From positions 1 to 64,000 of the forward strand of contig VFZU01000018.1 of the NCBI GenBank assembly GCA_016870995.1: a stretch of DNA of 64,000 nucleotides. Direction: 5' to 3'. Positions 1 to 64,000 of the stretch are shown piece after piece. Each line of letters starts with the position of its first letter. The first letter of the stretch is position 1. The notes beneath the pieces were generated by a model. The model searched no databases. It was given only the letters and a program-made list of their open reading frames with translations, and had not been told where the DNA came from. Source of the DNA: Acidobacteriota bacterium. GTDB lineage: Bacteria; Acidobacteriota; Terriglobia; Bryobacterales; Bryobacteraceae. A program made the translations under genes and the position numbers.

Positions 1-2
1 AG

Positions 3-149
3 ATCGGCGAGGGCTGGCAATTGGCATGGTTCCACGACTATCCAGTAGCGCTGCTCGATACCAGGTTGGGACAGTTCCGCGAGATCCCCAAGATGATGCG
101 CGCCGCAGAGGGGAGCCCCATGGGGGCTCCCCTCTGCCTCCCTCAATAG
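3..149 (+). CDS. C-terminal tail of an unidentified, possibly transposase, protein (5' truncated by window edge)
   Basis: An open frame enters from the left edge and runs 48 codons to a TAG stop. Its peptide (IGEGWQLAWFHDYPVALLD...) resembles the short beta-rich tail found after the DDE core in some IS481/integrase-type transposases, but no catalytic residue is inside the window. The suspicion rests mainly on context: just downstream are two direct repeats that look like an insertion-sequence end, and after them a gene fragment with no beginning. The last codons lie inside a perfect hairpin. The family assignment is weak; it could equally be the end of another protein. Confidence 0.35.
   Translation: MGEGWQLAWFHDYPVALLDTRLGQFREIPKMMRAAEGSPMGAPLCLPQ
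105..137. repeat. Perfect 15-bp inverted repeat with 3-base loop
   Basis: GCAGAGGGGAGCCCC and its exact reverse complement are separated by only ATG. The hairpin is very GC-rich and overlaps the last codons of the preceding open frame. No T-run follows on either strand, so a classical intrinsic terminator is not proven. It could block read-through into the neighbouring DNA or be part of a mobile element's 3' end. Confidence 0.8.
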
Positions 150-166
150 AGCCAAATCTGCCAGAC

Positions 167-220
167 TAAGTGTTACCCATGTGACCGGATAGAAGTGTTA
201 CCTATGTGCCCGGTCGGACA
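167..220. mobile_element. Putative insertion-sequence end with two 25-bp-spaced direct repeats
   Basis: AAGTGTTACCCATGTGACCGG (from about 167) is repeated with two changes as AAGTGTTACCTATGTGCCCGG (from about 193). Paired sub-terminal repeats that end near a CA dinucleotide (GTCGGACA, ending at 220) are typical of transposase-binding ends. The repeat block sits exactly between the transposase-like tail and the headless WD40-like fragment. Family assignment (IS481- or IS21-like) is inference; no matching opposite end is visible. Confidence 0.45.
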
Positions 221-476
221 GGCCGACAAGAGACGAATTGCGATTGCATCGAAACGTCAGAGGCAAGCCCTTTGGGAGCAATGGGATATGGTCGTTAAAG
301 TGTACTCGACGGATGACGGGAAACTGCTCGGCGAGTTATTCCATGACAGTGTACCTCGGCATGAAGGGCCGATGGATACTTATTGGCCAGAGTGTGCCCT
401 TACATATACCCCCGACAATCAGTATTTAATTAGTAGTGGCAGGAAGACCAAAATTTGGCGGCGAGATATCCTGTAG
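195..476 (+). pseudogene. C-terminal stub of a WD40/beta-propeller-like protein, headless
   Basis: The open frame starts inside the putative IS end, so its first ~10 codons are not native. From about base 222 it reads like the last blade of a WD40-type beta-propeller: VVKVYSTDDGKLLGEL, then CALTYTPDNQYLISSG and the closing KIWRRDIL just before the stop. No upstream domain exists in the window. The simplest reading is that an insertion cut the gene and only its 3' end survives. No ribosome-binding site fits the nominal ATG. Functional expression is unlikely. Confidence 0.6.
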
Positions 477-527
477 TGTGCATCAGCCACTTGCTGCAAT
501 GATTCGATCTTGGCGTGCGTTGGTGGT

Positions 528-556
528 TGACCTGCTGCCAAGTTTTGTACCAACGA
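528..556. mobile_element. Possible second IS-end remnant (TGACCTGCT...TGTACCA)
   Basis: TGACCTGCTGCCAAGTTTTG followed by TACCAACG resembles the sequence at 1130 (TGACCTGCTCCCCGAAAACT then GTACCAG) in the same orientation. The shared parts are TGACCTGCT, CC and TGTACCA at matching spacing. No reading frame accompanies it. The rest of 477-639 holds nothing I recognise. Confidence 0.25.
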
Positions 557-639
557 TTATTGTTAAGTTAACATTCCAAAGTCTTCCCTATGTGGCCGAG
601 GGGCAAGCTTTTCTTGCGGCGGGTGTGAGGATCATGAAT

Positions 640-671
640 AAGGCGGCTACCTCTTGCGAGGCAGCCGCCTT
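640..671 (-). terminator. Second copy of the ppdK terminator hairpin
   Basis: The stem GGCGGCT-CCTC/GAGG-AGCCGCC is the same as the hairpin at 1199-1231, with TTAT instead of a full T-run after it on the minus strand. It lies directly downstream of the duplicated ppdK 3' end, so the duplication carried the terminator along. Confidence 0.7.
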
Positions 672-693
672 TCTCTTGTCAATGTAGTTGTTG

Positions 694-1129
694 TTAAGCT
701 GTCTGGCTCTCGGTCTTTGAGCCTTTGGCCAGGGCAGCTTGGGCCGCGGCCAGGCGGGCGATCGGGACACGATACGGGGAGCAGCTGACGTAGTTCATGC
801 CGACGCGGTAGCAGAAGGCCACCGAATCCGGGTCACCGCCGTGCTCGCCGCAGATGCCGATTTCGATGTCGGGACGGGTCTTGCGGCCCGAGTCGATCGC
901 CATCGCAATCAGCTTGCTTACGCCCTCTTGATCGAGCGAACCGAATGGATCGGTCTTGAAGATCTTGAGGTTTTCGTAGTGAGCGTTGAATTTCGTATAG
1001 TCGTCGCGGCTTAAGCCCATCGTCGTCTGGGTGAGGTCGTTGGTGCCGAATGAGAAGAATTCCGCATACTGCGCCACTTCATCGGCGGTGATCGCCGCGC
1101 GCGGAATTTCGATCATCGTGCCGACGTAA
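694..1129 (-). pseudogene. Duplicated 3' end of ppdK (last ~145 codons only)
   Basis: This stretch repeats the C-terminal part of the ppdK gene at 1255-1690, about 561 bases away. The two proteins differ at only four of roughly 143 residues. The copy retains the [16 protein letters not shown] region and the [10 protein letters not shown] catalytic-cysteine region of the PEP-binding domain. Homology stops abruptly at 1129/1130, where IS-like sequence begins. An open frame extends a little further upstream (to 1200), but those codons come from the IS-like DNA. It lacks the nucleotide-binding and phospho-histidine domains and cannot be a working PPDK. It is either a partial tandem duplication or the remnant of a second whole copy. 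Confidence 0.92.
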
Positions 1130-1196
1130 TGACCTGCTCCCCGAAAACTGTACCAGCCTAAACTGAAAAGGCAGGAAAGGAAGTCCATAGGACTCA
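1130..1196. mobile_element. Putative IS3-like end at the ppdK duplication junction
   Basis: At the exact base where similarity between the two ppdK ends stops, the sequence becomes TGACCTGCTCCCCGAAAACT followed by GTACCAGCC and then the purine-rich GGCAGGAAAGGAAG. TGA...-type termini followed by a strong Shine-Dalgarno-like stretch are what the left end of an IS3-family element looks like. Only about 65 bases remain before the ppdK terminator resumes. Family assignment is from recollection of terminus style, not from a database. Confidence 0.4.
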
Positions 1197-1198
1197 TC

Positions 1199-1231
1199 AA
1201 AAAGGCGGCTACCTCTTGCGAGGCAGCCGCC
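1199..1231 (-). terminator. Rho-independent terminator of the recO-glyQ-glyS-ppdK unit
   Basis: On the minus strand a strong hairpin (GGCGGCT, CCTC, loop, GAGG, AGCCGCC with one mismatch) is followed by CTTTTT. It lies 24 bases past the ppdK stop codon. A second copy accompanies the duplicated gene end at 640-671. Confidence 0.85.
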
Positions 1232-1254
1232 CTTGTTTGCCAATGCGGTTGTTG

Positions 1255-3990
1255 TTAGGCTGTCCGGTTCTCGGTCTTCGAGCCCTTGGCCAGTGCGGCT
1301 TGGGCTGCGGCCAGGCGGGCGATCGGGACACGGTACGGGGAGCAGCTGACGTAGTTCATGCCGACGCGGTAGCAGAAGGCCACCGAATCCGGGTCGCCGC
1401 CGTGCTCGCCGCAGATGCCGATTTCGATGTCGGGACGGGTCTTGCGGCCCAAGTCGATCGCCATCGCAATCAGCTTGCCAACGCCCTCTTGATCGAGCGA
1501 ACCGAAGGGATCGGTCTTGAAGATCTTGAGGTTTTCGTAGTGAGCGTTGAATTTCGTATAGTCGTCGCGGCTCAACCCCATCGTCGTCTGAGTGAGGTCG
1601 TTGGTGCCGAATGAGAAGAATTCCGCATACTGCGCCACTTCATCTGCGGTGATCGCCGCGCGCGGGATTTCGATCATCGTGCCGACGTAATACTTGAGAT
1701 CCGGCATGCCGGCCTTCTCCAAAACTTCCGTCGCCACGCGGACTACGATTTCCTTCTGGTTGTCGAGTTCGCGATAGCCGCCCACGAGCGGGATCATGAC
1801 TTCCGGAATGATCTTCTTGCCCTTCTTGGCAACCTGGACGGCCGCTTCGAAAATGGCGCGTGCCTGCATCTCGGTGATTTCCGGATAGGTGATACCCAGA
1901 CGGCAACCGCGATGGCCCAGCATCGGATTCATTTCATGAAGCTCTTCGACCCGATGCAACACGTGCGGGAGATGCTTCTTGAGGTCCCCGACCTTGCAGC
2001 CGAACTTCTCGGCCATTTCCTTCTTTTCTTTCGCGCCAGCATGCGGCAACTTCGCAATCGCCACCATGAGGTCTTCGCGCTTCGGCAGGAATTCGTGCAG
2101 AGGCGGATCGAGCGTGCGGATCACGACGGGGAAGCCTTCCATCGCTTCAAACAAACCGGCGAAATCCTTGCGCTGCATCGGCAACAACTTGGCGAGCGCA
2201 GCGCGGCGGCTCTTCTCGTCGCGAGCCATGATCATGGCCTGCATGAAGGGCAACCGGTCTTCGGCGAAGAACATGTGCTCGGTGCGGCAAAGGCCAATGC
2301 CTTCAGCGCCAAAGTTGCGAGCTGCCTTGGCATCCTTGGGGATGTCGGCATTCGCGCGGACGCCGAAGCCACCACGGAATTCGTCGGCCCAGCCCATGAA
2401 CTCAGCGAGGAAGCCGCTCTTGGTGTTCGGCTCCACTGTCTTCGACTGGCCGAGGTAGAGATCGGCGGTCGTACCGTCGATCGAGATGAAGTCGCCTTCT
2501 TTCACCGTGACGGTCTTGTCGCCCGCCTTCACCGTGAACTTCTTGCCCTTCTCGTCGATCGAGATCGCGCCAGCGCCTACGATACAGGGACGGCCCATGC
2601 CACGGGCCACAACGGCGGCGTGCGAGCTCTTGCCGCCCACCGCGGTGAGAATGCCCTTGGCTGCGTCCATGCCCGCGATGTCGTCGGGAGTGGTTTCCTT
2701 ACGGACCAGGATTGTCGGACCCTTCTTGGACATTTCAACCGCGCTCTGCGCGCTGAATGCCGCCATACCCACGGCTGCGCCGGGGCTGGCCGCGATGCCC
2801 TTGCCGAGCTTCACGAGTGACTTCAGGCTTGCGGTGTCAAACACGGGGTGCAGCAGTTGATCGAGCTGGCTCGGGGCCACGCGGGTCACTGCGTCATCCT
2901 TGGTGATCAGGCCTTCCTTCACCATTTCCACAGCAACGCGCACCGCGGCAGGACCCGTACGCTTACCGTTACGCGTCTGCAGCATGTAGAGCTTGCCGGC
3001 TTCGATGGTGAACTCGAAGTCCTGCATGTCCTTGTAGGCCTTTTCGAGGTTCGTCGTGATTTCCTTGAGTTCCTTGAATGCGGAAGGCATGACCTTTTCG
3101 AGGTCGGCAATCGGCTGCGGAGTACGGATACCGGCGACGACGTCTTCGCCCTGAGCGTTGATCAGGAACTCGCCGTAGAAGACCTTTTCGCCGCTGCCAG
3201 GGTCACGCGTGAAGCCCACACCGGTGCCGCAATCGTCACCCATGTTGCCGAAGACCATCGCCTGAACCGTGCAAGCCGTGCCGATGTCATCGGGGATCCG
3301 CTCCATCTTGCGGTAGTAGACCGCCTTGTCGTTGTGCCAGCTGCGGAAGACCGCATCGCGCGACATATTCAGTTGCTCGAGCGCATCCTGCGGGAATTCC
3401 TTCTTGGTTTCCTTCTTCACCAGCTTCTTGTAATCGGCGATGATCGATTGCAGGTCGGCGGCCGAAAGATCGGAGTCGATCTTGATCTTGCGCTTCTTCT
3501 TCTTTTCGTCGAAGATGTGGTCGAAGTGCTCCATCTCGATGCCGAGGGCGACTTCGCCGAACATCTGGATAAAGCGGCGGTAGCAATCGTAGGCGAAACG
3601 ATCATTGCCCGTCTTCTTGGCGAGGCCAGCCGTGGTGACATCGTTGAGACCCAGGTTGAGGATCGTGTTCATCATGCCCGGCATCGAGAACTTCGCGCCG
3701 GAACGCACGCTGAGCAGAAGGGGATCGTTGGGATCGCCGAGCTTCTTGCCCATGAGCGCTTCGAGCTTGGCGAGCGCGTCATGCTGCTGCTGCTGGATGT
3801 CGGCTGGAACCTTGTTGCCGTTCTGGAAATAGATATTGCAAACTTCCGTCGCGATCGTGAATCCACCCGGAACGGGCAAGCCGTAGCGGCACATCTCGGC
3901 GAGGTTTGCACCTTTACCGCCGAGAAGGTCTTTCATACTCTTGTCGCCGTCGGCCTTGCCGCCGCCGAACGAATACACATACTTCTTCAT
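1255..3990 (-). CDS. ppdK: Pyruvate, phosphate dikinase
   Basis: Interconverts pyruvate + ATP + phosphate and phosphoenolpyruvate + AMP + pyrophosphate in the cytoplasm, linking glycolysis and gluconeogenesis. At 911 residues it is full length for the family. Visible in order are the N-terminal ATP-grasp region (GGKGANLAEM near residue 25), the phospho-carrier motif GGKSSHAAVVARG with the catalytic histidine near residue 455, and the C-terminal PEP/pyruvate barrel with [16 protein letters not shown] and CGEHGGDP (catalytic cysteine near 858). The ATG overlaps the glyS stop as ATGA, so translation is probably coupled to the glycyl-tRNA synthetase genes. The last ~145 codons are duplicated at 694-1129. 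Confidence 0.98.
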   Translation of the reverse strand: MKKYVYSFGGGKADGDKSMKDLLGGKGANLAEMCRYGLPVPGGFTIATEVCNIYFQNGNKVPADIQQQQHDALAKLEALMGKKLGDPNDPLLLSVRSGAKFSMPGMMNTILNLGLNDVTTAGLAKKTGNDRFAYDCYRRFIQMFGEVALGIEMEHFDHIFDEKKKKRKIKIDSDLSAADLQSIIADYKKLVKKETKKEFPQDALEQLNMSRDAVFRSWHNDKAVYYRKMERIPDDIGTACTVQAMVFGNMGDDCGTGVGFTRDPGSGEKVFYGEFLINAQGEDVVAGIRTPQPIADLEKVMPSAFKELKEITTNLEKAYKDMQDFEFTIEAGKLYMLQTRNGKRTGPAAVRVAVEMVKEGLITKDDAVTRVAPSQLDQLLHPVFDTASLKSLVKLGKGIAASPGAAVGMAAFSAQSAVEMSKKGPTILVRKETTPDDIAGMDAAKGILTAVGGKSSHAAVVARGMGRPCIVGAGAISIDEKGKKFTVKAGDKTVTVKEGDFISIDGTTADLYLGQSKTVEPNTKSGFLAEFMGWADEFRGGFGVRANADIPKDAKAARNFGAEGIGLCRTEHMFFAEDRLPFMQAMIMARDEKSRRAALAKLLPMQRKDFAGLFEAMEGFPVVIRTLDPPLHEFLPKREDLMVAIAKLPHAGAKEKKEMAEKFGCKVGDLKKHLPHVLHRVEELHEMNPMLGHRGCRLGITYPEITEMQARAIFEAAVQVAKKGKKIIPEVMIPLVGGYRELDNQKEIVVRVATEVLEKAGMPDLKYYVGTMIEIPRAAITADEVAQYAEFFSFGTNDLTQTTMGLSRDDYTKFNAHYENLKIFKTDPFGSLDQEGVGKLIAMAIDLGRKTRPDIEIGICGEHGGDPDSVAFCYRVGMNYVSCSPYRVPIARLAAAQAALAKGSKTENRTA

Positions 3991-5966
3991 GAAGCGTGGG
4001 TCTCCTGTGTCTTGGGAACAATCTCTGAGAATTCGGCGATACCCGAAAACTCTGTTTTGAGGCTAAATAACAATGTTAGCCGATTCGCGCGCACGGCCAT
4101 GTCCGGCGCGTTCACCAGCACCTTTTCGAAAAACAAATCGACCGCCGGCCGCAGTGTTGCCATTGCCGCCAGAGTTTGTGCGTATCCCGTCCCTTTGCTG
4201 CTCGCAACCACTGCTTCGAAGGCTTTCCATAAGGCGCCTTCTGAGGGGTCTTCGAACAAGCCCGCATCCACCTTGCCGCTGGGGGAGAACTTCGCCTGGT
4301 CGAGGATGTTCTTCATCCGCTTGAAGCTTGCCGCCAGGGGTTCGAAATCTTCGCTTGCGCGGACGGCCTTGACGGCTTCGAGCCGCGCCAGCACGTCCTG
4401 GATGTCATCGGCACCCGCTGCCAGCACGGCGTTGACTTCGTCCATCGCATAGCCGCGGATTTCGTTCGTGTAGTATTTGACGCGCTCGATCAGGAACTCG
4501 TCGAGCTTGTCGACGCCCGCCGCCAGTTGTTTCAAGCCGATGCGCAACTCGCCTTCGGCGAGGATCTTGATGATGCCCTGGGCGGCGCGGCGTAGGGCAA
4601 AGGGGTCCTTGGAGCCGGTTGGGATCAAGCCGATGCCAAAGCAGCCGCGTAAAGTATCCACTTTGTCGGCGAGGCTCAGCAATTGCCCGTCGCGGGTGCG
4701 CGGAATCGAATCTTCCATGCTGACGGGCTTGTACTGGTCGTAGATGGCCGTGGCCACTGCTTCGGGTTCGCCTTGGGCCTTGGCATAGAGGCCGCCGACG
4801 ATGCCCTGGAGTTCGGTGAACTCCTTCACCATTTCGCAGGTGAGGTCGGTCTTGGCGAGTAAGGCTGCACGAGCGGCCGAATCGTCTCCGCCCAGTTCGC
4901 GGACGAGGGCTACGACGCGTTCGGTCTTGGCGTGGTAGCTGCCGAGTTGGGCCTGGAAGGTGACTACTTTGAGGTCCTCGACGCGGGCCGGCAGATGCTT
5001 CTGCTGGTCGACGTCGTAGAAGAAGCGGGCATCGTTGAAACGGGCACGCAGTACGCGTTCGTTGCCATGCTTGACGAGACCGTCGCCGTCGCCCGAGGTG
5101 TTCATGACGGCGACAAACTGAGCGGCTAGCTTGCCGGTTGAGTCTGTGACGCTGAAATACTTCTGGTGGAAGCGCATGACGGTGACCAGCACTTCTTCGG
5201 GCAGGCTGAGGTAGTCCGCCGAGAACGAGCCCAGAATCGGTGTCGGGAACTCGGTAATGTTGGTGAGCGTGTCGAGCAGCTTTGCGTCGGCCTTGACGCC
5301 TGCGGGCAAGCCCGCCACGATCTTCGCCCGCCGCTCTTCACCGCGGAGGATGACAAAGTTCTCGCGCAGTTTTTGTTCGTAGTTGTCGATCGTGACCGCA
5401 ACACGATGTGCGCCCAACTGACGGTGGCCGCCCGTTTCGTTGCCTGAGGTGATGCCGTTGATCGTGAACGGTACGACATCGCCGCCCAACAAACAAAGCA
5501 GCCAGCGGATGGGACGGATGAACCGCGCCCCGCCCTTGCCAGGCCACAACATCGTCTTGGGCCAGGGAATGCCGAGGATCAAGCCGGGCAGCCCGCTTGA
5601 GAGAATCTCGGCGGCTGCCTTGCCTGCGACTTGTTTGCGATAGCTGTAGTAGGTGCCTTTGGCGGTTTCGACCAGTTCCAGTTGATCGACGGTAATGCCG
5701 TTCTTTTTGGCGAAGCCTTCGACGGCTTGCGGATTGGCCTGCTTGGGCGGGCCGCTGATTAACTCTTCGCGGTCGGCTTCGCGCTCGGACAGGCCGCTGA
5801 CCTTGACGGCGAGCCGTCGCGGCGTGGCTTCGGACATGACGACCTGGCCACCTAACTGCGCCACTAATTCGCCGACCTTACCCGCCAGATGCGACAGTCC
5901 GTCGGCAATCATCCAATCGGGAATTTCTTCAACGCCGATCTCAAGCAGCAAATCCTTCGTTGCCAT
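3987..5966 (-). CDS. glyS: Glycine--tRNA ligase beta subunit
   Basis: Beta subunit of the heterotetrameric bacterial glycyl-tRNA synthetase, which recognises tRNA-Gly. The protein has 659 residues, normal for the family, and begins with the typical DLLLEIGVEEIPDWM. The middle carries the HD-like core segments (RFIRPIRWLL, VLRARFNDARFFYDVD) and the end carries the DALR-like anticodon-binding region (VLVNAPDMAVRANRL). The start codon overlaps the glyQ stop as TAATG and its stop overlaps the ppdK start as ATGA. The gene therefore sits in the middle of a translationally coupled series. Confidence 0.97.
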   Translation of the reverse strand: MATKDLLLEIGVEEIPDWMIADGLSHLAGKVGELVAQLGGQVVMSEATPRRLAVKVSGLSEREADREELISGPPKQANPQAVEGFAKKNGITVDQLELVETAKGTYYSYRKQVAGKAAAEILSSGLPGLILGIPWPKTMLWPGKGGARFIRPIRWLLCLLGGDVVPFTINGITSGNETGGHRQLGAHRVAVTIDNYEQKLRENFVILRGEERRAKIVAGLPAGVKADAKLLDTLTNITEFPTPILGSFSADYLSLPEEVLVTVMRFHQKYFSVTDSTGKLAAQFVAVMNTSGDGDGLVKHGNERVLRARFNDARFFYDVDQQKHLPARVEDLKVVTFQAQLGSYHAKTERVVALVRELGGDDSAARAALLAKTDLTCEMVKEFTELQGIVGGLYAKAQGEPEAVATAIYDQYKPVSMEDSIPRTRDGQLLSLADKVDTLRGCFGIGLIPTGSKDPFALRRAAQGIIKILAEGELRIGLKQLAAGVDKLDEFLIERVKYYTNEIRGYAMDEVNAVLAAGADDIQDVLARLEAVKAVRASEDFEPLAASFKRMKNILDQAKFSPSGKVDAGLFEDPSEGALWKAFEAVVASSKGTGYAQTLAAMATLRPAVDLFFEKVLVNAPDMAVRANRLTLLFSLKTEFSGIAEFSEIVPKTQETHAS

Positions 5967-6862
5967 TACGCCGCCACCTCACCCTTCGTGTACTGCTGGT
6001 CGACCCAGATTCCGGCGACGCCGACAGCCAGCTTTCTGACTCTGCCGATCACGCCGACACGTTCCGTGACGCTGATGGCGCCGCGCGCGTCGAGCAGGTT
6101 GAACAGATTTGAGCACTTCAGCACCTGGTCGTAGGTTGGCAACACCGGGAAGCGTTCTTTGCCTGTTTCGAGACCCTTGTAATGGTCGATCAATCGCTGG
6201 CACTCGCCTTCGTGCAGTTCGAAGAGCTTCCAGAGGGTTGGCACGTCGGCCATCTCAAAGTTGTAGACGCTGAACTGTTGCTCTTCCTTGAGCCGGACGT
6301 CGCCATAGGCGAAGGCGTCTGTCCACTGGATGTCATAGACGCTTTCTTTGTCCTGGAGAAAGGCGCACAAGCGCTCGAGGCCGTAGGTGATTTCGGCTGG
6401 CACGAGATCGAGATCCACACCGCCACACTGCTGGAAGTAGGTGAACTGCGTGATTTCCATGCCGTCGAGCATGACCTGCCAGCCGATGCCCCAGGCACCG
6501 AGGGTGGGGGATTCCCAATTGTCTTCTTCAAACTTGATGTCGTGCTTTTTGAGGTCGATCCCGATGGCTTCGAGAGAGCCTAGGTACTGCTCAATCACAT
6601 CTTCAGGTGTGGGCTTGAGGATCACCTGCAACTGCGAGTGCTTGTATAAACGGTTCGGGTTCTCGCCGTAACGACCATCCGCGGGCCGACGGCTGGGCTG
6701 CACATAGGCGACGCGGTACTCGTCGGGACCCAACACGCGCAGGAACGTCTCCGGGCACATTGTGCCGGCGCCTACCTCTACGTCATAAGGCTCGGTGATG
6801 ATGCAGCCTCGTTCGGCCCAATACTGCTTGAGCCGGAAAATCATTTCCTGATAGGTTTTCAT
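5966..6862 (-). CDS. glyQ: Glycine--tRNA ligase alpha subunit
   Basis: Catalytic alpha subunit of class II heterotetrameric glycyl-tRNA synthetase. From the ATG at 6862 the protein is 298 residues, which is normal, and begins [15 protein letters not shown]. Family hallmarks visible are the [12 protein letters not shown] segment, the motif-2-like [19 protein letters not shown] and the [19 protein letters not shown] block. The frame is open further upstream, but that extension overlaps recO and has no family similarity. The chosen ATG overlaps the recO stop as ATGA. Confidence 0.97.
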
Positions 6863-7497
6863 GCCATTTCCTCCAGCATCGGGGCGGCCAGCAGGCGCCT
6901 CTCGATATGGTCTTCGATCAAGCGCACCATGGCCCGCCGCAAGTCTTTGGCTGTTGAGGCAGTCCAATCGCGCTCCGGCATCTGCTCGACACTGTGCTTC
7001 AGAATCTCTTCGAGAATCCCCATGGACTCTGCCCCCACCCGCACTTCTGGCAGAAATCCGCTCAACCGCACCGACCAAACTTCAAAATACGTCACCGCCC
7101 GCCAAACTCCGCTTTCGCCCGCACCGCGCAAATACTCAAGCACACGTGCCAATAGGCGGAAGTACTTTTCGTTGACTTCCGCCATCGGCAACAAATGTTC
7201 ACTGATTTCAGCCATCACATCTAGCGCCAGCCCGGTCGTGTACACACGGCTTAACTCAAACTGCGAGTGTTGAAGATCGCAGTGGTCAATCCGAACCAGG
7301 TCCCGGTTTTCTCGCGCCGTGTAGTGGATTTGCACCTGGCTCAACCGTTCGAGCGAACTCCCAAAGCCGCCTTTGGGTCTTCTCGCACGATTGGCCACAC
7401 CTCGCAATTTCCCGTGGTCACGTGTAAAAAAGCTGACGATGAGGTCAGCTTCTTTAAAGGGATAGGTTCGAAGCACGATCGCTTCGCTGGCAATCAA
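6859..7497 (-). CDS. recO: DNA repair protein RecO
   Basis: RecO loads RecA with RecR in the RecFOR recombinational repair pathway. The N-terminal OB fold is clear ([20 protein letters not shown], then [16 protein letters not shown]). The protein has 212 residues, slightly short for the family, and contains a single cysteine, so the four-cysteine zinc finger of many RecO proteins is absent. The start is TTG at 7497; an in-frame TAG four codons upstream excludes a longer form. It begins 12 bases after the TonB-receptor stop and overlaps glyQ by ATGA, so receptor, recO, glyQ, glyS and ppdK may share transcription. Confidence 0.9.
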
Positions 7498-7509
7498 GAT
7501 ACTAGGCTA

Positions 7510-10500
7510 TCAAAAGAAGAAGTGGAATCCCATCCGGAGCGTACGAGGGCCCTGGAAAGCACTCGCCAAACCAAACTGTGGATTCACCCGGATATCCTGA
7601 GCTCTCATCAGCGCACGGTAGTTGCTGTAGCCCTTGAAGATATCGGCTGTGTTGGCGAATTGGATGTCGCCATCGTTGGGATGGGTGATGCTCACCGACT
7701 TGTTTGTGACCGCTGCGTTGTTGAACAGGTTGGTCACGTTGAGTTCGAGCCGGAAGTAGCGTGTATCGCTGCTCTTCAACTTGACGTCATGCGTCAAGAG
7801 CAAGTCGCCCTGGAAGAACATGGGAGTTCTGCCGAGGTCGCCGCGGCCGTTCGGGTAGACGGGAACGCCGCCGAGTTGAACTTCGGTCGTCAGCGGGGTG
7901 CCGCTGTACCAGTTCACAACCGGGGCGAAGTGCATGTTGCCGCCGAGCCACTTGCGGTTATAGCTGGTGAAGAGCTTGAACGTGTGCGGGCGGTCTGTGG
8001 CGAGGCGTCCGGTAACGAGCTTGCCGCCCTGGTCATAGGACATCCAGGCTTCGTCAAAGTACCGGTTTACGTTCGGGCTGGTGCGGCCGTTCTCATCCGA
8101 GCTGGCGAGACCAGAGTAGTTGCCATAGAGGCGGCTGAGGGTGTAGCTCGCATTGACAAAAGTGCCTGCGAACCGCTTGGTCACCGACAGTTCCAGGGCA
8201 TCATAGTCGCGCTGGGCTTTTGGCGTTACGTTGGCAGGGTAGCCCGCCGGGAACCTCTTCGGGTCGATCGTGTAGCCAAAGCCCGGGTTTGCAATGTAGT
8301 ATTGCTCGCCCTGCGGAGTGAGAATGCCGACGTCTTCGATCGTACGAATCAGAGACTTGCGCGAGTAACGGGAACGGAACAAGTAGTTGCCGGCGAAGTT
8401 CTTCTCGAATCCGAAGTCGAAGGCTCTGTTCTGCATCGGCTTGAGGTCGGGGTCGATCAGGTTGTTGGTGGGGTCGTTTGAGGGGATGCGGTTATCCACC
8501 ACTTCGATCAAGCGGCCCGGGAAGGTGCCGGCATTGCCGATCGAGCCCGGTGTGACTTTGATGTCGAAGATGTTGGTTGTGGTGAGCGTGTAGTAGTAGT
8601 CTTTCCACTTGTCGCCACCGAAGCTGCTGCGGGGCAGTTCGTATTTGAACAGGTCGAAGTAGACGCTATAGCTGCCGAAGAACTTCATCTTGCCTTCGCC
8701 GCTGGGGTCATAGGCGAAGCCGACGCGGGGAGCAAACTTGTCGCCCCAGCCGAAGCTGATGGCGCGGCTGGCGATGCCGCTGTCGGTGCGGTAGCTGGGG
8801 ATGAATTCGTTTTCGGTGCGCAAGCCGAGGTTGAGGGTCAACTTGCGGTTTACTCTCCAACTGTCGTTGAAAAAGATGCCCATGTTGCGGCCACTGACAT
8901 CGCCCTGGGTGGCGAACGAGCGATTGATGTAATAGCCGTAGGGTCCGCGTGCGCCGCGCTCGGGGGTGGTGAGTGCGTTGCGGCCCTGATTCCAGTAGAT
9001 GAAGATGTAGCCGTCGGCCCAGGCGCCGGCAACGGGCGAGTTCATCATGTTGTTGTAGGTCCAGCCGAACTTGACGTTGTGCTGTCCGCCCTTGTTGAAG
9101 AGCCAGCTGCCCATCGCATTGACGTTGTTTCGCTTGTAGATGTCCTGGGTGGTCTGGCGATTGTCAGGCGTGAAGTTGCCCGCCGCGCCCAACAGACTGG
9201 CCGGAATCTCATTGGTGAAGGGCAATGCGCGGTTGCTGTTCTGGTAGCGGTAGCGGGTGCCGCGCGGGATGCCGTAATCCGCAAAGTTGGTGTACTGGTA
9301 TCCGCCGAAAACCGAGAACAAGAGATTGTTCGCGGCGGTGTAGTCGGCCTGGTAGTTGTAGCTGGTCATTGGCGAGCGGCTGCCCCGTTGGCTGAAGGGA
9401 GTGGCGAAGGAATCGGTGCCTTGTTGGCTGGGCAGGAGTCCGTTGATCTTGTAGGGGTTGTGCTGGTGAGCGAAGAACGTACGCAGCTTGGAGAAGACCT
9501 GGTAGTCGACCTTGTTCAGGATGAAGTCCTGCCGGTCGCGGCGTTCGTAAACGCCGGACTGGCCACTGAGAAATCTCACGTTGCGTTGAAACTTCTCAAA
9601 TTGCGGGTAGGCGCTGGTGAAGAACCAAATGCGGTTCTTGAGGATGGGTCCGCCAAGCCGGAAGCCCGGGTTCAAGGACCTGAGCCCATCGCGCGTATTG
9701 CCGAAGTAGTCGGCGATATCGTCGTTGTTGGGGTTGAGCCGGAGGGTGGGCCGCGGTCCCGCGTTCATGCCGTCGGTCGAGAGATAGAGCGAGGCTTGTC
9801 CGTGGAATTCGTTGGAGCCGCTGCGGGTGGTGGCGGAAACCACACCGCCCGTCGCTCCGCCGAACTGGGCGTCGATGCCGGAGCTCTTGAGCTGCGTTTC
9901 CGCGATCCACTCGATGGGGACGCGATTCTGGCGATTCAAGACGCCGGTTTGGATATTGGTGACCTCGAGGCCGTCCACGACGTAGACGTTTTCGGAACCG
10001 CTGGCGCCATCGACGGAGTAACCGCCGCCTTTGGTCTCAAGCCGGGTGCCGGGTGCCATGCCAAGGAGTGTGTCGAAGCTGCGGCCCTTGGGCAGCTTGT
10101 CATACATTTCCGCAGTGACGTTGGTTGTCACGACGTTGGTCTGAGTGTCGATTTGAAGGGCTTCGGCACTGACGGAGATGCTTTCGGTCACCTGGCCGAC
10201 TTCCATCTTTGGACTGACGGAGGTGACGCGGCCCACGGATACTGAGAGGTTATTGGCGACGAACTTGGTGAAGCCCTTGGCGGTCACGGTCAGCGTATAA
10301 ATTCCTGGGGGTACGGCTCCGATGAGGTAGCCGCCACTGGCGTTGGAGGAGGTCTCCTTGACGAATGTGCCACCTTTCAATTCCAAGGCCGCTCCTGCGA
10401 TTGCGGAGCCAGACACATCAACGACCGTTCCTTCGACGGTGCCGACTCGTTCTTGAGCGAGCAACTGCGTCGAAGTGATTGCAAACAAAACTAGAGAGAG

Positions 10501-10518
10501 AATCACTCTGCTTGCCAT
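7510..10518 (-). CDS. Oar-like TonB-dependent outer-membrane receptor
   Basis: Large outer-membrane receptor, about 1002 residues. It has a signal peptide (cleavage near LLAQ-ER), then a carboxypeptidase-regulatory-like beta-sandwich (VGTVEGTVVDVSGSAIAGA... to about residue 105), a plug domain (YVVDGLEVTNIQTG, GATGGVVSATTRSGSNEFHG), and a long beta-barrel ending in aromatic FHFFF, as outer-membrane proteins do. The ATG at 10518 has AAAGGA nine bases upstream. The in-frame GTG at 10524 is too close to that site, so I prefer the ATG. The substrate is unknown; the family in Acidobacteria is usually tied to uptake of large ligands or glycans. It is divergent from a second receptor at 10746. Confidence 0.93.
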   Translation of the reverse strand: MASRVILSLVLFAITSTQLLAQERVGTVEGTVVDVSGSAIAGAALELKGGTFVKETSSNASGGYLIGAVPPGIYTLTVTAKGFTKFVANNLSVSVGRVTSVSPKMEVGQVTESISVSAEALQIDTQTNVVTTNVTAEMYDKLPKGRSFDTLLGMAPGTRLETKGGGYSVDGASGSENVYVVDGLEVTNIQTGVLNRQNRVPIEWIAETQLKSSGIDAQFGGATGGVVSATTRSGSNEFHGQASLYLSTDGMNAGPRPTLRLNPNNDDIADYFGNTRDGLRSLNPGFRLGGPILKNRIWFFTSAYPQFEKFQRNVRFLSGQSGVYERRDRQDFILNKVDYQVFSKLRTFFAHQHNPYKINGLLPSQQGTDSFATPFSQRGSRSPMTSYNYQADYTAANNLLFSVFGGYQYTNFADYGIPRGTRYRYQNSNRALPFTNEIPASLLGAAGNFTPDNRQTTQDIYKRNNVNAMGSWLFNKGGQHNVKFGWTYNNMMNSPVAGAWADGYIFIYWNQGRNALTTPERGARGPYGYYINRSFATQGDVSGRNMGIFFNDSWRVNRKLTLNLGLRTENEFIPSYRTDSGIASRAISFGWGDKFAPRVGFAYDPSGEGKMKFFGSYSVYFDLFKYELPRSSFGGDKWKDYYYTLTTTNIFDIKVTPGSIGNAGTFPGRLIEVVDNRIPSNDPTNNLIDPDLKPMQNRAFDFGFEKNFAGNYLFRSRYSRKSLIRTIEDVGILTPQGEQYYIANPGFGYTIDPKRFPAGYPANVTPKAQRDYDALELSVTKRFAGTFVNASYTLSRLYGNYSGLASSDENGRTSPNVNRYFDEAWMSYDQGGKLVTGRLATDRPHTFKLFTSYNRKWLGGNMHFAPVVNWYSGTPLTTEVQLGGVPVYPNGRGDLGRTPMFFQGDLLLTHDVKLKSSDTRYFRLELNVTNLFNNAAVTNKSVSITHPNDGDIQFANTADIFKGYSNYRALMRAQDIRVNPQFGLASAFQGPRTLRMGFHFFF

Positions 10519-10539
10519 TTTCACTTTTCCTTTCCCGAT

Positions 10540-10680
10540 TCGACCATCAATTGCATAAGCAAAACAATATATACATATTCTACAAGTATTATTATATAAA
10601 TTTATTTTGTCAATTTAATCATCATATTATTATACGCGGCTGTCTTCCTATCTACTATTTGGTTTTCTTCTACTAGGGTG
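10540..10680. promoter_or_regulatory. AT-rich divergent control region between two TonB receptors
   Basis: This intergenic stretch is far more AT-rich than anything else in the window and lies between two outward-reading receptor genes. On the minus strand TTGACA (complement of 10608-10613) is followed by overlapping TATAAT/TAATAC possibilities at short or near-normal spacing. The base composition suggests a promoter or a nucleoid-protein binding site controlling both receptors. No exact promoter can be fixed by eye. Confidence 0.5.
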
Positions 10681-10745
10681 TTAACCTGAAAGGTGGTGAT
10701 CTCGTTGTTGCGATCGCGTTACACCCCTTTGTTGAGGTTGTTGTT

Positions 10746-13700
10746 GTGAAATTTTCTCGTCTCTCCCTTTCCCTACTTCTGGCGGCAGTTACTGCCCTTT
10801 CCCAATCCACCAGCACTTCCGGCGAAATTAAAGGCACCGTGGTTGATCCATCCGGGAACCCGCTGCCGAACGCCAAACTCACTTTTCTGAACGCTGACAA
10901 AGGCTTTACGCGATCCGCCGCCGCGGGGGCCGAAGGGCGGTTCACAATAACTTCGATTCCTTCCGGCCAATACAAACTGCGCACCGAAGCCGATGGCTTT
11001 ACCTCCAAACTCATTGAGAACATCGAGATCCGCGTTGGGGATGTGATTTCGATCCTTGTCCAACTGCCGTTGTCGACGGTGCAAACCGAAATCACTGTGA
11101 CTGCGGATATCTCTGCGGTGGAAGTGGAGCGCACGCAGCAATCGAACACGATTGAACAAGCCCGCATCAATAATTTGCCGATCAACCGGCGGAACTATCT
11201 TGATTTCGCATTGTTGGCACCGGGTGTTGTCGAGACGACCTCGCTTGTCGACGATTCGTCTTATCGCCCGATACAGACCCCGAATTCGGGTTTGTCATTT
11301 GGCGGATCAAACGGCCGCGGCAACGGGTTCTTTATTGACGGGCTCGAGAATATCTCGAACGCAGGCGGTGGTGTGCGTCCGTCGATCAGCCAGGAAGCGG
11401 CGCAGGAATTTCAGATCAACCGGAATTCTTTCTCGGCCGAGTTTGGGAATGCGCTGGGCGGCATTGTGAACATCATCTCGAAGTCGGGAAGCAATGAGTT
11501 GCACGGGAATGCGTTCGGGTTCATTCGCCACCGCGCGATCCAGGCGCGTAATTATTTCGACCCGGGCAAGTCGTCCTTCACCCGAGTTCAGGCTGGGGCG
11601 ACGCTGGGCGGCGCTATCAAGAAAGACAAGACGTTTTTCTTCATGGGCTATGAGACCCTGAACCGGCAGGAAACGAACTTCATTCCAATTTTGCAGGATC
11701 GTGGAGTGTTTAACCGGATTACGCCTTCGCAGGAAGAGCTGTTCCGCTTCTTTGATGTGACGGGAAACCCGACGCTGGTTGGGCTCGCTGCGCAAGGGCG
11801 GCAATTGTTGCAGCCGCGATCGAGCGCCTTCTTGAACAATCTATTCAATGTGAATTCGGGTACCTTTCCGTTTTCGCAGCGTTTCAATACGTTCTCGCTG
11901 CGACTGGACCACAAGTTCTCGGACAATCACTCGGCCTTCTTTCGGTCGAACACGACGATGGATCAACAGGACAACACTTCCTTCGGTGCGCTGGATGGAT
12001 TCAACCGGGGCCGTCAGCTGAACCTTACGGATTCGACGGTGGCCGTTGGCGACACCTGGTCTCCGAGTCCGCTGTGGGTGATCGAGAGCCGGGCTCAGTT
12101 TGGTTATGACCGCTTCGATGTCTATCCTGTCGACAAGCTTGGCCCTGAGATCAATATCAATGGCTTCGGGTTTTTCGGCCGGCAGATCTTTTTGCCGGGT
12201 AGTAATATCGAGCGTCACTATCAGGCGCTTGTGAACGTGACGCGCGCCTCGGGGCGGCACACGCTGAAGTTTGGTTACGATTTCAATCCGATCCGGAACA
12301 ATGCAGTGAATGAGACTTTTCTTGGCGGGCGATTCACGTTTGGGTCGCGGATTCCGCTCGCAAATGTGTTGGTTGCCGCCACGGGCAATGCGGGGCTGCC
12401 GGCGCAGTTGTCGCAAATCTTGACGGGGGCAGGGCAGTCGCGATTGATCGCGAATCTTTCGACTCCTGTGACGGCCCTGCAGTCGGCGGCGTTGGGTATC
12501 CCTGAGCTGTATCAGCAGGGGTTCGGCGACCCTTCCTACTTCAATACCAGCTGGAACAATAACCTTTACATTCAGGACGCGTTCAAGCTGACGCCATCTT
12601 TGACTCTGACGGCGGGGATGAGGTATGAGGTGCAGCAGCAGTCCGAACCCACGGTTCCACGCGACTACAACAACTTCGCGCCGCGCTTTGGTTTTGCCTG
12701 GTCGCCTGGTAAGTCGCAGAACCTGGTGATCCGCGGAGGTTATGGCATTTACTTCTCGATGTTGAATGCGAATGTTGCGGGCACCGCGGCTCCGCTGTCG
12801 GGCAAGAAGATCAATCAGATTCTGTTGACGCCTTCTTCGACGTTGTTCCGCGACCCGAGGAACAATCAGTTTGTGACTTCGACGAGTATCTTCCAGACGA
12901 TGCTGGCGCAGGGCGTGCTGGGGCGGCGGACGATCAATGAAGGGGACCTTCGCCCGTTCGGGATCACGGTTGGGCCGAATCTGCCGGGGTCGGTGATTTT
13001 CGGGATTGATCCTGACTATGTGAACCCCTATGCGCAGCAGGCGAGCCTTGAAATCGAGCGCCAGATCGCGGGCGTTGCCGTGAGCGTGGCTTACAACTTC
13101 AACCGAGGTACCCACATTGGCCGCATCATTGGCCGCAATGTGCGCTACACCGGCGCACGACTGCCCGATGGGCGGCCCTTGTTCGATCGGATCAATCCGC
13201 TGATTCTGCAGAACAATGTCTTCGAATCGAGCGCCAATAGCTTCTATCATGCAGGGATGGTTCAGGCCTCGAAGCGGTTTGCCAAAGGCTTTACGTTCAA
13301 CTTCAACTACACGCTGTTGAAGGCGATGGATGAGTCCACTGACTTCAATTCGGACTACTCGCCGCAGGATCAGTTGAATGCGAGGGCTGAGCGTTCGCTA
13401 TCTCCGTTTCACCAGAAGCATCGTGTGGTTTTCAATGCCGTGGTGGAGCGCTGGGGCTGGAACTTCGCGCCGATCATGGTGTACAACTCGTGGCGTCCCT
13501 TCAACGTGCTGACGGGCTTCGACGCGCAAGGCGATACGTATGTGAGCAACAAGCGGCCGGCTGGCTTGGGGCGCAACATGGGACAAGGGCCGAACTTTTT
13601 CACGGCCGACCTGCGTATCTCGCGTCGCTTCAAATTCTCGGCCAATGATAGGCGTTTTGTGGAGTTTACGGCAGAAGGGTTTAATCTTCTCAACCGCACG

Positions 13701-13856
13701 AACTTCCGCACGATCAACAACGTTGTTGGCGACGTGCCGTACCAGACCTTGGGGGCTCCCATTGTCGGGAACCGGAACGCGGCGTCGACGCCACTGGCCT
13801 TTACCAGCACGCAGAATCAACGCCAGTTCCAGTTTGGTGTGAAGCTGAATTTCTAA
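10746..13856 (+). CDS. Oar-like TonB-dependent outer-membrane receptor (second)
   Basis: Outer-membrane receptor of 1036 residues. A signal peptide (to about SQSTS) is followed by a carboxypeptidase-regulatory-like domain ([20 protein letters not shown]), a plug-like region ([36 protein letters not shown]) and a barrel ending FQFGVKLNF with terminal phenylalanine. The start is GTG at 10746, preceded by TTGAGG at about eight bases. The sequence is clearly diverged from the neighbouring receptor at 7510, so the two probably handle different ligands while sharing the AT-rich promoter region. Its 3' end overlaps the serS stop by three bases on the opposite strand. Confidence 0.93.
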
Positions 13857-15133
13857 GCCAGCAACCCCTGCTTCGTAATGACTTCGGCGTTGAGGTATGG
13901 CCTCAGCGCCTCGGGCACCAGGACGCTGCCGTCGGCTTGCTGGTAGTTCTCCACAATAGCGACCCAGGTGCGGCCTACGGCGAGCCCGCTGCCGTTTAGC
14001 GTGTGCAGGTATTCGCTCTTCTTGGGCCCGCGGAAGCGGATGCCCGCGCGGCGAGACTGGAATGCTTCGAAGTTCGAGCAGCTTGAGATTTCCTTGAAGG
14101 TGTTCTGGCCCGGGAGCCAGACTTCGATGTCGTAGGTCTTGGCGCTGGAGAAGCCCATATCGCCGGTGCAAAGCGCCATGGTGCGGAAGGGCAGACCGAG
14201 CTTGCGCAGAATGTTCTCGGCGTCGCGAGTCAGGCTTTCCAGCTCTGCGTAGCTGTTGTCAGGGTGGGCGAACTTGACGAGCTCGACCTTCTGGAACTGA
14301 TGCTGGCGGATGATGCCGCGGACGTCACGGCCGTGGGAGCCCGCTTCGCTGCGGAAGCAGGGCGTGTAGGCGCAGAGCTTGATCGGCAGCTTTTCGAGAT
14401 CCACGGTTTCATCGCGGAGGAGGTTGGTCACAGGCACTTCCGCCGTCGGTGCCAGCCAGAAATCAAAGCGCTCGCACTTGAACAGGTCTTCGGCAAACTT
14501 GGGTAACTGACCGGTGCCGAACAGGCTGTCGCTGTTGACGAGGAAGGGTGGCAGGGTCTCCATGTAGCCATGCTCGCCAGTGTGTGTATCGAGCATGAAG
14601 TTGATGAGGGCGCGTTCGAGTTTTGCGCCCTGGCCGAAATAGACGGCGAAGCGTGCGCCGGTGGTTTTGGCGGCCCGTTCGAAATCGAGAATGCCGAGGT
14701 CGACGCCGAGATCCCAGTGAGCCTTGGGTTCGAAATCCATTGCGCGGGGAGTGCCTTCGCGGCGCACTTCAACGTTCTCTTCGGCGCCTCCACCGAGGGG
14801 AACACTTTCGTGGGGAAGGTTCGGAATGCCCTTGAGCAGATCCATGAACTCGAGATCGTACTGTTCGGAGCCTTTTTCGAGTTCCGCGATGCGATCCCCA
14901 ATGGTTCTCACGCTGGCTTGCAACTCGGTGGTGTCTTCGCCGGCTTTCTTGCGCGCGCCGATATCCTTGGATCGTTCGTTGCGCTCCGCCTTCAGCTTCT
15001 CCACTTCGGTGAGGGCCTCGCGGCGTCGTGAATCGATAGCCCTGAGGCCGTCTTTGTCTAGCTGGAACCCCCGGCTGGCGAGTCGCTCGGCTGTCTGGTC
15101 CAAGTGACTCCGGAACAATTGCAATTCGTGCAT
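13853..15133 (-). CDS. serS: Serine--tRNA ligase
   Basis: Class II aminoacyl-tRNA synthetase charging tRNA-Ser. From ATG 15133 it has 426 residues, the usual length. The N-terminal helical tRNA-binding arm (residues ~25-105, rich in charged coiled-coil residues) precedes the catalytic core. Motif 2 appears as [17 protein letters not shown] and motif 3 as [20 protein letters not shown]. An upstream in-frame TTG at 15175 would add 14 residues with no family similarity, so I reject it. It stands alone, about 60 bases after the next gene's stop. Confidence 0.97.
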
Positions 15134-15194
15134 TCCATACCAGTGTAGCGGGGCGAACCCCTCATCTACAGGCAAGGTTCGATTTGGAGGAGTT

Positions 15195-16127
15195 CTAGCT
15201 CCTTACGCCAAAGTAGCCCTGGATCTCTCTCATACAGAGGTGAGCTTTCTCAATTAGGGTGCCGTCGAAGATATGGGTTTCAAGGCCGATGCAGCCTTTA
15301 TAGCCGTCTTTGTTCAGCTGCTCGATGATGGACTTCCAGTCGACCTTGCGAGGGCCGAGGACATTGGCTGCCTTCATCTGGACGTTGCCGAGTTTCTTGA
15401 GTGGCAGGGTTTTGTACCCATCAGGCCAGGCTTGTTCGCCGAAGGCGAAGACGTTGTCCGGGTCCCAATTCATGCCAAGAGCTTTCGAGTTGACCTTGAG
15501 GGTCATGTCGGCCAGCTCTTTTGAGGTGGCGACGTTGCAACTGGATTCGTTTTCAAGCAACAGTGTGACGCCGCCTTTTTCGGCGACGCGGGCGTATTCG
15601 CCGAGCTCGTTGGCGAGACGGTCCAAGATTGCCGGCACATCAATGACACGAACGAAGGCGAAGACGCGGAGTTGATCCACATCGAGCGCATGAGCGGCGC
15701 GGATGGCTAGCTCGAGGTCTTTCATTCGATCTGCGTAGAGCTTTTCCTGGGCTGCTTCCCGCTTGGTCTTGTTTTCGGGTGTTTCCGTTCTGGATCGTTT
15801 GAGTTCCGTGCCGGGCAGGCCGAACTTGAGCAGCCCTGTGTTGAGGAAGCTGACCTTGAGACCAGCGGCCTTGAGATCGGCGCGCACCTGCTTGAGGCGT
15901 GCGGGATCCATACGGAAGTAGGTTTCGCTCTTGCGGGCGCGGTCCTGGGCGCGTGGCGTGTCGCGGAGTTCGACCCATTTGAGGCCGTATTGTTTGGCGA
16001 AGGCAATGGCGTCGGCTTCACTGCCGGCGACCTCATCGGTGAGGACTGCAAAGCGCGACCAATCGAGGCCTTTGGCTTCGATCAATCCGGCGGCGCCGAG
16101 TGCGAGCATTAATTCCCGTCGATTCAT
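15195..16127 (-). CDS. Sugar phosphate isomerase/epimerase-like TIM-barrel protein, exported
   Basis: About 310 residues. The N-terminus [20 protein letters not shown] reads as a Tat- or Sec-like signal (NRREL box, then a hydrophobic run). The body is a xylose-isomerase-like TIM barrel: WVELRDTPR, then [10 protein letters not shown] with a likely metal-binding glutamate, [10 protein letters not shown], and a terminal [10 protein letters not shown]. Such proteins are abundant in Bryobacterales, but the substrate cannot be read from sequence. The second of two adjacent ATGs (16127) has AGGAG at better spacing than 16130. Its start overlaps the end of the AI-2E-family gene, so the pair is probably one transcript. 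Confidence 0.85.
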
Positions 16128-16129
16128 CA

Positions 16130-17320
16130 TCAATCTCCTAGTAGCTTGCCGTATGGTTTCCAAGCCGCAACGTTATCACAGACTGCTTTGACGCCCGCTA
16201 CGATGGGCACTGCCAATACGAGGCCGATCCCACCCCAGATCAGGCCCCAGAACATGAGGGCTACGGTGACGGCAAGTGGATTGAGGTGCACTCGCGCGCC
16301 GACGATCTTGGGATAAAGCAGATTCAGAGCGAAAAGATGGAGGGTTCCCACACCAGCGGCAATCACCAGGTAGCCGCCAAGCTTTGCATAGACCGGTAGG
16401 GCAGAGAGCACGGGCGGAGCCAGCGCGAGAGGCAGGCCAATGTAAGGCACTAGACTCAAGAAGCCGCTGAGCGGGCCTACGAGTAGTGGATAGGGCAACT
16501 GCAGAAACATGAAAAAGATCGTGCTGAGGATTGCCAGTATGACACCAAGTACAAAGTTGCCAGCCATGTAGGCTCGAGCCATGCGAGCGACGCTCTCCAT
16601 GCTCTTGGCGGCGATGGCGCGGTCTGTCGTGTCGAATATGCTCAAGAACGCGCGCTGGATGTGGTCGCTCCAGCTCAGCATGAAATAGACGAGAAATGGT
16701 ACGAAGCTGGCCATCAGTGTGACGTTGTAGATGGTCTCGAGACGCTCGTAAAAAAAGGTGAGCAGGGGTGAGCTTTCAGGCTGGATGCGGACTTCCTGGA
16801 CTGGCGCTGGGGATTTGGGATCAACCGGAGGCGGTGGGGCTGGCACGCGGGCGCGGCGGCCTTTTTTCAGTGAATCCACTTGCGGTGTCCGTTGCTCCTG
16901 AAGCTTCTTCGGCATCATTTGCGACATGCTTCTTTCGAAATCGCTTAAGCGGTCGCCTGCCCCCTCAATTAACTGGCCGATCCGCTGGCTGTAGGTCGGC
17001 AGATCGTCGACAAGGCCGCTGGCCTGCGTGACCAGCCCGAGGCCGGCGAAGTAAACCAGCAGCACGAACATCGCGCAGACGAGAAAGCTGGCGATGGAAC
17101 GGGGTAGCCGCCAGCTCATAAAGCCGATCACGAATGGCTGAAGAATAAAAGTGATAATGACGGCGCTAATGAGAGTGACGAAGAAGGCGCGACCGAAGTA
17201 GAGCATCGCGATCACACAGGCGGTGGCGATGAGGCGCACCGAGAAGCTGGCCGTGCTGGTGGGCCGCCCGGGTGAACCCGTTGTTTCGTTTTCGTTACTG
17301 GCTGAAGCTAAGACTGACAC
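16130..17320 (-). CDS. AI-2E family (TqsA/PerM-like) membrane transporter
   Basis: Polytopic inner-membrane protein of about 396 residues. Hydrophobic segments are seen at LIATACVIAMLYFGRAFF, LISAVIITFILQPFV, FLVCAMFVLLVYFAGLGL and several more, ending with the conserved C-terminal block ALMFWGLIWGGIGLVLAVPI. A long hydrophilic insert near residues 130-190 is basic and proline-rich (PAPPPPVDPKSPAP), which is longer than usual. The start is GTG at 17320. Family members move diverse small molecules or ions; the true substrate here is unknown. The gene is divergent from ruvX with about 40 bases between starts. Confidence 0.9.
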   Translation of the reverse strand: MSVLASASNENETTGSPGRPTSTASFSVRLIATACVIAMLYFGRAFFVTLISAVIITFILQPFVIGFMSWRLPRSIASFLVCAMFVLLVYFAGLGLVTQASGLVDDLPTYSQRIGQLIEGAGDRLSDFERSMSQMMPKKLQEQRTPQVDSLKKGRRARVPAPPPPVDPKSPAPVQEVRIQPESSPLLTFFYERLETIYNVTLMASFVPFLVYFMLSWSDHIQRAFLSIFDTTDRAIAAKSMESVARMARAYMAGNFVLGVILAILSTIFFMFLQLPYPLLVGPLSGFLSLVPYIGLPLALAPPVLSALPVYAKLGGYLVIAAGVGTLHLFALNLLYPKIVGARVHLNPLAVTVALMFWGLIWGGIGLVLAVPIVAGVKAVCDNVAAWKPYGKLLGD

Positions 17321-17358
17321 TCCCTGTCCTGTTACTCCATACTAAAAGAGTCGCTACG

Positions 17359-17790
17359 ATGGCTCAACCCTCAGGCCGCATTCTGGCCCTAGATTTTGGC
17401 AAGCGCCGCATCGGTCTTGCTCTTTCCGACCCATTCGGGGTTACCGCTCAACCTCTGCCGACGTACACTCGTGTGCGGGTTCGTGAGGATATCGCATGGC
17501 TTGGGCAACTGGCACGCGAGCGGGAAGTGGGTTTGTTTGTCTTTGGTGACCCGAAGTACATGTCGGGCGATTTGTCGAAGCAATCCGAGGCAGTGCGGGA
17601 GTTTGCCGCGCGGCTTGAACAACACACAAAACTCCCGATCGTGTTCTGGGATGAACGGCTGACCAGTTCGCAAGCCCATCGCGTACTCGATGAATACGGG
17701 CTGACTCGCGAACAGCGCAAGGGCAAGGTTGACCAGCTTGCTGCGACGATGATCCTCGAAGGTTATTTGCAATCTCTCGATCACCAATGA
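17359..17790 (+). CDS. ruvX: Putative pre-16S rRNA nuclease / Holliday junction resolvase-like RuvX (YqgF)
   Basis: RNase-H-fold protein of 143 residues, the standard length. The hallmark ILALDFGKRRIGLALSD carries the first catalytic aspartate; VFWDERLTS and the C-terminal KVDQLAATMILEGYL complete the family signature. It acts in the cytoplasm in 16S rRNA 5'-end maturation in E. coli. I chose the ATG at 17359; longer in-frame sequence upstream overlaps the divergent transporter and is not conserved. The stop overlaps the mltG start as ATGA. Confidence 0.95.
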   Translation: MAQPSGRILALDFGKRRIGLALSDPFGVTAQPLPTYTRVRVREDIAWLGQLAREREVGLFVFGDPKYMSGDLSKQSEAVREFAARLEQHTKLPIVFWDERLTSSQAHRVLDEYGLTREQRKGKVDQLAATMILEGYLQSLDHQ

Positions 17791-18767
17791 AGAAATTTCT
17801 CGCAGCACTATTTCTGCTCGGGCTTCCCGCCGTCATTCTGATTGCGATTTACCGCCAGCCGGTCCCTGCTTATAGAGAAGAAAAATTCGTTGAGATCCCG
17901 AAGGGATCCTCAACATTGCGAATTGGCGAGCTACTCGAGTCTGCCGGATTGCTGCGCAGCCCGTTGCAAGCCTGGCTCTGGCGGGGCCTGCACCCGAAGG
18001 CGAAGTTGCAGGCGGGCGAATATCTGTTTCGCAAAGAAACTTCGGTGGATCAAGTGCTCTCGAAGATTGCTCGCGGAGATGTGTATTTTGGCCAGCTCAC
18101 GATTCCGGAAGGGTCTTCGATGTATGACATTGCCCGAATTCTCGATGCAGAGAAGCTGATGAGTGGGGCCGATTTTATTGCAGCGGCCAAAGACCCTTCG
18201 CTGATTCGCGATCTCGACCCGCAAGCGCCGACGCTCGAGGGATATCTGTTTCCGAGCACCTACCGGTTACCGAGAAAGCTGACTGCGCAAGGACTGTGTG
18301 CTCGGCTCACGAAGCAGTTTCGAGAGAGTTGGTCGACACTGAAGACCACGAAGTCGCCGCATGAAATTGTGACTTTAGCCAGCCTGGTGGAGAAGGAATC
18401 GGCCGCGCCCGAGGAGCGTCCCCGGATTGCGGGGCTGTTTCATAACCGCCTGAAGAAGGGGATGAAGCTCGAGTGTGACCCGACCGTGATTTACGCGGCA
18501 CTAGTGGAAGACCGGTACCGGGGAACCATCTACAAGTCGGACCTGGCGAATCAGAGCCCCTACAACACTTACCAGCACACGGGTCTTCCGCCGGGGCCGA
18601 TCGCGAATCCTGGGCTTGAATCATTGAGGGCGGTTCTGAATCCAGCGGTGACTGAAGATATCTTTTTCGTCGCGCAACCTGGCTCGACTGGACATCACGT
18701 TTTTTCAAAGTCGTTGGCTGATCACAACCGAGCCGTCGAGGCATATCGCCGTGGCCAGAAGCGTTAA
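17787..18767 (+). CDS. mltG: Endolytic murein transglycosylase MltG (YceG-like)
   Basis: Cleaves nascent peptidoglycan strands at the inner membrane, helping set glycan chain length. The protein has 326 residues with one N-terminal membrane anchor (FLAALFLLGLPAVILIAIY), a LysM-like segment (GSSTLRIGELLESAGLL... GEYLF), and the catalytic domain. LEGYLFPSTYRLP and ASLVEKES (catalytic glutamate at residue 202) are present, and the closing SPYNTYQHTGLPPGPIANPG is diagnostic. It is coupled to ruvX by ATGA, a gene pair seen in many bacteria. Confidence 0.96.
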   Translation: MKKFLAALFLLGLPAVILIAIYRQPVPAYREEKFVEIPKGSSTLRIGELLESAGLLRSPLQAWLWRGLHPKAKLQAGEYLFRKETSVDQVLSKIARGDVYFGQLTIPEGSSMYDIARILDAEKLMSGADFIAAAKDPSLIRDLDPQAPTLEGYLFPSTYRLPRKLTAQGLCARLTKQFRESWSTLKTTKSPHEIVTLASLVEKESAAPEERPRIAGLFHNRLKKGMKLECDPTVIYAALVEDRYRGTIYKSDLANQSPYNTYQHTGLPPGPIANPGLESLRAVLNPAVTEDIFFVAQPGSTGHHVFSKSLADHNRAVEAYRRGQKR

Positions 18768-19164
18768 GGGGCAACTGGAAAAACTGCTGGAAGGTGTCGA
18801 GTTCGTTAGCCCAGCTTTGTTTGCAGAGCTAATTGAGAAGTTGGGAACAACCTCAGACCAATTGCGCAGACGGCTGCGGCAGACGAAGATTCAAATGCAC
18901 CCGTTAATTGAGGGAGTGAGGCAGGATTCGCTGGAAAACCTGATGCAGACTCTTTCGAAGCTGGCAGGGCTGTATCCTGAACAGCCGGAGAGCACGAGGG
19001 CGAGGGTGCTGGAATCAAAACGGCATACACAGTTTTTGCTCCGACGTAACCCCAACGATTCCTGGCGCAAGGCGGTGCTGCTGCACCAGAATACCTGGCT
19101 TGAGAATCCGGCGATTTATCCGCTTTGGGCCTCTCTGCAAACGAAAAACACCTCTGCACCTTAA
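18751..19164 (+). CDS. Conserved-looking hypothetical protein downstream of mltG
   Basis: A 137-residue soluble, basic protein with no signal peptide or membrane segment. I do not recognise a family. It starts with GTG inside mltG (17-base overlap), implying translational coupling. The sequence is rich in helix-forming residues (LENLMQTLSKLAGLYPEQ, SWRKAVLLHQNTWLENP), suggesting a small all-alpha protein. Its stop codon lies inside the hairpin at 19151-19174. Confidence 0.7.
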   Translation: MARSVKGQLEKLLEGVEFVSPALFAELIEKLGTTSDQLRRRLRQTKIQMHPLIEGVRQDSLENLMQTLSKLAGLYPEQPESTRARVLESKRHTQFLLRRNPNDSWRKAVLLHQNTWLENPAIYPLWASLQTKNTSAP

Positions 19165-19174
19165 GGCGCAGAGG
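19151..19174. terminator. Palindromic hairpin at the 3' ends of two convergent genes
   Basis: CCTCTGC-A-CCTTAAGG-C-GCAGAGG is an almost perfect palindrome that spans the stop codon of the gene from the left. It lies about 30 bases beyond the stop of the gene from the right. Neither strand has a clean T-run, but the position suggests a shared bidirectional terminator. Confidence 0.55.
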
Positions 19175-19206
19175 CGTTCTTACGAAACCAGCGGTCAAGC
19201 CGGAAA

Positions 19207-19521
19207 CTACATCATTTCAACAGAGGCAACCTTGAGGACTTCGCCATCGAGCTTGCCGGTGACCTTAGCCTTGAGGTCCTTGTCCTTGGTGCTGGCCTTC
19301 AGGGCGGCGAGGGCCTTGGTGTTGCCTTCTTCGTCAAACTTGACGAACTTGCCGTCGCTGAGAACGATGCCGAGGCCGCTCTTGGCGCAGCCCATTACGC
19401 ACTGCTTCGTATGGCTGGCGAGGTCTTTGGTTTTGCACGAAGTGTCGACGATCGTGCCGGTCCAGGATTCAGCGAACATCGCCGAAGTCATAAGGGTTGC
19501 AATTGCAAATAGCTTTTTCAT
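19207..19521 (-). CDS. Small secreted protein with conserved cysteines
   Basis: A 104-residue protein from ATG 19521, which has GGAG about eleven bases upstream; an earlier in-frame GTG at 19533 lacks a ribosome site. The N-terminus MKKLFAIATLMTSAMFAES is a clean signal peptide. The mature part has three cysteines near its start (DTSCKTKD, QCVMGCAKSG), then a lysine-rich beta-type sequence. I recall similar short periplasmic proteins in Acidobacteria but know no function. It is divergent from the aquaporin pseudogene with ~60 bases between starts, where TATACT on the minus strand could be a -10 box. Confidence 0.75.
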   Translation of the reverse strand: MKKLFAIATLMTSAMFAESWTGTIVDTSCKTKDLASHTKQCVMGCAKSGLGIVLSDGKFVKFDEEGNTKALAALKASTKDKDLKAKVTGKLDGEVLKVASVEMM

Positions 19522-19583
19522 GGTGATACACACTCCATCCGAGAGTATACTCCAAACGGCTAATCCATTGAAAGGAGTCTCAT

Positions 19584-20184
19584 ATGCAGATTTGTTAATG
19601 TGTTGGTGCTGAATTCTTCGGCACCTTCTGGCTCACTTTCGGGGGGCAGTGGCAGCGCAGTTTTGGCTGCCGCATTTCCAAATGTTGGCATTGGTTTGTT
19701 AAGGGTTTCTCTGGCCATTGATTTCTGGTGGTCACTTCAACGCAGCAGTGACATTGGGGCTTGTCGTTGCCAAGCGTTTTTCCTCATTGGAGATCTTGCC
19801 GTATTGGGCTGGGCAGGTGGAGGGAGCTGTTGGGCGAATTTGCTTCGATTGGGTGCGAAGAGCGTACTCTGGGAAAGTATTCGATGGAGGCGACGCTGGT
19901 GGCAGAAGTCGTGTTGACGATGTTCTTCCTCATCGTGATTTTGGGGGGTGACATCGCAGCGAGCGCCGGCAGGTTTTGCGCCGATTTCGATCGGATTCAC
20001 CCTGGCGCTGATCCACCTGATCAGCGTCCCGGTGACAAATCTCACTATGAATCCAGCGCGTTCGAAGGGGCCAGCGGCTTTTTTAGTCGGCTGGGTGCGC
20101 GAACCATTGTGGTTGTTCTGGCTGGCGCCACTGTTTGCGGCGGCACTGGTTGCCGTGATCTATAATTGGCTCGATTCCGAATAA
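19584..20184 (+). pseudogene. aqpZ: Aquaporin Z (MIP family) pseudogene
   Basis: Aquaporin sequence can be followed through all three frames. AEFFGTFWLTFGG comes first, then after a shift GSGSAVLAAAFPNVGIGLL. A deletion removes most of helix 2, then ISGGHFNAAVTLGLVVAKRF carries a damaged first NPA box (NAA). After further shifts come [24 protein letters not shown] and [13 protein letters not shown]...[14 protein letters not shown] with an intact second NPA box, ending LDSE. There is a TAA five codons after the ATG. One shift is at a run of six G. A good ribosome site, AAAGGAG, still precedes the ATG. At least four frameshifts, a stop and a deletion make sequencing error an unlikely sole cause. 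Confidence 0.9.
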
Positions 20185-20190
20185 GTCGCT

Positions 20191-20670
20191 ATGATCGGCA
20201 TGGTGGCCAACAAATCAAACTTCTCTATTGAAGAATGGGACCTGTTTCGTAAGGTACCCATGCTGACCGGGATAATTGTGATGGCAGCGGCCCCGAGCGG
20301 GCCACTGGGCGTCTTCAAGGAATCGGCTGCGGCGGCCGAGATGCTGCGCGAAGGCTTGGCTTCGGCCCAGACAGAATTGATGCAGGTTCTAGCTGAGGAT
20401 CTAAAGACGAATCTGAGCGTTCATAAGCTAGAGAGCGAGTCACCCGATCAGATCCGCGCTGCTGGATTGGCGGCGTTGCGGGAATTGGGCAATATCCTGC
20501 GAGCGAAGGCATCTGAGGAAGAAACGGCTGAGTTCAAGAGTTGGCTGATTGCTTTGGCGCGGCGGGTAGCGGAGGCTTCCCACGAGGGGGGATTCCTGGG
20601 TTTTGGTGGAGTGCAGGTGTCGGAGGCTGAAGTCTCCGCTCTAGACCAGATTGAAATCGCGCTTCGCTAA
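20191..20670 (+). CDS. Hypothetical protein, all-alpha
   Basis: A 159-residue soluble protein; it could also start at the ATG at 20200. No ribosome site is convincing for either start. The sequence is alanine/glutamate rich and predicted helical (SAAAAEMLREGLASAQTEL, IRAAGLAALRELGNILRAKA), with a glycine-rich turn near the end (GGFLGFGGVQVSEAEVSALD). That end recalls small conserved bacterial proteins of unknown function. It begins six bases after the dead aquaporin gene, so it may once have shared its transcript. Confidence 0.7.
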   Translation: MIGMVANKSNFSIEEWDLFRKVPMLTGIIVMAAAPSGPLGVFKESAAAAEMLREGLASAQTELMQVLAEDLKTNLSVHKLESESPDQIRAAGLAALRELGNILRAKASEEETAEFKSWLIALARRVAEASHEGGFLGFGGVQVSEAEVSALDQIEIALR

Positions 20671-20680
20671 AACTAGCCTA

Positions 20681-20709
20681 TTGCAGGCAGGCGTTTGAAT
20701 CCGTATACT
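20681..20709 (+). promoter_or_regulatory. Putative sigma70-type promoter
   Basis: TTGCAG and TATACT are separated by exactly 17 bases, in the gap between the gene ending at 20670 and the gene starting at 20768. A short leader of about 55 bases with AGGAAG before the ATG follows. The match is good, but based on two hexamers only. Confidence 0.5.
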
Positions 20710-20767
20710 CATTTTTTCGCGCACAGATTTCTCGGCGCGCATCCGATATTCAGGAAGAGCTACTTCG

Positions 20768-21034
20768 ATGTTGTTACGGGACGAAGCAGATCCGCTAGCA
20801 CCGCAAAGGGAAGCGGCCATGTTTTATGGCTTGTTCTTGCGCGGACATTCGGCGGAGGATTTGCGTCGAGATATCGATGTTCCGAAAGACACGCTGCAGA
20901 AATGGTTGGGGACACGCCGGTACGCAACAAACTTTCGCGACAACCTGAAGCGGGTTTACAGCTACCGGAAGCAAGTGTTGGCAATCTTCGATGAACTTGT
21001 AATGAACGAGCGGATGCGACAACGATTGCAGTAG
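20768..21034 (+). CDS. Small putative helix-turn-helix protein
   Basis: An 88-residue protein whose middle (AEDLRRDIDVPKDTLQKWLGTRRY) reads like a helix-turn-helix: a short helix, a turn, and a recognition-type helix ending in WLG. The rest is basic and helical. No other domain fits in this size. It has its own plausible promoter (20681-20709) and a ribosome-site-like AGGAAG. The PhzF-like gene starts 24 bases after its stop, so the two may be cotranscribed. DNA binding is an inference from pattern. Confidence 0.65.
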   Translation: MLLRDEADPLAPQREAAMFYGLFLRGHSAEDLRRDIDVPKDTLQKWLGTRRYATNFRDNLKRVYSYRKQVLAIFDELVMNERMRQRLQ

Positions 21035-21058
21035 TTGGGCTGCAATAATGAGGTCAGA

Positions 21059-21847
21059 ATGACACTGACCTGCTATATCGTCGACGCATTTTCTTCCAAG
21101 CCGTTTCATGGCAACCCGGCGGCAGTGATGCCACTCGATTCCTGGTTACCCGATTCACTGTTGCAGGCAATGGCGGCCGAGCACAACCTCGCCGAGACCG
21201 TTTACTTTGTGAGAACGCCAGACGGGTACGATATACGCTGGTTTACGCCCAAAACCGAGGTGGATCTTTGCGGACATGCAACGCTCGCTTCCGGGTTTGT
21301 TATCGAACAGTTCATCGACCCGCTCGCGCGTTCAATCGTTTTCCAATCCAAGTCCGGGCCGTTGGGGCTGACGATTGAAGATGGGTTGTATACGCTCGAC
21401 TTTCCTTCGCGGCCGCCCACGGCAACCAGCCCCGATGAGCATTTACTGGCGGGCTTGAATTTGCCCGCCAAGCAGATCCTGGCAGCACGGGATTACTTTG
21501 CGATCTATGAGACGGCCGACGAGGTGAGGCGGCTTGCGCCGGATATGTTGGCCTTGGCGCGGATCCACCGGTTTGCGGTGATTGCGACGGCCCCTGGAGA
21601 TGAGCCTGGTGTGGATTTTGTGAGCCGGTTCTTTGCTCCAGCCCAGGGTGTTCCTGAGGATCCGGTCACCGGGAGTGCGCACTCGACCCTGATCCCCTAT
21701 TGGGCGGGTCGGCTTGGGAAATCCGAGATGTTTGCCAAGCAGATCTCTGAGCGGGGTGGGGAACTCCACTGCGGTCTTGCTGGAGATCGCGTGAAGATTG
21801 GTGGCAACGCGGTGCTGTACTCGAAGAACGAGATCTACCTGCCGTAA
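21059..21847 (+). CDS. PhzF family isomerase/epimerase-like protein
   Basis: A 262-residue member of the PhzF/DapF-like two-domain fold. Family marks are DAFSSKPFHGNPAAV at the start, HNLAETVYF with the catalytic glutamate at residue 46, TEVDLCGHATLASG, and DPVTGSAHSTL near residue 203. GAGG-like GAGG lies seven bases before the ATG at 21059. No phenazine genes are nearby, so a phenazine role is not supported. Most family members isomerise small unsaturated acids of unknown identity. Confidence 0.92.
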   Translation: MTLTCYIVDAFSSKPFHGNPAAVMPLDSWLPDSLLQAMAAEHNLAETVYFVRTPDGYDIRWFTPKTEVDLCGHATLASGFVIEQFIDPLARSIVFQSKSGPLGLTIEDGLYTLDFPSRPPTATSPDEHLLAGLNLPAKQILAARDYFAIYETADEVRRLAPDMLALARIHRFAVIATAPGDEPGVDFVSRFFAPAQGVPEDPVTGSAHSTLIPYWAGRLGKSEMFAKQISERGGELHCGLAGDRVKIGGNAVLYSKNEIYLP

Positions 21848-21870
21848 ACGCGCAGATGTTCTGAGAATTC

Positions 21871-24150
21871 CTAGCGCAGATCGAAGCCGCTGGACTTCAG
21901 GGCGGCGATCATGCGGTCGCGCTCGGCGGTGATTTCTTCCTGTGTAAGGGTGCGGTCCTGCAAGGCGACGGTGACTCGGAATGAAAGGCTTCGCTTGCCA
22001 TCCGCGAGCGTGAAGTCGCGGAGGTAGTTGATGCTTTCGACGATGCTCGAAGCCGCATTGCACAGGATGGTCTCGATCATGCCAGCGAAGGTTCTGGCCT
22101 CGCCGAGGATGCTGAGGTCGAATTCGCTCGAAGGGAAGCGGCGGACAGGCTGATACTTTCTGGGCATGCCTGCCATCGTGCAGGAAAGAGGACCGAGGTT
22201 GAGATCAAGAACCGCGGCGCGGCCTTCCACCCAATTGGGGTGAAACTCGAACATACGACCCAGTTCCATCTCGCCGAGGAAGACTCGTACGGAGCGAAGC
22301 GGATGCTCAAAGGGACGGACATCAGAGGTCGGCTCGAAGCGCATTGCCGGGGCGATGGCACGGGCCAGACGTTGCAATTCGCGCAGGCCTTCGGTGCCGT
22401 CTCCGCTTGCCGAATAGATCCCGGCAGCCAGATGGGCTAATTCTTTGGGCAAGCCTTCCGGCTGCTTGTGAATCTCTTTGCCGATCTCGAAGAAGCGGAA
22501 GGTATCGAAGTTTTTGAGGTTATCTTCGAAGTTCTTCAGGATGCCGTGCAGCAGGGTGGTGCGCATCAGGCTTTGATCGGAGGCGATGGGGTTGAGAACC
22601 TTGATGTGCACCTCAATGGGAATGCCGAGCTTAGCCGCCTGAGCCTCGCTCAGGAATGAGTAGTTGTAGACTTCGGTGAAACCTTGCTGGGTCGTCACAG
22701 AGCGGAGTTGGTTGTAGAAACGGCGCTCTTCGTTTACTGGCGGAGGCGCGACAGGCATGGCAGGCGCGACCGGGTCGATGGTGGCGTAGCCGACGGTGCG
22801 GCCAATCTCTTCGACAAGATCATCAGGGATAGAAACGTCTTTGGTAGCACGCCAGGTGGGAACTGTAACCAGGAGCGATTCGCCTTGATCTCCGACGCCG
22901 AAGGCCAGGCGCGTAAGAATGCCAATTACTTCCTGCTTTGGCACCGCACGACCAAGCTTGCGCTGGAGCCAGGGCAGGGAAAGATTGATGACCGGCGAGG
23001 GCTTGAGTTCCGTGTGAAGATCGGTTGGGCCACCCGAGGCGACGATGCCAGGGCAGACGAGCTCCAGGAGTTCCGCGGCGCGTGCAATGGCGCGGAGGGT
23101 ATTGTGCGGGTCCTGCGCTTTTTCGAACCGCATAGAAGCATCAGTGCGCAGCTTGAGGCGCGAACTGGTCTTACGGATCGAGCTTGCGTTGAAGTTTGCA
23201 CTTTCAAAAACGATGCGCTTGGTATCCGGGCCGATCGCAGAGTCTTTGCCGCCGATGACGCCAGCAATCGCAATCGCTCCCTTTTCGTCTGCGATAACGA
23301 GGTCTTCCCCGGTGAGTGTGTACTCTTCGCCGTTGAGGGCGAGTAGTTTTTCTCCGTCCTTTGCCCGACGAACGATGATCTTGCCGTTGAGCTTATCGGC
23401 ATCGAAGGCGTGCGTAGGTTGGGGCAACTCCGCCAGAATCCAGTTGGTGACATCAACGATGTTGCTAATGGAATTCAGGCCAATGCTATGGAGACGGTAT
23501 TGGAGCCAATAGGGAGAATCGCCGACCGTGACGTTTTCGAAAACCTGCGCGGAGTAGCGCGGGCAAAGCGTGTAGTCCTCGATAACGACGGGCTGGATCG
23601 GGTCACCGGCAGGGAGCAGTTCCATGCTGACGGGGTCGACGAGAGGCTTGTCGAGAATGGCCGCGAGTTCGCGGGCCATGCCGTAATGGCCCCAGAGGTC
23701 GGGGCGGTGCGTGAGGCTCTTGTTATCAATCTCGATGACCGAGTCAGAGGCGAGTTCGAGAGCTGCTTCGAGTTCAATGATGCCGTCGTGGTCGCCGTTG
23801 ATACCCAGCTCAGCGGGGCTGGCCAACATGCCGTCGCTCTCAATGCCGCTTACTTTTTTGACGCCAAGGGGGACGTAGATGGTGCGGAGGCCAGCGCGGC
23901 AATTGGGAGCGCCGCAGGCGACGGTCTTGCGACCGTAAAGCTCGGTTTCAACCTCAGCCTTCTGGTTGTGAGAATTCGGGATCGCTTCCGCTGTGAGCAC
24001 AGTCGCTGGGCAGGCACCGTCGAGCAAAGAGCCGTGCAGCTCAACGCCTTCGCTTTCCGCCGTGTGAAGCGTGATGCGGCGCGAGACTTCTTTTGCGTCA
24101 ATGTCGAGATCTTCGACGAGTTCCGACAACCATTGGTAGGAGAACTTCAA
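21871..24150 (-). CDS. pheT: Phenylalanine--tRNA ligase beta subunit
   Basis: Beta subunit of the alpha2-beta2 phenylalanyl-tRNA synthetase; 759 residues, slightly shorter than the ~790 typical. The start MKFSYQWLSELVEDLDID is classic. The tRNA-binding-like domain (KTVACGAPNCRAGL), the B3/4 editing domain (residues ~200-370), the B5 domain and the C-terminal anticodon-binding FDX-ACB domain (FPSSEFDLSILGEARTFAG ... LTQEEITAERDRMIAAL) follow in order. It begins ten bases after pheS ends and is almost certainly cotranscribed with it. Confidence 0.97.
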   Translation of the reverse strand: MKFSYQWLSELVEDLDIDAKEVSRRITLHTAESEGVELHGSLLDGACPATVLTAEAIPNSHNQKAEVETELYGRKTVACGAPNCRAGLRTIYVPLGVKKVSGIESDGMLASPAELGINGDHDGIIELEAALELASDSVIEIDNKSLTHRPDLWGHYGMARELAAILDKPLVDPVSMELLPAGDPIQPVVIEDYTLCPRYSAQVFENVTVGDSPYWLQYRLHSIGLNSISNIVDVTNWILAELPQPTHAFDADKLNGKIIVRRAKDGEKLLALNGEEYTLTGEDLVIADEKGAIAIAGVIGGKDSAIGPDTKRIVFESANFNASSIRKTSSRLKLRTDASMRFEKAQDPHNTLRAIARAAELLELVCPGIVASGGPTDLHTELKPSPVINLSLPWLQRKLGRAVPKQEVIGILTRLAFGVGDQGESLLVTVPTWRATKDVSIPDDLVEEIGRTVGYATIDPVAPAMPVAPPPVNEERRFYNQLRSVTTQQGFTEVYNYSFLSEAQAAKLGIPIEVHIKVLNPIASDQSLMRTTLLHGILKNFEDNLKNFDTFRFFEIGKEIHKQPEGLPKELAHLAAGIYSASGDGTEGLRELQRLARAIAPAMRFEPTSDVRPFEHPLRSVRVFLGEMELGRMFEFHPNWVEGRAAVLDLNLGPLSCTMAGMPRKYQPVRRFPSSEFDLSILGEARTFAGMIETILCNAASSIVESINYLRDFTLADGKRSLSFRVTVALQDRTLTQEEITAERDRMIAALKSSGFDLR

Positions 24151-24160
24151 TGGGGGCTCC

Positions 24161-25180
24161 CTAAAACTGTTTCAAGAACCGCAGGTCGCCCGATTGCAAC
24201 CAGCGGATGTCATCAATCAAGTAGCGCATCATGACGAGGCGCGTGAGGCCAAGGCCGAAGGCGAAGCCGCCAAATTCGTCCGGGTTGATGCCGCCTGCGC
24301 GAAGCACGTTGGGGTGAACGAGACCGCAGGGCAGCAGTTCGACCCAGCCGGAATGCTTGCAAACCGGGCATCCGTGACCGCCGCAGACCATGCACTGGAT
24401 ATCGAGCTCAAAGCCAGGTTCGACGAAGGGGAAGAAGCCGGGGCGAAGGCGCACGGTGACGTCGCGCATGAAGATCCCGCCGAGCAGGGTCTTCATGAAA
24501 TAAAGCAGGTTGGCAATGGAAACGTCGCGATCGACCATCATCCCTTCCAGCTGATAAAACGTGTGTTCGTGGGAAGGATCGACTTCTTCGTTGCGGAAGA
24601 CGCGACCAGGGGCGATCATGCGCAGTGGGGGCCCAAGCCGCTGCATGCCGCGGACCTGCACGGGTGAGGTGTGCGTGCGCAGGAGGTGGCCACCCTCCAG
24701 CCAAAAGGTATCCTGCATGTCGCGCGCAGGATGGTCTGGCGGAATGTTGAGCGCGTCGAAGTTGTGGAATTCGGTTTCGACTTCCGGGCCGTCGAGCACA
24801 GCAAAGCCCATCGAGAAGAACAGCGACTCGATCTCATTCTGGATCTGTGTCAGCGGGTGAAGGCTACCCGGGAGAATTCCGGTTGGTGGAATCGTGAGGT
24901 CAGCCCATTCGCTTTGCAGGCGCGCATTGAGGGCGGCCGTTTCAAAGGCGGTCTTTTTCAGCTCGAAGGCAGCTTCGAGAGAAGTTTTCGCGGCGTTGAG
25001 GGCCTTGCCAGCAGCGACGCGTTCTTCGGCGCTGAGCTTGCCCATGAGCTTGCCAAAGTCGGCCAGAGTGCCTTTACGACCGAGAGCTTCGACGCGGACG
25101 GCTTCGAGGGCTTCGAGATCTGTGGCGGCGGCGATGCGGGCCAGCGCCCCTTCGGCGAGGGCTTCAATCTGCGCGATCAT
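24161..25180 (-). CDS. pheS: Phenylalanine--tRNA ligase alpha subunit
   Basis: Catalytic alpha subunit, 339 residues. An N-terminal coiled-coil tRNA-binding arm (residues 1-90) is followed by the class II core. HPLTQIQNEIESLFFSMGF, PVQVRGMQ, the motif-2 region RVFRNEEVDPSHEHTFYQLEG and motif 3 GFAFGLGLTRLVMMRY are visible. A cysteine cluster (CMVCGGHGCPVCKHSGW) lies in the usual insertion and may bind a metal. Its ATG overlaps the stop of the upstream unknown gene by four bases. Confidence 0.97.
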   Translation of the reverse strand: MIAQIEALAEGALARIAAATDLEALEAVRVEALGRKGTLADFGKLMGKLSAEERVAAGKALNAAKTSLEAAFELKKTAFETAALNARLQSEWADLTIPPTGILPGSLHPLTQIQNEIESLFFSMGFAVLDGPEVETEFHNFDALNIPPDHPARDMQDTFWLEGGHLLRTHTSPVQVRGMQRLGPPLRMIAPGRVFRNEEVDPSHEHTFYQLEGMMVDRDVSIANLLYFMKTLLGGIFMRDVTVRLRPGFFPFVEPGFELDIQCMVCGGHGCPVCKHSGWVELLPCGLVHPNVLRAGGINPDEFGGFAFGLGLTRLVMMRYLIDDIRWLQSGDLRFLKQF

Positions 25181-25638
25181 GACGCGGGCTGAAAGATGGG
25201 ATGGTTCTCATCCATTTCGTGGGCCAGATGGTTGAGGTAGAAAACGACCAAAGCAGGAGGATGGGCGGCCTTGAATTGATCGTAGGCCTTTTGCTGCCAG
25301 CCATCTGCCAGATACTGCTTGGGCTCGGTGTCCTTGGCGAAGAATCCGTCCTCATGCGGGATGCCAAAGAAATTCAGCACATCGATGATGATCTTCATCT
25401 GCGAGACGAGGATGGCCTGGGAGAGCTCTAGCGCGAGGTCTTCTTCGCCATTTTTGAGCCTTTCCCAAAGGCGACCGGAGGCGGCGCGAAGGTTTTCGGT
25501 ATTCAGTTTTGCAAGGTGGCAGCGCAACTTCACGCGATCGAAAATTTGATACGTGCGGAGGGTGCCGATGGATATGCCGCGAAGCTGGGAACGAAAGGAA
25601 TCTTCGCCCAGAGCGACGAAAAGCTCATGTAACTTCAT
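25177..25638 (-). CDS. Hypothetical protein coupled to pheS
   Basis: A 153-residue soluble protein I cannot name. It is mostly helical (NTENLRAASGRLWERLKNGEEDLALELSQAILVSQMKIIIDVLNFFGIP) with an aromatic, histidine-rich end (FYLNHLAHEMDENHPIF). No catalytic motif is evident. It overlaps pheS by four bases, so it should be the first gene of the pheS-pheT transcript. It is divergent from purA with only 58 bases between starts. Confidence 0.75.
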   Translation of the reverse strand: MKLHELFVALGEDSFRSQLRGISIGTLRTYQIFDRVKLRCHLAKLNTENLRAASGRLWERLKNGEEDLALELSQAILVSQMKIIIDVLNFFGIPHEDGFFAKDTEPKQYLADGWQQKAYDQFKAAHPPALVVFYLNHLAHEMDENHPIFQPAS

Positions 25639-25672
25639 TTGAAGTGGGGTAAACCTTCAGTGTACGCGATAG

Positions 25673-28108
<2,436 letters not shown>

Positions 28109-28138
28109 GGAGGCGAGAAGAGTTATCCTGCCAGAGGC

Positions 28139-28678
28139 ATGCAAAGTGAACCAGTCGGCTCTGTTGTCCGGCGAATTCTGAATGATCCGTGGGGTGAAAT
28201 CGTGCTTCGCTGGAACTGGAAGTCTTCCGTTACCAGTGCGCTGATCCGCGCCGGAATTTACTTTGCGACGAATTTATCGTCTGGAACGGCAGCGGCGACG
28301 GGGGCAATGCAGGCTGAGTTCCTGTGGCGGTTTGCAGTGGCGGGGTTCATTGGGAGCATCATTCAGAGCCTTCGCAAGGCCGAGCCGGCCTGGAAGGCGA
28401 CCCTGATCACATCTGTGGCGCTACCGGCGTTTAACCACCTGATTGAGTTTGGCGTCCACTACTTGCGCGGGACGCCGAAGTTGAAAACCAGCATCATCGT
28501 AAGCATTTGTTTTACGTGTACAGCGATGCTATTCAATACCTACGCGATGCGGCGCGGAGCGATGATCATCGGCAAGGAAGGTCGGCCACTGTGGCGCGAC
28601 TTGCTCGACATGCCGAAGCTCATTGCGGGTTTCCTGCTTTGGGTATTTCGGATTCAGCGTTCGCCCCAAAGCTTGTGA
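28139..28678 (+). CDS. Hypothetical inner-membrane protein
   Basis: A 179-residue protein from ATG 28139, which is preceded by AGAGG. Three or four hydrophobic stretches (FLWRFAVAGFIGSIIQSL, ATLITSVALPAFNHLI, SIIVSICFTCTAMLFNTYAM) indicate a membrane protein. The ends are charged. I do not recognise a family. It is divergent from the symporter and its last 25 bases overlap the convergent secreted-protein gene. Confidence 0.75.
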   Translation: MQSEPVGSVVRRILNDPWGEIVLRWNWKSSVTSALIRAGIYFATNLSSGTAAATGAMQAEFLWRFAVAGFIGSIIQSLRKAEPAWKATLITSVALPAFNHLIEFGVHYLRGTPKLKTSIIVSICFTCTAMLFNTYAMRRGAMIIGKEGRPLWRDLLDMPKLIAGFLLWVFRIQRSPQSL

Positions 28679-30159
28679 TAGCGACCCATCCAGTAAGGAA
28701 GCTGGAAGATGGTGCCATCGTTTTCGCTGCTACCGTCGCCGCCGCCATCGAGGATAAAGGGGTTGCTGTTCCACTTCATCATCGCGCGCTCGTCGGGTTG
28801 TAGAAAGACGGTGGTTTCTTTGCGGCCAAAGCGGTCTGGTTTGGCAGCGATGGGGAGTTCCTTGCGCCAGCTGTTTTCGACGCGCCAGTAGCGCAGATCG
28901 AGCGGGAGCCGCTGCAGCGTTTCAATGGAGGCTTTACGGAGTTCGGGGTTTGAGCCGCGGCCGATTTCGTAAATAGCGTTCCAGAGCGGATTGCGCTGGG
29001 GGCGCATGTTTTCAAACCAGTCGTCGAGAGCCTTGAGGATTCCGGCGCGGTAGTCGGGGTTCTTTTCATACACGAGAAGCGGGTAGAAGCTGAGCATGGC
29101 GAGTTCTTCGTCAGAATAGTTGAGCTCTTCGCGTTGCTCTTTGAGGCGGCCGGCGATCTTGAGATAGCCGAGTTCGTTGATGATTTTGGCCAGCTCTCGT
29201 TCGTATTTGGCGTCACCGGTGACGTGGGCAGTGGTCCTGAGGAAGCTGATCAATTCCAGGGCGTTGAGCGGGGCATCTTCTTTGCCCTCACCCTCAAAGT
29301 ATGCCGGGCTCCACTTGCCCCAGCGGGTTGGCTTGCCGGTCATGGGGTCGATCAGATAGTAGTTGTGCTTCAGGATGTAATCCATCTGACGGCGGCAGGT
29401 TTCGCGAACCTCGTCGCGGAGCTTGCCTTTGGGTAAGAGGTCCCAAGCCATTCCGAACAGCAGGAAGTGGCCAACGCTTTCGTCAGAGCTGGTGTCAGAT
29501 TTGAATTCGTACTTTTTATCAGCAGTCCAATACCAGAAGCCGTCCTTAGGCTTGATTTCTGTGGGGTCGATGTAGGATCGGGCAGGATAGCCGGGCTCGC
29601 CTGTGATTTGTTCGAGGAATAGAACCGCTTTCGTCGCGCGCTCGGCCCGTGCCAGGGCCTGCTTGTCGTTGGTGGACTTGTATTCAAACAGCTTGGCGAC
29701 CGCGTACATGGCTGTCCAGAGGCCGTCATTGTCGTTGGAGGCAGTGCGGCCATTGTCGCGAGTGTCAGCGACAAAACCGTGGCGATCGTGCTTGATGGCG
29801 ATGGTTTCGTAGCGTTTGGCTTTGTCCCGCAAGCGTATGGACTCGAACCGGAGCTCGCTATCGCCGCAGGTCGTGTGTACCCGGACTCTGCCTGGTTTGG
29901 GTTCGGTGAAGCCGAGTGCTGAATCGCAAGGAAGAAATCTTTTACTGTGAAACAATCTGCCGTCCCGAAACACTCCTCTGGTGGCGAGGGTCCATTGAGA
30001 ACCATCGGTGGCCTTGAGTTGCTTCGTCATAGATTGAGGCGGGGCAGACTGTGGGTACTGCTGGACTTGAACTTGAGGAAAATCGCCAATAGACAGTGTT
30101 TGGGCCGCTAACTGTACATTTAGGAATATAAAGATGAGCTTCAGCATCTTCCTAAACAT
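28654..30159 (-). CDS. Large secreted hypothetical protein, probable alpha/alpha-toroid
   Basis: About 501 residues from ATG 30159. MFRKMLKLIFIFLNVQLAAQ reads as a signal peptide, with GGA at about eight bases. An N-terminal beta region is followed by long helical repeats with aromatic and acidic positions (NDNDGLWTAMYAVAKLFEYK, ETCRRQMDYILKHNYYLIDP, LNALELISFLRTTAHVTG). This pattern resembles the six-hairpin toroids of glycoside hydrolases, lyases and sugar epimerases, but no catalytic motif can be assigned. An in-frame extension upstream to 30336 is unlikely coding, because it crosses the cyclase gene start on the other strand. Confidence 0.75.
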   Translation of the reverse strand: MFRKMLKLIFIFLNVQLAAQTLSIGDFPQVQVQQYPQSAPPQSMTKQLKATDGSQWTLATRGVFRDGRLFHSKRFLPCDSALGFTEPKPGRVRVHTTCGDSELRFESIRLRDKAKRYETIAIKHDRHGFVADTRDNGRTASNDNDGLWTAMYAVAKLFEYKSTNDKQALARAERATKAVLFLEQITGEPGYPARSYIDPTEIKPKDGFWYWTADKKYEFKSDTSSDESVGHFLLFGMAWDLLPKGKLRDEVRETCRRQMDYILKHNYYLIDPMTGKPTRWGKWSPAYFEGEGKEDAPLNALELISFLRTTAHVTGDAKYERELAKIINELGYLKIAGRLKEQREELNYSDEELAMLSFYPLLVYEKNPDYRAGILKALDDWFENMRPQRNPLWNAIYEIGRGSNPELRKASIETLQRLPLDLRYWRVENSWRKELPIAAKPDRFGRKETTVFLQPDERAMMKWNSNPFILDGGGDGSSENDGTIFQLPYWMGRYHKLWGER

Positions 30160-30292
30160 ACAGGAAATCCGCAAAGAATGCCGATAAGGGTTTAGAGGCG
30201 AACGGGTCCCCCTTGCATATGGGCTCGAGAAAGCAAACAATAGAGGTGTCTCAAGAGGTCCGTACTGGGCGTAACGGGAAGAAAGCAAAGGG

Positions 30293-31252
30293 ATGAAAGT
30301 TCTGATTGCCGATGACAGCATTGTCAGTCGGCACATGCTTGAAGCAACGGTGAAGAAATGGGGTTACGAGCCCGTTGTGGCTTGTGATGGCCAGGAAGCG
30401 TGGGACATTCTGCAAAAGGAGAGTGCGCCACAACTGGCGATTCTCGATTGGGTAATGCCTCAGTTGACCGGGCCCGAAGTGTGCCGTCTGACGCGACAGC
30501 AGCACAAGGACAAGTACACCTACATGCTTTTGCTGACCAGCAAGAATCAGCGCGAGGATTTGATTGAAGGCATGGATGCTGGGGCGGACGACTATGTGAC
30601 CAAGCCGTTCAATCATCATGAATTGCAGGTTCGGCTGCGCGCAGGGCGTCGAATTGTTGATCTGCAGTCAGAGTTGTTGGTAACGCAGTCCGCCTTGCGG
30701 CAGCAGGCGACACACGATGCGCTCACCAAGGTTTACAATCGCCATTCGATTTTTGAAGTATTGGACCGGGAGATTGGACGGGCGGAGCGGGAAAATCTGC
30801 CGGTTGGAGTTGCGCTTCTTGACATCGACTTCTTCAAGTCTGTCAACGACACCCATGGACACATCGCTGGAGACGCCGTGCTTTGCGAGGCTGCCCGTAG
30901 AATCAAAGCTTCCATTCGGTCTTACGATTCCCTGGGTCGCTACGGGGGCGAAGAATTCCTGATCATCCTTCCGGGTTGCGACGAGGCGTGCACGAAGAGC
31001 CAATCGGAGCGAATCCGACGAAACCTGGCAAGCGAGCCGATGCCAATCCACGAAGACGCTCATTCCGATATCTCGCTGGCATTGACCGCAAGCTTTGGAA
31101 GCACGACGGCATTACCTGGGCACCCTGTTTCCGCCGAGACCTTGTTGCGGATTGCAGACGAATCCTTGTATGAGGCGAAACGCGCAGGGCGCAACCGCGT
31201 GGTGTTCCGGTCCATTCTTGGGGAAGACCGGTCGTTGTCAGCTGCGGTTTAG
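30293..31252 (+). CDS. Response regulator diguanylate cyclase (REC-GGDEF)
   Basis: A 319-residue cytoplasmic signalling protein. The receiver domain has DD at residues 7-8, phospho-acceptor D52 (LDWVMP) and K104 (TKPF). A short helix links to the GGDEF domain, whose active site is GGEEF near residue 217. RSYD five residues before it matches the RxxD inhibitory site. It should make cyclic di-GMP from two GTP when phosphorylated, with product feedback. No partner kinase is adjacent. Confidence 0.96.
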   Translation: MKVLIADDSIVSRHMLEATVKKWGYEPVVACDGQEAWDILQKESAPQLAILDWVMPQLTGPEVCRLTRQQHKDKYTYMLLLTSKNQREDLIEGMDAGADDYVTKPFNHHELQVRLRAGRRIVDLQSELLVTQSALRQQATHDALTKVYNRHSIFEVLDREIGRAERENLPVGVALLDIDFFKSVNDTHGHIAGDAVLCEAARRIKASIRSYDSLGRYGGEEFLIILPGCDEACTKSQSERIRRNLASEPMPIHEDAHSDISLALTASFGSTTALPGHPVSAETLLRIADESLYEAKRAGRNRVVFRSILGEDRSLSAAV

Positions 31253-31264
31253 ACCAGCTGCTGG

Positions 31265-32755
31265 TTAGTTTTGGCCAGACGCCCCGGTTTGGGCCAGATT
31301 GAAGTGACTGAGGGTGCCAGCATACTGCGAGATACCGCGATAGAGAGCCTCAGCAATCTTTTGACGGTACTCGGGTTTCCTCAAAAGAGCTTCTTCCCGC
31401 GGGTTGCTGAGAAAGCCAATTTCGGTGAGTACGCTTGGCATTTCGGCTCCGATCAAGACAATAAAGGGAGCTTTGCGGACTCCGCGATCCTTGGTGCGAT
31501 TTCCGGCTTTGGCGCTGCCTGAGAAGAGAGATTGCTGAACACGGCTGGCAAATTCGCGGGACTCATCGATCTTGTCCTTAAGCGCGATCTTCTTGATCAG
31601 GTCTCCCAGGTCCCCGACACCTTTTTGGCTGGAGGCGTTTTCACGAGCGGCAACTTCAAGAGCTTCCGGTGAGGAAGTGAAATTGAGATAGTAGGTTTCG
31701 ACTCCAGTCGCCGACTTGAGTGTGGAAGAATTCGCATGGATCGATATGAAGAGATCTGCGTGCTGCTGATTGGCGATGACGGTGCGTTGCTCAGGGGAAA
31801 TATATGCGTCGTCCTTGCGCGTCAGGACGACCTCGCTGCTGAGCTCGGCTTCAAGCAGGCTGGCCAGGCGCCTTGAGATGTCGAGGGTGACATCCTTTTC
31901 CATCAGGCCAGTGGGCCCGATGGATCCTGCATCGTGTCCGCCGTGGCCGGGATCGATCACGACGCGTCCGATTTTGAGACCGAGCACGCGCGTGAGCGAT
32001 TGCTTGCCGGCGCTAAGCCTGGTGGCTGCAACGCCGGCAGCTTGAGATCTTTCGGCCTGGCGTCCCACAGAGTTTAATGGAAGCTTGGCCTGAAAATCGC
32101 GCAGAACGAAGCCGCTGACGCGATAGGGCATCTGAGAAGGTTCAGCCTTGGGCAGCTTGAAGGTGGAGGCGGCTAGAATTGGCGGCTCCGCCATGCGGAA
32201 GATAGACTTGCCGGCATTCGGTGGATTGGTTGGCAAAGGGCGGAAAATCCGCGGTTCCGCACGGCTAACAGTCGGGGGCGCGGTGGCCAGTGGGTTTTTC
32301 ATGCCACTGGGGGCAGATTTGCGGCGCAGTTCAACCACAAGGCGATTGGGGTCCTTCAGGACGATCGTGCGAAAGTCGACTTCGGCCGTTTCGAGATCGA
32401 AGACAAGCCGCGTGACACCCTTTTGATTCTCGGCAACGCGGACCTGCTTCAGGATCGGCCCAGCCCCAGCGATTGCCTGCATTACACCGCGAGGCCCTTT
32501 ACCGCCAAGCGCTGGAATTGTAGCGGCGAAGTCGACAAAGTAACGAGGAGGGTTTTCCAACTGGTCGTGCTGGATGTCGATCAGGCCATTCACCGAAACG
32601 ATGACTTTGGTGACAGAATTCTGCACCGCGACCTGAATCTGTCCGATCGAACTCAGCTTGGGCTTATCCTGCCCGGCAAGTGCTCCGCACAGCAACAGCG
32701 ACAGGCCGATAAGCAATCCGCCTCTGGTGCAATCGTGCTGAGCGCAGTACTTCAT
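31265..32755 (-). CDS. N-acetylmuramoyl-L-alanine amidase with AMIN domain (AmiC-like)
   Basis: Periplasmic cell-wall amidase, 496 residues. A signal peptide (GLLIGLSLLLCGALAG) is followed by an AMIN domain (residues ~40-145: VTKVIVSVNGLIDI ... PNRLVVELRR). A ~100-residue low-complexity linker leads to the Amidase_3 catalytic domain. Its zinc ligands are in VVIDPGHGGHDAGS (near 268) and ISIHANSS, with the catalytic glutamate in LTEIGFLSNP. It lies seven bases after the lytic transglycosylase gene, forming a cell-wall hydrolase pair. Confidence 0.95.
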   Translation of the reverse strand: MKYCAQHDCTRGGLLIGLSLLLCGALAGQDKPKLSSIGQIQVAVQNSVTKVIVSVNGLIDIQHDQLENPPRYFVDFAATIPALGGKGPRGVMQAIAGAGPILKQVRVAENQKGVTRLVFDLETAEVDFRTIVLKDPNRLVVELRRKSAPSGMKNPLATAPPTVSRAEPRIFRPLPTNPPNAGKSIFRMAEPPILAASTFKLPKAEPSQMPYRVSGFVLRDFQAKLPLNSVGRQAERSQAAGVAATRLSAGKQSLTRVLGLKIGRVVIDPGHGGHDAGSIGPTGLMEKDVTLDISRRLASLLEAELSSEVVLTRKDDAYISPEQRTVIANQQHADLFISIHANSSTLKSATGVETYYLNFTSSPEALEVAARENASSQKGVGDLGDLIKKIALKDKIDESREFASRVQQSLFSGSAKAGNRTKDRGVRKAPFIVLIGAEMPSVLTEIGFLSNPREEALLRKPEYRQKIAEALYRGISQYAGTLSHFNLAQTGASGQN

Positions 32756-32761
32756 GAACTC

Positions 32762-33466
32762 CTATGGCATTCCGATATGGATTCTTCCCTCGGCATCCAC
32801 GAACTGCTGGATCTTCTGTTGAATCGGCTCGGCAGGCGCGGCAGCCACGACGGGCTGCTGCATGCGCTTGCTCTCCCCATATTTGCGCCCCACTTTATAG
32901 ACATACTCAACGGTCTCTGGGTAGGGCGGGATCCAGCCATGCTTTTTGACGGCACCTTCGCCAGCGTTGTAAGCGGCAAGGACCAGGCGATCATCCTGGA
33001 ATTTGGTTTTGAGATAACGAAGAAAGCGGACACCACCTTCGATGTTCTGGCGAACGTCGAAAGCATTGGTCACGCCCATCTGGCGGGCCGTAGAGGGCAT
33101 CAACTGCATCAGCCCCATGGCACCTTTGGGAGAAACCGCGTTTGGATTGAAGTTGCTCTCCACCTGCATCACACTGCGAACCAGCAGCGGATCCACTCCA
33201 TGTTCGGCCGAAGCCTTTTCGACGATCTCGTCCACTTCGGTGCGCGATGCAACGACCGGCTTTGCGATGGCCTCGCGGGCAATCACTTCGACAGGAGGAA
33301 CTTCGCGGGGCAGCAGGACCTGAGTGCGGATCAAGCGGCCACTGCCGCGATCCACCCGTACTGTAGTACGAACAACACTCGCATCGGCGCACCATGAGGT
33401 TGCACCGGCGAGAAAAAAGCACGCTAGGCTAAAACAGAAGCGGCCCATGATGTTCCATTTCATCAT
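32762..33466 (-). CDS. Lytic transglycosylase (SLT domain)
   Basis: Periplasmic muramidase-like enzyme of about 234 residues. Two ATGs stand side by side at 33466 and 33463, and MGRFCFSL (33448) is another possible start with GGA nearby. A longer GTG start at 33505 would overlap mobA. The signal peptide runs to about SWCADA. The SLT core shows QVESNFNPNAVSPKGAMG with the catalytic glutamate, GLMQLMPSTARQMG, and LAAYNAGEGAVKK. It is divergent from mobA, with the starts close together. Confidence 0.93.
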   Translation of the reverse strand: MMKWNIMGRFCFSLACFFLAGATSWCADASVVRTTVRVDRGSGRLIRTQVLLPREVPPVEVIAREAIAKPVVASRTEVDEIVEKASAEHGVDPLLVRSVMQVESNFNPNAVSPKGAMGLMQLMPSTARQMGVTNAFDVRQNIEGGVRFLRYLKTKFQDDRLVLAAYNAGEGAVKKHGWIPPYPETVEYVYKVGRKYGESKRMQQPVVAAAPAEPIQQKIQQFVDAEGRIHIGMP

Positions 33467-33489
33467 AATCGAAAACCCTTTTTGAATCA

Positions 33490-34065
33490 ATGAATTATGC
33501 TCCACGGTTTCGCTCCGTTGCCACTTTTCTACTCGCGGGTGGAAGCAGTTCCCGCATGGGTAGGGATAAAGCCCTCTTGCCTATTGGGGATAAAGCCTTA
33601 CTAGTACACCTGGCTGAGATGCTTCGGTCGATTGGCGAAGCGTTCCATGTTGTGGCCCCGGAGGGCCGATACGAAAGTTTTGGGTACCCGATCTTGCCGG
33701 ACTTGCGACCGGGTTGCGGCCCGCTCGCCGGCATCGAAACCGCCCTGGCGAACTCCAGCAAGGATTGGAATCTCATCCTGGCCTGCGACCTGGCGCTGAT
33801 GGAGCCCGATTGGCTCAATAAGCTGACGGAAGCAACTGAGCTACCAAACGGTTTGCTGTGTATCGCCAGCGGAATCAACAAAAATTCGCCCAATCCGCTT
33901 TGCGCGGTGTGGCATAAGGACGCACTGCCACAGGTCCGTTCCGCCCTCGATCGGGGCCAACTCCGCGTGCGAAGTGTGCTCGAAGAGATCCCAACCGAAA
34001 TTCTCATCCCACCAGACCCCGGAATCTTGGCAAACTGGAATCGTCCCGAAGATGTGCTGAAATAG
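33490..34065 (+). CDS. mobA: Molybdenum cofactor guanylyltransferase
   Basis: Transfers GMP to molybdopterin to make the MGD cofactor. The protein has 191 residues, normal for MobA. The nucleotide-binding start FLLAGGSSSRMGRDKALLPI is diagnostic, followed by PDLRPGCGPLAGIETAL and the LACDLALMEP metal/substrate loop. The ATG has no strong ribosome site. The ABC ATPase gene follows after 22 bases. Confidence 0.93.
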   Translation: MNYAPRFRSVATFLLAGGSSSRMGRDKALLPIGDKALLVHLAEMLRSIGEAFHVVAPEGRYESFGYPILPDLRPGCGPLAGIETALANSSKDWNLILACDLALMEPDWLNKLTEATELPNGLLCIASGINKNSPNPLCAVWHKDALPQVRSALDRGQLRVRSVLEEIPTEILIPPDPGILANWNRPEDVLK

Positions 34066-34087
34066 CCGGGAGAAGGAAAGGTAAATC

Positions 34088-34840
34088 GTGGCGGTTGAAG
34101 GATTTCCCTATTACATCGAGTTCCGGCACGTTTATAAGACGTTCGACCGGCCCATTTTAGTCGACTCGAATTTTTATGTTCCTGCAGGCGAGACGGTGGC
34201 GGTGATCGGTCGGAGCGGTGTGGGCAAATCGGTGTCGCTGGCGCACATCATGGGTTTTCTAAAACCGGACGAAGGGCGCGTGATTGTCGGCAACCGGGAC
34301 ATTACGTTTTACGACGAGGCGGAACTGAGGAAGATCCGCAAGAAAGTCACGATGGTGTTTCAGTCTGGAGCGTTGTTCGATTCGCTCACGGTGGGCGAAA
34401 ATATCCTGTTCTCCCTCGAATTGAGAGATGACTACGACTCGCAAAACAAGGAAGACGTGGTGGATGGATTGCTGGACCTGGTGGACTTGCTGCCTTATCG
34501 CGACGAATACCCGGCCGATTTATCGACGGGACACCGCCGTGCCGTGGCAATCGCCAGGGCGCTTGCAGCGCAGCCCGAGTGTGTTCTTTACGACGAACCC
34601 ACCACCATGGTGGATCCGATTATGGCAAACCACCTGGGGAACCTGATGCTGAGGCTGAAAATGCAACTGCATCTGACCAGTGTTGTGGTGACTCACGATC
34701 TCGAACTGATGCGAAAAGTGGCGGACCGTGTCGTATTTTTGAGCGAAGGAAAAGTCGCATACTTCGGCCCCGTAGAGGGACTCGAAGAATGCGACCATGA
34801 ACAACTTCAGGAATTTTTGAGGCTGGACCGAATCTCTTAA
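34088..34840 (+). CDS. ABC transporter ATPase, MlaF/Mkl-like, with unusual signature motif
   Basis: A 250-residue cytoplasmic ATPase resembling MlaF, which drives phospholipid trafficking with MlaE/MlaD. Walker A is GRSGVGKS (residues ~40-47), Walker B is CVLYDEPT, and the H-loop is VVTHDL. The ABC signature, normally LSGGM, reads LSTGHRRAVAIARAL: the second glycine is kept but the first is threonine. The GTG start is preceded by AGGAAAGG. No MlaE-like permease or MCE protein is adjacent, so its partners must be elsewhere. Its stop abuts the convergent foldase gene with no gap. Confidence 0.9.
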   Translation: MAVEGFPYYIEFRHVYKTFDRPILVDSNFYVPAGETVAVIGRSGVGKSVSLAHIMGFLKPDEGRVIVGNRDITFYDEAELRKIRKKVTMVFQSGALFDSLTVGENILFSLELRDDYDSQNKEDVVDGLLDLVDLLPYRDEYPADLSTGHRRAVAIARALAAQPECVLYDEPTTMVDPIMANHLGNLMLRLKMQLHLTSVVVTHDLELMRKVADRVVFLSEGKVAYFGPVEGLEECDHEQLQEFLRLDRIS

Positions 34841-36778
34841 CTAGCCGCCGTAGCCGCTAGCAACGCGCTTCTTAGCGTCTTCGATGATCGCGATCTTGCC
34901 GTCCTTGATCATGCGCTTGACGAGAGTTTCTTCGAAGATGTCGGCGCGTTCGCTGGCCTTGCGGTTTTTCACAAGGTTCACGATTTCCGAACGACGTGCT
35001 GGCAACTGGCTCAAGTCAGCATCCTTTTTGGAGACCACTCGAACGAAGAACCACTTGTTGTCTACTGTCAGAGGCCCCACCAGGTCGCCCGGCTTCTTGC
35101 CAAAAGCGCTGGTTACGGCAGAGGCAGGCCCGAGGCCGTCGGCAAATCCCTGGCGATTGAACTCCTGGGTTTCTTTCACGCTCGTGCCGAGTTCCTTGGC
35201 AATTCGAGAGAGGTCTGCGCCAGGGGCGTTCATAATGGCGGCGCCCTTCTGCTTCAAGTCTTCAACAAGCTTTAACGACGCGGTAACAACCTTGGTGCCG
35301 CGAATGCTTTCTTTCACCTGTTCGAACGTGGCGGGGCGGGAAGCGACAATCTGATTGACGACCAAAACTGCCATGCTGCCTTCACCAACGGTGATCGGAT
35401 CGCTCGCTTCGTTCAGCTTCAGCTTGCGAACCTCAGCAAAAAGCTCGGGCTTGGGGCCGAGGCCGGGAATGCTGGTCTGTTCTGCACCATACTCGAACTT
35501 AACCGCTTCCACACCAAGCTTTTGCGCGGTGGCAGAAGTTTGCCCATTGCTCTTAGCCAATTCAGACTTGATCTGGTCGGCTGTTCTGCCGAGCAGATCG
35601 GTGTTCTTGCTTTGGCGCAGGTCCGCTTCGAGGGCCGGGCGGACTTCTTCAAACGACCGCATGCCGGCTGGCAACTTCTCTTGAACTTCGATCAAGTGGT
35701 AGCCAAATTCAGTCTTGATGGGTGAGCTGAGCACATTTGGCTGAGCCGAGAAAATGTATTCGTCGTAGTTCTTGGTAGCCTGGCCTCTGGTTACAAAGCC
35801 GATGCTGCCACCGTTGGCCTTCGAGCCAGGATCTTCAGAATACTTGGCAGCCAGCTCTTCGAACTTGGCACCGCTCTTCAATTGCTTGTAGACAGTGTCA
35901 GCCAAAGCGCGGATTTTTTTTTCTTCTGCTTCGTTCTTGTCTTGGGTCTTGAAGAGAATGTGGCGCGAGCGAACCCGTTCCGGTGAGCGGAAGTTTTCGA
36001 TGTTCTCGTTGTAGAGCTGCTTCAGTTCGGCTTCGCTGATCACCAAATTCGACTGGGCCTTGCTGGCGTCGAGCTTGTACATGGAGACATTGCGCGTCTC
36101 AGGCAGTGTGAAAGAGGACTTGTTCTTTTCGAACTCTGCTTTCAATTCTTCTTCAGGGATCTTGACTCCCTTGCCAACTTCAAGCGGATCGATGACGGTG
36201 TATTCCAGCTTGATCTTCTCTTCAGATTCTTTAAAGAAATCTTCGACTTCCTTCGGTGTAGCAACCGCGCTCATCAGCACGAGGGTGCGGAGGCGCTGGG
36301 TCTCGATGTCCTTCTTGATGCTGTCTTCGAACTGGGCAACGGTCAGGCCGGCTTGCTTCAGCATTTGAGCGTACATCTGGCCACCGACGAACTTGCCATC
36401 CTGCCAGAGGGCGGGGACATCCTTCTGGATCTTGAGAGCAATTTCTTTTTCCGAAGCGGTCAGGCCGGTTTCGCCGGCGTAGCAGGCAACGCCTTTGACA
36501 GCGACGTATTGGTCAACAAACTGAGGAATGAAGATTGCGGCGCTTTCCGGGGGCAGTTGCTGCTTATTGAGCATTTGCTGCACTTTGAGCCGGACTTCGC
36601 GAGCGGTGACGGGATCACCGCAAACCTTGGCCACCGTTTCCTCGCCAGCACCCATATTGATCCCGCTTGAGCCGAATCCAGGAATCAGCGTTACAACCAT
36701 CGAAAGGGCAACCAGGCCCAGCAATACTCCAAGCAAAATGCGCAAGTTGGTATCCTTGCGCCGGAACAGATCAAACAT
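34841..36778 (-). CDS. Periplasmic peptidyl-prolyl isomerase/foldase (PpiD/SurA-like)
   Basis: About 645 residues from ATG 36778, which has AGGAG five bases upstream. MFDLFRRKDTNLRILLGVLLG gives one N-terminal membrane anchor, as in PpiD. SurA_N-like helical regions flank a rotamase domain (RVRSRHILFKTQ ... NGGSIGFVTRGQ ... TEFGYHLIEVQEK, roughly residues 270-380). A second, degenerate PPIase-like region lies near the C-terminus (DLVGPLTVDNKWFFVRVV). It should help fold outer-membrane proteins, which fits the many barrels encoded nearby. Confidence 0.92.
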   Translation of the reverse strand: MFDLFRRKDTNLRILLGVLLGLVALSMVVTLIPGFGSSGINMGAGEETVAKVCGDPVTAREVRLKVQQMLNKQQLPPESAAIFIPQFVDQYVAVKGVACYAGETGLTASEKEIALKIQKDVPALWQDGKFVGGQMYAQMLKQAGLTVAQFEDSIKKDIETQRLRTLVLMSAVATPKEVEDFFKESEEKIKLEYTVIDPLEVGKGVKIPEEELKAEFEKNKSSFTLPETRNVSMYKLDASKAQSNLVISEAELKQLYNENIENFRSPERVRSRHILFKTQDKNEAEEKKIRALADTVYKQLKSGAKFEELAAKYSEDPGSKANGGSIGFVTRGQATKNYDEYIFSAQPNVLSSPIKTEFGYHLIEVQEKLPAGMRSFEEVRPALEADLRQSKNTDLLGRTADQIKSELAKSNGQTSATAQKLGVEAVKFEYGAEQTSIPGLGPKPELFAEVRKLKLNEASDPITVGEGSMAVLVVNQIVASRPATFEQVKESIRGTKVVTASLKLVEDLKQKGAAIMNAPGADLSRIAKELGTSVKETQEFNRQGFADGLGPASAVTSAFGKKPGDLVGPLTVDNKWFFVRVVSKKDADLSQLPARRSEIVNLVKNRKASERADIFEETLVKRMIKDGKIAIIEDAKKRVASGYGG

Positions 36779-36885
36779 TGAAACTCCTGAACAAATGTCG
36801 TTTTGGCGGGGGGTGCCGCTGTTAGCCTCTTTGGGCAAACACTCCTAAATTATAGCGAATTGCGATAGCGGGCATCTAACAGACA

Positions 36886-37590
36886 GTGACCTTCTACGGC
36901 ATCGATCTGGGATGGATGGGAAAACCGAGCGGTTTGGCGCGCCTTGAGTGGGACGGAAAGCGTCTCAATCTAAGCAGTTTGCATCGGCTGGCTACCCATG
37001 CAGCGGTGTTGGAAGCCGTGCCGTCGGACGAACCAGCCTGGATCGGGCTCGACGCACCAGTGTTGATCCGAAACGCTTCGGGAACTCGCCAGGCAGACCG
37101 TGATGCGCACCGCCTTTTCTCAAAACAGCGTGCTGGTTGTTACCCCGTTCATCTTGGGTTGCCCTTTGCCCCAGGAGTTCTCGAATTGGTTTCGAGCATA
37201 CGAGAACGCGGATACTCAACCGAACTGCCGGCCTCATTCCAATCTGTGAGCAAACACCTGTTTGAGGTCTATCCAAATGCCGCAAGCCTGAGGCTGTTCG
37301 ATCTGCCGCAGATCTTGTCTTATAAGAAGGGACCTGTTGCTTCCCGTAAGATTGCCCTCGAGCGGTTCCGAGAATTGCTGGCGGCGAGCCTCAAAAAACG
37401 TCGCCCCGCTTTTAGCAGTTCGACGCTGCCCTTCTGCGGCGAGACGATAGCGCAACTTAAAGCATGCGAGGATCAACTCGACGCCGTGCTTTGCGCCTAC
37501 ATCGCGGCCCATTTCTGGTACTGGGGCTTGAGTCGGAACAACATTCTCGGCCATCCCCCGGATGGTTTTATCGTGAACCCGAGTTTTTAG
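36886..37590 (+). CDS. DUF429 family protein (predicted RNase-H-like fold)
   Basis: A 234-residue protein beginning VTFYGIDLGW, with GIDLGW as the first strand of an RNase-H/actin-like fold. WIGLDAPVLIRN, the RQADRDAHRLFSKQRAGCYPVH segment, and FEVYPNAASLRLF match DUF429. CEDQLDAVLCAYIA near the end supplies the last conserved acidic residue. It is thought to be a nuclease-like family without a known role. The start is GTG at 36886. pdxH starts two bases after its stop. Confidence 0.85.
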   Translation: MTFYGIDLGWMGKPSGLARLEWDGKRLNLSSLHRLATHAAVLEAVPSDEPAWIGLDAPVLIRNASGTRQADRDAHRLFSKQRAGCYPVHLGLPFAPGVLELVSSIRERGYSTELPASFQSVSKHLFEVYPNAASLRLFDLPQILSYKKGPVASRKIALERFRELLAASLKKRRPAFSSSTLPFCGETIAQLKACEDQLDAVLCAYIAAHFWYWGLSRNNILGHPPDGFIVNPSF

Positions 37591-37592
37591 TT

Positions 37593-38243
37593 ATGCCTAA
37601 TGACAACCGTTACGCGGAACTCCGCGAAAACTATCAGATGAGCGGGTTGCTTGAAGCAGATGCGCTTGATGATCCCTTTGAGCAATTTCACCGCTGGTTC
37701 GATGACGTCCTCGCTGCCGGGATTGTTGAAGGAAATGCGATGAGTCTGGCGACGGTATCGGCGACCGGTGAGCCCGATGTGCGCATCGTGCTTTTAAAGG
37801 CACTCGACCAGCGAGGTTTTTCGTTCTTCACAAACTACGAGAGCCGAAAGGGGAAACACCTGGCGGCGAATGCGACTGCTGCGATCTGCTTCCATTGGAA
37901 GGAACTGGAGCGGCAGGTGCGTGCCACAGGGACGGTAGAAAAGGTCTCCCGGGAAGAGAGCGAGATCTATTTCAACCAGCGTCCACGGATTTCGCAAATC
38001 GGAGCGTGGGCGAGTGCTCAATCCTCGGTGATTGAAGGCCGTGAAACCCTAGAGTCAGCGCGTCGTCTACATGAACAGAGGTTTGATGGCCAGTCGGTGC
38101 CGATGCCAGAATTCTGGGGCGGTTATCTGCTGAGGCCAAAAGAAATCGAGTTCTGGCAAGGCAGGCCCGGTCGGCTTCACGACCGCTTGCACTATCATCG
38201 TCAAAGCGACAATACATGGCGCATTTCACGCTTATCCCCCTAA
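37593..38243 (+). CDS. pdxH: Pyridoxamine 5'-phosphate oxidase
   Basis: FMN enzyme that oxidises pyridoxine/pyridoxamine phosphate to pyridoxal 5'-phosphate. From ATG 37593 it has 216 residues, the normal length. MSLATVSATGEPDVRIVLLK, FFTNYESRKGKHLAAN and ICFHWKELERQVRATGTVEKVS form the FMN-binding split barrel. RPRISQIGAWASAQSSVI and the closing WQGRPGRLHDRLHY...WRISRLSP are diagnostic. The frame is open upstream but overlaps DUF429. Its end overlaps lolA by 28 bases. Confidence 0.96.
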   Translation: MPNDNRYAELRENYQMSGLLEADALDDPFEQFHRWFDDVLAAGIVEGNAMSLATVSATGEPDVRIVLLKALDQRGFSFFTNYESRKGKHLAANATAAICFHWKELERQVRATGTVEKVSREESEIYFNQRPRISQIGAWASAQSSVIEGRETLESARRLHEQRFDGQSVPMPEFWGGYLLRPKEIEFWQGRPGRLHDRLHYHRQSDNTWRISRLSP

Positions 38244-38845
38244 CCCTGCTGTTGGCCCAAGCCCCAGAAACACTGCCCACGATGCTGAAACGCATCGAGC
38301 AGCGCTACAACACAACCGCGACCCTCAAGAGCGAGTTTGAGCAAACCATGGCCGTTGCGCAAGGCCGTCGCGTGACCGAGCGCGGAATCCTTTATTTGCG
38401 CAAGCCAGGACGGATGCGTTGGGAATATGCGCAGCCAACCGGAAAGCTCTTTCTTTGCGATGCGAAGAGAATCTACTACGTTGTGCCTTCGGCGCGTCGC
38501 GTCGAGGTGAGCGAAATGAGGGAATCGGACGATCTTCGCGCGCCCCTCGCATTTCTGCTTGGCAAACTCGATTTCGCTCGAGACTTCAATCGATTCGAAC
38601 ATTCGCGACCAGGCACGCAATGGAAGATTCGGGCCTATCCAAAATCCGCGAAGTCACCCTACGAGTATGTAGAGTTTTTTGCGGAGCCGGACGGGCGGTT
38701 GTCGGTGGTTGCTGTAAAGAGCAAGGACGGCTCGACGATGTCCTATGCATTTCAGTCAGAGCTGCGAAACGTGCCGCTTGCCGCCTCGCTATTTGAGTTT
38801 CAGAAGCCGGAAGGCTTCGAAATCTTGCAACTGAGAGCGAACTAG
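38216..38845 (+). CDS. lolA: Outer-membrane lipoprotein carrier protein LolA
   Basis: Periplasmic chaperone carrying lipoproteins from LolCDE to the outer membrane. The protein has 209 residues with a short signal-like start (MAHFTLIPLTLLLAQAPE). LKSEFEQTMAVAQGRRVTERGILYLRKPGRMRWEY is the typical LolA beta-sheet beginning, and the later strands (YVEFFAEPDGRLSVVAVKS) fit. It starts inside pdxH, suggesting coupling. LolD-type ATPases occur at 50060 and 52723, but no LolC/E permease pair is near it. Confidence 0.88.
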   Translation: MAHFTLIPLTLLLAQAPETLPTMLKRIEQRYNTTATLKSEFEQTMAVAQGRRVTERGILYLRKPGRMRWEYAQPTGKLFLCDAKRIYYVVPSARRVEVSEMRESDDLRAPLAFLLGKLDFARDFNRFEHSRPGTQWKIRAYPKSAKSPYEYVEFFAEPDGRLSVVAVKSKDGSTMSYAFQSELRNVPLAASLFEFQKPEGFEILQLRAN

Positions 38846-40308
38846 GGAACTACCAGGATTTCCACCCAGAATCCGCGCTGTTCAAAGCCGATTAAGGACT
38901 GGAGTCCTGGAATGGTCGTGACTTCACTGACCCCAGCTTCTTTTGCAAATTGAAAGTACCGCCTCAGAAATCCTTCGATCGCCGGCCAGCGGGCGAGGCT
39001 CGTCTCAGGGTTCCAGCTTCGCGAATAAAGAATCAGAACATCGCCCTTGGTCCAATCGAGGCTTCGCAGCCTTTCGAGAGAGAAGTCTTCGACCGAGCGG
39101 ACAGACGGGATGGGTTCTTCGACGTAGCCGAGATAGGGTTTGCGAAGCGCATCGGTAAGCGGCCAGGCCGTGGTGATGCGGTTGCGCCCCAGGCGCGCCT
39201 CAATCAGCCCCGCCACGTTCTTGTGAGATTCGACCATGTCGATCATGGCAAGGTTGTTTTCTAGCGCGTAAGGCCAAGGTGGATTGAGAAACAGCATAGC
39301 CAGTAGCCCGGCGCAGGATATGCCGATCGTGGCGTAACGCCAAGGCTTTTCGAGAGTTGAGATCGCGGCTGCGAATGCTGCGTAGAGTACGGGAAGAACC
39401 GGCAGCAGGTAGCGCTCGAGCACTGCACCACCGGTGACGCTTACGAGCAGCGTCTGGGCGATGCAGGCAAGCGCTACGGGGCGCCATCGCGAATCGAACC
39501 CAATCCGCTTCCAACGCCAAATCAGAAGAGCTGCAGGGACGATGTGGAGATTTTCAAGGCCCAGATAGCTGATGCGGCGAAGGAGCGCATAGCCGAGGCG
39601 GATTGGATGCAGCGGATAGAAAAGGTTGTACTCCGCATAGGTGGCATCGCCAAAGAGCCGTCCTGTCGAGAACCAGACAAATGCGACCCAATTGAGAACC
39701 ACGAGAGTTGGTGCGAGTGCCAATTGCAGCGCGAATTGGCTGCGCCCTTCGCGCCAGGCGAAAGCGGCAAGCACAATCGGAATCGCAATCGAGGTTTCTT
39801 TGAAGGCAACCGCCAAAACGGCAGCAGCGATGGCCAATTTGTCCTGTTGCCTGAGATAGGCAAGCAGCAGCAGAGTTGTGAAAACTGCAGATGGCAGATC
39901 TAGCTGGGCCATCATCGATTGGGTATAGATGAGGGGATTGGCGATCAGCAATGCAATGGCGAAAAATGCTGGTGCCCCGCGGGAACCCTTGAGTAACTCA
40001 ATCGCAAGCAGGAAGCCAATGGTGGCGAAGGCAGTTCCGAAGAGCAGCATCGTGATGCGGGTGACTTCAATCGAATAGCCTGTCACCTTCCAAATTCCGG
40101 CGAGCAGGAGAGGCAATCCTGGCGGGTGGGAATTGGGCATCGTCGACTGCGGGATTAACCCGCGACCTTCCAGCAAGTCATGAGCTTGAGAGATGAATTG
40201 CCCTGCTTCGTCCCAGAAGAAGGGCAATGAGATCAGTTTGAAGTGGGTTGTGAGAAAGATGAATGCGAACAGCGCAAACAGAATGCCGATCGAACTCGCC
40301 CGGCGCAT
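38842..40308 (-). CDS. GT39/ArnT-like membrane glycosyltransferase
   Basis: Polytopic membrane protein of 488 residues with about ten hydrophobic segments. The N-terminal periplasmic loop carries FFWDEAGQF, where the WDE acidic pair matches the catalytic site of polyprenyl-phosphate-dependent GT-C enzymes. SHPPGLPLLLAG matches their conserved HPP motif. A soluble C-terminal domain of about 110 residues follows. It probably transfers a sugar from a lipid carrier to an unknown acceptor. The gene follows the DUF3467 gene by nine bases, and its 3' end overlaps lolA by four. Confidence 0.85.
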   Translation of the reverse strand: MRRASSIGILFALFAFIFLTTHFKLISLPFFWDEAGQFISQAHDLLEGRGLIPQSTMPNSHPPGLPLLLAGIWKVTGYSIEVTRITMLLFGTAFATIGFLLAIELLKGSRGAPAFFAIALLIANPLIYTQSMMAQLDLPSAVFTTLLLLAYLRQQDKLAIAAAVLAVAFKETSIAIPIVLAAFAWREGRSQFALQLALAPTLVVLNWVAFVWFSTGRLFGDATYAEYNLFYPLHPIRLGYALLRRISYLGLENLHIVPAALLIWRWKRIGFDSRWRPVALACIAQTLLVSVTGGAVLERYLLPVLPVLYAAFAAAISTLEKPWRYATIGISCAGLLAMLFLNPPWPYALENNLAMIDMVESHKNVAGLIEARLGRNRITTAWPLTDALRKPYLGYVEEPIPSVRSVEDFSLERLRSLDWTKGDVLILYSRSWNPETSLARWPAIEGFLRRYFQFAKEAGVSEVTTIPGLQSLIGFEQRGFWVEILVVP

Positions 40309-40317
40309 GGCGCGAGC

Positions 40318-40611
40318 CTACTGCAGCGGCCCGTTGCCGCCAGTGGGCTCAAGACGAATTTCGCCAAAGGTGCCTTCGTATTGGGCAATGTTTTGGTTGA
40401 GCAGATTCGCCAGTGCTTTGGCCTGCTGCGGACTCAGATAGACACCTTGAAAATTAGTGATGTTCACGGTGTCCGGCTGAGTTTGTGAAATGGTGCCAAA
40501 CATCAGGAAGAAGTCCCAGAGGTTGACCCGCACCTGGACCGAGTTTGAATACGACTCTTTATAGTCATCGCTTTGGGCGATCTGCAATTTAGGGGAGTTG
40601 TTGGGGAACAT
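40318..40611 (-). CDS. DUF3467 domain protein
   Basis: A 97-residue protein from ATG 40611. It matches DUF3467: YSNSVQVRVNLWDFFLMFG at the start, then GVYLSPQQAKALANLLNQNI and the closing YEGTFGEIRL. Function is unknown; homologues are small cytoplasmic proteins of one domain. The frame is open upstream across the tRNA-Asp gene, but that part is not coding. It begins 26 bases after the tRNA 3' end and may be cotranscribed with it. Confidence 0.88.
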   Translation of the reverse strand: MFPNNSPKLQIAQSDDYKESYSNSVQVRVNLWDFFLMFGTISQTQPDTVNITNFQGVYLSPQQAKALANLLNQNIAQYEGTFGEIRLEPTGGNGPLQ

Positions 40612-40636
40612 AAATCGAGCGAGTGGCGGGAGGAAA

Positions 40637-40713
40637 TGGCGGGGACGACGGGGCTCGAACCCGCGACCTTCGGCGTGACAGGCCGACGCTCTAACCAACT
40701 GAGCTACGTCCCC
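40637..40713 (-). tRNA. tRNA-Asp (GTC anticodon), CCA encoded
   Basis: On the minus strand the cloverleaf folds completely. The acceptor stem is GGGGACG/CGTCCCC, the D-arm GCTC/GAGC, the anticodon stem TCGGC/GCCGA with loop CTGTCAC (anticodon GTC), and the T-arm GCGGG-TTCGAGC-CCCGT with one G-T pair. Discriminator G is followed by a genomically encoded CCA. Confidence 0.97.
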
Positions 40714-40812
40714 GCAAACTGCGCGAAAATGTAGAATAACACAAACTACGGACCACAAGCTAGCGAAGAATCGAGTTCGCTGGCAAGAGGCTCTGGAATC
40801 GAGGATCTAGCC

Positions 40813-41424
40813 TTAGCTCCAGACGCGGACAACCTTCTCTTCGTTCTCGCGGACTTCTTCAGGAACCTCGCGCGCGGCGAAGCTGTCGAGCTTGGCGAGG
40901 TAGAACATCGGCAGGGGTGCGAAGTCGGGAGCGTCCGGCCAGGGCTGATAGATCATCACCGCGAGGCCAACTACTTCAGCGCCGAAGCTTTCGACAAGTT
41001 CCTTGAGGTGCTCGAGCTTGCGCCCGGTCCGGAAGATGTCGTCGACGAGCAGCACTTTCTCGCCTTTTTGTGGGGCCACAAACTCGCGGAACTGTTGTGG
41101 ACGCCGAGTGCCATCAGCCTCGGCCCAATAAACTTTTGCTGCACCGAGAGCTTCGACGACGCCGTAGGCAACAGGGAGACCGCCGGTGGCAGGAGCGACA
41201 ACGGAGAGTTGTGGCAGCATGGCCCGCAGCTCGGAATTGGCGCGAATCTTGCGGCTCAGCGCGACGCTGAGCACTTTGGCGTGCTTGTAGTCGCTCATGA
41301 CGAGCGGCATCCCGAGATACTCGTCGGTGTAGGAACCGTCGGGATACACGAAGTGACCCGTGCGCAAAGCGCCGGTTTCGCGCAACAACTCCACCACTTC
41401 TTCTTCAGTTGGCAATAACTGCAT
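40813..41424 (-). CDS. Orotate phosphoribosyltransferase-like protein
   Basis: A 203-residue type I phosphoribosyltransferase. An N-terminal hood (LLPTEEEVVELLRETGALRTGHFVYPDG) resembles OPRT, and the PRPP loop is KVLLVDDIFRTGRKL. OPRTs usually show a slightly different loop with two threonines, so orotate as substrate is likely but not certain. It starts two bases after the sugar transferase stop, so the pair should be cotranscribed. Confidence 0.8.
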   Translation of the reverse strand: MQLLPTEEEVVELLRETGALRTGHFVYPDGSYTDEYLGMPLVMSDYKHAKVLSVALSRKIRANSELRAMLPQLSVVAPATGGLPVAYGVVEALGAAKVYWAEADGTRRPQQFREFVAPQKGEKVLLVDDIFRTGRKLEHLKELVESFGAEVVGLAVMIYQPWPDAPDFAPLPMFYLAKLDSFAAREVPEEVRENEEKVVRVWS

Positions 41425-41426
41425 AT

Positions 41427-42785
41427 CTAATTGGCTCCTCGTCCCAACAATACCAGCGGAATCGTGCGCAGCAGGATGCGGCTGTCGAGCGACAACGACC
41501 AGTTGTCGATGTACTGCATATCCATTTTCATCACGGTTTCGACGTCAAGGCGGTCGCGACCCTCGACGGCCCAAATGCAAGTGAGGCCCGGACGCATGCG
41601 CAGACGGCGGCGCTGCCAGCCCTCATATAGATCCACTTCATCGGGCGTGGCCGGCCTTGGGCCCACCAGGCTCATATCGCCCTTCAGCACATTCCACAGT
41701 TGTGGCAATTCGTCGATCGAAAACTTTCGCAACCAGCGGCCGACCGCTGTGAGGCGTGGGTCTTTGGGGATCTTGAAATTCAACTTCTTCACGTTGAGAT
41801 GCGCGTACTGTTCCTTGAGTTGCTCGGCGTTTTCGACCATCGAGCGGAATTTATACAAAGTGAATTTGCGGCCATTCAAACCGCAACGCTGCTGGCGGAA
41901 GATCGCCGGGCCGGGCGAAGTGATGCGGATCAGCAATGCTGCAGCAAGCAATATGGGTGAAGCCACAAGCAGGCCTATGGCGGCAGCAGAGAAATCGATC
42001 AGGCGTTTGACGAGCAGTTTGATCTCGTCAGTGGGCGTGGCGCTGAAGGTGAGCATCGGTGTAGGGCCGAGGCGATCCAGATAAACTTCGCTGTTGACGT
42101 GCGGAAAGAACTCGAGGCTAAGACGAGTGCGGACACCTTCCTCGTCGCATTTCAAAAAGAGATCTTCGAGGCTGCTGAGGCGCTCTGGCGGAACGGCAAA
42201 GAGAACCTCGTCGACAATGTGATCGCGCAATCTGGCAGTTACGGTCTCTGCGTCGTCGACAATGCCCAGCACTCGTGTGCCAGCAACGGCGTTGGCCTTG
42301 ATCTGTTGAGCCAGATCTTCCGCGCGGGGGCCCGAGCCAAAAATCAGAACATAATGCTCGCCTCCGAACTCGCGGCGCACCAACCCGAGCAAGCTGCCCG
42401 CATTCCACCGAAACAGCACCAGAACCAAAAACTGCATGCCGACGAAGCAGAGAAGAAACAGCCGGCTCAAATCGAGTTTCAGAAAGTAATCGACCAATAC
42501 GATGGAGACAATGCCGAAGACAGCTTGTTTTGCGGTCTCTCGAAAAACGACGTAGGGGTTGGCCCCATCCAATCGGTCGTAAACTTGTACCCAGAGGCAG
42601 AAAACCACGCTCGACAGTGCCGCCACGCCAAACAACAACAATTTCATTGCTGGGGTCAGGAAGAAGTCGTGTGTTAATGGCAACAGGGACCGCGTCAGGT
42701 ACGCGGCCTCAAAGGCCAGCGCCGTGAGCAGAACATCCGAAATGGCAAACAGCACCCGCGCTTTGCGATGATGTCGGCTATACAC
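41427..42785 (-). CDS. Polyprenyl glycosylphosphotransferase (WbaP/CpsE-like)
   Basis: Initiates exopolysaccharide or O-antigen synthesis by moving a sugar-1-phosphate to undecaprenyl phosphate. The protein has 452 residues. Four N-terminal membrane helices and a Rossmann-like CoA_binding_3 domain (EHYVLIFGSGPRAEDLAQQI) precede the C-terminal catalytic domain. There, GPAIFRQQRCGLNGRKFTLYKFRSM, LRKFSIDELPQLWNVLKGDMSLVGPRP and RPGLTCIWAVEGRD are classic. The GTG start lies eleven bases from the divergent DUF3299 gene. Confidence 0.94.
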   Translation of the reverse strand: MYSRHHRKARVLFAISDVLLTALAFEAAYLTRSLLPLTHDFFLTPAMKLLLFGVAALSSVVFCLWVQVYDRLDGANPYVVFRETAKQAVFGIVSIVLVDYFLKLDLSRLFLLCFVGMQFLVLVLFRWNAGSLLGLVRREFGGEHYVLIFGSGPRAEDLAQQIKANAVAGTRVLGIVDDAETVTARLRDHIVDEVLFAVPPERLSSLEDLFLKCDEEGVRTRLSLEFFPHVNSEVYLDRLGPTPMLTFSATPTDEIKLLVKRLIDFSAAAIGLLVASPILLAAALLIRITSPGPAIFRQQRCGLNGRKFTLYKFRSMVENAEQLKEQYAHLNVKKLNFKIPKDPRLTAVGRWLRKFSIDELPQLWNVLKGDMSLVGPRPATPDEVDLYEGWQRRRLRMRPGLTCIWAVEGRDRLDVETVMKMDMQYIDNWSLSLDSRILLRTIPLVLLGRGAN

Positions 42786-42796
42786 CCATTTCCACC

Positions 42797-43333
42797 GTGC
42801 AACTTCAGATTATCACTTGGTCTCTCATCGCCATTGCCCTAGCCGGTTGCGGACCGACCTATCGTGCCGTCGAGGTTACCGACGTGAAGGCAAAGCCGGG
42901 GGCAACGGACGCCAGCCGCCCTGAGATGGCGGTAGAGGAATCTGAAGCGCCAAAGTCGGTGAAGCTGGATGGCTTCAAGCCGATCGAGTGGAAGGTGCTG
43001 CGAGGACTCGACGTCAAGACCGGGAAGTCCACCAACGATCTGGCGGCCTACACAGGGGCCAATATCAAGATCAACGGGTTCATGGTGCCATTTGACGACG
43101 AGGACGAGCAAGTGACCGAGTTCCTGCTAGTGCCCCAAGCGGGCATGTGCATCCATACGCCGCCTCCGCCGCCGAACCAGATCATCCTGGTGGAGGTAGC
43201 GACGGGAGGGGCCAACCGAGTGGAGTGGGACAAGGAAGTTTCCGTATATGGGCAGTTTCAGATTGTGGACGGAAACAGCCCTTACGGGAAAACGGGGTTT
43301 AAGATCGCGGCTGTGCGCGCCAGGCCCGACTAG
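42797..43333 (+). CDS. DUF3299 lipoprotein (copy 1)
   Basis: A 178-residue lipoprotein: the signal peptide ends in lipobox LAGC with cysteine 18. The mature part has a ~40-residue charged linker, then DUF3299: EWKVLRGLDV, VKINGFMVPFDDEDEQ-like block, and CIHTPPPPPNQIILVEV. The cysteine/histidine/poly-proline motif could bind metal. The start is GTG at 42797 with no evident ribosome site. A paralogue sits at 50724 inside an ABC transporter operon. Its last four bases overlap the convergent MerC-like gene. Confidence 0.88.
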   Translation: MQLQIITWSLIAIALAGCGPTYRAVEVTDVKAKPGATDASRPEMAVEESEAPKSVKLDGFKPIEWKVLRGLDVKTGKSTNDLAAYTGANIKINGFMVPFDDEDEQVTEFLLVPQAGMCIHTPPPPPNQIILVEVATGGANRVEWDKEVSVYGQFQIVDGNSPYGKTGFKIAAVRARPD

Positions 43334-43740
43334 CTAGTCTGGCAGCACTTACACTTCGCCTGATTGCGGAAGTGGGCCGTGCCGATCAACGTGCCGCCCG
43401 CAACCATTCCGAAAGGTTCCAGGTTTTCAGGAGTCTCGAAAAAGACGCTCTTGGCGATGAAGATCAGCGATACGCCGATCAGGAAGTAAACTACCGGTTC
43501 GGGCTGGCGGTGCTCCTTGAAATAGCTCCAAAAGAGCCGGATCAAGCCGATCGAAAGGCTGGCGATGATGATCGTCCATTCTGTGGTCTCTTCGGCGATC
43601 CATCCCAGCCCGTTCACGGCAAGGTAGCCGATCACGAAGGGCATCAGGGCGCAATGAACTGCGCAACCATAGGAAAGCCACATGCCAACTTTGTCCCAAA
43701 ATGTGCGAGCGGGCAAGGGTGCTGAAAGGTCTTGAGACAT
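43330..43740 (-). CDS. MerC-like membrane protein with C-terminal cysteine cluster
   Basis: A 136-residue inner-membrane protein from ATG 43740. It has about four hydrophobic segments. The first contains GCAVHCALMPF, the MerC-type paired-cysteine/histidine metal site, and the tail ends HFRNQAKCKCCQTS, a second likely thiol metal site. MerC proteins bring mercury across the membrane, but no mer operon is present here. Other MerC-domain proteins may handle zinc or copper. An open frame extends upstream to 43854 but crosses the divergent promoter region. Confidence 0.85.
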   Translation of the reverse strand: MSQDLSAPLPARTFWDKVGMWLSYGCAVHCALMPFVIGYLAVNGLGWIAEETTEWTIIIASLSIGLIRLFWSYFKEHRQPEPVVYFLIGVSLIFIAKSVFFETPENLEPFGMVAGGTLIGTAHFRNQAKCKCCQTS

Positions 43741-43744
43741 TGAG

Positions 43745-43865
43745 ATCACTTCCAATGATAGCTCAGTAGCCACAACGGCCGACCGATCCTGCCATCCGTG
43801 TTCGTGAAACAAAACGTACATATTCCAGACTTGCTGTAGTTGCTCGAATCGCATCGGAAGTGATG
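43745..43865. promoter_or_regulatory. Divergent intergenic region bounded by 9-bp inverted repeats
   Basis: ATCACTTCC at 43745-43753 and its exact inverse GGAAGTGAT at 43857-43865 flank the region between the MerC-like and DoxX-like genes. Each copy sits just ahead of a possible start codon. It may be a regulator site or a coincidence of two ribosome-binding regions. Confidence 0.3.
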
Positions 43866-43907
43866 AAATGCAGCGAGCACTTCAATAGACTTGCAAAGGA
43901 AGCAAAT

Positions 43908-44281
43908 ATGAACCCTGCACTCCAACTCTGGGCTGGCCGAATTTTGAGCGCGATTCCAGTTTTGATGCTGACAATGAGTGGCGTTATGAAACTGAGGGGC
44001 GGCCCTGAGTTTGTCAAAGTCTTCGAACACCTGGGTTGGCCCGCCGATCTTGCAGTGCCTCTCGGATTGCTGGAATTGGCCATTACGATTGTGTACGTGA
44101 TTCCCAGAACCTAGTGCTTGGGGCGATTCTGCTTACGGGCTATCTCGGAGGGGCAATCGCGGCGCATGTTCGCATTCACGAGGATTGGCTGACGCAACTG
44201 CTGCTTGGGATGATACTGTGGGGTGGTTTGTATTTTCGCGATGCGCGCATCGCCGCATTGATTCCGCTCCGGAATCCGTAG
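43908..44281 (+). pseudogene. DoxX-like membrane protein, interrupted by a single frameshift
   Basis: Starts at ATG 43908 with AGGA eight bases upstream. The first frame encodes MNPALQLWAGRILSAIPVLM, GVMKLRGGPEF and GLLELAITIVYVIPRT before a TAG at 44112. The neighbouring frame continues with VLGAILLTGYLGGAIAAHV, LLLGMILWGGLYFRD and ends at 44281. Together they make a complete four-helix DoxX-like protein of ~124 residues. Adding one base at TAGTG (as TCAGTG) would restore it. Either a recent one-base deletion or a sequencing error. Confidence 0.85.
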
Positions 44282-44284
44282 AGC

Positions 44285-45076
44285 TTATTTGCCGCGGGCG
44301 AGTTCTGCCATACGCGCGTTGAGTCCGCGCAATTGGCGCAGTTCGTCTTCGGCTTGTTGCAGCGCGTTCTGGATGCGAGATAGGTCACCGGCTTGAAGAC
44401 CCTGGCCTGGGTTCTCGCGAGTCTGCAGATTCAGGCTGAAGCTGCGGTAAAGGTCGGTCACTTCGCGGTAGCGGCGCTCGAGGGTAACCACAGCGGCTTC
44501 CCGGCGGCGATTGAGATCTTCCACTTCCTTGTTCGCCACAACGGCCCTCTTGGCGGCTAGCTCCGCCTTTGCCAGTTTTTCCTGCAGCAGCTTTTCAGCG
44601 GTTTCACTTTGCACGAGGCGCTGCGCTTTGAATTTCAACTCGGCGTCGAGAGCATCGCTGACGCGCTGCTGCTTGCCCAGATCTTCTCGCAGGCTTGCGA
44701 GTTGATCGGCGAGCTTGCGGGTCTCTTCGGCTTGCGCTTCGGCTTTCTCTTTGACGTTGTGAGCATCTTCGCGTGCCTCTTCGATGTCCTTTTCCAGCTC
44801 CTGCGTTTTTGCCCGCAGGCTGTCGATCATCTGAAGGTAATTGCCGACATCGACCTTATCTTTAACGATGCTTGGTTGCTTCGGCGAGACCGCTGGAGTT
44901 TTTTCAAGCAGTTGCGTGGGTTCCTCGACCGGAACGACAACACCTGTCTTGAGAAGCTCGGCCTCGAGCCTGGCCACGCGGCCGGCCACCGCAAGACGGC
45001 CCTGTTCGGCTCGCCACCCCAGCCAGCCTGTGACGCCAAGCAATCCCAGCAATGCGACCACAATCCAGTTCTTCAT
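44285..45076 (-). CDS. Membrane-anchored coiled-coil protein
   Basis: A 263-residue protein from ATG 45076. One N-terminal membrane helix (NWIVVALLGLLGVTGWLGW) is followed by a short linker and a long charged coiled coil (roughly residues 85-235, heptads rich in E, A, L and R). A short glutamine-rich end follows. No catalytic domain is seen. By its position as the last gene of the run from hemB, it may link the inner membrane to periplasmic components. It begins eight bases after the VWA gene. Confidence 0.78.
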   Translation of the reverse strand: MKNWIVVALLGLLGVTGWLGWRAEQGRLAVAGRVARLEAELLKTGVVVPVEEPTQLLEKTPAVSPKQPSIVKDKVDVGNYLQMIDSLRAKTQELEKDIEEAREDAHNVKEKAEAQAEETRKLADQLASLREDLGKQQRVSDALDAELKFKAQRLVQSETAEKLLQEKLAKAELAAKRAVVANKEVEDLNRRREAAVVTLERRYREVTDLYRSFSLNLQTRENPGQGLQAGDLSRIQNALQQAEDELRQLRGLNARMAELARGK

Positions 45077-45084
45077 CGTTTCGA

Positions 45085-45978
45085 TTACTTTCCCAGCGCG
45101 AAACGCGCGCGGTTTGGGATGTCCCTGTCTCCGTTCAATACATCGACCGTCACGGTGCGGCGCTTGCCGCTCTTCAGTTCCACGGCGACACTCCAATGCC
45201 GTGCCGCTGCCATCATGACACGATCCACGGCTTCGGGGATTTCGCCCCGGCTGCGGCAGAAAACTCCGAGCCCGCCTGACTCCTCGGCAAGCTGTGCCAG
45301 ACCACGCTGGTATGCCTCATTAATGGGGTCGGCGAAGAAGCTAAGCTGCACAACAAAGATCGGCGTTTCAAATCGCGCCAATTGATCGGAGATCTTTTGA
45401 ATTTTCTCGCGCACCAATTGATCGGGAAACTTGCGGCTCAAGTCTCGGGCGTCGCTCGCATTGATAACCGGGTTCGTGTAGTCTTCACGATAGTTGGCAA
45501 TGTTGCTATCTGTGACATAGACCACGGCGACGCGTGCACCGCTCTTTTGCAAAATCCTTTGCCCGATTGACGCCACCGATTCCACGCTGTCCAGCAATCC
45601 CGCCTTTCCCGTGGCGGCATAATCCTTGATGGCTTGGGAAATCTTTTCACGATCTGCAGTTGGGTCGACCAGTGCTTTGAGGCTGTCTTGTGACCGCAGC
45701 AGGCCTACCCACTGATTCTTCGCAAGCTTGCCGGTTTGTTCCACCAATGCATCCCGCGCGGTATCAACCAACGTAGCGTCACCGCTGACATCCATTACGA
45801 GTAGCAAGACAAGATCATCTTCTGGCCCCTGTACGCGCAGCACCTTCGCTTCGAGGCCATCCAGTTTGGCGGCGAACGCACCTCGTTCGAGTGGCGGTTC
45901 CTGCTGAGGCACGGCGATGCGAATCACGGTCGGCGGGGGTTCTGCTGAAAGCAGCAGAAGTAGGATCGCCGGAATCAA
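45085..45978 (-). CDS. Secreted VWA-like protein with degenerate MIDAS
   Basis: A 297-residue protein with a signal-like N-terminus (MIPAILLLLLSAEPPP). The von Willebrand A fold begins LVLLLVMDVSGDATLVDTA; the MIDAS motif is DVSGD instead of DxSxS, so metal binding may be altered. ARVAVVYVTDSN supplies the later conserved aspartate strand. This is like the VWFA-related proteins common in Acidobacteria. The start is TTG, overlapping the barrel stop (TTGA), with GAGG upstream. It likely mediates protein-protein contacts in the periplasm. Confidence 0.8.
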   Translation of the reverse strand: MIPAILLLLLSAEPPPTVIRIAVPQQEPPLERGAFAAKLDGLEAKVLRVQGPEDDLVLLLVMDVSGDATLVDTARDALVEQTGKLAKNQWVGLLRSQDSLKALVDPTADREKISQAIKDYAATGKAGLLDSVESVASIGQRILQKSGARVAVVYVTDSNIANYREDYTNPVINASDARDLSRKFPDQLVREKIQKISDQLARFETPIFVVQLSFFADPINEAYQRGLAQLAEESGGLGVFCRSRGEIPEAVDRVMMAAARHWSVAVELKSGKRRTVTVDVLNGDRDIPNRARFALGK

Positions 45979-48767
45979 AAGCTCAACCTCACACCCAGTT
46001 GGATCACTCTTCCGCCGCGGGATTCAATACTGCGCCCTGCGTTGACATTGGGAGCCGAGGCGGGGCCGATGACCGTATCCGGGTCGGCCCAGTTGCCCGT
46101 GTTGGTCCAGTTGAAGCCAGTCGCGTTGAGCTCAATGACGCGCTCGGCCGTAATTGCAAAGCGCTTGCTGACGGACAGATCATGGTTCTGGTTGCCTGGT
46201 CCCAGCAGTTGCGGATGCGTTCGGAAGCCATTGCCCGCTGTGAAATCAGCAGGCTGCGCAAAGGCTCCAGGGTTGAACCAGCGGTTCGGGTTGGGGTTCT
46301 CGACAGTCGGGTCAACGCCGGGTACGAGGTTCACGCGAAGTGCCTCGATCACCCCGCCGGTATTGTTGAACTGAGGGCGCAGGGCAATCGGTTCGCCGCT
46401 TTGCACTGCGGTGATGCCGGAGATCGACCAGCCGTCGACGAGATAGCGCCGCCAGTCCTGAAAGGCGAGCAGGGGTTTCTTGGCACCGATTGGAAGTTCG
46501 TAGCTAAAGCTTAAAGAGAGGCGGTGCGGATTGTTGCTCGAAGTGAGACTCCACTCGTTCTTGAAGTTGTAGAAGTCCTGCACGCCGTATGGGCCGGAGT
46601 AATCGTCCATCTGTTTTGAAAACTCGTAAGTAGAGTTCACTACCAGGCCAGAGGCGGAACGTTTTTCGACTCGAACCGCCGCAGCGTTGCGCTTGTAGTT
46701 TGCCGACGGCCACGAACTGAAGACATTGAATCGTTGGTATTGGGGATAGGGTCTGATCGTGCGGCGATAAGCCTCGCTGTTCAAAGCGTCACGATCCGAA
46801 AGAAAAGACAACGGGATTGCGTTTGGGTTGACAGCCGAGTTGGAAACGAACATCCGCTGTCCGCGCGCATGGCCCAGGCTGAGGCTGACAATCGTCTGCG
46901 CCGCGAGGGTTCGCTCGAGAGAGAGACCCGCAGATTGATAGATCGGCAATGTTCCTGTGCGGTCGATCAAGTCTGCCACCGTGAAGTTTGCGGCCTCGCC
47001 GCGCAGGTCAGGCAGGGGCCGACTCAGCGGCGGAGCCCCTTGAGCGAGCGTTACCACTGGCGAGAGTTGGATGTTGGTCGAAACGTACGCGGGTTGCGCA
47101 ACGAAGCCTTGGGTGGCCCATTGTGTCGTGTAGATTGGGATGCCGCTAAAACTCAAGCCATAGCTGAGGCGCAATACACTTTTCGCATTGCCACCGGGAT
47201 TCCAGGCCATGCTCAGACTCGTTTCCGGTCGCCAACGTCCCTGTTGCAAGGCGCGGCCGTTCCCGTCGCGGTTGGCGAAGACCAGAGCTCCGGGACGGTT
47301 GTTTGCGGGGTTAATCGCTGCGAGGTCTACGGTTGCAAACCGGTCGAACTTCTCATGACGCGGTGTGGCGAGGGACATGGCGAAATTGGCGGTGAAGGTA
47401 AGATCTTTCGAATACTCGTAGGTGTCGCTTGCCGCCGCCCGCCAATAGCTGCCACGCCAGTAAGAGGGTTGTTCCACCACGGTTGCTGCGCCGCTTTCAG
47501 CCAGCCCGAGTACGAAGCTTGCAAAGCCAAGGCCCGTATTGACGACGCCGGGAAGGGAAGTGAGCGATGGGCCAAACTCGAAACTGCCGGCAGGGTTGCG
47601 CGGCAGATAAGCGTTCACCTGATAGCGGCGAAATTGGCCTGTCAGGCGCAGGCGATGTTTGCCGAGGCGGGTGGAGAAACCATCCGTCAGGTAGTAGTAA
47701 TTGTGTGCGCTGATGTTGATCGGATTCAGGCGACCCATCGGCAAATAATCACCAAAGCGGAACACTGGGAAAGCGTCCTTGAGCGGACCTTTGAGCCCAA
47801 GCAATTCGATCGCTTGTGCCTCTCCCTCACGGCCACCAATGGACTTGTCGGAATGCACGTCAAACGTCAGCGAGTGCACTGTTGAGGCGTTGCGTATGAA
47901 AGTCCAATCGAGGATGCCGCGCCGCGCGCGGAAGTCGCGGTCGTTGTTGCTGGAGTCGGCAATGGTGTTGAAATAACGCGGCGCACCCGCCAGGCCATTC
48001 GTGAAGGACCCGTTGAATGTCAGCCGATGCCGCTCGCTGAGTGTGTGGTCGACCTTGAAGATCATGCCCTCGGCGCGGTTCGTCTCCGGGGCAAACACGA
48101 AGTAGTTGTTGCGAAAGAACGGCCCAGCGCTGGCGTTCGGCTTGGGGTAGAAAGCGATGGCCCGTTGTGCCACCGGGTCGAGCCTGGTCGCAGGAATGAC
48201 ATTGCCAACAAAGGGGTCTCGAGCAAACTGCGGGTTCGTGATGCTGACAGGGCGCGAGGGGTCATAGGCCGGGTTTGAGCGCGTAGTGGCCGGGTCAAAA
48301 ACAGGCAGCGGATTGCCTGCGGCATCGACTGTTTTTGAGAAGTCGCCCGTGCGTTCCGGGTCAATGGCGACCGTGCGCAGATAGGATCGGCCGATCCGTT
48401 CGCGAACGCCCTCATAAGACACATTGACGAAAGTGCGGCGCGATCCGTCATAAAGCCCTGGGATGATGACCGGGCCGCCTGCGTTGATGCCGAATTGATT
48501 ACGGCGCAAGAGGTTGCGCGAGCCGCCGCGCTGTACAACCTCGTGGGGGGTGGCATCCAGTTTGTCGTTGCGAAAGTTTTCGAACACGCGGCCATGCCAG
48601 CGGCCAAACACCGAGGGGCGTGCAGCCTTAGCCGTTGGGCCACCTTCTCGAAGGCCCATCTCCTGGGTCGCGACTTTGAACTCCTCCACGGCCTTTTCGA
48701 GAGAGGCTTGCCATCCATGGAGCAACCCGACGGTCGTCAACAGCAATAACAACCAGATGAAGAACAC
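45975..48767 (-). CDS. Oar-like outer-membrane beta-barrel lacking plug and N-terminal domain
   Basis: A 930-residue protein that goes from a signal peptide (MFFIWLLLLLTTVGLLHGWQA) through a ~35-residue charged linker straight into the barrel. WHGRVFENFRNDKLDA and NQFGINAGGPVIIPGLYDGS correspond to the segments that normally follow the plug in Oar-like receptors. It ends VIQLGVRLSF with terminal phenylalanine. The carboxypeptidase-regulatory-like and TonB-plug domains are absent. An in-frame TAA four codons before the GTG, and only 30 bases to the permease stop, leave no room for them. Ribosome site unclear. Confidence 0.85.
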   Translation of the reverse strand: MFFIWLLLLLTTVGLLHGWQASLEKAVEEFKVATQEMGLREGGPTAKAARPSVFGRWHGRVFENFRNDKLDATPHEVVQRGGSRNLLRRNQFGINAGGPVIIPGLYDGSRRTFVNVSYEGVRERIGRSYLRTVAIDPERTGDFSKTVDAAGNPLPVFDPATTRSNPAYDPSRPVSITNPQFARDPFVGNVIPATRLDPVAQRAIAFYPKPNASAGPFFRNNYFVFAPETNRAEGMIFKVDHTLSERHRLTFNGSFTNGLAGAPRYFNTIADSSNNDRDFRARRGILDWTFIRNASTVHSLTFDVHSDKSIGGREGEAQAIELLGLKGPLKDAFPVFRFGDYLPMGRLNPINISAHNYYYLTDGFSTRLGKHRLRLTGQFRRYQVNAYLPRNPAGSFEFGPSLTSLPGVVNTGLGFASFVLGLAESGAATVVEQPSYWRGSYWRAAASDTYEYSKDLTFTANFAMSLATPRHEKFDRFATVDLAAINPANNRPGALVFANRDGNGRALQQGRWRPETSLSMAWNPGGNAKSVLRLSYGLSFSGIPIYTTQWATQGFVAQPAYVSTNIQLSPVVTLAQGAPPLSRPLPDLRGEAANFTVADLIDRTGTLPIYQSAGLSLERTLAAQTIVSLSLGHARGQRMFVSNSAVNPNAIPLSFLSDRDALNSEAYRRTIRPYPQYQRFNVFSSWPSANYKRNAAAVRVEKRSASGLVVNSTYEFSKQMDDYSGPYGVQDFYNFKNEWSLTSSNNPHRLSLSFSYELPIGAKKPLLAFQDWRRYLVDGWSISGITAVQSGEPIALRPQFNNTGGVIEALRVNLVPGVDPTVENPNPNRWFNPGAFAQPADFTAGNGFRTHPQLLGPGNQNHDLSVSKRFAITAERVIELNATGFNWTNTGNWADPDTVIGPASAPNVNAGRSIESRGGRVIQLGVRLSF

Positions 48768-48797
48768 TTTATAATTAGCTTAGCGCGGGTTGAAATG

Positions 48798-50060
48798 CTA
48801 AACCTTGACGCTGAGGCCATCGGCCAGAGTATTTCGGTAGGCTCGCCAGGCGGGAACCAATCCAATCAGCAACGCCGCGGCAACCACGATGCCGAGGTAA
48901 ATCGCGTGTTCCTCTTGGAAACCCTGCCAGCGGAGGTAGAGCCCGAATTGTTGCTCAACGAGATTTTGCAGGGCGGCGACGCCTGAAACCATCAAGCCCA
49001 CCCCCAGAGCACAACCAGACAAGGCGAGCAGAAGGCTCTCGATTAGAAATAAAGCCAGGATTTTGACCGGGCCGGCGCCGAGTGCTCGAAGGATTGCCAT
49101 TTCACGGCGTCGCTCATTGAGCGTGGTGTAAATCGCGACCAGCATCCCGAGCAACCCGACAAGCACCACGAAGCCACCGACAATTTCAAGCGCAATTTCG
49201 GCGTACCTTACGGTGGACCAAAGCTCGCCCATCGCGACACCGGGGATGATCGCCATCAAGGGTTCAGGCAAATAGTTGGAGATGTCACGCTGTAGGCGGA
49301 GCGTATCGATGCGGCTCTTTGATCTCAGCAAGAATGCAGTGATCGCCTCGGGACGCAGCTGTTCTGCAGTCAGCTTTTTGGCCGATACTTCTTCCCCGGG
49401 TTCTGGCGGAGCGCCGCCTTCCCAACCGACATGGATGGCACTCATCCCTTCGAGAGTGATGTAGACGCTGCGATCGATCGGGGTCGCGGTCTTGGCGAGG
49501 ATCCCCACAATCGTGAACGGATTGTCGTCGTGGTCCATGATCCCGGCCGCGCCCATGCCATGTGTGAGCACAACTTTTGCTCCCACTTGATAGCCCAGCT
49601 TTGCGGCAACGTCGCTACCCAGAGCTGCTTCATTAAAACTTGCAGGAGCTCGTCCGCTGGCAAATTCAGGTTTGCGTGTCTTGCGAAACCGGTAGTGCTC
49701 GTAGAAATTCTGATTGGTGCCGACGACGCGGAAACCGCGATGGCTATCGCCCAGCGAATAGGGAATGGTCCAAGCGACTGCCGGGTGCTTCGACCATTCT
49801 TCATAGCTCGAGTATTTGACGTTATTCGTGGCCGTGCCCATGCGGAAGACGGTGTAGAGCAGCAATTGCAAGCCGCCGCCGCGCGCACCGGCAATGAGGT
49901 CTGTACCGGAGATGGTGGATGAAAAGCTCTCGCGGGCACTCACGCGAAGAGCCTCGACACCCAGCAGCAAGGCAACGCTCAAGGCGATCGAAACTACCGT
50001 GAGTAGCGTGGTGACGCGCCGGTTTCTAAGGCTCTTCCAGGCCAGAGACAGAAGCAACAC
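48798..50060 (-). CDS. FtsX/MacB-type ABC transporter permease
   Basis: A 420-residue permease with one N-terminal helix (VTTLLTVVSIALSVALLLGVEAL), a ~220-residue periplasmic domain (TDLIAGARGGGLQLLLYTVFRMG ... SLGDSHRGFRVVGT), and three C-terminal helices with the FtsX core (LNERRREMAILRALGAGPVKI). This periplasmic domain resembles the permease usually found next to DUF3299 in proteobacteria. The GTG start overlaps the ATPase stop (TAGTG). It uses ATP energy for extraction or export, not classical import. Confidence 0.92.
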   Translation of the reverse strand: MLLLSLAWKSLRNRRVTTLLTVVSIALSVALLLGVEALRVSARESFSSTISGTDLIAGARGGGLQLLLYTVFRMGTATNNVKYSSYEEWSKHPAVAWTIPYSLGDSHRGFRVVGTNQNFYEHYRFRKTRKPEFASGRAPASFNEAALGSDVAAKLGYQVGAKVVLTHGMGAAGIMDHDDNPFTIVGILAKTATPIDRSVYITLEGMSAIHVGWEGGAPPEPGEEVSAKKLTAEQLRPEAITAFLLRSKSRIDTLRLQRDISNYLPEPLMAIIPGVAMGELWSTVRYAEIALEIVGGFVVLVGLLGMLVAIYTTLNERRREMAILRALGAGPVKILALFLIESLLLALSGCALGVGLMVSGVAALQNLVEQQFGLYLRWQGFQEEHAIYLGIVVAAALLIGLVPAWRAYRNTLADGLSVKV

Positions 50061-50749
50061 TACGCAACCTCCGTTCGAGATGCCCGGTTCAGATCTGGCA
50101 GGCTGAGGCGTTTTTCAAACAGTGGCGCGAGGCTTTGGTCGTGAGAAACGAACAGCAGTGCGGCCCCAGCGGATTTGCACTGCGCGAGCAGCAATTCAAG
50201 GAAGCGCTGGCGATGGGCGCTGTCGAGCGCGGAAGTCGGTTCGTCGGCGATCACTAATGGAGGCGCGCCGATCAGGGCTCGAGCCGCTGCGACGCGCTGT
50301 TGCTGCCCAACGCTCAGTTCGAGGACGCCGCGATCGAGCAGCGGTGCGATGCCCAGCGTAGAGGCGATCGCTTCGAGCCCTTCCGCCTTTCGCGCAGAAT
50401 GCAAACGCGTCGGCAGCAGAATATTGTCACGCACGGAAAGATAAGGGATCAGATTGAACATCTGAAAGATGTAGCCGATGTTCGAGCCGCGAAAAGCGTC
50501 CCGCTTGGAACTGCTCATGGCTCGCAGATCCTTTCCCAGAACGTTCACCGAGCCTTGTCGTGCTTCGAGCACACCAGCAATCAGACCCAGCAGCGTCGTT
50601 TTCCCGCAACCGCTGGGGCCATAAAGAAAGCAGGATTCCCCGGCGCTGAGTTCGAAGCGGTCGAGGTCGATCACATCGGGGAGTTTTGAGTTGTAGCCGA
50701 AGCGTACTCCTGCAAGGAGGACGCTACTTGGATTTGTAGGGCTCGACAT
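50060..50749 (-). CDS. LolD/MacB-type ABC transporter ATPase
   Basis: A 229-residue ATPase. Walker A is GPSGCGKT near residue 47, the Q-loop is YIFQMFNLIPYLSV, the signature LSVGQQQRVAAARAL, Walker B LVIADEPTSALD, and the switch histidine FVSHD. The pattern places it in the LolD/FtsE/MacB group. Its start overlaps the DUF3299 gene by 26 bases and its stop overlaps the permease start, so ATPase and permease should be made in fixed ratio. Confidence 0.94.
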   Translation of the reverse strand: MSSPTNPSSVLLAGVRFGYNSKLPDVIDLDRFELSAGESCFLYGPSGCGKTTLLGLIAGVLEARQGSVNVLGKDLRAMSSSKRDAFRGSNIGYIFQMFNLIPYLSVRDNILLPTRLHSARKAEGLEAIASTLGIAPLLDRGVLELSVGQQQRVAAARALIGAPPLVIADEPTSALDSAHRQRFLELLLAQCKSAGAALLFVSHDQSLAPLFEKRLSLPDLNRASRTEVA

Positions 50750-51215
50750 TCGCCACTGTCATCTGGTAGGACACAGAGCCGAAAGGGCTGCCGGTCTTGT
50801 TGATGGTAATCTTGCCTTCGAACCAGTTCGGTTCGAACATGGCTACCTTTGCCTTTTTCTTGTTCACCATGCGGCAGTAAACGATCTGATGCGGAGGCGG
50901 AGGTGGGGTGTGGATGCAGCCTCCGGCGATGGGCACAATCAGGTATTCGTCCGCTTCCTCTTGATCGTCGTTTTCAAGCGGAACCATATATCCAGCAATG
51001 CGAACCGTGGTGTTGTCGATTTTCTTGAGATCGGGAGGGGGTTCACCAGTGGCGAGATCCAAAGATCGCAACAAGCGCCATTGCACGGCAGGCGCACCAG
51101 CAGGTTTGGTGTCTGCCGCTATGAGCGGCAGCGATGCCGGGTCTTCCAGGGTCATCAGAAGCGCCAATGTAAGCACTGCGAAAGCAAGCCGACGGATCGT
51201 CTGCATATTCATCAT
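50724..51215 (-). CDS. DUF3299 periplasmic protein (copy 2)
   Basis: A 163-residue protein with a signal peptide (RLAFAVLTLALLMTLEDPAS) rather than a lipobox. The DUF3299 core is WRLLRSLDLATGEP, VRIAGYMVPLENDDQE and CIHTPPPPPHQIVYC. Compared with copy 1 (42797), an extra histidine and cysteine follow the poly-proline. Its ATG overlaps the hemB stop as TAATG; a second and third in-frame ATG follow closely. Position next to the ATPase and permease suggests it is their periplasmic partner. Confidence 0.9.
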   Translation of the reverse strand: MMNMQTIRRLAFAVLTLALLMTLEDPASLPLIAADTKPAGAPAVQWRLLRSLDLATGEPPPDLKKIDNTTVRIAGYMVPLENDDQEEADEYLIVPIAGGCIHTPPPPPHQIVYCRMVNKKKAKVAMFEPNWFEGKITINKTGSPFGSVSYQMTVANVEPYKSK

Positions 51216-52183
51216 TAAAGCAGTCTCGCCGCATCCTTCGCAAAGTAGGTAAGAATGATCGAGGCCCCGGCCCGCTGGATCGAGGTGAGTGTTTCCATCA
51301 TGACGCGATCTTTGTCGATCCAGCCGTTGCGTGCGGCTGCCATGATCATGCTGAACTCACCTGACACTTGATAAGCCGCGATCGGAACATCGAAACTCTG
51401 GCGAGCCGCGGCGATGATGTCCAGATAAGCAAGGGCCGGTTTCACCATCAGGATGTCGGCACCCTCTTCGAAATCAAGTGTCATTTCGAGCATCGCTTCG
51501 CGTCCGTTGGCTGGGTCCATCTGGTAGGAGCGGCGGTCGCCAAAGGTTGGTGCGCTCTCGGCCGCTTCGCGAAACGGGCCATAGAATCCGCTGGCGTACT
51601 TGGCCGCGTAGCTCATAATTGGGATCTTTTCAAAGCCTTCTCCGTCCAGGGCTTCGCGAATCGCGGCCACGCGTCCATCCATCATGTCGCTGGGGGCCAC
51701 CATGTCGGCACCGGCACGGGCATGGCTCAGGGCGGAATCAGCAAGCCATTCGAGGGTAGTGTCGTTGTCGACATCGCCTTCGATGATCTTTCCGCAATGC
51801 CCGTGAGATGTGTATTCGCAATTGCAGACATCGGTGATGACAAGCAGATCCGGCACAGCGCGTTTGATGGCGCGAATGCCTTCCTGCACGATGCCGTGGT
51901 CGTGATACGCTCCGGAGGCCTCGTCATCTTTCACTTCCGGGATCCCAAACAGAATGACACCGCCGATCCCAAGCTTGGCGATCTCCTCGCACTCTTTGAC
52001 GGCTTCGTCGATGGAGAGCTGGTTATTGCCCGGCATGCTGCCGATTTCTTTGCGCTTGCCCTCGCCGGGCACCAGAAATAGCGGGTAGATAAACCCTTCC
52101 GGGCTCAATCGCGTTTCGCGAACCAGACTGCGGATCGCTTCGGTACGCCTCAGCCGGCGCGGACGATGAATGGGGAACGGCAC
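51215..52183 (-). CDS. hemB: Delta-aminolevulinic acid dehydratase (porphobilinogen synthase)
   Basis: Condenses two 5-aminolevulinates to porphobilinogen in heme synthesis. The protein has 322 residues. Zinc cysteines 120, 122 and 130 lie in [14 protein letters not shown], marking the zinc-dependent class. The active lysines are in [14 protein letters not shown] and [11 protein letters not shown]. The N-terminus [17 protein letters not shown] is typical. The start is GTG at 52183. No other heme gene is nearby; instead it heads a transporter-type gene run. Confidence 0.97.
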
Positions 52184-52211
52184 AACCTCATTCTATGAAA
52201 AGTGTCGCAAT

Positions 52212-52586
52212 CTAGTGATGGAGATAGAACACCTTGCACATGATCTTCCACTGGCCATCCACTTTGAGCATCGTGAAGAAGTCTGTGAACCGGTGACCTG
52301 TCCAATTGTCGATCTCGAGCCGTACTGTGGCGGCTGTCTCGCTCACGTCCACGCTCCCAAGTCGAATTTCCGCTGCCGGGGCGGCACCGTTGGAGTTGTG
52401 CCATTCATACAGGCCCTGGATTGGGCCAGCGAATAGATCCGGCCCGACATAGCCGAAAATCGAAGCCTGGTCATGGAAAGCCAGCTTCATTTCCTCGCTG
52501 CTGCCCGACTTTTCTCCGTCAATGTAGTGCTGCACGCAGGACAGGATCGAATCGTATTCTTGGACTGCCGTTGGATTGGATATCAC
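52212..52586 (-). CDS. Putative lumazine-binding / NTF2-like protein
   Basis: A 124-residue soluble protein of the SnoaL/NTF2-like cone fold. CVQHYIDGEKSGSSEEMKLAFHDQASIFGYVG and VRLEIDNWTGHRFTDFFTMLKVDGQWKIMCKVF match the putative lumazine-binding family. Ligand and role are unknown. The start is GTG at 52586. It ends 28 bases before hemB, so it may be the first gene of that run. Confidence 0.85.
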   Translation of the reverse strand: MISNPTAVQEYDSILSCVQHYIDGEKSGSSEEMKLAFHDQASIFGYVGPDLFAGPIQGLYEWHNSNGAAPAAEIRLGSVDVSETAATVRLEIDNWTGHRFTDFFTMLKVDGQWKIMCKVFYLHH

Positions 52587-52722
52587 TGAAGTCTATCTGA
52601 ATCAGGCCCCACTTTTCCTCCATGGCGGCCGAGCTTCTACGGCCAAACCCTACCTCCCCATTCAGGTAGATCCTGCAACCACCCGCAACCTGCGAGAATC
52701 AGATTAGACAGGGACGCTCGCT
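52587..52722. promoter_or_regulatory. Divergent intergenic region with a small hairpin
   Basis: This gap separates the lumazine-binding-like gene (minus) from the LolD-type gene (plus) and should hold promoters for both runs. A short inverted repeat, CTACCT at 52650-52655 and AGGTAG at 52664-52669, is visible. No convincing -35/-10 pair can be named. Confidence 0.35.
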
Positions 52723-53442
52723 ATGCCAAATTCCATCAGTGTCGAAAGTCTTCGAAAGACCTATCGCGGCGCTAGCGAACTGACGATCTTTGCCGATATG
52801 ACCTTCGTGGTCAATCCTGGAGAACGTCTGGCGCTGATTGGTGAATCCGGCGCGGGCAAATCCACACTTTTGCATCTACTCGGCGGGCTGGACACCCCTT
52901 CGGCGGGTGCCATTCGGTTTGGCGAAACCGACATCACTCGCTTGAATCCCGCACAAATGGCGGACTTTCGCAATCGCCAGATCGGGTTTGTCTGGCAAGT
53001 CCAATCGCTGCTTCCAGAATTCACTGCCATTGAAAACGTCATGATGCCGCTGCTGGTTCGCGGCGAAGACCCCGCCTCGGCACAGCCCAAAGCCCAGGCA
53101 ATGCTAGCCGAAGTAGGCTTGGCGGATCGAGGCCATCACCGGGCCGGAGAACTTTCCGGCGGAGAGCAACAACGCGTCGTGCTCGCTCGCGCTTTGGTCG
53201 GGCAACCAAAATATCTTCTCGCTGACGAACCCACAGGGAATCTGGATGAATGTACGGCAACTCAGATCCTTGCCCTGCTGGAGAGGCTTCAATCCAGGTT
53301 CGAATTAACCAGCGTCATCGTTACACACTCCCCCGCACTCGCCGCCCGCTGCACGCGTACCCTGCGTCTGGCTAAAGGCGGCATATTCGCAATCGGCACG
53401 AATCCGACAAATGCCGGTGTAGTTACAATGGAGGCAGAATAG
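52723..53442 (+). CDS. LolD-type ABC transporter ATPase upstream of clpC
   Basis: A 239-residue ATPase: Walker [10 protein letters not shown]-loop [15 protein letters not shown], signature [15 protein letters not shown], Walker [12 protein letters not shown], switch HSPAL. The EQQRV signature and length suggest LolD, the ATPase that releases outer-membrane lipoproteins to LolA. No LolC/E permease is adjacent. Its stop is two bases from the clpC start, so both share a transcript. A different MacB-like role cannot be excluded. Confidence 0.9.
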
Positions 53443-53444
53443 CC

Positions 53445-55919
53445 ATGTTTGAGCGTTACACAGAGAAAGCACGGCGAGTCATCTTCTTCGCCCGATACGA
53501 GGCGAGCCAATTTGGCAGCCCGTATATTGAAACCGAACATCTGTTGCTTGGCCTGCTGCGGGAAGATAAGGCCTTGGCCAATCGCTTCCTGCGGTCACAA
53601 GCCGCCATTGAATCGATCCGGAAACAGATCGAAGCTCATACGACCATTCGCGAAAAGGTTTCCACTTCTGTGGACCTGCCTCTCAGTCACGAATGCAAGC
53701 GTGTGTTGGCTTATGGCGCTGAAGAAGCCGAGCGACTGAATCACAAGCACATCGGCACAGAACACCTGCTGCTGGGAATCTTGCGTGAAGAAAAGTGCTA
53801 CGCCGCCGAGTTGTTGCATGAGCGCGGCTTGCGGCTCTCGCAAGTGCGCGAAGAAATTGCCCGCAGCTCTTCTGAGAAGGTCGCCACCAGCCGCACCAAG
53901 GAATCCTCATTGCTCAATGAGTTTTCTCGCGATCTCACGCAGGCTGCCCTTGATGGCTCTCTCGATCCGCTGATCGGTCGCGACCATGAGCTCGACCGCG
54001 TCATTCAGATCCTGTGCCGTCGCACCAAAAACAATCCGGTGCTGATTGGTGAGCCGGGTGTCGGCAAGACGGCAATTGTCGAAGGTCTGGCGCAGCGCAT
54101 TGCCGATGGCGAAGTGCCCAGCTTCCTCGCCGACAAGCGCATTCTCGCCCTCGATCTCTCGCTCATCGTCGCTGGCACGAAATACCGCGGTCAGTTTGAA
54201 GAGCGCCTCAAGACGATCATGAAGGAGCTGATGGAGAATCAGAACGCCATCATCTTCATCGACGAACTCCACACCCTTGTAGGTGCCGGGTCTGCCGAAG
54301 GATCGCTCGATGCCGCGAACATCCTGAAGCCTGCACTTTCTCGCGGAGAAATTCAGTGTATCGGTGCCACAACACCGGCCGAATTCCGCAAGTCGATCGA
54401 AAAGGACCGTTCGCTCGAGCGCCGCTTTCAGGCCGTTAAGGTGCCGCCGCCGAATGAATCCGATGCAATTCGCATCCTGATGGGCATCAAAGAGCGCTAC
54501 GAAAAATTCCACGCCGTCGCCTACACCGACGACTCGATTGAAACCGCAGTCTACGCTTCGAATCGCTTCATCCCAGATCGTTTTCTGCCCGACAAGGCCA
54601 TCGATTTGATCGACGAAGCTGGTGCTCGCGTCAAACTGCGGCAGACCACCTTGCCGCCGGACATTGCCGACATTCAGAAGCGCATTAAGTTCATCGTCCA
54701 CCGCATGGAAAACGCCATTGCGAACCATGAGTTCGAGAAGGCACGTTTCTATTCGGACGAAGAACGCAAAGAGCGCGAGAACCTACGCCAGCTTCGCGAA
54801 AAGTACAACCTGGACGACACCTCAACCGGCGTCGTTGGCAAGGACGATATCGAAGATGTCGTCGCTCGCTGGACCGGCGTCCCGATGACGTCGATCCGCG
54901 AAGAAGAAGTTTCCAAGCTCCTTCGGATCGAAGAAGAACTCCACAAGCGCGTGATCAGCCAGGAACGTGCGATTGGCGCATTGGCCCGAGCCATCCGTCG
55001 CTCCCGCGCCGGCCTGAAATCGCCCAAGCGCCCGGCTGGTAGCTTCCTGTTCCTTGGCCCCACGGGCGTCGGAAAAACAGAAGTGGCGCGAGCCTTGGCT
55101 GACTTCCTCCTCGGTAGCGAAAAGTCGCTGATCCGCTTTGACATGTCGGAGTTTATGGAAAAGCATTCCGTCTCGAAGCTGATCGGTTCGCCTCCCGGAT
55201 ATGTCGGCTACGAGGAAGGCGGTCAGCTGACCGAACGCGTCAAGCGGAACCCCTACTCGATCATCCTTCTCGATGAAATCGAAAAGGCCCACCCGGATGT
55301 CTACAACATTCTGTTGCAGGTATTCGAAGACGGCCAATTGACCGACGGCCTTGGCAATACGGTGGACTTCAAGAACACCATGATCATCATGACGTCCAAC
55401 CTGGGCGCACGCTTCCTCGACAAAAAGAAGGGGATCGGTTTTGATGCCCCTGTCGAAAAGGGTATGCAGCCCAAGGTGGAAGACCAGGTGATGCAAGAAG
55501 TCAAGCGGGCATTCAACCCTGAATTCCTCAATCGCCTCGACGAAGTGATCCTGTTTACTTCTCTGGTCGATGAAGACCTGCTCCAGATCATGCATTTGCT
55601 CGTGGATCAGATCAACGTCAATCTCGTAGTGAAGCAGATCAAGATCCGCCTCACGGTAGAGGCTGCAAAGTACATCCTCGAGAAGACGCTGGTCGATCGC
55701 AGCTACGGAGCCCGTCCGCTGCGCCGAGCGTTGCAGAAGTACATTGAAGATCCGCTTTCGGAAGCGTTGATTCAGGGTTCTCTGCCGCGACCCAGTGAGC
55801 TGGAGGTTTATTTGTCCGACACCGGCTTGTTTGTGCGCCCGATTCAGGATGCCGAAGAAGCTCTGGTGGGGGCTGGCCCATCCACTCCCATCGAAGGTAC
55901 GGCTCTTTACACCTTCTAG
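53445..55919 (+). CDS. clpC: ATP-dependent Clp protease ATP-binding subunit ClpC
   Basis: Hsp100 unfoldase, 824 residues. The Clp_N double repeat ([42 protein letters not shown]) covers residues 1-145. The first AAA domain has Walker A GEPGVGKT (K near 208). A UVR-like segment ([22 protein letters not shown], near 425) marks ClpC rather than ClpA/B. The second AAA domain has GPTGVGKT (K near 544) and the ClpB_D2-small end. It feeds proteins to ClpP. GGAGG precedes the ATG, and a strong terminator follows. Confidence 0.97.
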
Positions 55920-55941
55920 ATCTTTCCTGATCGATAGAACT

Positions 55942-55976
55942 AAAGCCTCCCCTTTCCCGGGGAGGCTTTGTTTTTG
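55942..55976 (+). terminator. Rho-independent terminator after clpC
   Basis: AAAGCCTCCCC (55942-55952) pairs perfectly with GGGGAGGCTTT (55959-55969) around a 6-base loop, followed by GTTTTT. It lies 22 bases past the clpC stop. Confidence 0.93.
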
Positions 55977-55993
55977 CCACCATTACAAATGCC

Positions 55994-57421
55994 ATGACGC
56001 GTTCGCACTTCCCCGACTATGACCGCTACGTCGAAGCAACTGGCGACGAAATCTGGGCTTTCTATGAAGCTTGCAATCGTGGCGATGAACAGCAGGTTCG
56101 GCAGCAGACCGCGGGCAATCCGCGACTGGTGCTCAGCTCAATCCACTACCACCCGCCGCTCTTTTTCGCCCTTCGCGAAAATCATCTCGAGATCGCCCGC
56201 CATCTTTTGTCGCTGGGTGCCGACCCGCTGCTCGAGGGATTCCACTTGTTAACGCTCATCGAGCTCCTCACCGAACGAGGCCAAACTGAAGCACTCTCGT
56301 TGCTGCCCGCGATGCCCAAGGTCGACAACCCGCTGACTCCTCTGATCCACAGCCGTGACCTCGCCGCAATCTAGCAACTGCTCGACTCTCAACCAGAGTG
56401 GATTGCTAGAACCGACCTTCGAGGCAATCTACCAATTCACTGGGCGGTGATGACCCGAAATCTGCCTCTGGTCGACCTAGTGCTGGCCAGAGGCGCAGAC
56501 ATTGATGCTGAGCGTATCGACAGCGCCAAACCCATCTATCTGACCAACGGTGATTACCACTACCGTGGATGGCGCGATGTTCCTTCTGGCACGCTTCGCC
56601 CTCATCTGGTGCTCATCGGCTACCTGCTTGCCAAATGCGCCCGCTACGACATTTGGACGGCGGCTCGCCTCGGGGATCTAGAACAAATCAAAGCCGAATT
56701 GGCGCGAGATCCACGCCTACTCAACCAGCTCCCGCGCTACTCGGGCTTTTGCAACTCGGCACCACTGCGTAACGCCGTGCGGCATGGCTATTATGAAATC
56801 GTCGAGTACCTCCTCGACCAAGGCGCTAATCCGAGTCTTCCCGAGCGGATCGCCCCGGACGGCGCCATTCTCCGGGACGCAATCGCCTTCGAGCATTGGG
56901 AGATCGCCAAGCTGCTACTCGAGCATGGTGCCAACCCAAACTCGATGGTGGATTCCTCCGGCAATTGCGTCTGGGCAGCGCGCAATGGTCCCGAGTGGAT
57001 CCAGCAATTGCTCAAGGAAAAAGGCGGAGAATTCGGCCTTGAAATGGCCTGCTACGAATCAGACCTCGAATTCATCGAAGCCGCTCTCAAGCAGGATTCG
57101 CAAGCACTCATCTATCCCTCTCTCCCGCTCGACAACCGCCTTCTGATCGAGCTGGTGCTGCGCTACCAGCCCGATGCCTTATCAAGGAGACAAATTGAGT
57201 CGGAGCTCAGTCTGGAGCAAGCTGAATGGTTACTTGAGCGCGGCATTAGCGCCAGTGATCCCGATTGGCTCGGTGTCACCCCGCTCCACCGCTGCGCCAA
57301 AGCTGGCAATCAGGAATTGGCCGAGCTGTGCATCCGCCACGGAGCCCGCCAGGACGCTCGCGACGATCATTATCGGGAAACTCCAGCAGAATGGGCCAGG
57401 CGCTTCAAGCGCGCAGGTTAG
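55994..57421 (+). pseudogene. Ankyrin-repeat protein gene split by one in-frame TAG
   Basis: Codons run in one frame for 475 triplets apart from a single TAG at 56372-56374. The first part (126 residues) has ankyrin units such as PPLFFALRENHLEIARHLLSLGADPLLEG. Past the stop the frame goes on with QLLDSQPEWIARTDLRGNLP and PIHWAVMTRNLPLVDLVLARGAD. It then continues with further repeats to GVTPLHRCAKAGNQELAELCIRHGARQDARD and an end at 57421. A restart at ATG 56447 could make a 324-residue protein. One base change (CAG or GAG to TAG) explains it. No signal peptide is present. The last four bases overlap the convergent gene. Confidence 0.88.
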
Positions 57422-58479
57422 CGCGCGGAACCCGGTATCTTCGGAGGGTTCTTTATGAACTCCTCTACATCCAATGCGGCCTTTGTCGGCACGCCGCTTT
57501 TCGCGAGGAATCCCAGGTCGCGGAACCAATCCATAAATCGAAGCTGCCAGGTACCCATCGGGATTCCCTTGCGATCTGTCAACGCCCCGCCATGCACCCC
57601 ATTTCCATACAAGTGCATCTCGATGTTTGGCACGCCCTTCATGAGCATCGCGTTGTAATATTCCATTGCCCAGATCGCATGCACGCGGTCGCCGCTGCCG
57701 GGGCAGGCCAGAAACGCTGGCGGCACATTGGCGGGAATTCCCGGCGCGACACGGCCTTGAGCAAAGGGTGACGGTCCAGGATAAATCATCCCCACAAAGT
57801 CAGGACGCGAACTGATCCCACCAAAGGGCCCAGAGGCATTCTTCGCGTCAAACTCGGCAAATTGAACTGCCGCCGGGGCCGATAGCTCCGCGCCAGCGGA
57901 GAAGCCAAGGATGCCGATCTTATTCGGGTCAAAGGAAAACTCTTTGGCATAGGCTCGAACCATTCGGATTGCCTGCAGTGCATCGTTCACCGCGTCGGTG
58001 CGGGGCTCGTACCCATCGCTCCGCAAACGGTTCCTCAGAATTACCGTATTGATGCCGAAATTGTAGAAATAAGATACAAAATCCGCACTCTCTCCACCCA
58101 CATTCAACGTTCGATGTCCGCCTCCGGCCGCAAGAATAATCACCGCCCCGGTGTTGATGCCTCGTTCCACCGTGTGAATCTCGATCGAGGGATTGTGGAT
58201 GCTAACGATGCTCGAAATTCTTCCGGGCACCGCCTGACTCATGTTGTAAACCTCTGGGATCTTGACCTTATCAGCATTCACAAACGGAGAGCCCTCCGGA
58301 TAAAGCGGCATTACAATACCGCCTTGAAGAATCGCCTGTGCCGCATAGGGCTTGTCTGTGGGCAGCGCTGGCTTGGGGATTGCCATTGGTGCCGGTAAGG
58401 GCGGTAGTGCCTGTTGCCCCATCATCGCGTTGGCCATTGCGATCACCCAGACAGTCGATTGAAACAAGTGTTTAAGCAT
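57418..58479 (-). CDS. Secreted alpha/beta-hydrolase (BD-FAE/acetyl-esterase-like)
   Basis: A 353-residue protein with a signal peptide (FQSTVWVIAMANAMMGQQA). The hydrolase fold shows AVIILAAGGGHRTL (oxyanion region), the nucleophile elbow GILGFSAGAELS (serine near residue 190), DRVHAIWAMEYYNAML carrying a likely acid region, and the histidine in MHLYGNGVHGGAL. This arrangement is like acetyl-xylan or similar polysaccharide esterases. The true ester is unknown. No carbohydrate genes are clustered here. Confidence 0.88.
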   Translation of the reverse strand: MLKHLFQSTVWVIAMANAMMGQQALPPLPAPMAIPKPALPTDKPYAAQAILQGGIVMPLYPEGSPFVNADKVKIPEVYNMSQAVPGRISSIVSIHNPSIEIHTVERGINTGAVIILAAGGGHRTLNVGGESADFVSYFYNFGINTVILRNRLRSDGYEPRTDAVNDALQAIRMVRAYAKEFSFDPNKIGILGFSAGAELSAPAAVQFAEFDAKNASGPFGGISSRPDFVGMIYPGPSPFAQGRVAPGIPANVPPAFLACPGSGDRVHAIWAMEYYNAMLMKGVPNIEMHLYGNGVHGGALTDRKGIPMGTWQLRFMDWFRDLGFLAKSGVPTKAALDVEEFIKNPPKIPGSAR

Positions 58480-58561
58480 TCACCGCAAAGCCTATCAGTA
58501 TTTCAATCTAGTCCGCATTAAGAATTAAATCGTAGAGATTTGGCAAAATGATTCGGTTGTT

Positions 58562-60895
58562 TTGCCTGTTCTTCTCTGTGATGATGTTAGGGTGCTCGAC
58601 CTGTCGAGACCGATTTCTGTGAGACGCATAACCGCAATTTCACCCGCCCTGCGGCTACTTTTGATTGCCGCGCTCGCGATGTCGCTTTCGGCTGGTACAA
58701 AGTCAGTTCTAGTGATCAGCTCCTACCGGACTGGCTATCCCTGGTCGGCCGATGTCGAGCGAGGGCTTCACAATGTTTGGCGGGAGAGCAAAACTGAGAT
58801 AGCGACCTGGGTGGACTATCTCGATTCCCGCCGCGACGCCGATTGGCGAACCCATTTCTATGAGCGGTTTGATTCGAGCTACAAGGTACGTAAGTTTGAC
58901 CTGCTGGTGGTGATCGATGATGAGGCTGTGGAAATCTGGTGCTCAAATCAGGCGATGTTCCGAGGCATCCCTGTTGTCTTCGGCGGAGTAACAGAAAAGC
59001 CGCGATGCGGGATTGGCAACTCAACCGGTGAGTTGGAGAGCTTCAATACGGACGGACTCATCCGGCTGGGTTTTTCCGTGAGGCCGAATCCACCAAAGAT
59101 CGCGGTCTTAACGGATCATTCGGCGTTGTCGGATTCCATGTTGAACACCCTCAAGGCGAACCTCTCCGCTCCGCAATTGACAGCGTTGCGAGAACTCGAT
59201 TCTGCACGATTCAACCTCTCCGAAGTTGAGAAAATGGTGGCTCAGCTTGATCCTGCCTCGTTGGTTTTCATCGCTTCGTTTCAGCGTGAAAAATCTGGCA
59301 ACTTCCTGCCATCTCTTTCCACCTATCGCTCGATCGGCTACGCATCTGCGGCCCCGGTGATCGCTTTGAGTTCTGACGCCGGGCCGGGTTTGCTTGCGGG
59401 CTCCAAGAATTCCGGTCTCGATTACGGCCAACGGCTGGGAAAGTTAGCTTTACGAGTATTGTCCGGGGAGGATCCGTCTTCGATCCCGACCGTCATCCAT
59501 TTCCCAACTCCACCTCAGATTGAGGCATCAGAACTCCAGCGTTGGGGCGTTTCTGAGAGCGTCATTCCCCAAAACGTCGAAGTTCTGCATGCCAACTTGA
59601 GCTTCTTTGCCCGCTATCGCAATTGGATTATCGGGCTCTCCATATTCTTGTTCGCACAATCCGCCTTGCTGATTGTTCTTGGATTCAACATACTGGCCAG
59701 ACGCCGCGCTCAGCGCGAGTTGATGCACCAGAATGCCGCATATCGCGATGCCCTTGACTCCGCCGCGGCGGCGAGTGAAAGTAAATCTCGCTTCGTCGCA
59801 AACATGAGTCATGAGTTGCGTACCCCGCTCAATGGAATTCTCGGCATGAGTGAATTGTTGCTGGACGCACCTCTCGTGCAAGCCGAGCGATCTTCGATTG
59901 AGACCATCCGCTCCTCAGCCAATCATCTGCTTGTCATCCTGAATGACATTCTTGACGTGTCGCAATTGGAATCCGGTCGGCTGAAAATCGTCGAACGCCA
60001 TATCAACCCTTCTCGACTCATCGAAGAAGCAGTGCAATTGTTTCAACCTCCAGTGGGTTCGGCGGTCCAATTGCGGAGCGAAATCGAAGGCTCACTTCCT
60101 TCCTACCTGATGGGCGATCCTGCCCGCATCCGGCAGATCTTGTTCAACCTGATCGGCAACGCATTGAAGTTCACGACAGCCGGATCCATCACCGTCGGGG
60201 CCAAGTATGAATCCGGCCACCTCAAGCTTTGGGTCTGCGATACGGGGCTCGGAATCCCGCGCGATCAAATCGCGAATATCTTCGCGCGCTTCGCCCAGGT
60301 GGATGACTCGAGTACTCGACAACACGGTGGTCTGGGCCTCGGTCTCTATATTGCCCATGAGCTCGCCACACGGATGAGCGGCACGATTGACGCTGTAAGC
60401 GAACCCGGTCAGGGCTCTTGCTTCACGTTGGAGCTTCCGCTGGCTGTCGCTGTGACGCAGCCAGAGCCCGCTGCGGTGATCGATCGCCCGCTTGAACTTT
60501 CCGATCGCAAGGTTCTTGTGGTGGAGGACAATCTCGTCAATCTCACTCTCACCAAGCGGCTCCTCGAACGATTCGGTTGCCATGTGTCGACAGCAGTGGA
60601 CGGTCAGCAGGGAGTTTCCGAGGTGTTGCTCCAAACGGTTGATCTGATTCTGATGGACCTACAGATGCCTAAGATGGATGGCCTCGAGGCAACCCGAAAG
60701 ATTCGCGCCCTCGATCATCCCAACGCCCAGGTGCCCATCATCGCTCTCACCGCAAGCGCTGCTGCCGGCGATCGAGAACTCTGTCTCGCCGCCGGCATGA
60801 ACGACCATCTCGCAAAGCCAATCAACCGCCAGGCGCTGGAAGCAGCCTTGTCGAAATGGCTTAGCGCGCCACCCGAATCAACGCCGCATTGCTGA
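58562..60895 (+). CDS. Hybrid sensor histidine kinase with ABC-substrate-binding-like sensor
   Basis: Up to 777 residues. A signal or anchor segment (LRLLLIAALAMSLSAGT) leads into a ~280-residue periplasmic domain like ABC_sub_bind proteins (KSVLVISSYRTGYPWS, DLLVVIDDEAVEIW, GIPVVFGGVTEK). Then come one membrane helix (WIIGLSIFLFAQSALLIVLGF), HisKA with H417 (NMSHELRTPLNG), HATPase (LIGNALKFT, DTGLGIP, GGLGLGLYIA), and a receiver with D699 (LMDLQMP). The start is uncertain: TTG 58562, or GTG 58619, which would begin directly at the signal-like segment. It overlaps the convergent metalloprotease gene by 35 bases. Confidence 0.92.
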   Translation: MPVLLCDDVRVLDLSRPISVRRITAISPALRLLLIAALAMSLSAGTKSVLVISSYRTGYPWSADVERGLHNVWRESKTEIATWVDYLDSRRDADWRTHFYERFDSSYKVRKFDLLVVIDDEAVEIWCSNQAMFRGIPVVFGGVTEKPRCGIGNSTGELESFNTDGLIRLGFSVRPNPPKIAVLTDHSALSDSMLNTLKANLSAPQLTALRELDSARFNLSEVEKMVAQLDPASLVFIASFQREKSGNFLPSLSTYRSIGYASAAPVIALSSDAGPGLLAGSKNSGLDYGQRLGKLALRVLSGEDPSSIPTVIHFPTPPQIEASELQRWGVSESVIPQNVEVLHANLSFFARYRNWIIGLSIFLFAQSALLIVLGFNILARRRAQRELMHQNAAYRDALDSAAAASESKSRFVANMSHELRTPLNGILGMSELLLDAPLVQAERSSIETIRSSANHLLVILNDILDVSQLESGRLKIVERHINPSRLIEEAVQLFQPPVGSAVQLRSEIEGSLPSYLMGDPARIRQILFNLIGNALKFTTAGSITVGAKYESGHLKLWVCDTGLGIPRDQIANIFARFAQVDDSSTRQHGGLGLGLYIAHELATRMSGTIDAVSEPGQGSCFTLELPLAVAVTQPEPAAVIDRPLELSDRKVLVVEDNLVNLTLTKRLLERFGCHVSTAVDGQQGVSEVLLQTVDLILMDLQMPKMDGLEATRKIRALDHPNAQVPIIALTASAAAGDRELCLAAGMNDHLAKPINRQALEAALSKWLSAPPESTPHC

Positions 60896-62888
60896 CTACA
60901 TTGGGATTTCCCCAGACGATTTGCATCGTGGCATCTCCCTCGGGCAGTCCTGGGGGGATTCTGAAGTTGATTTGTGCAAGCCCGGTTAGCCCGGGGGTAA
61001 GTCCGCAGAACTCCGCCGTCATCAGCGTTGCCCCGAATCGAACCGAAGGCCGCACTGCGCATTGCGCCAGTGGGTTTGTCGGTGCGGCTTCCCCGGCCTC
61101 GGTGGCGGGCGTGGTCTGCCCGATTCCCGTTAGATAGACAACGAGGGTTCGTCCTGAGCGCGCCGGGTTGTCGGCGGTGATGAGTTGATTCTGGGCGTCT
61201 ACCACAATTGCCCTGCGCTCCTGCCACGTGAGGATTGCCGGTGCATTGGGTCGGATGGGCACATAGGCCAAGTTGGAATCTCCAGCCTGACTTTGTACGC
61301 GCACCGTTGCAAAGCCCATCGGCGAAGGCGTTATATCGGACGGCACCAAGAAGTTCACTTGCCCGTTAGAACTGAAGAACAGCGGAGCTTGCCGACCATT
61401 CACAAACACTTTTGTCGTTCCAAGGCTCGATGGAAGCGGCAGCGATGATGCACTCGCATTCGCACCGCCAAGGTTTGTTCCAAAGATCGACGCCAGGCCG
61501 CCAGGAGCCAATCCTTCGGCCACTGTGAAGGCTCCATTCACAACGCCGCCACCCGCGATTTCAGCCACCGGCTCCAGCACGATTCGCGTATCAAAGCTCA
61601 GTCTGCCGCCACTTGCGACCCACATCGGGTTGCTATACGAGCCTGCGAATCCACCTTTCGTCCACACCCTGACCTTCTCTTCTGCGCGGCGGGCAAAGAA
61701 GCTGTAGAAGGACATCGCCTCTTGGCTCAATAACGCATCGCTCACCACGATCGTCGCAAGTCTGTAGTGCTTCTTCTCCTGCGCCGCGCTGGGCACCCTT
61801 GGGCCAAGTTGCGCCACAACGTCCGCAATTCGAAGTACTTCAAACTGATTGGGCGTGAGCGCGGGCCCAATGCAACTGTTTCGCAGCCGGTTCACTGCAT
61901 TCGCATCGGTCACGATGTATTGATCAGGCACTTGCTCAGCCGGAATCACGCCCATCATGTACAAATCCAGTGGATTGAAAACTTTCGGCCCGGAGTTCAC
62001 CCTGCTCACCAGGACTCCGTTTTCGAGAGTCAAAGAACAGCCAAACGCCCCTTCGTCGCCACCCATCACTCCGTTTGCCATCGTGGAAATCGGCCAATGC
62101 GCTCTACCAACGGCCAGTGGCCCGCTGCGCACGTAGTTCACCCATTGGTGGCCAAATTCATGAGACTGAGTTCTCTCGCCTCCATCGAAGGCTGAGACTA
62201 AGGGAAACACATTCACGCCTTGCAGCCTGGCCGCGGATCCGTATGAATCCGAATTCAGAATCGGTATGGGCGTGCCAATACCGCTCACCAGTTGGCGCAC
62301 TGGGGAGTGGTGCCGATTGATTGGATAGCTCCTGGCAAAAACAATGTTGAGTTGGTCAAATTGATCGGGAAGATACTGATAAAAGCGATTGGTTGCCGCA
62401 GCAAGATCCGGTTGGAATAGGACTGTGCCATTGGCCGGAAACACTCTCGGCTCCCCAATATTCACCACATAGTTCGTGCGCTGCACGCCCGGCCCAAGTG
62501 GAACCACGGGCAACAGTGGCAGTTCGTCAGTAAATACTTCAGAAAAGACGTTCAGAGTTTCAATCAGCGTCGTTCCGGCATATACCCGGAGAAATCCAAT
62601 CTCAGGCCGGAAGACGTCGTCCAAGCCTACCTCGGGCGCCACAAACTGACCCCGCCAAACGCAGCTCCCCTCATTCACCAGATTCTGCGCAGCCTGTTGT
62701 CCAGACAAACGAGGCTCAATCGCTACTCGTGTAACGTTGTTCCCTCGAATGCAGGTTCGAAACGTGATCGTCTGGCCAGCGCGCGCCACACTCGGCGTTC
62801 GAGACATCCATTGCGTCTGGGTCTCCTGCCCTGAGAGCGCCGCAGCAAAGCCAAGTCCAATAATGAAGATTGATCGCAGTTGATACAT
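60861..62888 (-). CDS. Secreted zinc-metalloprotease-like protein with Solibacter C-terminal domain (TIGR03437)
   Basis: About 675 residues from ATG 62888, with a signal peptide (MYQLRSIFIIGLGFAAALSG). The middle holds SHEFGHQWVNYV, an HExxH zinc-peptidase motif near residue 241. The C-terminal ~215 residues (LAPGGLASIFGTNLGG, FFSSNGQVNFLVPSDI, RTLVVYLTGIGQT, GLAQINFRIPPGLPEGD) are the domain I know as the Solibacter C-terminal domain. It is an exported protein, probably peptidase, with the tail perhaps serving surface attachment or sorting. An upstream start at 62927 would add 13 residues before the signal. Confidence 0.88.
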   Translation of the reverse strand: MYQLRSIFIIGLGFAAALSGQETQTQWMSRTPSVARAGQTITFRTCIRGNNVTRVAIEPRLSGQQAAQNLVNEGSCVWRGQFVAPEVGLDDVFRPEIGFLRVYAGTTLIETLNVFSEVFTDELPLLPVVPLGPGVQRTNYVVNIGEPRVFPANGTVLFQPDLAAATNRFYQYLPDQFDQLNIVFARSYPINRHHSPVRQLVSGIGTPIPILNSDSYGSAARLQGVNVFPLVSAFDGGERTQSHEFGHQWVNYVRSGPLAVGRAHWPISTMANGVMGGDEGAFGCSLTLENGVLVSRVNSGPKVFNPLDLYMMGVIPAEQVPDQYIVTDANAVNRLRNSCIGPALTPNQFEVLRIADVVAQLGPRVPSAAQEKKHYRLATIVVSDALLSQEAMSFYSFFARRAEEKVRVWTKGGFAGSYSNPMWVASGGRLSFDTRIVLEPVAEIAGGGVVNGAFTVAEGLAPGGLASIFGTNLGGANASASSLPLPSSLGTTKVFVNGRQAPLFFSSNGQVNFLVPSDITPSPMGFATVRVQSQAGDSNLAYVPIRPNAPAILTWQERRAIVVDAQNQLITADNPARSGRTLVVYLTGIGQTTPATEAGEAAPTNPLAQCAVRPSVRFGATLMTAEFCGLTPGLTGLAQINFRIPPGLPEGDATMQIVWGNPNVVSNAALIRVAR

Positions 62889-62934
62889 AGTCCTGAATCG
62901 CAGAGCGCTATTCAGGGCCCAACTCAATCACTAC

Positions 62935-64000
62935 TCACCGATGGTTTTTCAAAAAAATCCATCGCCCCAATGCGGTCAGCGCCACAGATCCCCCGATGAT
63001 CTTGAATTCGTAGAGCCAAAGATTCGGGATGTCCTCCGTTGGCAGGATACAAAATGCCAGACCCACCAGCGTCACTAGGAAGCCGGATGCCGGAGCCCAC
63101 CGTAGCCCGGCCTTCCAGGCGCTCGCGAAAATGTAGAGAATCGGCACAAAACTGGTGAGCACCATCATCGATGTCAGCTCCTGATAGGCAGCCTTCATCG
63201 AGTCACCCAACTGCATCAGTAGCAGCAATGCAGTAGAGACCCCCGCCAGCACCAGCATCGAAACATGCGGAGTCTTCCAACTGGGATGCACTCTTGCGAA
63301 TATGGGCGGCAAAAGCCCATCCCTGCTCGCGGCAAAGGAAAGCCTGGAAACACTGGAAAGGATCCCCCCCATCTGCCCCATCAGACACATCATCGCGAGC
63401 ACTCCGAGTGCAGCTGGCATCCAGTCCAGCCCCAAGGATTGCGACGCAACTCGCCCCGCCTGAACCACGCCGAACATCACATTTGTGACTTCGGGTTTCT
63501 GAATCACGAGAATCGCTAGCGTTGCAATGCCATAGATCAACACACCAACCAACCCCGCAATCCAGCCCGCCCGTCGAATTGTTCTGCCAGGGTCGCGGAT
63601 TTCTTCGCTCATCATTCCCAGCAATTCAATCCCCGTCACCGAGAAAGCAATCTGCGACCAGAAGTTCAGCGTGTCCAGATGGGCAGTTGGTGTGATAGTC
63701 AAAACCGTCGCCGATCCCTTCCTTGAGTAAACAATAGCCGCTGCGCAAACGAGCAGCGCAGTAGTCGCCCAGACAGCAAAGCTGCCCAATGTCTGATTCC
63801 AACTTCCAACCTTTACCCCCAATAAGTTGATTCCCACACCGAGCCATAACGCACCCGCGCCCACCGTCAGAATGAGCGCTCGATTTTCCACCAATGCCGG
63901 GTCGATTGCATACAGCGCAACACTTACATAAGCCAGGGCCGCGCTCGGGGCCCAACTCGCGATCCCGATCCAGTAAAGCCAGAACGAGAGAAATCCATGC
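62935..64000 (-). CDS. APC-family amino-acid permease (5' end beyond window)
   Basis: The frame stays open from the right edge, entering as HGFLSFWLYWIGIASWAPSA. A TTG at 63892-63894 is internal, not a start. Around 355 residues are visible with roughly ten membrane helices. Family marks are FWSQIAFSVTGIELLGMMSEEIRDPGRTIRRAGW (helix 6 and the following loop), GGILSSVSRLSFAASRDGLLPPIFARVHPSWKTPHVSM. This fits the APC superfamily, probably an amino-acid transporter or exchanger; substrate unknown. Confidence 0.9.
   Translation of the reverse strand, partial: HGFLSFWLYWIGIASWAPSAALAYVSVALYAIDPALVENRALILTVGAGALWLGVGINLLGVKVGSWNQTLGSFAVWATTALLVCAAAIVYSRKGSATVLTITPTAHLDTLNFWSQIAFSVTGIELLGMMSEEIRDPGRTIRRAGWIAGLVGVLIYGIATLAILVIQKPEVTNVMFGVVQAGRVASQSLGLDWMPAALGVLAMMCLMGQMGGILSSVSRLSFAASRDGLLPPIFARVHPSWKTPHVSMLVLAGVSTALLLLMQLGDSMKAAYQELTSMMVLTSFVPILYIFASAWKAGLRWAPASGFLVTLVGLAFCILPTEDIPNLWLYEFKIIGGSVALTALGRWIFLKNHR

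Follow-up and report, generated by a model that had tools for sequence, protein, structure and literature searches.

The window analysed here is a stretch of 64,000 nucleotides, positions 1-64,000 (forward strand) of contig VFZU01000018.1, from an Acidobacteriota bacterium of the Bryobacteraceae (assembly GCA_016870995.1). On its minus strand lies a gene of 930 codons (45975..48767; GTG start at 48767, stop at 45975) that encodes a plugless, Oar-like outer-membrane barrel of 22 strands and 930 aa, an assignment based on the Pfam family PF25183, an AlphaFold2 (AF2) model, matches to the barrels of TonB-dependent transporters (TBDTs), and intact orthologues. An in-frame TAA stands four codons upstream of the GTG (the whole open frame is 934 aa), and 30 bases separate the gene from a permease gene at 48798. 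The protein opens with a probable Sec signal peptide, judged by eye (residues 1-20, MFFIWLLLLLTTVGLLHGWQ; 48708..48767, minus strand); orthologues have a hydrophobic N-terminus at the same position. Next come a conserved N-terminal hook (residues 21-40, ASLEKAVEEFKVATQEMGLR; 48648..48707, minus strand), delimited by column entropy and profile matches and probably left over from the final segment of the plug, and a variable linker (residues 41-57, SGGVVNVVTKSGTN; 48597..48647, minus strand), delimited by entropy and by comparison with ten full-length paralogues, in which the last plug strand occupies this position. The barrel domain, set by the model and by conservation, covers residues 56-930 (45978..48602, minus strand), of which about 490 are extracellular loops. 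Two further genes follow on the same strand: one for an exported VWA protein of 297 aa (45085..45978), recognized by VWA_2, TIGR03436 and co-occurrence as the obligate partner, and one for a coiled-coil protein of 263 aa (44285..45076, ATG at 45076), an accessory third gene according to the comparison of loci.

The only Pfam family in the 930-aa protein is PF25183 (OMP_b-brl_4; E 5.8e-132; 442.2 bits against a cut-off of 30), with residues 56-923 matching positions 8-838 of the 838 in the profile. The Pfam search found no CarboxypepD_reg domain (PF13620) in the barrel protein, and no plug domain (PF07715 or equivalent) was detected by Pfam search, structural alignment or upstream search; the region that carries the TonB box in TBDTs is absent. 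For comparison we used ten full-length Oar paralogues, drawn from the genome of the window and from related ones. These proceed from a signal peptide through CarboxypepD_reg and a plug ending in ...VEEFKVETNGLKAEFGQTSGGVVNVVTKSGTNEF to the first barrel strand, HGSLYEFFRND, at about residue 245-300; in the window protein the corresponding position (WHGRVFENFRND) is residue 57.

The AF2 model, built with 81 orthologues (pLDDT 88.6, pTM 0.81), supersedes an earlier one from 23 sequences that was too poor (pLDDT 67). Counting its strands confirms 22, from residue 58 onwards: 58-67, 87-102, 106-132, 221-242, 247-261, 276-293, 296-312, 350-368, 371-387, 435-453 and 456-467 (strands 1 to 11), and 511-522, 530-540, 609-621, 625-641, 686-703, 708-721, 748-757, 780-789, 859-871, 877-885 and 921-929 (strands 12 to 22). 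Before the first strand there is only a low-confidence helix and linker (signal peptide plus about 35 residues, pLDDT 49-73), and the first 100 residues of the model hold no folded plug. VIA-align gave Z scores of 12-15 against BtuB, FyuA, FoxA and FhuA, and paired residues 53-57 of the model with BtuB 134-136, FhuA 158-159 and Cir 161-162; the alignments begin at the plug/barrel junction of these receptors. Sequence searches of the PDB with the barrel and VWA profiles returned no useful match. The first-pass annotation, made from the DNA sequence alone, had described an Oar-like barrel that lacks plug and N-terminal domain, begins with its own signal peptide, and reaches barrel sequence within about 60 residues. 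Pfam, the model and the structural alignments bear out this architecture; the signal peptide stands as probable, and the barrel sets in at residue 56 (Pfam match) or 58 (model strands). Its exclusion of a lost 5' portion was equally sound, both the TAA four codons upstream and the 30-base gap being correct and no plug lying upstream.

An orthologue of the barrel was the top match in 24 of 31 relatives, with 41-75% identity, while other Oar barrels scored 298 bits or less. Scanning genomes yielded 80 loci, from Bryobacteraceae and Bryobacterales MAGs and from two cultured or near-complete genomes (F-183 and KBS 96). At 104 orthologous loci, a search of the upstream DNA (up to 2 kb) found no plug belonging to the barrel gene; the queries were the N-termini of ten full-length Oars, which as a positive control detected one another in 90 of 90 pairs. 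This search gave two matches: one was a full-length Oar encoded on the other strand, the second a decayed Oar-like fragment (E 0.007), out of frame, about 470 nt away and present in one genome only (L068), which was rejected. Nor was a relative found with a full-length receptor at the same locus. Among the PF25183 matches of five near-complete relatives, none of the 150 best-scoring barrels sits in a frame shorter than 1045 aa. A quickly computed tree with 38 barrels places its 28 plugless members together on one side of a single branch (SH-aLRT 100), so that one loss of the plug is enough. Two genomes of other Acidobacteriota families (G305 and G092) also possess a plugless barrel, at 42% identity and with an adjoining VWA gene, and one genus (G217, G464) has two copies in tandem. 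The survey of plugless homologues and their neighbours gives one clade, in the loci examined always adjoined by the VWA gene.

The short stretch between signal peptide and barrel is unevenly conserved: mean column entropy is 1.47 in the hook versus 2.73 in the linker, and among the 81 orthologues F30 is invariant (81/81), closely followed by A26 (80/81) and G38 (78/81). A profile of orthologue residues 21-58 was run against the ten full-length Oars together with 200 shuffled copies. Its five best matches, weak singly (i-E 0.07-0.45), all fall on EEFK in the full-length Oars and score above the 200 shuffles. The spacing from EEFK to the HG of the first strand is also close, 30 residues in the plugless barrel versus 33 in full-length Oars. 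From the match and the spacing, the deletion appears to end just before the plug's last segment; the hook would then be a probable remnant of that segment (the EEFK region), apparently retained after the deletion.

The VWA gene lies downstream of the barrel gene at every locus with enough downstream DNA, and of 74 loci, 59 have a potential VWA start codon that shares 1 or 4 nt with the barrel stop (4 nt in the window, TTGA, at 45978-45975). Across 250 genomes of the order, in counts uncorrected for phylogenetic non-independence, the barrel occurs in 136 and the VWA gene in 135, with both in 132 and neither in 111. The seven mismatches (four barrel-only, three VWA-only) are contig ends, several of them with a fragment of the missing partner. 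The presence of the pair is patchy even within genera (g1, g19, g233), both genes being present or absent together, and chance linkage is unlikely because they are jointly absent in several genera. The VWA protein is thus an obligate, usually translationally coupled partner of the barrel. VWA_2 matches the window protein at 5.5e-5 and 17 of the 22 partner-family members; TIGR03436 (acidobact_VWFA) likewise matches 17 of 22, at best with 1.1e-8 and always below its cut-off of 81.25 bits, and the window gene is absent from the TIGR03436 matches in its own genome. Of the metal site (MIDAS, DxSxS...T...D), D63 and D157 are kept in 22/22, S65 is S or T in 13/22, and position 67 is usually D. A nearly invariant insert (Y163 R164 ... 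N173 ... D176 ... D179.SR.F) comes right after D157, the second Asp of the site, and is a candidate contact surface.

The first-pass annotation had named both the adjacent VWA protein and the coiled-coil protein as candidate partners: the former is upheld by its adjacency and by the 132 of 250 genomes that have both genes, the latter is not. The coiled-coil protein, with a hydrophobic or lipoprotein-like N-terminal segment, is encoded in most loci of the window's family, and was rejected as a core member in view of its absence beside the barrel-VWA pair in family f3 and in G305 and G092. Upstream of the barrel gene, the ABC ATPase, permease, DUF3299 and HemB genes resemble the Vibrio ZrgBCE zinc genes (PMC9817125). 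This neighbourhood is particular to the window genome, and a zinc-uptake partner was rejected as part of the unit because those genes adjoin the barrel in no relative examined. More widespread is a divergent lpxD gene (lipid A synthesis), beside the barrel in 31 of the 80 loci and usually accompanied by a LOG-family gene, which may be the older arrangement.

A plug packed on the barrel wall, whether in cis or in trans, should make lumen-facing residues more conserved than lipid-facing ones. This is the case in two sets of full-length Oars, with p-values that here and below treat positions as independent: 0.72 (lumen) versus 1.15 bits (lipid) in 22 sequences from the same genomes (mean identity 0.58; p 2e-5), and 1.14 versus 1.51 in 22 more diverse sequences (identity 0.445; p 0.0016). 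The lumen face is the more conserved in 18 of 22 strands in the first set and again in 18 of 22 in the second. The 23 plugless sequences (identity 0.51) show no such difference between the faces (1.51 versus 1.52, p 0.67, on the same footing; 13/22 strands). Faces were assigned by residue alternation and hydrophobicity, and assigning them from either group gave the same result. The extracellular loops of the plugless barrels match those of the first Oar set in conservation (1.21 versus 1.17) and are more conserved than those of the second (1.20 versus 1.59). We read this pattern as the probable loss of any kind of lumen-filling partner, with selection now seeming to act at the external cap and on the tail in the periplasm. 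Relaxed conservation of the lumen would also be expected if a partner touches the rim only, or if the barrel is a mere anchor. With no sequence present to fill the barrel, and given this test, we infer a lumen without a folded domain, into which the loops may fold.

TBDTs are driven by TonB through the TonB box at the plug (PMC6434023, PMC11658791); this region being absent here, the plugless barrel is probably not TonB-driven. The explanation we favour, with modest confidence, is that it arose naturally from an Oar-type TBDT by losing the plug and is kept as half of an obligate barrel-VWA envelope unit, presumably TonB-independent, closed or narrowed by its loops, and with the VWA protein docked at the hook. 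CarboxypepD_reg and nearly all of the plug would have been lost once from an Oar-type transporter, and the barrel retained by selection together with a degenerate VWA protein, the two genes forming one envelope unit. With the plug gone, and with it the region that bears the TonB box, the barrel would work without TonB; its lumen would hold no folded domain and be closed or narrowed by the conserved extracellular loops. The hook, on its flexible linker, would hang into the periplasm and recruit the VWA protein, which may cap the periplasmic mouth or serve there as a platform for docking, and the coiled-coil protein, where present, might tie the complex to the inner membrane or periplasm. Docking and gating by the VWA protein we infer from gene linkage and conservation. 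A large open pore had been expected unless another protein gates the barrel; the extracellular loops are just as plausible a means of closing it. We put forward, as a tentative idea short of probable, that a TBDT lineage has been rebuilt for TonB-independent work, the VWA protein, recruited by the C-terminal stub of the plug, capping a 22-strand barrel that is otherwise empty and has a fixed lid on its extracellular side; this would be a new way of keeping a giant barrel safe.

The first alternative is that the loops seal a non-conducting barrel that serves purely as an anchor, holding a surface cap and a periplasmic assembly of VWA and coiled-coil proteins. The lumen wall free of plug-type conservation, beside conserved loops and hook, would suit this, as would a periplasmic partner with or without the coiled coil, and the lpxD found divergently beside the barrel in 31 of 80 loci hints at envelope biogenesis; a 22-strand, 900-residue barrel is, however, costly to keep as a mere anchor, and we regard this reading as rather unlikely. 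Improbable, in our view, is a transporter plugged in trans, with the VWA protein or a free plug filling the lumen and moved by TonB or another motor. A soluble plug domain does partly restore a plugless FpvA barrel in trans (PMC10994204), and the VWA protein is obligate. The extra conservation of the lumen face, however, is lost relative to two control sets, and a snug plug in trans is unlikely because this conservation is gone while the loops stay conserved. Moreover, a conserved free plug gene was not seen in the single-contig relative G446, where the one exception is split and frameshifted (G455 has one short free-standing plug frame of 255 aa), and Pfam found no plug-like domain in the VWA protein. 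We give equally little credence to an export channel like Myxococcus Oar but constitutively unplugged, for which the VWA protein would choose or hold periplasmic cargo: Myxococcus Oar is required for secretion of the protease PopC and the partner is on the right, periplasmic side, but that secretion needs plug and TonB box (PMC6434023), and no conserved cargo gene was found beside the barrel-VWA unit. That the gene is decaying, or owes its shape to truncation, a misplaced start, a frameshift or faulty assembly, as single stop codons in a few orthologues (L101, G574 and the second G588 copy; the others are open) might suggest, is practically out of the question, being refuted by the upstream search, by the shared architecture and almost always intact frames across more than 100 genomes, by in-frame stops just upstream, by the one-clade tree, and by long-term conservation.

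Among known systems, the nearest are the Oar-type TBDTs of Acidobacteria and Myxococcus, which combine a PF13620 CarboxypepD_reg domain, a plug and a PF25183 barrel. The plugless barrel shares with them the 22 strands, the first-strand motif HG..FE.FRND.LDA, and about 30-33% identity to paralogues of the same genome, but has no CarboxypepD_reg or plug, lacks the region that bears the TonB box, and has a dedicated VWA gene. It is a member of the Oar barrel family and, because a plug was tested for and not found, not a functional TonB-dependent transporter by definition; routine annotation, which would name the protein a TonB-dependent receptor, is corrected by this. Its VWA partners resemble TIGR03436 proteins through the weak model matches in 17 of 22, but make up a distinct conserved family, marked by an insert of its own, an incomplete MIDAS and a fixed linkage to the barrel. 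Large, empty outer-membrane barrels that depend on a separate partner are familiar from LptD with LptE and from SprA with PorV or a plug protein; the likeness ends with this dependence, their families being unrelated to the plugless barrel. Deleting the plug is a standard experiment in TBDTs, and is read as giving a leaky or unstable barrel. A plugless lineage spread over an order of Acidobacteria and provided with its own partner is in this respect a natural experiment on the purpose of the plug: on which residues of the lumen face the plug constrains, by what means a plug-free 22-strand barrel can stay tight, and whether a VWA protein can assume the role of gate or dock. In the literature searched, whose coverage of subscription papers is incomplete, we found no TBDT family that lacks the plug in nature. 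A Myxococcus Oar deprived of both plug and N-terminal extension failed to accumulate (PMC6434023); this observation speaks against our preferred explanation, as does the incomplete metal-site motif of the VWA protein. Engineered plugless FpvA and Myxococcus Oar have in common with the window protein a TBDT barrel without plug; those engineered barrels show poor binding or fail to accumulate (PMC10994204, PMC6434023), whereas the barrel described here is natural, ancient and under selection, and its family is the natural counterpart of the plug-deleted receptors of the laboratory.

Oar-type outer-membrane barrels are strongly expanded in the window's genome and its relatives, with at least 35 in most genomes; VWA proteins of the TIGR03436 (acidobact_VWFA) model are expanded as well, with about 17 full ones in the window's own genome. 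Within the plugless clade, that is, the orthologues of the window barrel, two loci carry tandem plugless barrels: L175 of genome G464 (4094-10040), where the pair is followed by the VWA gene, and L176 of genome G217 (3356-9734). Both genomes belong to one genus, and the tandem is a duplication within the plugless clade. Two further families within the phylum also have plugless barrels, of about 42% identity and each with a VWA gene (G305, locus L170, 5130-8934; G092, locus L171, 5739-9476); their presence there may reflect either transfer or old inheritance.

Stray Oar N-terminal/plug sequence was found in two relatives. Upstream of the barrel at locus L068, some 470 nt away, lies a decayed, out-of-frame piece of the CarboxypepD_reg/plug region (NINLSVQNRLDFTLRLCAVSDTVTVEG), and in G455 (C1:2349800-2350417) the N-terminal/plug region occupies a frame of just 255 aa, possibly a fragment or a free-standing plug.

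In 31 of the 80 named loci the barrel is divergently adjoined by lpxD, mostly together with a LOG-family (lysine-decarboxylase-like) gene, as also at L036 (7905-9718) and L041 (64-1883). These surroundings are probably the ancestral arrangement, lost in the window.

A tRNA-Asp (gtc) at 40637-40713 of the window falls inside the mechanical ORF 40318-40758, the start of which is therefore wrong. At 48798-51215, on the minus strand, genes for an FtsX/MacB-type permease, an ABC ATPase and a DUF3299 protein stand consecutively behind HemB, and at 42797-43854 a second DUF3299 gene overlaps the end of a MerC-family gene. This set resembles zrgB, zrgC and zrgE of the Vibrio zinc-uptake operon ZrgABCDE.
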